Shown: one piece after another, positions 1-32,088 of the stretch
Numbering within the stretch: the stretch's first letter is position 1
Layout: each line of letters starts with the position of its first letter
Assembly (NCBI RefSeq): GCF_008326305.1
Contig: NZ_BIXY01000089.1
Location: 1-32,088 of the forward strand
Reading direction: 5' to 3'
Length of the DNA stretch: 32,088 nt
Source: Dictyobacter arantiisoli
GTDB taxonomy: Bacteria; Chloroflexota; Ktedonobacteria; Ktedonobacterales; Ktedonobacteraceae
The notes under the pieces: generated by a model
What the model saw: the letters and a program-made list of their open reading frames with translations, nothing else
Databases searched by the model: none
Told to the model about the DNA's origin: nothing
Translations under genes and position numbers: made by a program

Positions 1-116
1 TGCAGGAAAGGTGCATAGCACCTTTCCTGCACCACACACTAAAAACTGTTTTGAGCACCGCAGGTGCGAAAAATCATGCATAGGGATCGTGGAGAGCATG
101 GGAGTCCGACACTAAC
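1..116 (+). repeat. Family-A palindromic element, copy A1 (5' end outside the window)
   Basis: The window opens inside the central palindrome of a family-A element: 14-nt arms at 1-14 and 18-31 around the loop ATA, followed by the shared flank with the small hairpin GAGCACCGCAGGTGCG. The degraded right end near 98-114 (GGGAGTCCGACACT) corresponds to the terminal repeat GGGAATCAAACACT of copy A4. It has the same orientation as A4 and the opposite one to A2 and A3. Its upstream gene is not visible. Confidence 0.75.
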
Positions 117-164
117 TAAGAGCGAAATATGCGCGCTGAAAAACTCTAGCATGACGCTTCTGAA

Positions 165-217
165 CCATAAGTAAGAGAGAGCCTGTTGCATTACAATGGG
201 CTCTCTCTTACTTATGG
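165..217 (-). terminator. Perfect 19-bp inverted repeat 3' of the CocE-family gene
   Basis: Arms 165-183 and 199-217 are perfectly complementary around a 15-nt loop, 27 bases beyond the stop of the hydrolase gene ending at 244. The position fits a transcription terminator or 3'-end stabiliser for that minus-strand gene. No clear U-tract follows the stem, so intrinsic termination is inferred. Confidence 0.6.
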
Positions 218-243
218 GGGCTCATGCGCCTGTCAGGAACAAC

Positions 244-1902
244 TTATGTGCGTGGAATGAGCGGGAGCTGGATGAAGGAAGGATGCTCGCTATCATGATA
301 GATGCGTTGCTTAGCGGTGACAAGAGTGGTACTCAGGCCAAGAGGCTCTCCGGTATTCTGATTGCGATCATATTTGGGAAAGGCACTGGAGGTAATCTGT
401 ACGCAGATACGATGTCCTGCTTTGAAGACCTGTGAGATATTCCAGCAATCCAGCGTGCAATGATAGATTTGTCCAGGCTCGATCAGCTCTGGATGTTGCA
501 TACCATTGCGGAAACGCGCACGGACCATGCCATCACACAGGCGCTGCCGAAAACCATTCGGCCAGACATCAATCAGCATTGCCATAAAGTCGGTATCGGG
601 AGCCGAGGAGGCAGCATAAAGCTGCACTTTAACAGGTCCGGTCACCTCGATGTCTTCAGATAATACTTCCGTACTATAGACCAGCACATCATCACGGCGT
701 TGCAAGGATGAGTAGTCGTCAGGGCCACCAATCTGTGAGGAGGTCGCATCGGTGATAAAGGGCACAGGATGAGCGGGATCATACTGATAGGTATCGCAGA
801 CCTCCTCGGCTGGCTTCTGGAGCGAGAGAGAGCCGTCACCAAAACGGCTATTGGCTCGCCCCTGGCTATGCAGATAATACGGCGTCCATTGTGTACGTGC
901 CAGCGGCCATTCCTGCTCATCACGCCATTCATTATCCCCCATTACAAAGATGCGCACAGGTGCGCCCACCTCGACATCCAACTGTTTGAGATAGCGTTCA
1001 TACCAGCGCAGTTGCTCACCACGCAGATCGATAATGGCCTGGGGCCCAAAATCGACCATACCTAACTTTGCATCGGCGTTCGTGGCATGTCCCCAGGGAC
1101 CCATCAGCAGGCGCTGCTGAGCGCGTACCTCAGCGGTGGCACCACGCGTCACCATGCCAATATAATTGAGGGGTGTACCAATCTGCTCATCATCATACCA
1201 ACCGGAAATATGCAGGACCGGCACATCTATCTGCTCAAAACGCTGCTGATAACAGAGAGGCAACCAGTAATCATCCAATTGAGTGTGCTGCATCTCCCTG
1301 CGCCAGGCCAGGATGTTTCTTCCCAGGCGCTCATCCATGCTGACCAGCGGCAAATGTTGATAGACCTGCTCCCACTCAACCACATCCATTGATTGGAGCG
1401 TGCGACCACTGGTCAGATGAAGCCAGCACAGATGCATAGGACTGGGCGTGCCGGTTGGTGTCTCAACAAAAGGATCAGATGGCGGCACCAATACAATCAT
1501 CGCATTAAGATGAGGCGGGCGCTCAACCGCCGTCAGCCACTGGCTACGCCCACCATAGGACGCTCCAATGGTGCCCACCCGACCATTGGACCAGGGCTGA
1601 CTGGCGCACCACTCAATCGCATCATAACCATCACGCCCCTCATTAAAATAAGGGATAAACTCGCCATCTGAATCCCCTCTTCCCCGTACATCCAGCGAGA
1701 TATAAATATAACCATGGCGCACAAAATACTTGACGGTATCCAGGTTGATATGCGCCTTCATATATGGTGTACGCATCAGAATCACAGGACACGGCGCGCC
1801 AGCCACTGGCATATAGATATCAGCCGACAGCGTCACGCCATCGCGCATTGGAACACGTTGATCAAATTGAATTTGCAGCTCACGTGGATAATCTGGCAGC
1901 AT
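244..1902 (-). CDS. CocE/NonD family alpha/beta hydrolase (X-Pro dipeptidyl-peptidase-like)
   Basis: A 552-residue protein with the architecture of the CocE/NonD family: an N-terminal alpha/beta-hydrolase domain, a helical cap and a C-terminal jelly-roll (about residues 330-545). The nucleophile elbow GASYGG places the catalytic Ser at 115; GWYDD and GPWGHA supply the likely catalytic Asp and His. Family members hydrolyse acyl esters, alpha-amino acid esters or Xaa-Pro peptides; the substrate cannot be told here. No signal peptide is seen, so it is probably cytoplasmic. The ATG at 1902 follows a G-rich Shine-Dalgarno (GAGGGGGGATC). The dehydrogenase gene ends 106 bp upstream on the same strand, so the two may be co-transcribed. 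The family is secure; the function is general only. Confidence 0.9.
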   Translation of the reverse strand: MLPDYPRELQIQFDQRVPMRDGVTLSADIYMPVAGAPCPVILMRTPYMKAHINLDTVKYFVRHGYIYISLDVRGRGDSDGEFIPYFNEGRDGYDAIEWCASQPWSNGRVGTIGASYGGRSQWLTAVERPPHLNAMIVLVPPSDPFVETPTGTPSPMHLCWLHLTSGRTLQSMDVVEWEQVYQHLPLVSMDERLGRNILAWRREMQHTQLDDYWLPLCYQQRFEQIDVPVLHISGWYDDEQIGTPLNYIGMVTRGATAEVRAQQRLLMGPWGHATNADAKLGMVDFGPQAIIDLRGEQLRWYERYLKQLDVEVGAPVRIFVMGDNEWRDEQEWPLARTQWTPYYLHSQGRANSRFGDGSLSLQKPAEEVCDTYQYDPAHPVPFITDATSSQIGGPDDYSSLQRRDDVLVYSTEVLSEDIEVTGPVKVQLYAASSAPDTDFMAMLIDVWPNGFRQRLCDGMVRARFRNGMQHPELIEPGQIYHCTLDCWNISQVFKAGHRICVQITSSAFPKYDRNQNTGEPLGLSTTLVTAKQRIYHDSEHPSFIQLPLIPRT

Positions 1903-2008
1903 AAAGAGATCCCCCCTCTATCTTTCCAACATCAACATTCATGGGATTGCTGAGGTTGCTCGGATTAAAGGGCAACAGTCCTCAACAATCCACTGATAAC
2001 GGAGTGCG

Positions 2009-3046
2009 CTAGCCCAAAACAATCTGAATCTTAATTGAAGTTGGCTTCATATGCGTTGCATACTCAAACGCCTGAATACTATCCTCAAAGGCAAAGGTAT
2101 CAGTAATCAAAGGCTTCACAGCTATTTTTCCGCTTCCCAGCAGGGCCAGAGCACGTGGATAGACATGCGCATAGCGGAAAATTGTCTCAATACTCGCCTC
2201 TTTCGCCTGCGCTGCCACCAGATCAAACTGGACAGTACTGGCTGGCATTCCCACAAAAACCACCCGACCACCCGGACAGAGTGGCTCAAATACACCAGCT
2301 ATCGAGCGAGCATTGCCACTAGCCTCAAAGATTACATCCGCGCCCCAATTATTGCTCAGTTGCTTGACCACATCTGTCACACTCTCACGCGCGACATTCA
2401 CCGGGATAATGTTACCCAATGTCCGAGCAATATCCAGTTTCTCCTGAATCACATCAGTTATGACAACCTGACTACAGCCAGCCGCGAGAGCAGACAGGGC
2501 GGTCACCATACCGATTGGGCCCGCGCCCAGCACTACTGCCAGATCACCCGGTTTGATACGTGCTTTCGTGGCCGCATGCATCCCGACAGCCAGAGGCTCA
2601 ACCATCGCACCTTCCGCATAGCTGATGTTGTCCGGCAACTTAAATGTATAGGCCGCTGGATGCACCACATACGAAGTCAGACAGCCATGCACAGGAGGAG
2701 TTGCCCAGAAACGGACGGCAGGGTCCAGATTGTAAATACCAAGGCGGCTGGCACGGCTATTTGGATCGGGAATACCCGGCTCCATACAGACGCGATCGCC
2801 GGGCTTCAAATCCGTCACCGCGCTACCACACTCCACAACCGTACCCGAGGCCTCATGTCCCATCACCATCGGCTCACGCACCACAAACTGTCCAATCGCC
2901 CCATGTTCATAATAGTGGACATCGCTACCACAAATACCCACCGTGTGCACAGCAATACGCACATCATGTGGACCCACCTCCGTAGGTAGATCAATCTCTC
3001 GTAACGATAATTCGTGCACCTTCTCTAAAACAAGCGAAACCATCAT
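2009..3046 (-). CDS. Zinc-type medium-chain dehydrogenase, sorbitol/xylitol dehydrogenase-like
   Basis: A 345-residue medium-chain dehydrogenase/reductase, probably oxidising a polyol or sugar alcohol with NAD(P)+. [10 protein letters not shown] supplies catalytic-zinc ligand Cys39, GHEASG gives His64 and Glu65, and VEP gives Glu150. The Rossmann motif GAGPIG is at 174-179. The segment that normally carries four structural-zinc cysteines (about 90-108) reads [20 protein letters not shown] and has none, so this belongs to the sorbitol dehydrogenase branch lacking the structural zinc. Two adjacent ATGs (3046 and 3043) lie behind AGAAGGGATTT; either may be used. It lies directly upstream of the CocE-type hydrolase gene. 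The exact substrate is unknown. Confidence 0.9.
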
Positions 3047-3184
3047 AAATCCCTTCTACTGAGAACATCGATCACACATTGATCAAAGCAAGAGAGCTGA
3101 AACGCTGATCATGCAATAAGATCTCCCGCGCCGCTCAACCGCTACCCGTGTGTCAATCTCCACCCATACAACGACGCACATATT

Positions 3185-3200
3185 TGTATGCACGTATACA
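3185..3200. promoter_or_regulatory. Possible operator palindrome upstream of the dehydrogenase gene
   Basis: TGTATGCACGTATACA is a near-palindrome (TGTAT-6-ATACA) 139 bp upstream of the dehydrogenase ATG. The form resembles sites bound by GntR- or LacI-type regulators. No regulator gene lies next to it. The rest of 3047-3286 shows no gene. Confidence 0.25.
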
Positions 3201-3286
3201 TTTATGGTAACACATTTGCGACATCACCCAACAGAGAACAACCACAGCCAGTGCCAACACGGCTAAACAGGAAGCACTGGCAAGAA

Positions 3287-3327
3287 TGTGAGAACCTCTC
3301 CAAAGATATCCTGGAGAAGTTCTCACA
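3287..3327 (-). terminator. 16-bp inverted repeat 3' of the lectin gene
   Basis: Arms 3287-3302 and 3312-3327 pair over 16 positions with one G-T mismatch and a 9-nt loop. The hairpin lies about 48 bases beyond the stop of the minus-strand lectin gene and upstream of the dehydrogenase gene, which fits a terminator isolating the two. No obvious U-tract follows. Confidence 0.55.
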
Positions 3328-3374
3328 TCGTCAAATTCGCATAGTTGGACAACAATGTCCATCCAAAATGTCAT

Positions 3375-4721
3375 CTAGGCATGACCAGGATGACTGGCAA
3401 ATTCAGGATTGCCAGGAGAGCCAGCCCCTGGATTCTCCGGATAACCGGGATAACCGGGATAACCGGGATAACCTGATCCTGGAGTACCCGGATTCCCTGC
3501 TTCGGGATTGCCAGGATCGCCAGGATTGCCAGGATTGCCAGGATTGCCGGGGTGACCAGGATGTCCTGGATAGCCTGATCCGGGACTCCCAGGCCCAGGA
3601 TAACCCGGGTGACCAGGATGTCCTGGATAGCCTGCTTCGGGATTGCCAGGATAACCTGATCCTGGATAACCGGGATAACCTGATCCGGGATGTCCTGGGT
3701 GACCAGGGTAACCTGATCCTGGATAGCCGGGATTCCCAGGATAACCTGATCCTGGGTAACCGGGGTAGCCGGGATTGCCGGGGTAGCCTGATCCTGGGTG
3801 ACCAGGGTAACCTGATCCTGGGTAACCGGGGTAGCCGGGATTGCCGGGGTAGCCGGGATTGCCGGGGTAGCCGGGATTGCCGGGGTAGCCGGGATTGCCG
3901 GGGTAGCCGGGATTGCCGGGGTAGCCTGATCCTGGATAGCCGGGATGTCCTGGATGACCGGGATAACCGGGATAACCTGATCCTGGGTAGCCGGGATTGC
4001 CGGGGTAGCCTGATCCTGGATAGCCGGGATTGCCGGGGTAGCCTGATCCTGGATAGCCGGGATTGCCGTAGTGGCCTGAGTTGCCAGCCGTGCCGGGTGT
4101 CAGATACCAGATTTGGTTGTCCGCACCATTGTCATGATATTGAATCACTGGTGCGCCATCACTGAGGGAGGCCCCAGTTACATCCAACACTTTACCGCTG
4201 TTCACGGAGGTGATCTTGTAATAACCGTCATAGGTATCACTATAGCCAAAGGAGCTATAGCCATAGTTGCTATGACTATAGATAGGCGTGATTCTCCACA
4301 ATTGATTCGCACTGCCATTCACATAATATTGAATCAGTGGAGCTCCATCCCTGAACTCTGCACCGTAAATATCCAATACTTTATGGCTGTTGACCGATTC
4401 AATTCGATAAACACATCCGGCATCATCGCTGGAAACCGGCTCGAAGTCCCATAATTGATTTGGTCCACCATTGGGAGTATATTGAATTACAGGTGCTGCA
4501 TCAGCAAAGGAAGCACCTTCTACATCCAGTACTTTGCCGCTATTTTTCGAAACAATCAACACGGAAGCATAATAATGACAATCACCCTCATAGCTATGAG
4601 GGGAGCGCGCAGCCATCGCTTGCTGACCACTGCTACTCATCAGAGCCGCTGAAAACGAAAGGGACGCCATCAAAGTACTTATCCCATATTTCATGGCAGG
4701 CACTTTTTTGTTTTTTAGCAT
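3375..4721 (-). CDS. Secreted ricin-type beta-trefoil lectin with collagen-like Gly/Pro-rich tail
   Basis: A 448-residue protein in three parts. Residues 1-38 are a signal peptide (basic MLKNKK, hydrophobic stretch, AMAA cleavage region). Residues about 52-209 form one beta-trefoil of three similar repeats, each with GKVLD- or HKVLD-type cores and ending in NQLW, NQLW and NQIW, the Q-x-W signature of ricin-B-like carbohydrate-binding domains. Residues about 213-448 are almost entirely GYPG, GNPG and GSGYPG units: Gly-X-Pro triplets interrupted by GSG and later by PEA/PEF. A secreted sugar-binding protein with an extended, possibly adhesive tail is inferred. The ATG at 4721 is preceded by AAGAAAGGAAAT; the internal Met10 has no comparable site. 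The tail-coding DNA (about 3400-4085) is a degenerate tandem repeat prone to length change. Confidence 0.85.
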
Positions 4722-4929
4722 TGTTCTATTTCCTTTCTTGCATTAAGATGCGAAAGGTTAAGAATGTAAAGCTATCCGCAAAAACATTTATGGTATAGTA
4801 TTACATTCCTTTCATCGTCTTATTCATTATAAACAAGCAAGGTGAATAGAAGTAAATAGATACAATAACTCTATGAGCTGCCGCTCCTGCACCCCGCTTT
4901 CACCCGCAAGGACGGAGAGCTCCATTGCA

Positions 4930-5102
4930 AGTGCTCTTCGCGCATGCGTTTTCGCACCTATGGTGCTCAAATATCTTTTTAGTGTGTGGTGCAGGAAAGG
5001 TGCTGTGCACCTTTCCTGCACCACACACTAAAAAGAGCGCAGGCGCGCAGGCGCCTGCCAGCAGGGGAGCCACAAGATCCCGATGGGGATGGAAATCAAA
5101 CT
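4930..5102 (-). repeat. Family-A palindromic element, copy A2
   Basis: The core is a perfect 30-bp inverted repeat (4974-5003 and 5007-5036) with loop TGT. On one side lies the short CACC-TAT-GGTG hairpin; on the other is GCAGGCGC-GCAG-GCGCCTGC, then a tail (GGGAGCCACAAGATCCCGAT, then GGAAATCAAACT) matching the head of A4 read in reverse. The element is in minus orientation, tandem with A3. The left boundary is approximate. Confidence 0.8.
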
Positions 5103-5272
5103 CAAGCTCTGTTCATGATTTTTCGCACCTACAGTGCTCAAAACAGTTTTCATTATGTGGTACAGGAAAGGTGCTGTGCACCTTTCCTGTACCACATAAT
5201 GAAAAGAGCGCAGGCGCGCAAGCGCCTGCCAGCAGGTCAAACAGGAAGATGAGGATGGGCATCAAACACTTT
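5103..5272 (-). repeat. Family-A palindromic element, copy A3, abutting the cyclase stop codon
   Basis: The core is a perfect 28-bp inverted repeat (5147-5174 and 5178-5205) with loop TGT. Its outer arms differ from A2 at several positions, but both arms changed together so pairing is kept. A hairpin GCAGGCGC-GCAA-GCGCCTGC follows. The end ATCAAACACTTT finishes one base from the cyclase stop codon (5274-5276), so on the minus strand the element begins right after that gene. Confidence 0.8.
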
Positions 5273-5273
5273 G

Positions 5274-6161
5274 TTAGGGAAGGATGGCGATGGCCCGCAC
5301 GGGGAAGGTGCCAACACCTTTGAATTTTGGAGGCAAGGCACTGAAGCGGAATCCTTGCTCGGGGAGTTGTTCAAGGCCGCGCAGATGTTCAACAATTAAG
5401 ATTTCTGAGTGGAGTAGCTGTGAATGGACCGGACGTTCCTGTCCACTGGTATCGTCGATGTTCACCGCATCAATTCCCACCAGTTTTACGCCGCATTCGA
5501 CTAAATAACGAGCGGCATCGGCAGTGACATAAGGATGATTCTCAAAATACTGGTCGGTACGCCAGTAGTGATCCCAACCAGTATGAATTAATACTGCGCG
5601 CCCACGTAGCTCTTTGCCCTCAAAAAAGCTACGATCAATCGCCAGCGACTTACGGTAGTCAGCCCGAATGACAATTCCATCCAGATCCGCCATACTGGTC
5701 AGACTCACTTCTGAGAGATCTTTGCCATGCTCATAGCGATGAAAGGGAGTATCTAAATAGGTGCCAGTATTCGCAATCATCTCGATCTTCGCGATATGGA
5801 ACTCAGTACCCGGTGCATAACGTGTGCGCGACTCTTCTCTGCTCAAATAATCGCAAACAATTGGTGCGGGAAAACCTTTCAATGTAATCAGTTCAGTATC
5901 AATCGTATGGCTCACATCGATGAGGCGCTCGTTTTCAGCAGAGGCAGACACAGAAATACGTTTATGGGGTTCAGTAATAATTTCTTTGTTACTGATCTTC
6001 ACCTGCTCGACCATCAACAATTGCATATCTTGGACCAGATAGTCGATGAGTTGCTGATCAGAAATATCGTCGCTATCGATATCCAAACGGAATCCCTGGC
6101 CCTGAATGCCTCCACCATTGGTAAACTTGATCTCAAAATCAAACTGAACGCGTTTATCCAT
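5274..6161 (-). CDS. Cyclase-family (kynurenine formamidase-like) hydrolase with N-terminal extension
   Basis: The ATG at 6161 is chosen because AGAAGGA lies 7-8 bases upstream; a longer frame to 6272 lacks such a site and begins with an unrelated hydrophobic run. The 295-residue product has a cyclase-family core from about residue 79 (RLIDVSHTID). Core enzymes such as KynB are about 210 residues, so the first 75 or so are an extra domain, perhaps a subunit-association module. The family metal motif HxxxHxD reads NTGTYLD here: Asn131 and Tyr135 replace both His ligands while Asp137 and a later His141 remain. GIDAVNIDD and the late His/Glu segment are present. It probably hydrolyses an amide or lactone-like bond; kynurenine specificity is not supported. 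The ADP-ribosylglycohydrolase gene lies upstream on the same strand, 167 bp away. Confidence 0.8.
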   Translation of the reverse strand: MDKRVQFDFEIKFTNGGGIQGQGFRLDIDSDDISDQQLIDYLVQDMQLLMVEQVKISNKEIITEPHKRISVSASAENERLIDVSHTIDTELITLKGFPAPIVCDYLSREESRTRYAPGTEFHIAKIEMIANTGTYLDTPFHRYEHGKDLSEVSLTSMADLDGIVIRADYRKSLAIDRSFFEGKELRGRAVLIHTGWDHYWRTDQYFENHPYVTADAARYLVECGVKLVGIDAVNIDDTSGQERPVHSQLLHSEILIVEHLRGLEQLPEQGFRFSALPPKFKGVGTFPVRAIAILP

Positions 6162-6328
6162 ATCGGTCTTCCTTCTTGCTTCAAACATAACAAGAGAGAT
6201 ACGTGCCTCTCTGCGTGTTACTGTAACAAATGGAGGGAAGAGAAGAAATAGACAAAATAGGAATAGGGCCAAATAGACATATGTATGATCTAACCAGAAA
6301 TCCAGCTTACAACCCGCTATTTATCTGC

Positions 6329-7360
6329 TCAGGCATCCCAGTTTTGCGCCAGACGAGTCAGGCGTTCGCGATATTCGATACGTTCCAGCCAGACAGCAGG
6401 CCAGGCAGCCAGACCCAGATGCGCGCCAGCAAAGGCCCCAGCCAGACAGGCGAGCGAGTCCGAATCGCCTGAAGAGACAGCGGCACGTTGAATAGCGGAC
6501 ACAGCATCATTGGGAAAGAGCAAGAAGCAGAAAAGGCCGGTTGCCAGCGCCTCTTCAGCGATCCAACCAGCTCCGGTCGCCAGACAGGGATCCGCCTGAA
6601 CATCAGGATGTTGTAAGGCCTGCTGCAAACGCACCAATACGCCCAGACATTCATCCCAACCTGCCGCGATAAATTCTTCCGCAGAGGCCGCCTTCGATCG
6701 CTTCCAGAGCGGCCCCAACCAATCCTGATGATAGACTGTACGCTGACTATGTGCATATGCAATCAAGCGTTCAGGTAAGCCCACCAGATCGTCACCACCA
6801 CCTGCTATCAGATCAGCTATCACATAGGCCGTCAAATCAGCCGCCGCCAGCCCAGTTGGATGTCCATGTGTTAACGCCGCCTGAAATTGCGCAATCGCCG
6901 CCCGTTCCTGTTCCGTGACAGCAGGCAGCAGGCCCACAGGAGCCACCCGCATATTCGCGCCACATCCTTTAGAGCCGCTGATCGTCGCCTTATACCATGG
7001 CAGACCACACGCCAGATAATCGCAGGCCTGCATACAAGTCATACCGGGAGCACGATTATTATCCGGACTCTCATTCCAGGCAATAAAAGCATCACGCAGC
7101 GGCTCCTCCAACGTCTTCACTGTATAGGGTTGCTGTGCGACCAATAACGCCTCCCCCACTGCCAGGGCCATCTGCGTATCATCTGTCACACGCGCCAAAG
7201 GAGAGGATAGATCGTGTGGGCCGGCGGGTGGATATTTGGTCAAAATATCGACAACCTGTAAAAATTCGGTATCGGCCCCCAGTGCATCACCATAAGCCAA
7301 TCCAAACAGACATCCTGCGGCGCGCTGTACAGGCAGGACATTCCTGGTAGTCTTTTGCAT
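6329..7360 (-). CDS. ADP-ribosylglycohydrolase (DraG/ARH) family protein
   Basis: A 343-residue protein with the hallmarks of DraG/ARH enzymes, which use a binuclear Mg centre to remove ADP-ribose from proteins or small molecules. GLAYGDALGA (20-29) is the N-terminal signature, TDDTQM (59-64) gives metal-binding Thr-Asp-Asp, GCGANMR (132-138) matches the usual GNGAAMR, and SGDSDSLA (297-304) matches the GGDTDT motif with Ser for Thr. All acidic metal ligands appear present, so it is probably active. No ADP-ribosyltransferase or nitrogenase-regulation gene lies nearby, so the target is unknown. The ATG at 7360 has only a weak upstream purine site. Confidence 0.88.
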   Translation of the reverse strand: MQKTTRNVLPVQRAAGCLFGLAYGDALGADTEFLQVVDILTKYPPAGPHDLSSPLARVTDDTQMALAVGEALLVAQQPYTVKTLEEPLRDAFIAWNESPDNNRAPGMTCMQACDYLACGLPWYKATISGSKGCGANMRVAPVGLLPAVTEQERAAIAQFQAALTHGHPTGLAAADLTAYVIADLIAGGGDDLVGLPERLIAYAHSQRTVYHQDWLGPLWKRSKAASAEEFIAAGWDECLGVLVRLQQALQHPDVQADPCLATGAGWIAEEALATGLFCFLLFPNDAVSAIQRAAVSSGDSDSLACLAGAFAGAHLGLAAWPAVWLERIEYRERLTRLAQNWDA

Positions 7361-7572
7361 TTCTACACATACTCTCTATTATTCATAAGACAAAGTGATA
7401 GAATAGCTTTAATATAACACGGCAATAATCGCATTGTATAGGGCTTAACCTGCTTGCCAGGATCTTCCAATTCTCATGCGCAGGAACCGCATCCCCATTC
7501 CAACCAATGCGGGAAAGCGCGGAAAGCCAACATAGCCGCCGAAGGCTGCACAAAAAAATTGGGAAATTCTTG

Positions 7573-7600
7573 ATGGACAGAATATCATGGACAGAATATC
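7573..7600. promoter_or_regulatory. Perfect tandem 14-bp direct repeat between divergent genes
   Basis: ATGGACAGAATATC occurs twice, head to tail, in the 384-bp region between the divergent ADP-ribosylglycohydrolase and comB genes. Two exact head-to-tail copies in a divergent promoter region suggest a binding site for an activator or repressor. It may equally be a simple duplication. Apart from the hairpin at 7677 nothing else was recognised in this gap. Confidence 0.3.
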
Positions 7601-7676
7601 TATAAACAGGTGATTTTTTGTTCTCAACTCCTGTGATTGTATTCTGGGCAGAATCGTGTATAGTAGAGATAGAGTT

Positions 7677-7705
7677 TGTCCCTGGTAGCACCAGGGACAG
7701 CGTAT
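7677..7705 (+). terminator. Hairpin plus T-run in the comB leader (terminator or attenuator)
   Basis: TGTCCCTGG and CCAGGGACA form a 9-bp stem around TAGCA, followed after a few bases by TTTTTT. It lies about 40 bp upstream of the comB start codon. An extended AT-rich -10-like sequence (GTGTATAGT, about 7657) lies just upstream, so transcripts from there would pass through the hairpin. Attenuation is an inference. Confidence 0.4.
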
Positions 7706-7744
7706 TTTTTGAATCCCTGTGATAAGTATCTTAGGAGAAATCGT

Positions 7745-8518
7745 TTGCAGCTCAGAATTTACTTTAATCCTGCCGAACTTTCGTATGTCGAACCATCCGC
7801 CAACGATATCTATATCGTGATTGATGCCATGCGTGCCACGACAACTATGACCGTTATGTTTGAGCAGGGTGCCAAACAGGTGCTTGCCGCCCATACCCTT
7901 GAACAAGCCCTGGAGTCTGGGCGCAAGATCCCTGGACGCCTGCTCTGCGGCGAACGTCATACCCAGACACCTCCCGGCTTCGATTACGGCAACTCGCCTG
8001 CTCAGTTTGCCCAAATGGATCTTGCAAATCGCGAGCTTGTCCTTACCACCAGCAATGGCACACGCGCGCTCTTTGCCTGTCCCGAGAAGAGTATTCGTCT
8101 GGCTGGTTGTTTCTATAATGGAAGTGCTGTCACTACCCGAGCACTATCCCTGGCCCGGGAGCGTCAGAGCAATATCGCGATTGTTTGCGCCGCCGAATAT
8201 GGCTATTTCGCGCTTGAAGATAGCGCCTGCGCCGGCTACCTGGCCCAGGAACTCTTGCGCCAGTATCCCAAGCTGACTATTCACGATAGCACCTACGGAG
8301 CTATCACCATCGCGGAAAACTATCCGCCAGACATCCTGCGCCAGAAAGCCCAATCATCCCTGGATCTGCTGGCAATCGGACATGATCAGGACCTGAATTA
8401 TTGCCTGACGAAAAGCCAGAGCACGGCTGTTCCAATGGTGACCGGCATCGAAGCCGAAACTGACCTCTTACAGCTCGCCTGTCTGGCTCCAGAACTGGTC
8501 GCGCCAGGTACCCTGTAA
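7745..8518 (+). CDS. comB: 2-phosphosulfolactate phosphatase (ComB family)
   Basis: The start is TTG at 7745, six bases after AGGAGA; the frame stays open further upstream but runs through a hairpin and has no ribosome site. The 257-residue product carries the ComB signature YIVIDAMRATTTM (Asp27, Arg30), the LLCGER segment, TTSNGTRAL and the C-terminal VTGIEAETDLLQ region. ComB is a Mg-dependent acid phosphatase that converts 2-phosphosulfolactate to sulfolactate in the coenzyme M pathway of archaea, and it occurs in many bacteria without coenzyme M, where its role is less clear. No other sulfolactate gene is nearby. The homocysteine/MTHF gene follows 246 bp downstream on the same strand. Confidence 0.88.
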   Translation: MQLRIYFNPAELSYVEPSANDIYIVIDAMRATTTMTVMFEQGAKQVLAAHTLEQALESGRKIPGRLLCGERHTQTPPGFDYGNSPAQFAQMDLANRELVLTTSNGTRALFACPEKSIRLAGCFYNGSAVTTRALSLARERQSNIAIVCAAEYGYFALEDSACAGYLAQELLRQYPKLTIHDSTYGAITIAENYPPDILRQKAQSSLDLLAIGHDQDLNYCLTKSQSTAVPMVTGIEAETDLLQLACLAPELVAPGTL

Positions 8519-8632
8519 TCGCATACAATCTATGAGTAAACCTGATACAGGCTCCTGCACACGGTCGATGAAACTACAAAGATGTATAGATGTGTAGGAA
8601 TTTTTTCTGATACGCACGTCAGCGGCTTTTTA

Positions 8633-8641
8633 TGATATACT
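8633..8641 (+). promoter_or_regulatory. Extended -10 promoter candidate for the homocysteine/MTHF gene
   Basis: TGATATACT is an extended -10 element (TGn-TATACT) about 125 bp upstream of the start codon. No convincing -35 box was found at the normal distance, which extended -10 promoters can tolerate. The leader of about 115 nt shows no recognised riboswitch. Confidence 0.35.
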
Positions 8642-8764
8642 GCTGTAACAATATCTCAAAATGGATTTTCTCCTCGTAGAGATTGAAAGCACCACTATTC
8701 GGGACAGAACAAAGGCTTGGATTATCAGATCATGTTCCATTGCTAAGAAAGCTTGATCATCATT

Positions 8765-10687
8765 ATGCAAACACACTATCCGTTCTTAGAGCGCCTACGG
8801 CATGGTCCACTGTTATGCGACGGTGGAATGGGAACTGAACTCTACGCACGCGGGATTTCTTATGAAAGATGCTTTGAACATCTGAATCTGACGAATCCTG
8901 AACTGATCAAGTCCGTCCATCTGGATTATGTGGCTGCCGGGGCTCAAATTATCGAAACCAATACCTTTGGAGCCAATCGCTATCGCCTCGCTGAACATGG
9001 TCTGGAAGATCAGGTCTATGAGATCAATCGCGCTGGCGCCAAGATTGCTCGTGAGGTGCGTGATCTAAGCGAGCAACCAATCTTTCTGGCAGGCAATATT
9101 GGTCCATTGGGGAGCCCACTCGCGCCAATTGGAAAGATTCAGCCAGACGAGGCCCAAACGGCATTTCTTGAACAAACTGAGGCCCTCCTGCAATCAGGTG
9201 TGGATCTCTTGATCATCGAAACAATGTCTGATCTAACCGAGATGAGCGAAGCATTGACCGCTGTACGCAGCCTCACCGATCTGCCCGTGGTCGCATTGAT
9301 GACCTTTGGCGAAGATGGTACTGTGACCAGCGGCGAAGACGCTCCTACCGTTGCGCGCACCTTGCGCGATCTCGGAGCAAACGTGGTTGGCGTCAACTGC
9401 GCCATGGGGCCCGCCAGCATGTTTGACGTCGCTCAGGACATGTGTGCTTATACGAGTGAGGATTTCTTTATCGGGGTGCAGCCAAACGCGGGCCTGCCGC
9501 GCCGCGTGGGCAATCGCTTTATCTATGTTTCTACCCCCGAATATTTTGCGGACTACACGCGCCGCTTCCTCAAGGCTGGCATTCGCATGATTGGTGGCTG
9601 TTGTGGCACCACACCCAGACATATTTCCGCCATGCATGATGTCCTGACCGAGCTTGCCCCGACGACCACCATCACAACCGACCTGATACCTGCCAGCACT
9701 CCTACCCTGGAAGCACTGCGCGAACGTATCCAGGAGACAGCCACAGCAGGCACACCCGCACAGCCAGCCCCCACCCATGTCGCCCAACTTTTACAGGATG
9801 GGAAGTTCGTGATCAGCATCGAAATGAGCCCGCCGCGCAGCGTAAAATTCACGCGCTTCCTGCAAAATGCCATCTTGATCCGTGACAGCGGCGCTGACGC
9901 TATCAATATTACCGACAACGCCATGGCCCGTGTGCGTATGAATAATGTTGCCGCCGCCCGCTTGATCCAACAAAACGTCGGCATCGAAACCATCGTCCAC
10001 TTCACGCCGCGTGACCGCAATCTGATGGCCGTGCAAAGCGATGTCATCGGAGCGCATGCCACCGAGATTCGCAATATCCTGGCGATTACAGGCGATCCGC
10101 CCAGTCATGGCGACTTCCCCAACTCCACAGGTATCTGGGATGTTGATAGCATCGGCCTGATCTCAATCCTGCACAATCTCAATTTAGGACTCGACGGCAA
10201 TCGTCGCAAGCTTGCTGCCGCCAGCTCTTTCTTTATCGGCTGCGCAGCCAATCCAGTCGCGCCCGATCTGGATGTAGAGATGGAGCGCCTGCACCGCAAA
10301 ATTGAGAATGGAGCACGCTATATCATGACGCAGCCGGTCTTTGCCGCCGAAACATTTCTCAGCTATAAGCAAAACTACGAAAACCGCTACGGCCAGATTC
10401 CTATTCCTATCTTGATAGGACTCCAACCGCTGCATTCCTATCAGCAGGCCGAAAAGTTCCATAATGAAGTACCTGGTATCGTCATCCCAACCGAGATTCG
10501 TAACCGCATGCGCGAAGCGGGTGACACGGGTAGCACGGTCGGACTGGACATTATCAAAGAACTCTTCGACAATCTGGCACCCGCCGTGCAGGGCGCATAC
10601 ATCATGCCGCTCGACCGCTACGAACTCATCACAGAGCTCATCCCCTATATCCGCCAGCGCACACAATCCCCATACGCGCGAACGTAA
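8765..10687 (+). CDS. Bifunctional homocysteine S-methyltransferase / 5,10-methylenetetrahydrofolate reductase
   Basis: A 640-residue fusion. The N-terminal half (about 1-305) is a homocysteine S-methyltransferase: CDGGMGTELYARG near the start, ETNTFGANR, and the zinc-binding cysteines in GVNCAMGP (Cys212) and GGCCGT (Cys279, Cys280). After a Thr/Pro/Ala-rich linker, the C-terminal half (about 340-640) is a methylenetetrahydrofolate reductase TIM barrel (SIEMSPPRS, NITDNAMARVRMN, AITGDPP, MTQPVF). The order matches the YitJ-type fusion of Bacillus. It links the one-carbon pool to methionine synthesis in the cytoplasm. The ATG at 8765 is preferred; a TTG at 8753 in the same frame has AAGAAAG too close. 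A family-B repeat begins immediately after the stop codon. Confidence 0.93.
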   Translation: MQTHYPFLERLRHGPLLCDGGMGTELYARGISYERCFEHLNLTNPELIKSVHLDYVAAGAQIIETNTFGANRYRLAEHGLEDQVYEINRAGAKIAREVRDLSEQPIFLAGNIGPLGSPLAPIGKIQPDEAQTAFLEQTEALLQSGVDLLIIETMSDLTEMSEALTAVRSLTDLPVVALMTFGEDGTVTSGEDAPTVARTLRDLGANVVGVNCAMGPASMFDVAQDMCAYTSEDFFIGVQPNAGLPRRVGNRFIYVSTPEYFADYTRRFLKAGIRMIGGCCGTTPRHISAMHDVLTELAPTTTITTDLIPASTPTLEALRERIQETATAGTPAQPAPTHVAQLLQDGKFVISIEMSPPRSVKFTRFLQNAILIRDSGADAINITDNAMARVRMNNVAAARLIQQNVGIETIVHFTPRDRNLMAVQSDVIGAHATEIRNILAITGDPPSHGDFPNSTGIWDVDSIGLISILHNLNLGLDGNRRKLAAASSFFIGCAANPVAPDLDVEMERLHRKIENGARYIMTQPVFAAETFLSYKQNYENRYGQIPIPILIGLQPLHSYQQAEKFHNEVPGIVIPTEIRNRMREAGDTGSTVGLDIIKELFDNLAPAVQGAYIMPLDRYELITELIPYIRQRTQSPYART

Positions 10688-10890
10688 GCCCTTTCAAGCG
10701 GGATTGCAAAGGGCAATCAGCCCTTTCAAGCGGGATTGCAAAGGGCAACCAGCCCTTTCAAGCGGGATTGCAAAGGGCAACCAGCCCTTTCAAGCGGGAT
10801 TGCAAAGGGCGGCAAGCCCTTTGCCGGGGTTTGGGGTGTCCCCAACTACCCCTTTTTCTTCTTTTCTTCGCCGCCGCACGCGGCAGGCGC
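10688..10890 (+). repeat. Family-B 3' element, copy B1 (three 32-bp units plus three-helix module)
   Basis: The array begins at the base after the TAA stop. Three 32-bp units start at 10688, 10720 and 10752, each with GCCCTTT and AAAGGGC arms around TCAAGCGGGATTGC. The terminal module from 10784 has helix 1 (CAAAGGGC 10803-10810, loop GGCAA, GCCCTTTG 10816-10823), helix 2 (GGGG-TGT-CCCC 10833-10843 nested in GGGGT/ACCCC), the pyrimidine tract TTTTTCTTCTTTTCTTCG, and helix 3 (GCCGC...GCGGC). Helix 2 plus the T-rich tract looks like an intrinsic terminator. The rest of the gap to 11050 holds no gene. Confidence 0.85.
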
Positions 10891-11066
10891 GTAAAATTAT
10901 TCCTCTTTTAACACAATTCACCTGATTACTTAAGGATTCATATGTTATACTTCCCTATGACATGATACAATTCAAAGCATGGATACTCATGCTTTTGGCA
11001 CTTCTTTCCCCTTTTAAAATATGGCATAAAGAATGGAAGTAATGTGTACAGGAAGGAGCATGTACT

Positions 11067-13208
11067 TTGAGAAGATCTACTACGCTTTTCTGGATGTCAG
11101 GACTTGCAGTAGTACTTATACTGGCACTCTTTGTAGGCACGGGCACACTACAAGGCCAGCAAGCCTCCGCACGTGCAGCAGTGAACTCATGCACACTCAA
11201 CTCCCCGGCCGGGAATGTACAACACGTTATCTACCTGCAGTTCGACAATGTGCACTTAACACGTGATAATCCCAATATTCCTTCAGATCTAGAACAAATG
11301 CCCAATCTGCTCAATTTTGTTAAAAACAACGGTACGATGCTTGCGAAGAATCATACGCCGCTTATCGCGCATACTGGCGATGATATTTTGACCAGCCTGA
11401 CGGGTGTGTATGGCGAGCGCCACGGAGTCTCAGTCAGTAACAGTTATCGCTATTACAACACAGATGGTAGTACCAGTTCCACTCCTGCCTTCACCTATTG
11501 GACCGCCCCGGTTTCGGCCACCAATCCGACTTATAATATGCTCAGTGCGCCCAATACCAACGCGCCTGCTCCCTGGGTTCCTTATACACGCGCTGGATGT
11601 AATGTCGGCTCGGTTGCCACTGCAAATACTGTCCTGGAGAATATCGGCACGGATATTCCAACAGTCTTTGGCGCGAATTCTCCTGAGGCAGCTGAAGTCA
11701 AGGTGAATCCAGCGCAGGCCACCAGCGACTTTGTCGGTATCGGCATCCATTGTGCTCAGAATAATGCGTTGTGTGCGACCAGTACCCATGCACGGGCCGA
11801 TATCTTGCCCGACGAACCGGGCGGTTATACTGGCTATCAGGCACTTTTTGGACACAAATATGTTGCCTCACAGATCCATCCCAATGGGCCTCTTACTGAC
11901 CTGAACGGCAATATTATCCAGGATAACAACGGACATGTCGGCTTCCCTGGCTTTGATAGTATGACGCCAGCCGTCTCGCTGTCCTATGTAGCAGACATGC
12001 AAGAACATGGTGTTCCCGTCACCTATGCCTATCTCTCAGACGCTCACGATCCCCATCCTTCCACTGGCTCTGCTTATGGACCGGGGCAGGCGGGCTATGT
12101 GGCCGCACTGAAAGCCTATGATGATGCCTTTGGCAAGTTCTTTACACGCCTGCAAGCAGATGGGATCAATGCCCATAATACCCTCTTCGTGTTTACGGCG
12201 GATGAAGGCGATCATTTCGTAGGCAGTGCGCCTACACCGGCCAATTGTGACGGCGTCACCGTTCCCTGTACGTACAACCAGGTAGGTGAAGTCAATGGCA
12301 ACCTGACCGGCTTGCTGGCGACCCAGAAGAATATCACGACCCCCTTCACCGTCCATGCAGACTCTGCGCCAACCATCTATCTCACCGGACAGCCTGCGCG
12401 CACAGCTCCCGTCACACGTACCTTCGAGCAAGCGCTGGCAGAAATCACCGCGACCAATCCTTACACGGGCAAGACCGAAAAGATTACCCATTCTCTGGCT
12501 GATCCAGTTGAGATGCAACTCTTGCACATGGTCACCGCCGATCCGACGCGTACGCCAACCCTGACCCTCTTCGCCAAGCCTGATTACTATCTCTATGCGG
12601 GCGCGCCCAACTGTATCCAACCCTGCATACAGGCGGAATCAGCCTTTGCCTGGAATCACGGGGATGTCTCGCCCGATATCAATACCACCTGGCTAGGATT
12701 GGTAGGGCCCGGTATCCAGAATCAGCAACTCAATACAACCACCTGGGCAGACCATGCAGACATTCGTCCGACCATGCTGGCCTTGCTGGGATTGAAGGAC
12801 GATTATGTCCATGATGGTCGTGTGCTGTTTGAAGTCATAACCCATCAAGCGCTTCCACCGGCAGTACGGGCCAATCGTGCCTTCTATGAGCAAATCGCCC
12901 AGCTCTACAAACAGATCAACGCCCCGGTTGGCAAGCTGGGACTGAGCAGCCTGGAGATCTCAACCCGCGCCCTGCAAAGTCATAGCGCCAACGATCAGAC
13001 CTATACCACCTTAGAAAATCAGCTACAGCTCATTACCACGCACCGCAATACACTGGCGAAACAGATGATTACGGTCCTGGAAAATGCGGCATTCGGGACA
13101 GCCAATCCCGTCGCAACGATTGCTAATCCCAATCATCAGCAAGCACAATCCCTCTTTAACCAGGGACAGCAACTGCTGAAACAGGCCCAGAAACTCGCCG
13201 CTAACTAA
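11067..13208 (+). CDS. Secreted alkaline-phosphatase-superfamily phosphoesterase
   Basis: The start is TTG at 11067, eight bases after GGAAGGAG. The 713-residue product begins with a signal peptide (basic MRRS, hydrophobic 7-28, ASARAA cleavage region). The mature part has alkaline phosphatase superfamily features: IYLQFDNVH near the start, HTGDDILTSLTGVYGERHG holding the usual nucleophile/metal region, LSDAHDPH, TADEGDHF (the D-x-x-D-H metal ligands) and a late WNHGD. About the last 100 residues are helical and Gln-rich. It probably cleaves phosphate mono- or diesters, or a related ester, outside the membrane. The substrate is unknown. It stands alone between the B1 repeat and a 32-bp palindrome. 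Confidence 0.82.
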   Translation: MRRSTTLFWMSGLAVVLILALFVGTGTLQGQQASARAAVNSCTLNSPAGNVQHVIYLQFDNVHLTRDNPNIPSDLEQMPNLLNFVKNNGTMLAKNHTPLIAHTGDDILTSLTGVYGERHGVSVSNSYRYYNTDGSTSSTPAFTYWTAPVSATNPTYNMLSAPNTNAPAPWVPYTRAGCNVGSVATANTVLENIGTDIPTVFGANSPEAAEVKVNPAQATSDFVGIGIHCAQNNALCATSTHARADILPDEPGGYTGYQALFGHKYVASQIHPNGPLTDLNGNIIQDNNGHVGFPGFDSMTPAVSLSYVADMQEHGVPVTYAYLSDAHDPHPSTGSAYGPGQAGYVAALKAYDDAFGKFFTRLQADGINAHNTLFVFTADEGDHFVGSAPTPANCDGVTVPCTYNQVGEVNGNLTGLLATQKNITTPFTVHADSAPTIYLTGQPARTAPVTRTFEQALAEITATNPYTGKTEKITHSLADPVEMQLLHMVTADPTRTPTLTLFAKPDYYLYAGAPNCIQPCIQAESAFAWNHGDVSPDINTTWLGLVGPGIQNQQLNTTTWADHADIRPTMLALLGLKDDYVHDGRVLFEVITHQALPPAVRANRAFYEQIAQLYKQINAPVGKLGLSSLEISTRALQSHSANDQTYTTLENQLQLITTHRNTLAKQMITVLENAAFGTANPVATIANPNHQQAQSLFNQGQQLLKQAQKLAAN

Positions 13209-13209
13209 G

Positions 13210-13280
13210 CAGACAGATCCCAATAGAAAGAGCGTGGATAGCGATAAACTATCCACGCTCTTTCTATTGGGATCTGTCTG
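13210..13280. terminator. Perfect 32-bp inverted repeat between convergent genes
   Basis: Arms 13210-13241 and 13249-13280 are perfectly complementary with a 7-nt loop (CGATAAA). The left arm begins two bases after the phosphoesterase stop codon and the right arm ends eight bases before the stop of the truncated GNAT frame. A bidirectional terminator is likely from position. There is no T-run outside the stem. Confidence 0.6.
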
Positions 13281-13288
13281 TTGATCGG

Positions 13289-13474
13289 TCAACAGGGACG
13301 AAAGGTTGTTGTCAATAAGCCGTCGCGCTCAAAACTTTCGGTCAGATGTTGATCGCGCTTTAACCCAAACATATTATATTCACTATTAAACGCTACATCG
13401 TTCGCATATGTATGTAATAGATCCAGATCCGAGCGGCGTACTGGACGTAAGTATATCTTTTCACCACGTATCAT
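13289..13474 (-). pseudogene. Truncated GNAT-family N-acetyltransferase (N-terminal fragment)
   Basis: The 61-residue frame starts with MIRGEKIYLRPVRRSDLDLL, the typical first strand and helix of RimJ/RimL-type GNAT acetyltransferases, then ends at a stop after about one third of the usual 170-190 residues. The acetyl-CoA-binding motif is missing. The ATG at 13474 has AAGGATG upstream. The gene breaks off next to the 32-bp palindrome and the convergent phosphoesterase, so the 3' part was probably lost by deletion. Expression of a short peptide is possible but enzyme activity is not. Confidence 0.7.
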
Positions 13475-13572
13475 AAATGAAAAACATCCTTAGTAGTATT
13501 TGATAGAATTTATTCACAACACTATCATAAACAGAATCTGTTCCGTTGCCTATATACTGAGCAACCCAGGAT

Positions 13573-14445
13573 TTATTGCACCTGTATGCCGACACGGATC
13601 AATAAATCCCGACAGAGAGAAGCGGGATATTTGATTGGCAGACGGCGATTGCTATGGGAGTCCGAGCCAGCACTGATCAGCAGTTGATGCCGCTGCGCAT
13701 AGGCCAGATACAGTGCTTTTTGCGCCTCAGAATGCAATGGATAGTACACTTCCAATCCATCCAACGGCACCTCCTGACGCAATTGATCGAGCATGGTTTC
13801 GCTATAACGTGTAATGTCATCACGTCCAGGATGGGCCATAATACAGACCGCGCCAGCACGATGGGCCGCCTCAACCACCTCCAGACAATCATTGGTAACG
13901 TTACGCAGGCCAGCATCGGTCAAGATCTTGTTAAGCGTCACGGTATTCGGCGCGTAGCGATGCTCGATCAATAATTTAGCGATATCACGAAATTGTCGTG
14001 GCACGCCAGCACTTTCTGGTAATAGTGTTTGCTGTCGCGGGAAACCATAGCCCTTCGCAAGCAAATTCGCATAGACCATCCGGATATTATCCTGCTGCCC
14101 CTGGATGACAGCTTCTCCCAGTAGCCGTAGCTCCTCACGTTGGGGACCAAAACCATAACACAGAATATCAGTCGGATAACCATGCCAGATGGTTGTCATT
14201 TCAACGGCCGCCAGCACTGGCAACTGCTGCTGCGCCGCCAATTGCTGGATCGCTGCCGCTACCTCAACACGATCATGATCCGTCACCGCGACCAATGCAA
14301 ACTTCTCTGCCGCCAGATACGCGATTAATTGTTCAGGAGTCCATAAACCATCGCTATAGGTTGTATGCATTTGTAAATCAATGGCATCATCTGGCTGCAA
14401 GACAAGTTGTGAAGTTAATGACTCCAAAATGAGAATCCTTTCCAT
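13573..14445 (-). CDS. PHP-domain phosphoesterase
   Basis: Taking the ATG at 14445, the 290-residue product has the PHP metal-binding pattern: LQMHTTYSDG (His27, Asp32), AVTDHDRVE (Asp56, His57, Asp58), a Glu in AAVEMTT, IMAHPGRDD, and the C-terminal SAGSDSHSN pair. It is close to the YciV/RNase AM group of PHP proteins, which hydrolyse 3',5'-nucleotide bisphosphates or degrade RNA 5' ends; the specific substrate is not fixed by sequence alone. The ATG overlaps the stop of the LacI remnant by one base (TGATG), implying former translational coupling. An in-frame TTG at 14427 with AAAGGA eight bases upstream is an alternative start. Confidence 0.82.
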   Translation of the reverse strand: MERILILESLTSQLVLQPDDAIDLQMHTTYSDGLWTPEQLIAYLAAEKFALVAVTDHDRVEVAAAIQQLAAQQQLPVLAAVEMTTIWHGYPTDILCYGFGPQREELRLLGEAVIQGQQDNIRMVYANLLAKGYGFPRQQTLLPESAGVPRQFRDIAKLLIEHRYAPNTVTLNKILTDAGLRNVTNDCLEVVEAAHRAGAVCIMAHPGRDDITRYSETMLDQLRQEVPLDGLEVYYPLHSEAQKALYLAYAQRHQLLISAGSDSHSNRRLPIKYPASLCRDLLIRVGIQVQ

Positions 14446-14741
14446 CAAAGGCAGCAAAAAAGAGAACTGAAAAGCCCTGAATATCGAGAGACAAAGCATC
14501 CAACAAATAGTATGAGTATCACTGGCTTTATTATCGCATAAAAAAGAACCGGTCCGACAGTAGCTTTCTTCTGCTTCACCATGCTGCATGCAATAGCATT
14601 GGGACGATAGTGTAACTCCTCTACCGCCGCCTGCACCAATGCCCGTGTAGGGGGACTGACATGTCGATCATTTCCATTTAAAACATGTGATGAGGTGATG
14701 CCTCAGCGCTATCAATCTGGTTCCAAATGGATATTAGACAT
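14445..14741 (-). pseudogene. Decayed LacI-family transcriptional regulator (N-terminal DNA-binding part)
   Basis: Reading the minus strand from ATG at 14741 gives MSNIHLEPD, then three stops in four codons, then GITSSHVLNGNDRHVSPPTR followed by ALVQAAVEELHYRPNAIA and CSMVKQKKATVG. That is the LacI helix-turn-helix and hinge helix (usual form VSHVLNG...VS..TR..V..A..EL.YRPN..AR). The recognition region is broken by stop codons and the sequence after ATVG no longer looks like a LacI core. The frame then runs to a TGA that overlaps the PHP gene ATG. The regulator is therefore dead; the PHP gene was probably in its operon. Confidence 0.75.
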
Positions 14742-14861
14742 ATCAAATTCAGTCAGGTATACTTCTTTTATGATCTTTATGTGAAACAGCTGCAATAGTA
14801 ATATATGCAAATTTTCACTTATTTTAATGATGTATAGCAGCATAGAAAGCAAGAGGATAAT

Positions 14862-15620
14862 ATGGTGAAAGAAGATTGGAACGCGGATTTATACGACCAG
14901 AAACATGCATTCGTCTTCAAATATGGGGCAAGCTTGATCTCAATTCTTGCTCCACAGGCCGGAGAAACCATTTTGGATCTGGGATGTGGCACCGGTCATC
15001 TCACACGCGCTATTGCCGACGCGGGGGCGCATGTCATCGGTATGGATAGTTCCGCCAGCATGATCGAATCCGCCCGGATTGCCTATCCCGGCCTTGATTT
15101 TCAGGTTGGGGATGCCACCAATTTCACCCCGGCCAGCCCCGTCGATGCCATTTTTTCCAATGCCACGCTGCACTGGATACAGAATCCTGCAGCGGCAGCC
15201 AGGCACATGGCGGCAGCCCTCAAGCCTGGAGGACGGCTGGTCGCCGAGTTTGGCGGCAAAGGCAATATCGCGACTATCACCAGCGCAACCCGGCAGGCAG
15301 CCAAAGAAATCACAGGACAGGATATTCAATCTAGTTGGTATTTTCCCTCAATAGGTGAATATACTTCCTTGCTAGAGCAGTATGGATTAACAGTGAACAG
15401 CGCCATTCTCTTTGAGCGCCCAACGCCTCTGGAAGGTGAAGATGCACTGCGCAACTGGCTCAATATGTTTGGACTCGTCATCTTCCAGCAGTTGCCCGAA
15501 GACATCAAGCAACAAGTTATTATAAGAGCCGAGGCCCTGGCACGTCCCACCCTCTATCAAAATGGCCGCTGGATAGGCGACTACCGGCGCCTGCGCATCG
15601 TCGCCTATAAAGATGCGTGA
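14862..15620 (+). CDS. SAM-dependent class I methyltransferase
   Basis: A 252-residue Rossmann-fold methyltransferase. Motif I is ILDLGCGTGHLT (about 37-48), the acidic residue ending strand beta2 is in VIGMDSS, and VDAIFSNATLHW is the motif IV region; LKPGGRLVAEF follows. The layout resembles trans-aconitate 2-methyltransferase (Tam) and similar small-molecule methyltransferases. The substrate is unknown. ATG 14862 follows AGAGGATAAT. The gene ends in a GC-rich hairpin. It stands alone, divergent from the LacI remnant/PHP genes. Confidence 0.88.
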   Translation: MVKEDWNADLYDQKHAFVFKYGASLISILAPQAGETILDLGCGTGHLTRAIADAGAHVIGMDSSASMIESARIAYPGLDFQVGDATNFTPASPVDAIFSNATLHWIQNPAAAARHMAAALKPGGRLVAEFGGKGNIATITSATRQAAKEITGQDIQSSWYFPSIGEYTSLLEQYGLTVNSAILFERPTPLEGEDALRNWLNMFGLVIFQQLPEDIKQQVIIRAEALARPTLYQNGRWIGDYRRLRIVAYKDA

Positions 15621-15629
15621 ACACGCCAA

Positions 15630-15654
15630 GGCCCGATCTAGCCAGGATCGGGCC
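15630..15654. terminator. GC-rich 9-bp hairpin between convergent genes
   Basis: GGCCCGATC and GATCGGGCC pair perfectly around a 7-nt loop, 10 bp after the methyltransferase stop and 39 bp from the convergent pentapeptide-repeat gene's stop. It probably serves as a (bidirectional) terminator, though T-richness is slight. Confidence 0.6.
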
Positions 15655-15692
15655 CCGTCTCCAGACATGGCAATGACGCGCTTAGTGACACC

Positions 15693-16136
15693 TTATAACG
15701 TATCCTGCCGAGATTTCACCTGCCTCATTTGGCCGGTTGTCATCTGATTCATACTTAGTACTGCTCCCGCCATATCGGCCCCTTTCAAGTTCGCCTCTGT
15801 GAGGTTGGTATAGCTCAGATTGGCACGCCGCAAATCGACATCACAAAGATTGGACATACTGAGGTCCGCCTTGCTGAGGTCTGCATAAGTTAGATTAGCA
15901 CCCTTGAGATTCGCCTGTCGCAAATTACTGGCGTGCAGGATGGTAAGATTCAAATCAGCATTGATAAAATTAACACCACTCAAGTTAGCATTTGAGAGGT
16001 CAAACTGCGCCAGGCTTGCCTCGCTCAGATCCTCATCCTGAAGATCTATCGAAACCTCCGGATGATCCTGACGAAAAGCATTCCACTGTTCATAAGTGCT
16101 GCGCTGTAAAAGTTCTAGCAAATCTATCTTATCCAT
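15693..16136 (-). CDS. Pentapeptide-repeat protein
   Basis: The ATG at 16136 is preceded by GGAGGT at 8 bases, which decides it over a longer frame. The 147-residue product has an acidic N-terminal part (MDKIDLLELLQRS...) and, from about residue 37 to 130, tandem A(D/N)Lxx pentapeptides (for example ANLSG, ANLKG, ANLTY, ADLSK, ADLSM, ANLSY). Such repeats fold as a right-handed quadrilateral beta-helix. Some family members mimic DNA and protect gyrase, others are structural; nothing here selects a role. No signal peptide is seen. Confidence 0.88.
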   Translation of the reverse strand: MDKIDLLELLQRSTYEQWNAFRQDHPEVSIDLQDEDLSEASLAQFDLSNANLSGVNFINADLNLTILHASNLRQANLKGANLTYADLSKADLSMSNLCDVDLRRANLSYTNLTEANLKGADMAGAVLSMNQMTTGQMRQVKSRQDTL

Positions 16137-16329
16137 TGCGATGACCTCCGCGACAGAAATTGAGGCTCTCCCAACAATGCAAGCAGCATGTCTTCTGGAA
16201 ATCTCGAGCATCTATCAGCACCGTCCATCGTATAACACACCACTCCAATAAGCAAGGATGATAATGATGTACTATAACAGTAAAACTGATTGTCACTATG
16301 AATGTGTTAGGCTAAGAAGGAGTTGAATT

Positions 16330-17442
16330 GTGTCACGAGCCCGCTTACGTAATCTTGGAATTAAACCTGGAAAAATGCCAACCGGAACCTATAATGCGAT
16401 TACCGATGTGCCCGGAGTCCTGGTGGGACAGGAAACGATTATTCAGGATGATCAGGATAGCCAGCGTGTCGCACGTACAGGTGTCACGATGATCGTGCCA
16501 CGCGATGGAGATATCTGGAACGATCATGCCTGCGCTGGCTTCTTTAGCTTTAATGGCTGCGGCGAGATGACTGGTTTGCCATGGATCGAAGAATCCGGGA
16601 TGATTCATACCCCTATCGGTATTACCAATACAAATTCGGTAGGAGTCGTGCGAGATGCCCTCGCAGCCTATCCCATGGTCATGGCGGATAAATGGAACAG
16701 TCCACCCTCTATCTCCTCCTCCTGGGCTGGCTCCCTGCCAGTTGTGGCGGAAACCTGGGATGGCTGGTTGAATGATATTACTGCCTTCCATGTAACGCAA
16801 GAACATGCCTTTAAAGCGCTCCAGGCAGCCAGAAGCGGCCTCGTCCCGGAAGGGAATGTCGGAGGGGGTACCGGCATGATCTGCCATGAATTCAAGGGCG
16901 GTACCGGCACATCATCCCGTATCGTTCCCTATCAGGATCGGGATTATACCGTAGGCGTGCTGGTACAGAGCAATTATGGGAACCGCGATATGTTACGTAT
17001 CGATGGCGTACCCGTGGGCCGCGAACTGGACTTCACTCACGTCGCCAATCCCTGGCTGACATCCCCTAAAGGCGGCTCCATTATCGTAATTATCGCAACC
17101 GATGTTCCGCTCCTACCAACGCAATGTACCCGTCTCGCCAAACGCGCCACCGTTGGTCTGGCTCGCGTTGGCGGCACAGGACAGAACGGCAGCGGGGATA
17201 TTTTCCTGGCCTTCTCTACCGGCAATCATGCTCTGAGCACATCCCAGGGCTTCCTGAGCATGGACATGCTCCCCAATGATCATCTCAACGACTTTTTTGA
17301 CGCCGTTGCCGAAGCGACCGAGGAGGCTATCCTCAACGCCCTCTGCGCCGCCGAAACCATGATAGGCTGGCAAGGCCATCGCGTCGAAGCCCTCCCATTG
17401 GAGGATGTCCAGCGCATCATGGAACGCTATCGACCACGTTAA
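16330..17442 (+). CDS. P1-family (DmpA-type) aminopeptidase/amidase
   Basis: A 370-residue protein starting at GTG 16330, seven bases after AAGGAG. It matches L-aminopeptidase D-Ala-esterase/amidase DmpA in length and order: ITDVPGVLVGQ near the start, then GNVGGGTGM, GVLVQSNYG, and KGGSIIVIIATD, where Gly249-Ser250 is the expected autocleavage site that makes Ser250 the N-terminal nucleophile of the beta chain. NGSGD places Ser288 and Asp290 where DmpA has Ser288 and Glu290. It is an N-terminal-nucleophile hydrolase, self-processed into two chains, acting on N-terminal residues or amides. No signal peptide is seen. It is not in an obvious operon. Confidence 0.88.
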   Translation: MSRARLRNLGIKPGKMPTGTYNAITDVPGVLVGQETIIQDDQDSQRVARTGVTMIVPRDGDIWNDHACAGFFSFNGCGEMTGLPWIEESGMIHTPIGITNTNSVGVVRDALAAYPMVMADKWNSPPSISSSWAGSLPVVAETWDGWLNDITAFHVTQEHAFKALQAARSGLVPEGNVGGGTGMICHEFKGGTGTSSRIVPYQDRDYTVGVLVQSNYGNRDMLRIDGVPVGRELDFTHVANPWLTSPKGGSIIVIIATDVPLLPTQCTRLAKRATVGLARVGGTGQNGSGDIFLAFSTGNHALSTSQGFLSMDMLPNDHLNDFFDAVAEATEEAILNALCAAETMIGWQGHRVEALPLEDVQRIMERYRPR

Positions 17443-17986
17443 ATTCTTACCGTACCGACATTCACCCACCATTGTGATAGCACTATTTTCTCATATGCTA
17501 TTATTTCAGGCGTTTTTATTTTACACTAATAGAGACAATTGAAATAATAGCATCGCAATCATCAAAGAAAACTAGCTTCATTGCACATACTATGCGGCTT
17601 ATAGACCTGATAAAAGATGTAATGAATATGTATTTACTCACAATACACTCTAAACAAAATACATATCTTTTAGCTTGTATAACAAATTACCATTATTTGC
17701 GCGACTAGCATGTTTTGTGTTACAATGCTTTTACCAGAGAACCCATAGAGCCCAAAGCGAACACCTGTTTCTCATAGAGACATCTTTTCTATCGGCTCAG
17801 GTCCAACGTCGTCCCCGCACATGGCCAGCAAAGGGATTACGCATTGATCGCCTGTATACCAAATTATCCAGGAGCAAAGTTCAAACAAGCTTATACATTG
17901 TTTGAAGAATGAGAAAAAAAGACGTCTTATACTACGAGAGCCTGAAACCGAATAGGATAAGTGAGCAGAGCTGAAAGGATTCGTTG
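17443..17986. other. Gene-poor stretch with two inverted repeats
   Basis: No convincing gene. An inverted repeat (TGCTATTATTTCA 17496-17508 and its complement 17540-17552) with a T-rich loop may end peptidase transcription. A second (TTCAAACA 17881-17888, TGTTTGAA 17900-17907) precedes CTTATACTACG, which could be a -10 box for the small open frame at 17987. The short open frames here have no ribosome site and match no family I know. Confidence 0.4.
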
Positions 17987-18265
17987 ATGAAAGATGCATA
18001 CATAGAAATTTCCTATTCCCCTATTTCTTCCGAGGCACCTATGATCTTGCATAAAGGCGCGCGCTGCTATGCCAGATCTTTAAAGCAAACCTTTCGTAGC
18101 TCCAACCATATGTATAGCAGCCAGACGAGAGAAGATCCTTATACTATACCAGCCTTCCCACTAACCGCCCGGTCCAGTTCTCTCCGTCCTCAACACAAAC
18201 AACGTATCAAAGCCAAAGTCTATATTGTCGAGCAGGACGAAATCTATAGCGAGCAGGCCGTTTAA
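17987..18265 (+). CDS. Small hypothetical protein
   Basis: A 92-residue open frame with AAAGGAT 6-7 bases before ATG 17987 and a TATACT box about 55 bp upstream. The product is basic in the middle (RSSNHMYSSQTRED, RPQHKQRIKAK) and ends in an acidic stretch, with no signal peptide or membrane segment. I recognise no domain. The region around it is a graveyard of mobile-element ends, so it could be a real small gene or chance. Confidence 0.35.
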   Translation: MKDAYIEISYSPISSEAPMILHKGARCYARSLKQTFRSSNHMYSSQTREDPYTIPAFPLTARSSSLRPQHKQRIKAKVYIVEQDEIYSEQAV

Positions 18266-18299
18266 ATCAGAAGCCAGCAATCGGATTACAGGAAACGAG

Positions 18300-18345
18300 C
18301 CAGAAAGCCCTGTCCATTCATGGCAGGGATGAATGGCTCTTCCTG
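18300..18345 (+). mobile_element. IS200/IS605-like right-end hairpin, remnant 1
   Basis: AGAAAG precedes the 21-nt hairpin at 18308-18328 (CCCTG, bulged T, CCAT, TC, ATGG, CAGGG), followed by ATGAATGGC. This form is typical of right ends of IS605/IS1341-type elements, which coincide with the 3' end of the omega RNA guide scaffold. It shares its structure, not its exact sequence, with the hairpin at 18601. No tnpA or tnpB frame remains next to it. Confidence 0.4.
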
Positions 18346-18439
18346 ATTGACAACCATTAAAACATTTTGTATACTCTCCTGTATGAAATGAAGCCATTGC
18401 AAAAAGATTCGTCTGAAGACGATGAGGCACGATACCCAC

Positions 18440-18632
18440 CTCACGGTTGGTTGGGCTTCATGCACCACAAGAACAAGTGGTTGGTACCCAGGGGCACTCG
18501 GAAACCTGCAAACCTCGGTTTGCGCAACGCTTCTGGACATGTGGACCGCTACCTTTCAGTTGTGAGACTGATGGGCAAGTCTCATGGATGAAGGAAGAAT
18601 CCCTGTGCATTTATGCCAGGGAGTGTCAACAA
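18440..18632 (+). mobile_element. IS200/IS605 (tnpB-type) right-end remnant with omega-RNA-like hairpin
   Basis: The segment ends in GGATGAAGGAAGAAT, then the hairpin 18601-18621 (CCCTG, bulged T, GCAT, TT, ATGC, CAGGG) and GAGTGTCAAC. AAGAATCCC...GGGAGTGTCAA is the usual right end of tnpB-carrying IS605 elements. A frame just before it ends in WMKEESLCIYARECQQ, resembling TnpB C-terminal tails. The remaining tnpB is absent, so this is a decayed 3' fragment. Confidence 0.5.
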
Positions 18633-18671
18633 TAGATACAACACTACCTCCGAAATTGGGATGAAAAAGGC

Positions 18672-18702
18672 TTGCATATGACGTTACGTCATCCCTTATG
18701 CT
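18672..18702 (+). promoter_or_regulatory. MerR-type promoter/operator of the TipAS regulator gene
   Basis: TTGCAT (18672-18677) and TATGCT (18697-18702) are -35 and -10 boxes separated by 19 bp, the long spacer characteristic of MerR-family-controlled promoters. The spacer holds the perfect 15-bp palindrome ATGACGTTACGTCAT (18678-18692). The predicted transcript starts about 15 nt before the TTG start codon and includes the GGAGG site. Self-activation of the MerR gene is the natural inference. Confidence 0.7.
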
Positions 18703-18724
18703 CTCTCATGAAAGGAGGTAGTAC

Positions 18725-19549
18725 TTGGATCAAGGTTATTATCAGACGGGTCAGTTTGCCAGAAAAGCAGCTGTTACGGTGCGTACCCTACGCTTTTATG
18801 ACAAGGTTGGACTCCTATCACCACAGCAGCATACCGCTTCTGGACATCGTTTATATAGCGAACAGGATTTCTTTTGCTTGCAGCAGATTCTGGCACTAAA
18901 AATGCTTGGCTTCTCTCTGGCAGAGATTAAAACTTGCTTGCAAACGGAACCACAGCAACTCCAACAGGTGCTTGCAATCCAGAAGCAGATGTTGTACGAA
19001 CGGCGCGCTCAACTGGAGACAATTATCCAGGCGGTCAATCAGGCCGAAAGTCGAATGCAAAACAAACAGCCCATCTGGGAGTCAATTGTAAGTGTGATCC
19101 AGGTGATACAAATGCAGCAAAATAGTGATTGGCACGAGAAATACTTTACCAAAGAGCAGCTCGAAAAGATGCAGCAGATCAGCGAGCAAGCCTATACTTC
19201 TGAACAGCGTCAGCAGATAGCCGACTGGGGTCAGGGCTGGAGTGAAGAAGATCAAAAACAGGCGGATCAGCAATGGCAAGCGGTGAATAGCGAACTACAT
19301 CAGTTGGTCGCCACAGGGGCAGATCCAGCCAGCGCTGAGGCTCAGAAGTGGGTCGCCGCATACCGCACTCTGATTGCCCAATTCACCCATGGCGATATGG
19401 CTATCGAGTCTGGCCTTAAAAAGTATTATAAGACGCTTGAGCAATTGCCTGAACAAGAGCAACCACTCAAGTTACCCTATAATGCCGAGGAGAGCGCGTT
19501 TATTGCCCGCGCAGTCGCTATCCATCAACAAGGGCAGGAAGCACAGTAG
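18725..19549 (+). CDS. MerR-family transcriptional regulator with TipAS ligand-binding domain
   Basis: The TTG start at 18725 is fixed by AAAGGAGGTAG just upstream. Of 274 residues, 1-75 are a MerR winged helix (TVRTLRFYDKVGLL, GHRLYSEQD), about 76-125 a Gln-rich dimerisation coiled coil, and about 140-270 a TipAS domain (YFTKEQLEKMQQISEQAY, GWSEEDQKQADQQW). TipAS-type regulators bind large hydrophobic antibiotics such as thiopeptides and activate promoters by untwisting a long spacer. The promoter at 18672 has exactly that spacer, so it probably controls itself. No efflux pump or other target gene is adjacent. Confidence 0.9.
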   Translation: MDQGYYQTGQFARKAAVTVRTLRFYDKVGLLSPQQHTASGHRLYSEQDFFCLQQILALKMLGFSLAEIKTCLQTEPQQLQQVLAIQKQMLYERRAQLETIIQAVNQAESRMQNKQPIWESIVSVIQVIQMQQNSDWHEKYFTKEQLEKMQQISEQAYTSEQRQQIADWGQGWSEEDQKQADQQWQAVNSELHQLVATGADPASAEAQKWVAAYRTLIAQFTHGDMAIESGLKKYYKTLEQLPEQEQPLKLPYNAEESAFIARAVAIHQQGQEAQ

Positions 19550-19570
19550 GGCTCTGACGATCCTACTGAT

Positions 19571-19741
19571 AAAGTGTTTGATTCCCACTCCCATCGGGTT
19601 TTTGTGGCTCACCCACCTGTGGGTGGTGCAGAATAGGTGCTTCGCACCTATTCTGCACCACCCACTAAAAACAGTTTTGAGCACCGCAGGGGCGAAAACT
19701 CATGCATCAGGATGGCGAAGACCATGGGAATCAAACACTTT
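19571..19741 (+). repeat. Family-A palindromic element, copy A4 (complete, with terminal inverted repeats)
   Basis: The element is bounded by a perfect 17-bp terminal inverted repeat: AAAGTGTTTGATTCCCA at 19571-19587 and its complement at 19725-19741. Inside is a perfect 22-bp inverted repeat (19619-19640 and 19644-19665, loop TTC) and the flank CAGTTTTGAGCACCGCAGG shared with A1 to A3. It starts 21 bp after the MerR stop codon and is in the MerR sense. No clear target-site duplication was seen. Confidence 0.85.
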
Positions 19742-19781
19742 GTGAGTGCATGCTTGCCTGCGCAAGGCAGAGAGAAGTTTT

Positions 19782-19825
19782 GTTTGAGGTAGGAGGTAGG
19801 CGACTGCCTGCCTCCCACCTCAAAC
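19782..19825. terminator. 20-bp inverted repeat between convergent genes
   Basis: Arms 19782-19801 and 19806-19825 pair over 20 positions with two G-T wobbles and loop GACT. It lies 55 bp from the stop of the minus-strand pseudokinase gene and beyond the A4 element from the MerR side. Probably a terminator for the pseudokinase gene. Confidence 0.6.
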
Positions 19826-19879
19826 GTTAAAGGGGCTTGCTTCACAATGAAAAAAATGGTCAGGGACAAAGCTGGCGCA

Positions 19880-21745
19880 TTAGCTGACAACCGACACAGT
19901 TCCATCTGAATAGACTCGAACCATAACTGTGGGGAGAGGCCTGGTTGCAGGCCCTTTTAGAACTTTCCCATGCTGCGCGGGATCAAATTGGGCATGGTGA
20001 CGTGGGCAAATCAGGGTGTGACTCTGGGCATCATAGTTGACGAGCACTCCCTGGTGCGTACAGGCTCGATCATAGGCAACCAGCACATTGTCCGGCAGAT
20101 TGATCAAGATACCTTCATTGTTGCTCACAGGATTGGTGAAATTGTGAGCAGTGTTTTTCGCGGGTAGCGCGGTACTGATCAAGGTGCCTGGCGGGGCAAC
20201 CATGTGATCTCTGGTAGCCTGGGGGGCTACTGGAGTAGTATTGGTGGACTGCCCGGGCAGATGTAGTGTTCCATTTTGGACCAGTCGCAACAGGCTAAAG
20301 CCGCCGCCTGCCAGCACACCTACAGTAATAATACTGTTGACCGCCGTGATAATACGCCGCCGCCCTGGATCAGGCTGTCCCGGGCGTTTGCTACGTTGCT
20401 TTGTAGGCATGGCTGCCTGCTTACCAGTCATTGCCTCTCCTGGAGGTGGCGTAGTGATCGCAAGGGGCGTAGCAGGAGGTGGAGTGTTCTGGCGCAAGCC
20501 TGGAAATTTACCGGTCTCAACCGCTATAGCAGATAATTTCTGGCTGGTAGCTAAGTTGGGCATGGCATATGACGCGTCTGCAGTCTGGCGCGGCGCAGAT
20601 ATAGCCGGGCGGTTGATGAGAGCGATACGTTGCAAATTAAATTGTGTGCTTCCAGGAAAGGTCAGCGCGACACTGGGTATACGGCTTGAAGTGATGCCAG
20701 GCATCGCCAGATTTCCTTCACGCGTCTCACCAGGCGGCAATGTGTCCAGCAAATTTAGATGTACTTTCATAGGTAGGGATGTACTGGTCGCAGTAGTGCC
20801 GGGCAGTGTTTCAAGGAACGCGACCGCAGGCTTAGCTGCTTCTTCCATCACATCTAGTACGCGCTCGAAAGCAGTGACCAGCTTGCCAGCCGACTGGAGA
20901 CGCAGATTGGGATCGCGCTCAAGCGCCCGCTGTAATGCGATGTCTAACGCCGCCGGAAGCTCAGGGACCACCGCATGGAGCGAGGGGATACGCTCATCAA
21001 CATGCATCTGGATCAGCTCAAAGGGGTCGGCACTGGTGAAAGGGGCATGTCCACACAACATTTCAAAAACCAGGATACCCAATGCGTACACATCCGTACG
21101 GGTGTCGAAGCCCCCTCCCTGCACGAGCTCAGGCGCGCTATAGGCAGGATTTGTTAACAGGGTGCCCGCGACACTAAATAGACCCCGATAGGGGTGCGCC
21201 ACCTGACCAATGCCATTTATCTCAAGCATATGTGCCAGCCCAAAGCCAGCCACCATCACAGTATAGATTCCCTCAGCACCACCTTCGCGTACCAGGAGCA
21301 CATTTGAGGATTTCAGCGTCCCATGCCATACCTGCTGGTTATGCACATAATCCAGGGCTTCTGCAATCTGACGTAAGAGGGGCAGCATAAGCTCAGGTGT
21401 ACAGCGACCCTGGCTGGCAAGCAGCGTCGCGATGGTATCCCCTTCAATCAGCGGCGATACCAGATAGGGATAGCCATATTGCTCACCAAACGCGTAGGTC
21501 GGCACAACATGGGGATGTTGTAAGCGCTTCAAAGCGGCAGCTTGCTGCATAAAACGCTCCATAAAGCGTTCTCGTGCCAACCCCTGGCACTCATCCGGCA
21601 ACAAAAAAATCGTCACCATCACTGACTGCTCACTCGTCTGCTGTTGAGCGATATATACCGCGCTCAATTTCCCCTGGCCAATTAATTGTGTAAGCCTATA
21701 CGCGCCAATATTTTGCCCAACAAGTTGCGCCACCGATGTGAGCAT
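19880..21745 (-). CDS. Membrane-anchored pseudokinase with C-terminal Rieske [2Fe-2S] domain
   Basis: A 621-residue protein. Residues 15-300 have the bacterial Ser/Thr kinase fold: Gly-rich loop LIGQGKLSAVY, catalytic-loop equivalent WHGTLKSSNVLL (141-150), AGFGLA (166-171), SAPELV (203-208) and DVYALGILVFEML. The catalytic residues are missing: the beta3 Lys position reads VTIF, HRD is HGT, and DFG is GFG. A Pro/Thr-rich linker (about 310-460) leads to a basic stop-transfer (GRRR) and one membrane segment (about 464-488). The C-terminal domain (about 512-621), predicted outside the membrane, has the Rieske ligands CTH (Cys562, His564) and CPRH (Cys580, His583). A redox- or ligand-sensing scaffold rather than a kinase is inferred. 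The ATG follows AAGGGGGGATGTT. The gene is divergent from the signal-peptidase-like gene. Confidence 0.88.
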   Translation of the reverse strand: MLTSVAQLVGQNIGAYRLTQLIGQGKLSAVYIAQQQTSEQSVMVTIFLLPDECQGLARERFMERFMQQAAALKRLQHPHVVPTYAFGEQYGYPYLVSPLIEGDTIATLLASQGRCTPELMLPLLRQIAEALDYVHNQQVWHGTLKSSNVLLVREGGAEGIYTVMVAGFGLAHMLEINGIGQVAHPYRGLFSVAGTLLTNPAYSAPELVQGGGFDTRTDVYALGILVFEMLCGHAPFTSADPFELIQMHVDERIPSLHAVVPELPAALDIALQRALERDPNLRLQSAGKLVTAFERVLDVMEEAAKPAVAFLETLPGTTATSTSLPMKVHLNLLDTLPPGETREGNLAMPGITSSRIPSVALTFPGSTQFNLQRIALINRPAISAPRQTADASYAMPNLATSQKLSAIAVETGKFPGLRQNTPPPATPLAITTPPPGEAMTGKQAAMPTKQRSKRPGQPDPGRRRIITAVNSIITVGVLAGGGFSLLRLVQNGTLHLPGQSTNTTPVAPQATRDHMVAPPGTLISTALPAKNTAHNFTNPVSNNEGILINLPDNVLVAYDRACTHQGVLVNYDAQSHTLICPRHHAQFDPAQHGKVLKGPATRPLPTVMVRVYSDGTVSVVS

Positions 21746-22184
21746 AACATCCCCCCTTGATATGTGCCATTGTAGTCCTCACCTTTGCGGTAAGGCACAA
21801 CGCTTCGTACACACAAGCTCCCAACCACAAAAAAATCCCTTTCTCTATAGTGTAACAACTCAAGAGGATGAGCGTCAAGACAAACCAGTCCTCGACAGGA
21901 CTTGTGGGTAGTTTGGGTAGCAATTGAAGCAGAATGCAGCAAAAATGGCATTCTGATAGAATAGGGAAAATACGTTGGTAGTTTTGGGCTATCCTTTGTA
22001 GTATTCTCGGATTTTCCAGACACTCTGCGCTATACTACCCCTACGAGTCGCACGAAAGCAATACTCTATACATTCAAAAGCTGCACTATCAACAAAGATT
22101 GAAAAAAATAACTTCTCATGCGCTCTATTTTCGCCCGGCGCACTCTCTATAGATAAAAAACACGTCGCATACGGGAGATTCATC
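21746..22184. other. Divergent intergenic region between pseudokinase and signal peptidase-like genes
   Basis: A 439-bp region with no recognisable gene. It contains an 8-bp inverted repeat (CAGAATGC 21930-21937, GCATTCTG 21948-21955) and a TATACT box near 22030 that could serve the plus-strand gene. Promoters for both genes are expected here. No riboswitch or RNA was recognised. Confidence 0.35.
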
Positions 22185-22739
22185 TTGAAAAGATCTCATT
22201 TCACACGCGAAATAGTTGAAATAATTGCCTTTACACTGGTACTCTTTATCGTTATTCGCTTCGTTATTCATGGTTACGCGATGCACAACAACACCAACAT
22301 GCAGCCCAGCGTGAGCAGTAACGCATATATCATGGTCAATCGGACCTCCTATCTCTTTAAAAAGCCAGATCGCGGCGATGTTGTTGTGCTGCATTATCCC
22401 TCTAATCCCAATACCGACGTGGTAGCCCGTATCATTGGTCTGCCCGGAGATACGATCAGAACGAATAGTACCCATGTCACCGTCAATGGAACTACCCTCG
22501 TTGAGCCCTATGTGCAGACACCCTTTAATCCTGAGGCACGCGAGTGGAAGGTTGCTCCCAACACATATTTTCTACTCAACGATAATCGTCAAATTGCCGA
22601 TGATTCGCGCAATTGGGGCTCTGTAAATAAAGATATGATTGTCGGCAAGGCTGTGATTAATTTTTGGCCGCTCTCACAATTCGGCTTTATTAACAACCAT
22701 TCAGATACCTTTGCTCAGGTCAAAAATCCTGCCCCCTGA
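22185..22739 (+). CDS. Signal peptidase I homologue lacking the catalytic Ser and Lys (probably inactive)
   Basis: The TTG start at 22185 follows GGGAGATT. The 184-residue product has one N-terminal membrane anchor (about 10-30) and the signal peptidase I fold: GDVVVLHYP, RIIGLPGDTI, and the late box NDNRQIADDSRNWG. The catalytic Ser-Lys dyad is gone. The SMxPT/S motif reads NMQPSV (Asn38), and the usual VKRVIGLPGD reads VARIIGLPGD (Ala81). The rest of the fold is well kept, so this is a deliberate-looking pseudoenzyme rather than a decayed gene. It might bind signal peptides or partner with an active peptidase. It is transcribed divergently from the pseudokinase-Rieske gene. Confidence 0.85.
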   Translation: MKRSHFTREIVEIIAFTLVLFIVIRFVIHGYAMHNNTNMQPSVSSNAYIMVNRTSYLFKKPDRGDVVVLHYPSNPNTDVVARIIGLPGDTIRTNSTHVTVNGTTLVEPYVQTPFNPEAREWKVAPNTYFLLNDNRQIADDSRNWGSVNKDMIVGKAVINFWPLSQFGFINNHSDTFAQVKNPAP

Positions 22740-22760
22740 TACCCAAATTCTATAGAAATC

Positions 22761-22786
22761 GCTAGAGATTTGTGCGAATCTCTAGC
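22761..22786 (+). terminator. 10-bp hairpin 3' of the signal peptidase-like gene
   Basis: GCTAGAGATT and AATCTCTAGC form a perfect 10-bp stem around TGTGCG, 21 bp after the stop codon. It is AT-rich with no T-run, so its role as a terminator is inferred from position. Confidence 0.45.
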
Positions 22787-22825
22787 ATAAACCTGCATAT
22801 AATAGAGATTTCATGAGTTTTAACA

Positions 22826-22854
22826 TTGCATTCCAGATTTCCTCACGTTATGCT
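22826..22854 (+). promoter_or_regulatory. Promoter candidate for the first HemE-like gene
   Basis: TTGCAT (22826-22831) and TATGCT (22849-22854) are separated by 17 bp, a good housekeeping-type promoter. The leader would be about 117 nt. The box sequences equal those of the MerR promoter, but with a normal spacer. Confidence 0.4.
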
Positions 22855-22977
22855 ATATATATGCTCGGTCGTGTCATGAATAAGCCGTAACCTCTCCCAC
22901 GCGGTCAGGACAGCTATGATGCGAGAACAATAGCAAAAACACGAATACACCTGAAGGTAGATATACAAGGAAGTCGT

Positions 22978-24042
22978 ATGCAATCAACGTCTCAACCAAC
23001 GCCCAATCCCATGGGCGTCGCTCGCTTTATCTCTGCCTGCCAACGCCAACCTGTCACAACGACACCGCTCTGGTTTATGCGTCAGGCGGGCCATTGTCTG
23101 GCCGATTACCGCAAACTACGCGAAAGCTATGATATTTTAACGATCGCACGCACACCAGAACTATGCTCACAGGTATCGCTCCTGCCAGTTGAGCGCTACG
23201 GCGTCGATGCGGCCGTCATGTACAACGATATTATCCTTCCCTTCGCAGGCATGGGACTGCACACAGAACTTGATCCGGCACGCGGCCCTATCGTTGAGAA
23301 TCCTGTCCAATCCCTTCAGGACGTGGAGAATCTTATTATCAGCGATGCAGAAGAGGCCACGCCCTTTGTAATGGAGGCGATCAGGATTGTCAAACGGGAG
23401 CTACATGGCAAGCAAGCCGTGATTGCGATTGCTGGTGGTCCCCTTACGCTGGCTCTATATATACTTGAAGGCATTCCCTCACGCGATTATGCACGCGCCA
23501 AAACAGTGTTGTATCAACAACCTGAAGTATGGCATGCCTTATTAGAAAAAATTACTCGGGTATTGATCAGCTACGTGCAGGCAGAAATCAGGGCAGGAGC
23601 TGATGTTGTACAGATGTTTGATAGCAATGTCGGCATACTGGGACCGACAATCTACCGGACGTTTGTCCAACCTTACTCACAACGAGTCCTTGCCGCCATC
23701 AAAGATGCGGGAGGAGTGAGCATTCACTTTGGTACCGCCAACGCCAGCCTCTTGAGCGCTATGGCTGAAGCAGGCGGAGATGTAATTGGAGTTGACTGGC
23801 GTGTCGATATTGACACAGCCTGGCAACAAATTGGCGACCAGCATGCGATCATGGGCAACCTCGATCCCATGCTTATGCTCGCCCCCTGGGACGCTATTGA
23901 AGCGCAAGCGCGAGCCATCCTGGAAAGCGTCGGGCCGCGCCCTGGACATATCTTCAATCTCGGCCACGCAGTCCATCCAGCGACGCAACCGGACACACTG
24001 CGCAGGCTGGCCGACTTTGTTCACACATATTCCTGGAACTAG
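22978..24042 (+). CDS. Uroporphyrinogen decarboxylase-like protein (divergent HemE paralogue)
   Basis: A 354-residue HemE-family TIM barrel. The signature reads PLWFMRQAGHCLADYR: Arg35 is kept but the second invariant Arg of RQAGR is His39, and the following Tyr is Cys40. Other active-site positions remain: Asp84 in YNDIILP, the Tyr in LTLALYILEG, FDS in QMFDSNVG, and the late His in FNLGHAV. HemE decarboxylates uroporphyrinogen III to coproporphyrinogen III; the lost Arg normally helps bind substrate carboxylates, so activity or substrate may have shifted. ATG 22978 has AAGGAAG upstream. The canonical hemE follows after 105 bp, so this is a tandem duplication that has diverged. Confidence 0.87.
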   Translation: MQSTSQPTPNPMGVARFISACQRQPVTTTPLWFMRQAGHCLADYRKLRESYDILTIARTPELCSQVSLLPVERYGVDAAVMYNDIILPFAGMGLHTELDPARGPIVENPVQSLQDVENLIISDAEEATPFVMEAIRIVKRELHGKQAVIAIAGGPLTLALYILEGIPSRDYARAKTVLYQQPEVWHALLEKITRVLISYVQAEIRAGADVVQMFDSNVGILGPTIYRTFVQPYSQRVLAAIKDAGGVSIHFGTANASLLSAMAEAGGDVIGVDWRVDIDTAWQQIGDQHAIMGNLDPMLMLAPWDAIEAQARAILESVGPRPGHIFNLGHAVHPATQPDTLRRLADFVHTYSWN

Positions 24043-24147
24043 CCTGCACTAAGGAAACGAGTACTCATTCGACGCATCTATGCGTGCTTCAAGCAATATA
24101 CATGCTATAGATACTTTTCGGACCAGGAAGATAGGAAATAGAAAATA

Positions 24148-25239
24148 ATGGATAGAACATCAACTCTGACACAGGCCACGCCAGAGGCGAAGCTACAGAG
24201 CCGTTTTTTGCGAGCCTGCTATGGTTTACCAGTGGACGCAACGCCCATCTGGCTGATGCGCCAGGCAGGTCGCTATATGGAAGAATATCGAGCCCTACGG
24301 GCACAGCATCCTATTCTAGAATTGATCAAGACGCCAGAATTGGCTGCTGAAGTAACGCTACAACCGATGCGGGCCTTTGACCTGGATGCTGCGATTATTT
24401 TTGCGGATATCTTGCCTCCTTTGCAAGGGATGGGGCTGAACCTCGAGTTTATGAAGGGTGAAGGACCGGTCATCCATAATCCACTGCGCACACGTGCCGA
24501 CGTTGAAGCTTTGCGTGTACCTGAGCCAGAAGAGAGCCTCTGGTTCACATTGGAGGCTATCAAACTGGTACGCCGTGAACTTGCCAGCCGCAATATTCCC
24601 TTGATCGGCTTCAGCGGCGCACCCTTTACCCTGGCTTCCTATGCTATTGAGGGGGGGAGCAGCAAAAACTATCTCCACGCCAAAGGGATGATGATGAGCG
24701 ACCCAGCAACCTGGCATCTGCTGATGGAGAAACTAAGCGCTGTAATCGGTCAGTATCTGCTGGCACAGGCTCGCGCAGGTGCGCAGGCGCTCCAATTCTT
24801 CGATAGCTGGGTCGGCGCGTTAAGCCCGGCCGACTATCGAGAATACATCCTGCCGCACAGCAAGCATGCCCTTGACATCGCCAGACAGGGAGGCGTGCCA
24901 ATCATTCACTTTGGCACCAACACTGGAGGCATGCTTGACCTCTTACAGGAAGCGGGTGGTGATGTAATCGGCATTGATTGGCATCAAGATCTTGCCAGTA
25001 CCTGGCAAACGCTCAAGCCCGGCACAGCTGTCCAGGGCAATCTCGATCCAGTTACCTTATTCGCCCCCTGGCCCGAAATTGAACGACGCACCAGAGAGAT
25101 TCTAGATAGTGTGGCGGGCAAACCCGGCCACATCTTCAACCTGGGACATGGCATCCTTCAGGGCACACCAGTTGATAATGTCCGACGCCTCGTCGATTTC
25201 GTCCATACCTACACCTCACGCACCCCACAACCAGCCTAG
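24148..25239 (+). CDS. hemE: Uroporphyrinogen decarboxylase
   Basis: A 363-residue HemE with the full signature PIWLMRQAGRYMEEYR (Arg38, Arg42), the catalytic Asp in IIFADILPP, APFTLASYAIEGG, FDSWVGALSP and FNLGHGI. It is a cytoplasmic enzyme removing four acetate carboxyls from uroporphyrinogen III in heme synthesis. The start codon ATG 24148 follows a weak purine-rich stretch. It lies 105 bp after the divergent paralogue and is probably co-transcribed. No other heme genes are within the window. A family-C repeat begins 27 bp after its stop codon. Confidence 0.93.
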   Translation: MDRTSTLTQATPEAKLQSRFLRACYGLPVDATPIWLMRQAGRYMEEYRALRAQHPILELIKTPELAAEVTLQPMRAFDLDAAIIFADILPPLQGMGLNLEFMKGEGPVIHNPLRTRADVEALRVPEPEESLWFTLEAIKLVRRELASRNIPLIGFSGAPFTLASYAIEGGSSKNYLHAKGMMMSDPATWHLLMEKLSAVIGQYLLAQARAGAQALQFFDSWVGALSPADYREYILPHSKHALDIARQGGVPIIHFGTNTGGMLDLLQEAGGDVIGIDWHQDLASTWQTLKPGTAVQGNLDPVTLFAPWPEIERRTREILDSVAGKPGHIFNLGHGILQGTPVDNVRRLVDFVHTYTSRTPQPA

Positions 25240-25266
25240 CACTCTGTCAGACATCATGTGATGAGA

Positions 25267-25410
25267 GCCCCGGATGCAAGGGGCTGAGAGCCCCGGATGC
25301 AAGGGGCTGAGAGCCCCGGATGCAAGGGGCGGCGAGCCCCTTGACTGGGGGATCGGGGGCTGTGCCCCCGTCATCTCCTCTCCCCCATCCCGCCCGCGTA
25401 GCGGGCGCAC
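25267..25410 (+). repeat. Family-C 3' element (23-bp units plus three-helix module)
   Basis: Two 23-bp units start at 25267 and 25290 (GCCCC-GGATGCAA-GGGGC arms), and the terminal module starts at 25313. Helix 1 is CAAGGGGC (25323-25330), loop GGCGA, GCCCCTTG (25336-25343). Helix 2 is GGGGG-CTGTG-CCCCC, helped by an outer GGGGGA/TCCCCC pair. A pyrimidine tract (CATCTCCTCTCCCCC) and helix 3 (CCCGCCCGC-GTA-GCGGGCG) follow. The order of parts is the same as in family B, with different base pairs. Confidence 0.8.
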
Positions 25411-25666
25411 AACTCATCAAACGAAGTTTGACAAAGTACCAACCAAAACAGGATGGGATATTCCCAAAATAGCCCATCCTTGCCCGATTTCTTTCCTCCT
25501 CTAACAAAAGAAGACAGACAGCGTAGCAGATGCATTTTATAGGATAGGCACACCATCAAAAAGCGCACCAGGACAGAATTGTTGTCCCTATATAACTGTT
25601 CTGGTATATTGTGAGGTATGATAGCATTATGGACGCAATTCTATCTCATGCAAGAAGGGGGTCAAC
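25411..25666. promoter_or_regulatory. Intergenic region with a promoter candidate for the Asp-box protein gene
   Basis: TTGTCC (25582-25587) and TATATT (25605-25610) are separated by 17 bp, with a start about 50 nt before the TTG start codon of the next gene. Upstream lies a hairpin (AGGATGGG 25450-25457, CCCATCCT 25473-25480). Nothing else is recognised here. Confidence 0.4.
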
Positions 25667-27118
25667 TTGAAGATGAGTCAAAGATCAGCGATAATTCTCA
25701 TTATGTCATCCTTATCGCTGGTAGTTATTATGGTACTCGCCATCTACTTGCTCAATCTCAATGAACAGCCGGGAGAACTGGTGACACATATTTATGCGAC
25801 TCCACGGGCCACACAGGCTGGAAAACCCATGCTACAACAACTTGCACTAATTACCGATCAAGCTTATGGCAGCGGAGATCAATACGTGCCAAATAGTTGG
25901 GGAGCACAGAAAGAACGGATTGTTCGTACCGCGAACGGCGATCTTTTTATGACATATATTTCAGCAGGCGAAGGATTAACTGATCGTGAATGGCATTTGA
26001 TGCATAAAGCGCCGCGGAGTGCTGATTGGCAGGAAATAAGAACCGGCAACGCGGGGGTCGAACCAATCAATATCGTGCTGGGGAAGAATGATTCAATTCA
26101 TCTCTTTGCCTGGCCCGGTACACAGGGCAAGCTACAACATATTTATTCCTCCGATAACGGCAAAACTTTTATAAGTGAATGGTTGCCCGGCAACTGGCAA
26201 ACGGGTCAGGAACAGGGCTATAGCAGCGTCGGTGTCAATGATAATGGCGATATGGCTTTTATTCAGACGGGAGAGGATAAGCCAGGCGTTTTCAACTGGA
26301 CCTATTATAATAGCCAGGCCAATCTCTGGACATTTCATACCAACAAACTGGATTTACGCTATACCTATGCATTCCTCTTTCCAGGCTATAACGGCGATCT
26401 CTCCATTGTTGCCACCCGCGATGTCCAACGTCACATTCTGGGCCTTCCGCAAGCCTCGCAGGGCAATCCATGGATCTTTAATGAGATCAAATATTTTCAT
26501 TTCGATGACGTCACCGCCAAAAATCCTCTCCCCAGCCAACTCGTAATCAAAACTGTTCAGCCAAAAGATACCAGTGATACCAGTGATCGTGACGTTCTCT
26601 ATGTCACAGATAGCTATGTTGATACCGCCAATCGCCTCCACATCCTCTATCTCAACGAATATGATGGCCCACACCAGGCGATACTCGAAAACGGCAAACT
26701 GGTGAAAGATGTAGCCATGCATGGCGTCAACTTTGGACAAAAGATGCGCATCATCCAGGATACGCAAGGGCATTTCTATATCATTGCGATGGGCGAACAG
26801 GGAAACACGATCAATATTTATCCCGGGGCCGCTAATGATACTGATGGGACCAGGCTTGGTCCCGAAATCAAATTAGATATCTCGCGCTTCCCTGGCTGTA
26901 CCGACTATGATTTTTGCCACTCCCCCACCTTCACCATCCCACGTGCGGGCAATGAATTGTCTGATACCATCGATGGTGTCTATGGAAACTTTAACAAGGA
27001 AGTCTATTTTCGTATCAATTTACGTGGTGGAACCAACACAGCTCCCCCCACGACAAAGATCACCTCACCCCACATAGCACTGCTCCCATATATAGACGAT
27101 AAACAGCACCTGCGTTAA
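25667..27118 (+). CDS. Membrane-anchored extracytoplasmic protein with Asp-box (sialidase-like beta-propeller)
   Basis: The TTG start at 25667 follows AAGAAGGGGG; ATG 25673 is a possible alternative. The 483-residue product has an N-terminal membrane segment (about 8-30) that could be an uncleaved anchor, then a beta-rich domain. IYSSDNGKTF (160-169) is an Asp-box (S-x-D-x-G-x-T-F) of the kind found in BNR/sialidase propellers, and several INIVLGKNDSIHLFAW-like blades follow. No sialidase Arg triad could be identified, so enzymatic activity is not claimed. It is convergent with the six-hairpin-like gene; a long hairpin separates them. Function unknown. Confidence 0.7.
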   Translation: MKMSQRSAIILIMSSLSLVVIMVLAIYLLNLNEQPGELVTHIYATPRATQAGKPMLQQLALITDQAYGSGDQYVPNSWGAQKERIVRTANGDLFMTYISAGEGLTDREWHLMHKAPRSADWQEIRTGNAGVEPINIVLGKNDSIHLFAWPGTQGKLQHIYSSDNGKTFISEWLPGNWQTGQEQGYSSVGVNDNGDMAFIQTGEDKPGVFNWTYYNSQANLWTFHTNKLDLRYTYAFLFPGYNGDLSIVATRDVQRHILGLPQASQGNPWIFNEIKYFHFDDVTAKNPLPSQLVIKTVQPKDTSDTSDRDVLYVTDSYVDTANRLHILYLNEYDGPHQAILENGKLVKDVAMHGVNFGQKMRIIQDTQGHFYIIAMGEQGNTINIYPGAANDTDGTRLGPEIKLDISRFPGCTDYDFCHSPTFTIPRAGNELSDTIDGVYGNFNKEVYFRINLRGGTNTAPPTTKITSPHIALLPYIDDKQHLR

Positions 27119-27125
27119 AATCTTT

Positions 27126-27186
27126 ATCATGAGCAAATGGGATTATTCAGGGCGATAAGTCATGAACAATCCCACTTGCTCATGAT
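27126..27186. terminator. 19-bp inverted repeat between convergent genes
   Basis: Arms 27126-27144 and 27168-27186 match over 19 positions with one G-T wobble and a 23-nt loop. They lie 8 bp after the Asp-box gene stop and 17 bp before the stop of the minus-strand gene. A bidirectional terminator is likely from position. Confidence 0.6.
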
Positions 27187-27202
27187 GGATTGAAGAGAAA
27201 AG

Positions 27203-28591
27203 CTAAGGATGGGTCAGGACGGTCTGCATAGCTTCCAGTGCGATATTATCAGCCTCGGAAGTGACCCAGTCTTCCACGTGCGGAGCTACGCAGCTAGGGC
27301 AGGGATAGAGCTGCCCATTGAGCTGGATGCGGTAGGTAAAGCCAGGGACCGGCGCGGGCAGGAAGAGGCGTTGCGTGGCGACATGGATTAGATCCTGCTC
27401 AAGGCCCAACCAGCGCTGATGAAAAACCTGATTCGCCAGATGAACTGCAATCAGCACATGCAGTTGGCGTGCTTCTTTGATGGTTTTATCAACAAAACCA
27501 GCCTTTTCACCCATGTATGGACCAAGGAAGATCTTGAAGTAAAACCCTCCGTTGACCGGATCACGTAATGGCGAATGCTCCAATCCATCTAACATATCCT
27601 TAGCCAGGGATAAATAGGCATTGGTATGGGTGTAAGCTCCGGTACGCATCAACGCCTCGATCTCCTGACCAGTTTCGCCCATGCGGGCCTGCGTATCCAT
27701 GAGGCGATTAGCACCAAAACGCCTATCGTGGATCAGGTAAATGCGGCCAAACAGATGATACTGTGGATTGTACGCCTGTTTGATAACCTCGGCTACATCT
27801 CGCTTGCCAGCCGTGATCCATTCAGGATGTTGAAAGCGCGTTCCGGCATCCACCAGGGCCAGGCCCGTCTCCAGAGCATGATCCACACGATAGCCATCCT
27901 GAAGCGGTGCTTTGACCGCGCCAGCCGAGGTATCAATCCGCCCATGTTGGATACCAAGTGTGTGGTCCAGATGTTGATACTCCGAGGTCGCCCAACCCTG
28001 TAATGTCTGATTCCAATAGGCGATAGCGCCGCTATAATCCCGCATACGGAGCAGCTCAAAGTAGACCCAACCTTTATTCAAGATCGTATGCCCCCAGCCA
28101 CGCTGCACGGTTGGCAGGATACGAGCAATAAAAGTATCCAGCGAGGTATCACCGGGATGGCGCGCCCTGTACCAGTACATATTCTCAAGTAAGCGCAAAT
28201 CATTGGCGCTATCCTGGCGTGTCGAATGTCCACGCTGATCACAATGCTCCGGCCCACAATTGACCTGCGCTGGATCGCTCTTGCGCCAGTTGATCAGGGT
28301 CGTCTGATGCTGCCCATCCCAGCTATGGGCATTCATATCCTGCAACACCTCAGCCGAAAGCACATCCAGATCATTGGTGCGAACACCAATCGGTGGAGAA
28401 ATATGCAGTCCTGCTTTAGGATCAAAAGGGGGACGTATAAAAACGGTATACATTAACGTAATCAGGACTACAATAGGAAGTCCAAATAGCAAAGCCGAGG
28501 TTATTTGACGCGCCTTTTTAGAAGCGCGATAACGTCGCCAGAGAGAGCTTTCCGGCTCCTCCTGCGGCGGTCGCGTCTGTAATTGATTCAT
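27203..28591 (-). CDS. Membrane-anchored protein, putative six-hairpin glycosidase-like
   Basis: The ATG at 28591 is chosen because AAAGAGGGGTG lies just upstream; a longer frame to 28645 lacks such a site. The 462-residue product has a cytoplasmic N-tail (about 1-28), one membrane segment (about 31-52) and a large outer domain rich in helical pairs. Segments such as TGQEIEALMRTGAYTHTNAY and DPVNGGFYF resemble the alpha/alpha barrels of glycosidases and epimerases, but no catalytic residues can be assigned. A CPSC motif lies near the C-terminus and another Cys pair (NCGPEHC) near residue 110. It may act on extracellular sugars or be structural. It is convergent with the Asp-box protein. Confidence 0.65.
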   Translation of the reverse strand: MNQLQTRPPQEEPESSLWRRYRASKKARQITSALLFGLPIVVLITLMYTVFIRPPFDPKAGLHISPPIGVRTNDLDVLSAEVLQDMNAHSWDGQHQTTLINWRKSDPAQVNCGPEHCDQRGHSTRQDSANDLRLLENMYWYRARHPGDTSLDTFIARILPTVQRGWGHTILNKGWVYFELLRMRDYSGAIAYWNQTLQGWATSEYQHLDHTLGIQHGRIDTSAGAVKAPLQDGYRVDHALETGLALVDAGTRFQHPEWITAGKRDVAEVIKQAYNPQYHLFGRIYLIHDRRFGANRLMDTQARMGETGQEIEALMRTGAYTHTNAYLSLAKDMLDGLEHSPLRDPVNGGFYFKIFLGPYMGEKAGFVDKTIKEARQLHVLIAVHLANQVFHQRWLGLEQDLIHVATQRLFLPAPVPGFTYRIQLNGQLYPCPSCVAPHVEDWVTSEADNIALEAMQTVLTHP

Positions 28592-28970
28592 GATACACCC
28601 CTCTTTAGAGAGCTCGCCGAGCACAGCTATCCAGCGCAACATCAAAAAAAATGAGACCTGGAGATCAGTCAGTCAGTCAAACAAACAAACAATGAATAGA
28701 TCTTCGCGCCAGCAAAAAGACCTTCTGCTATATAATCGACAAGATGGGTGATAAGAACAGTATTGGAATAAAGCAATAAAAGTGTCAATATACCAATGTA
28801 GTAGCGGCAAACGACAAAGATCACGTGCTACAATGAAGGCGTGTAGTGTTCTTCATCATGATACCTCCAAAGCAAGCAAACATTGAGGATTGAAAGAGCA
28901 CAATGAAAACCGATGGATTATTCATAAAAAAAGACAATCCAGATTCAAGTAGAATAGAAAGAGGCATTGT
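28592..28970. other. Intergenic region between divergent genes
   Basis: A 379-bp region upstream of both the minus-strand six-hairpin-like gene and the plus-strand ThuA-like gene. It contains short simple repeats (CAGT-type then CAAA-type units around 28666-28690). No gene, RNA or clear promoter was identified. Confidence 0.3.
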
Positions 28971-29690
28971 ATGACAGCCAATATCCGTGTCACCGTCTGG
29001 AACGAATTTCGCCATGAACGCCAATCGCAGGAGGTTGCCAAAATCTATCCAGAAGGTATTCATGGAACGATTGCCAGAGCGCTGGGAAACGATGGCCTGA
29101 CTGTACGCACAGCTACCCTCGATGAGCCCGAACATGGCTTGACCGATGAGGTGCTCAACAATACAGATGTCCTGATCTGGTGGGGACATATGGCCCATGC
29201 CGAAGTACGCGATGAGATTGTGGATAAAGTTCACAAGCGTGTCCTGGATGGCATGGGACTGATTGTCTTGCATTCCGGCCACTTCTCAAAGATCTTTAAA
29301 CGCTTGCTGGGGACCGATTGTGATCTCAAATGGCGCGAGTCCAATGATAAAGAGCGACTCTGGGTCGTCACGCCCGGCCATCCGATCACAGAAGGCATTG
29401 GAGAATATATCGAACTCGAACACGAAGAAATGTATGGCGAGCCCTTTGGTATCCCCACTCCCGATGAGTTGGTGTTCGTGAGCTGGTTCACCGGCGGAGA
29501 AATTTTCCGCAGTGGCTGCTGCTATACGCGTGGTCAGGGTAAGATCTTCTACTTCCGACCGGGACATGAAACCATTCCGACCTATCATAATCCAGAAATT
29601 CAGCAGGTCATCCGCAATGCCGTGCATTGGGCTGCCCCAACCGCCACCCGCAAACTGATCCGTGGCAACACCCAACCCGTCAATAAATAA
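28971..29690 (+). CDS. ThuA-like domain protein (trehalose utilisation family)
   Basis: A 239-residue single-domain ThuA-like protein with a glutamine-amidotransferase-like fold: [11 protein letters not shown] at the start, [26 protein letters not shown], and the late [27 protein letters not shown] region. ThuA proteins are linked to conversion of trehalose and related disaccharides to 3-keto forms in rhizobia, but many homologues have no known reaction. No sugar transport genes lie nearby. No signal peptide is seen. The stop codon runs directly into the B2 repeat (TAA then GCGGG). Confidence 0.88.
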
Positions 29691-29786
29691 GCGGGATTGC
29701 AAAGGGCGGCCAGCCCTTTGCCGGGGTTTGGGGTGTCCCCAAATACCCCTTTTCCTTCTTTTCTTCGCCGCCGCACGCGGCGGCGA
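29691..29786 (+). repeat. Family-B 3' element, copy B2 (single module)
   Basis: The element starts at the base after the ThuA stop codon, with no tandem units. Helix 1 is CAAAGGGC, loop GGCCA, GCCCTTTG; helix 2 is GGGG-TGT-CCCC within GGGGT/ACCCC-like arms; the tract CCCCTTTTCCTTCTTTTCTTCG follows in part as a pyrimidine run. Helix 3 (29765-29786) is a perfect TCGCCGCCGC/GCGGCGGCGA palindrome shared with the opposing element D. Confidence 0.85.
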
Positions 29787-29887
29787 AAGGGAGGTAAGAG
29801 ATCGGGGCACAACCCCAAACCACAGGTTAAGGATTGCACCCTTAACAATCCCGCTTCTGTTCGCACCTATGGGGGCGGCAGCCCATG
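29765..29887 (-). repeat. Family-D 3' element of the Rrf2 gene, head-to-head with B2
   Basis: On the minus strand this reads from about 29 bp after the Rrf2 stop: a unit (CCCCCATAGGTGCGAACAG, then AAGCGGGATTG) like the B3 units, then helix 1 (GTTAAGG-GTGCAAT-CCTTAAC), helix 2 (GGGG-TTGTG-CCCC), the tract GATCTCTTACCTCCCTTT and helix 3 shared with B2. Helix 1 sequence differs from B but pairs fully. Confidence 0.75.
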
Positions 29888-29915
29888 ACGGAGCGCGGGG
29901 TGTCTGCCACATTCT

Positions 29916-30341
29916 TTACAGGGCTTTTGCTACAATTTGTGCAATAGTATGCTGTGTCAGCGTAATTTGTACCTGTTCGTCAACCTCATTTGATATAGCA
30001 TGCATAACAGCCGAAATACGGCACGTAAAGGTACAATCTGAATGGGCTTCATAAGGACTTAGATCCAGCGCTCCAACCCCATGCACCGCTTTATAGACGT
30101 CGGCCAGCGTGATACACTCAGCCGCTCGGCTCAAGCGGTAGCCTCCATCGCGGCCCTCACGTACCTCTACAATATCGCTGCGTACAAGTTGAGCCATCAC
30201 GCGGCGCAAAAAGACCGCATGCGCCTTCAGGCTACAAGCGATCATTGAACTTGAACAATTCCCTTCCGTGCGAGCCAGTACCACCAATGCCTGCACAGCC
30301 ACCGCAAACCAGCCCGAACCCATTGAAGTTTCAATACTCAT
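29916..30341 (-). CDS. Rrf2-family transcriptional regulator
   Basis: Three in-frame ATGs lie at 30362, 30344 and 30341; 30341 is preferred because AGAGGA lies seven bases upstream. The 141-residue product has the Rrf2 winged helix (VQALVVLARTEG, then VFLRRVMAQLVRSDIVEVREGRDGGYRLSR) and the family's LADVYKAVHG segment. Only two Cys are present in the ligand loop (CTFTC, spacing C-x3-C), unlike the three-Cys cluster sites of IscR and NsrR, so Fe-S binding is uncertain; it may sense something else. It is divergent from the aldo/keto reductase gene and probably controls it and itself. Confidence 0.87.
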   Translation of the reverse strand: MSIETSMGSGWFAVAVQALVVLARTEGNCSSSMIACSLKAHAVFLRRVMAQLVRSDIVEVREGRDGGYRLSRAAECITLADVYKAVHGVGALDLSPYEAHSDCTFTCRISAVMHAISNEVDEQVQITLTQHTIAQIVAKAL

Positions 30342-30453
30342 CATATCCTCTTGCTCAGGCATATTCTCAACATATCATAACCAATCGAGTACTTCATTAG
30401 CAAATAGCGCAATGCTCATATATTTAACGTATATTGATAAGAAGATTAGGAGC

Positions 30454-30482
30454 TCGACAAAATCAAATAGCCACGTCATAAT
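30454..30482 (+). promoter_or_regulatory. Promoter candidate for the aldo/keto reductase gene
   Basis: TCGACA (30454-30459) and CATAAT (30477-30482) are separated by 17 bp, each one base from consensus. A small inverted repeat (ATAGAG 30481-30486, CTCTAT 30503-30508) overlaps the predicted start and could be an Rrf2 operator. The leader would be about 139 nt. Confidence 0.4.
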
Positions 30483-30627
30483 AGAGTCAGAGACATATAT
30501 CGCTCTATTCACTATATCACTATTTCGGAAAAGGTTTTAGAATAAAGTATTAGAGAGCTATCGGTTTAGCCACAACTGAACCTGCATTTACATTTCATCT
30601 CTACAGAAAAACTGAAAGAGGGAACCT

Positions 30628-31638
30628 ATGTCAGAACAAGAGACATATCAATTCGCGGAACAGCGCTATGATACGATGCTTTATCGTCGTACGGGCCGCT
30701 CAGGCTTAATGTTGCCCGCCATCTCGTTGGGAGCCTGGGAGACATTTGGTGGATACCGTGGCGAGGAAATTGCTCGCGCCTGCCTCTACAAAGCCTTTGA
30801 TCTGGGCATTACCCACTTTGATATCGCCAACAACTACGGTCGCCCTCCCGGCAATGCTGAGCGCATCGTCGGCAAGATTGTCAAGGACATGCCACGCGAT
30901 GAGCTCATTATTTCGAGTAAAGCTGGCTATCATATGTGGGAAGGACCATATGGTGAGTGGCTCTCAAAAAAATCACTGGTCGCCAGCCTCGATCAATCCC
31001 TGAAGCGTCTCGACCTCGATTATGTAGATATTTTCTATGCCCACCGTCCTGATCCCCATACTCCACTGGAAGAGACCATGGCAGCTCTGGATCTGATTGT
31101 CAAGCAGGGCAAGGCCCTGTATGTTGGCGTGAGTAACTTCCCTGGAGATCACCTTGAGCAAGCAGTTCAGGTCACGAAGCAGATGGGATTAACACCCATT
31201 ACTATTCATCAGCCGCGCTACAACTTGCTGGAGCGTCGTTGTGAACACAATCTCTTCGACCATACCGCTCGTAACGGCATTGGCGTCATCACCTTCAGTC
31301 CTCTGGCGCAAGGTTTGCTCAGCAACAAATATCTCGGAGATACTATCCCAGATGACTCGCGCGCCGCAGCATGGTGGGGCCGCAAATCCAACGAGGATGT
31401 CGTACAAGGCGAAAAACTGGATAAAATTCGCCGCCTCAATAAAATTGCTAAGGAGCGTGGTCAAACCCTCGCGCAGATGGCCCTGGCCTGGAATCTGCGC
31501 CTGCCAGCTGTCACCAGCGTCCTGATCGGTGCCTCCAAACCAGAACAAATTGAGGAAAATGTCGACGCCCTGAAGAACCTGGAATTCAGTGAAGAAGAGC
31601 TCAAAGCAATTGACGAGATCGTCCCACGCGCCTTCTAA
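30628..31638 (+). CDS. Aldo/keto reductase (YghZ / L-glyceraldehyde 3-phosphate reductase-like)
   Basis: A 336-residue (alpha/beta)8 NADPH-dependent reductase. The catalytic tetrad is complete: Asp65 and Tyr70 in FDIANNYG, Lys98 in SSKAGY, and His139 in FYAHRPDP. The segments GRSGLMLPAISLGAW, GKALYVGVSNF and the C-terminal cofactor loop LIGASKPEQIEENV are typical of the AKR14/YghZ group, which reduces L-glyceraldehyde 3-phosphate and reactive aldehydes. A role in aldehyde detoxification is inferred. ATG 30628 has AAGAGGGAACCT upstream. The divergent Rrf2 gene is the likely regulator. A family-B array follows 36 bp after the stop. Confidence 0.9.
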   Translation: MSEQETYQFAEQRYDTMLYRRTGRSGLMLPAISLGAWETFGGYRGEEIARACLYKAFDLGITHFDIANNYGRPPGNAERIVGKIVKDMPRDELIISSKAGYHMWEGPYGEWLSKKSLVASLDQSLKRLDLDYVDIFYAHRPDPHTPLEETMAALDLIVKQGKALYVGVSNFPGDHLEQAVQVTKQMGLTPITIHQPRYNLLERRCEHNLFDHTARNGIGVITFSPLAQGLLSNKYLGDTIPDDSRAAAWWGRKSNEDVVQGEKLDKIRRLNKIAKERGQTLAQMALAWNLRLPAVTSVLIGASKPEQIEENVDALKNLEFSEEELKAIDEIVPRAF

Positions 31639-31674
31639 TCCCTTTTTACTAGTACTGCGTTACAGTTATTTGAA

Positions 31675-31927
31675 AAGCGGGATTGCAAAGGGCGGCGAGC
31701 CCCATAGGGGCGAACAGAAGGCTTTTCAAGCGGGATTGCAAAGGGCCGCCAGCCCCATAGGGGCGAACAGAAGACTTTTCAAGCGGGATTGCAAAGGGCC
31801 GCCAGCCCCATAGGGGCGAACAGAAGACTTTTCAAGCGGGATTGCAAAGGGCCGCCAGCCCTTTGCCGGGGTTTGGGGTGTCCCCAAAATACCCCTTTTT
31901 CTTCTTTTCTTCGCCGCCGCAGGCGGC
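31675..31927 (+). repeat. Family-B 3' element, copy B3 (three 53-bp units plus three-helix module)
   Basis: Three 53-bp units start at 31675, 31728 and 31781. Each opens with AAGCGGGATTGCAAAGGGC and carries GCCCC-ATA-GGGGC and CGAACAGAAG. The last module from 31834 has helix 1 (CAAAGGGC, loop CGCCA, GCCCTTTG), helix 2 (GGGG-TGT-CCCC), the tract CCCCTTTTTCTTCTTTTCTT and a shortened helix 3 (GCCGCC-GCA-GGCGGC). Units 2 and 3 are nearly identical, indicating recent duplication. Confidence 0.85.
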
Positions 31928-31941
31928 ACTCCTTCAAATGA

Positions 31942-32085
31942 AGAATAACAGAATACTACCTTAAGTATGAGTCATCCCGGATTTTTGGAGAACCCGTAAA
32001 ACCTCCAATCAATGAGATGAAGGAATTCCAGGAATTGCAGGCACTAGGCAAAAATGGCCTCCTGGTCTACACTGTTGGTGATTAA
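31942..32085 (+). other. Protein-like open stretch without a start codon (possible gene remnant)
   Basis: Forty-seven sense codons are open to a TAA at 32083, ending EMKEFQELQALGKNGLLVYT and VGD. The only ATG in frame would give 22 residues. It looks like the tail of a small protein but matches nothing I recognise. It could be a remnant cut by the B3 array, or chance. Confidence 0.15.
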
Positions 32086-32088
32086 AAT

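Follow-up and report, generated by a model that had tools for sequence, protein, structure and literature searches.

An apparently undescribed family of predicted membrane-anchored pseudokinase-Rieske proteins conserved in Ktedonobacteraceae

The stretch of DNA analysed here (the window, 32,088 nucleotides of Dictyobacter arantiisoli contig NZ_BIXY01000089.1) encodes a 621-residue protein in which a kinase-like domain lacking its catalytic residues is joined, through a linker and a membrane segment, to a Rieske iron-sulfur domain, and which belongs to a real and conserved family that is apparently undescribed. The architecture, the loss of catalytic residues, the action of selection and a twin-arginine motif are established at the level of sequence. 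Based on the twin-arginine motif in members with intact Rieske ligands and on an operon found in a second subfamily (group B), the most likely role of the Rieske domain is to carry electrons or to sense redox state on the outer side, after export in folded form by the Tat system, while tethered to a pseudokinase adaptor. We place an even chance on the window protein being a redox protein that is tethered to the membrane and has a pseudokinase as its adaptor. An inward redox signal, passed by the Rieske domain to the pseudokinase, is possible; the context, namely the group B operon and the fusions of related Rieske modules to DoxX/DoxD and ferric-reductase-type heme domains, speaks for electron transfer no less than for sensing.

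Results

The gene (19880..21745; this and all coordinates of its parts refer to the minus strand) opens with an ATG at 21745 and closes with a stop at 19880, exactly as an earlier sequence-only reading had placed it, and its order of pseudokinase, linker, Tat-type membrane segment and Rieske domain is supported by the reading frame and by orthologues. A ribosome-binding site, AAGGGGGG (21751..21758), can be read directly 5 nt 5' of the ATG. Pfam detects a kinase and a Rieske domain only, and there is one membrane segment, at about residues 465-486. The sequence-only reading had claimed a fusion of these two domains, with the kinase inside and the Rieske domain outside, and had proposed a domain search as a check; this search returned Pkinase (3.9e-33) and Rieske (4.5e-9), both over the curated cut-offs, and the fused architecture recurs across the family, as does support for the predicted topology. 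AlphaFold2, run on the window protein as a single sequence without alignment, gave a pLDDT of 34.8, too low to draw on.

The Hanks-type kinase domain occupies residues 16-284 (20894..21700), where PF00069 scores 115.4 bits against a curated cut-off of 31.7, and its best structural-sequence matches are PknE and PknB chains. Judged by its residues, the domain is dead. Alignment to the PknE and PknB PDB entries places Thr45 (ACG, 21611..21613) at the position of the beta3 ATP-binding Lys, Thr143 (ACG, 21317..21319) at that of the HRD catalytic Asp and Gly167 (GGC, 21245..21247) at that of the DFG metal-binding Asp, which bears out the pseudokinase call made previously; the alphaC Glu, unmentioned at that time, is also exchanged, for Gln68. 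Retained in the window fold are the glycine-loop residues G23 and G25, HRD+5 Asn148, APE Glu206, Asp218 and Arg282. The losses are family-wide, the beta3 Lys being found in 0 of 45, the HRD Asp in 0 of 46 and the DFG Asp in 0 of 46 readable members in a tally of 48 family rows, two of them split or edge copies. The Lys position is occupied by T (35), R (7), A (2) or V (1), the HRD Asp position by A, T, N, S, M, I or G and never by D, and the DFG Asp position by G (36), E (7), R (2) or A (1), again never by D. Residues of the fold are invariant where present, with the APE Glu in 47 of 47, the helix-F Asp in 47 of 47 and the helix-I Arg in 48 of 48; the alphaC Glu is frequently missing, and the glycine loop and HRD+5 Asn are present in most members of group A, the subfamily of the window protein.

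Kinases encoded near family members retain the Lys in 18 of 18 cases and both Asp residues in 17 of 17, as do 17 reference kinases from the window genome, the latter a biased control since they were chosen by an HRD-type pattern. With the kinase fold, loss of the catalytic triad and purifying selection in the family, the window kinase half is a probable bacterial pseudokinase; it has the fold of an active Hanks-type Ser/Thr kinase but neither its beta3 Lys nor its HRD and DFG Asp. PADLOC matches (PD-T4-6 and others) covered the kinase part only, at about residues 10-330, and were not taken as a sign of a part in defence. The window genome encodes a further kinase homologue (L003, G000:C3:18247-19215) that is without the HRD and DFG Asp (HQFLNPAN, RVGLAQ); its protein has no Rieske domain and ends in a long acidic C-terminal region.

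The kinase domain is followed by a Pro/Thr-rich cytoplasmic linker of ~160 residues (300-460; 20366..20848), which same-genus ortholog identities show to be poorly conserved: identity is 73% in the kinase domain, 60-62% in the Rieske domain and 46-47% in the kinase-to-Rieske segment, the linker changing faster than either domain. At the end of the linker lies a twin-arginine (Tat-type) motif that the sequence-only reading overlooked, Arg462-Arg464 (20354..20362), within the stretch GRRRIITA (residues 461-468) and N-terminal to a Gly-rich, weakly hydrophobic membrane segment (residues 465-486; 20288..20353; best 19-residue Kyte-Doolittle mean 1.76). The motif is conserved in the family, RR standing directly N-terminal to the membrane segment in every intact-ligand member with a complete flank, and the segment is Gly/Ala-rich across intact members, most others having values of 1.5-2.6. 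In one clade of four members that lost both Rieske His (L108, L109, L120 and L134; CTTD..CPPD/CGAD), RK is found instead of RR and the segment is strongly hydrophobic (2.66-2.86). Hydropathy by itself cannot split the RR from the RK clade, since L141, with intact ligands, has a segment value of 2.67. The joint loss of RR and Rieske His in one clade represents no more than a single evolutionary event, but a loss of this kind is expected if RR serves export of the cluster-loaded domain. An internal RR with a weak segment is used by actinobacterial Rieske proteins (Tooke et al., PMC5449189), and the window genome encodes TatC (3.1e-59). On its sequence features the window protein is a putative Tat substrate, the twin-arginine motif offering a way for a folded iron-sulfur domain to reach the outside.

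The Rieske [2Fe-2S] domain, predicted to lie outside, spans residues 530-619 (19889..20158; family profile 6.5e-46), PF00355 matching residues 543-606 with 36.6 bits against a cut-off of 20.3. Direct reading and comparison with relatives confirm the intact ligands reported earlier, Cys562-Thr-His564 (CTH, 20054..20062) and Cys580-Pro-Arg-His583 (CPRH, 19997..20008), the latter without disulfide cysteines; they are conserved outside the one clade, and the CxH...CxxH pattern predicts a cluster. The closest solved structures are arsenite oxidase AioB and actinobacterial QcrA. The domain does not conform to the bc1/b6f type, having the motif CTHQGV..CPRH and no cytochrome b among the annotated neighbours of its gene. 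In bc-type Rieske proteins Ser and Tyr residues raise the redox potential; the window domain has Ala and Phe at these positions and, since it also has no disulfide cysteines, is expected by analogy to have a lower potential. The four His-less proteins apparently retain the Rieske fold without a cluster, and their Rieske domain is under purifying selection despite the His loss.

The neighbours of the window gene are lepB, two hemE-like genes and a MerR-TipAS regulator, and among these annotated neighbours no redox, kinase or partner oxidoreductase gene adjoins it. The hemE-like (uroporphyrinogen decarboxylase) genes form an adjacent pair (window 22978-25239, plus strand) beside the signal peptidase I gene, an order repeated in three same-genus genomes, and the MerR regulator, with a TipAS drug-recognition domain, lies downstream of the fusion gene (window 18725-19549, plus strand).

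The sequence-only reading also overlooked the group B operon. There the fusion gene is followed, in 8 of 8 cases, by a same-strand FAD/NAD(P)H oxidoreductase-FHA gene and a 4Fe-4S/cNMP gene, the third gene, wherever the fetched stretch is long enough to include it, encoding a di-heme membrane protein. This protein has two H-x13-H motifs, whose four heme-type His are unchanged in all 10 complete copies, and is likely a di-heme conduit. In a group A subtype (L131, L159) the divergent neighbour is a fused version of the reductase. The window genome carries the three-gene chain on another contig (C2, locus L157), with no fusion gene alongside, and a second fusion at C12, where the conserved neighbourhood includes an active HCD-type kinase. 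The link between fusion and chain is not obligatory, since in genus g13, which has the fusion, the ferredoxin-cNMP protein has no close relative, and genome G007 has the chain with the fusion undetected. At L157 (G000:C2:109000-125000, genes 5683-11200) redox, cyclic-nucleotide and phospho-threonine domains are combined in one operon, and the FAD-FHA/4Fe-4S-cNMP/di-heme arrangement is seemingly confined to part of the window's family.

Three same-genus orthologues (62-64% identity, one N-terminally broken) and full-length relatives in other genera (33-40% identity) were found in 61 related genomes. An order-wide survey, in which loci were fetched with a Rieske-part profile (A1) and each ORF was tested for both domains, yielded 46 ORFs carrying a kinase-like and a Rieske domain. 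Among the 29 genomes sampled from the window's family, Ktedonobacteraceae, 25 have at least one copy of the fusion; the same Rieske-profile survey found it in 0 of 18 genomes from other families of the order, and 14 long-frame Rieske matches elsewhere in Chloroflexota, outside the order, carried a kinase domain in 0 cases. Kinases were present in plasmid records, none covering 80% of the query, and a related-locus search of genome contigs returned one unrelated kinase fragment only. Chance or sequencing error as the source of the fusion is ruled out by the same-genus orthologues and by dozens of distant ones with identical architecture and losses, and an assembly chimera by recurrence of the architecture in independent genomes.

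At the three catalytic sites group A has mostly T / HGTLK-like / GFG, and the eight group B proteins have R / HRN / EFG in complete copies together with a disulfide-type Rieske motif (CTHxxC..CPCH). In the kinase-domain tree all family members lie beyond one branch (SH-aLRT 95; group A alone 98), a short branch obtained by a quick method, so that a single origin of groups A and B is likely but not certain. For close pairs omega was 0.02-0.33 in the kinase domain and, where computable, did not exceed 0.28 in the Rieske domain, dS being saturated for the window's own ortholog pairs. In G001 and G004 two A2-type copies (L123, L126) are split and the N-terminus of L100 is broken, by frameshift or sequencing error.

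Discussion

We infer that the Rieske domain would fold and acquire its [2Fe-2S] cluster in the cytoplasm, would be exported folded by Tat while remaining anchored, and on the outside would either carry electrons or respond to them. Inside, the pseudokinase would dock partners, be they active Ser/Thr kinases or FHA proteins that bind pThr, and would link these to the state of the cluster or the flow of electrons. In group B electrons would probably pass from NAD(P)H through the FAD-FHA reductase, the 4Fe-4S/cNMP polyferredoxin and the di-heme membrane protein to the Rieske domain. More tentatively, the family may be a class of transmembrane pseudokinases by which a chain exporting electrons outward (NAD(P)H, FAD-FHA, polyferredoxin-cNMP, di-heme, Rieske) is tied to Ser/Thr phospho-signalling, the pseudokinase sensing or gating the flow through its own Tat-exported Rieske cluster.

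The sequence-only reading had proposed a redox sensor joined through the membrane to a pseudokinase. In a pure sensor of this kind, a PknB-like receptor whose kinase is dead and whose ectodomain is Rieske, redox change in the outer domain would alter conformation or dimerisation of the pseudokinase, allosterically switching an active Ser/Thr kinase. The receptor-like topology is consistent with this proposal, as are the greater conservation of the kinase than of the Rieske domain in the window subgroup, the active HCD-type kinase in the neighbourhood of the C12 paralogue and a Rieske domain without disulfide cysteines in which Ala and Phe replace the potential-raising Ser and Tyr. However, a partner kinase is absent beside the window gene, the group B operon resembles an electron chain and in one clade selection maintains the protein although its Rieske His are gone; we consider a pure sensor possible but doubtful. 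It is improbable that the Rieske domain is instead an independent extracytoplasmic oxidoreductase subunit, similar to AioB or QcrA, that serves a periplasmic enzyme or a quinol enzyme while the pseudokinase does no more than anchor it. AioB and QcrA are indeed its nearest solved relatives, and the Tat-Rieske module of relatives is joined to DoxX/DoxD and ferric-reductase domains, but the pseudokinase domain is strongly constrained (omega as low as 0.02 and no higher than 0.33) and a partner oxidoreductase is absent beside the window gene.

The pseudokinase could instead have a non-canonical activity, Mg-independent or AMP-transferring as in SelO and CASK, the Rieske domain serving merely as an anchor, in keeping with the glycine loop and HRD+5 Asn of most group A members. 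SelO and CASK keep some of the catalytic residues, whereas here none of the three (beta3 Lys, HRD Asp, DFG Asp) is left, the alphaC Glu often being lost as well, and the Rieske ligands are conserved outside one clade, making this activity quite improbable. Decay of a functionless duplicate is very improbable indeed: spare copies are plausible given the about 70 kinase matches in the window species, and the A2-type copies L123 and L126 and the N-terminus of L100 are broken, but the window ORF is intact, its orthologues persist in the genus, fusions of this kind occur in 25 of the 29 genomes from the family, omega is well under 1 in both domains and the losses are fixed clade-wide.

To our knowledge, most bacterial pseudokinases are orphans without an assigned function. 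The present family is predicted to carry a cofactor that is visible spectroscopically and, in one subfamily, has a fixed operon as well, and its role is therefore directly testable. In a soil-type, Ktedonobacteria-like host it may link a membrane electron chain to protein-kinase-style signalling. If the cluster controls the pseudokinase, the protein would constitute a transmembrane link from extracytoplasmic redox state to Ser/Thr signalling that is unmatched in the literature searched. The open-access papers searched contained nothing relevant joining a Rieske domain with a pseudokinase or kinase domain, and the word Rieske is absent from a 2025 review of bacterial pseudokinase families (PMC12599244).

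The nearest other Rieske modules are those of DoxX/DoxD-Tat-Rieske proteins across the phylum (Pfam DoxD, TAT_signal, Rieske), which share the C-terminal Tat segment and Rieske module, the DoxX type being closest in sequence; such fusions (L085-L097) are widespread within the order and beyond. The DoxX type keeps disulfide-type cysteines (CTHxGC..CPCH), unlike the window protein, and in a short, poorly resolved Rieske tree group B lies beside it. One Chloroflexota genome (G299) encodes a ferric-reductase-type membrane domain followed by a Tat-like segment and a Rieske domain (L163:1778-3154(-), L171:1814-3190(-)). In both types the N-terminal half is a membrane redox domain, not a pseudokinase. 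QcrA and the Sec/Tat dual-targeted Rieske proteins have, as here, an internal twin-arginine and weak segment after preceding sequence (PMC5449189); in QcrA, part of a bc complex, Sec-inserted TM helices come before the Tat segment, whereas in the window protein a soluble pseudokinase comes first. Internal Tat targeting would, if our interpretation is correct, extend to a soluble, kinase-fold N-terminal half.

PknB/PASTA kinases resemble the window protein in having a cytoplasmic kinase fold, a linker, a single membrane segment and an outer C-terminal domain; the window protein differs in having no catalytic residues, a Rieske domain in place of PASTA and a twin-arginine before the membrane segment. 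All three motifs are likewise degraded in the pseudokinase families ActPs1-3, GLW, CP1, DYD and DLHK (PMC12599244) and in MviN and EssB/YukC, several with a C-terminal membrane segment; the partner domains described for the former are different ones. What would be new here is a redox-active outer domain on a transmembrane pseudokinase. PknG, an active kinase with a rubredoxin-like domain and TPRs (PMC8546545), likewise combines a redox metal domain and a bacterial Ser/Thr kinase fold on one chain. The window protein has neither rubredoxin, TPRs nor an active kinase, its kinase being dead and its Rieske domain predicted to lie on the opposite face of the membrane; PknG, with its rubredoxin domain, is nevertheless the closest precedent in concept.
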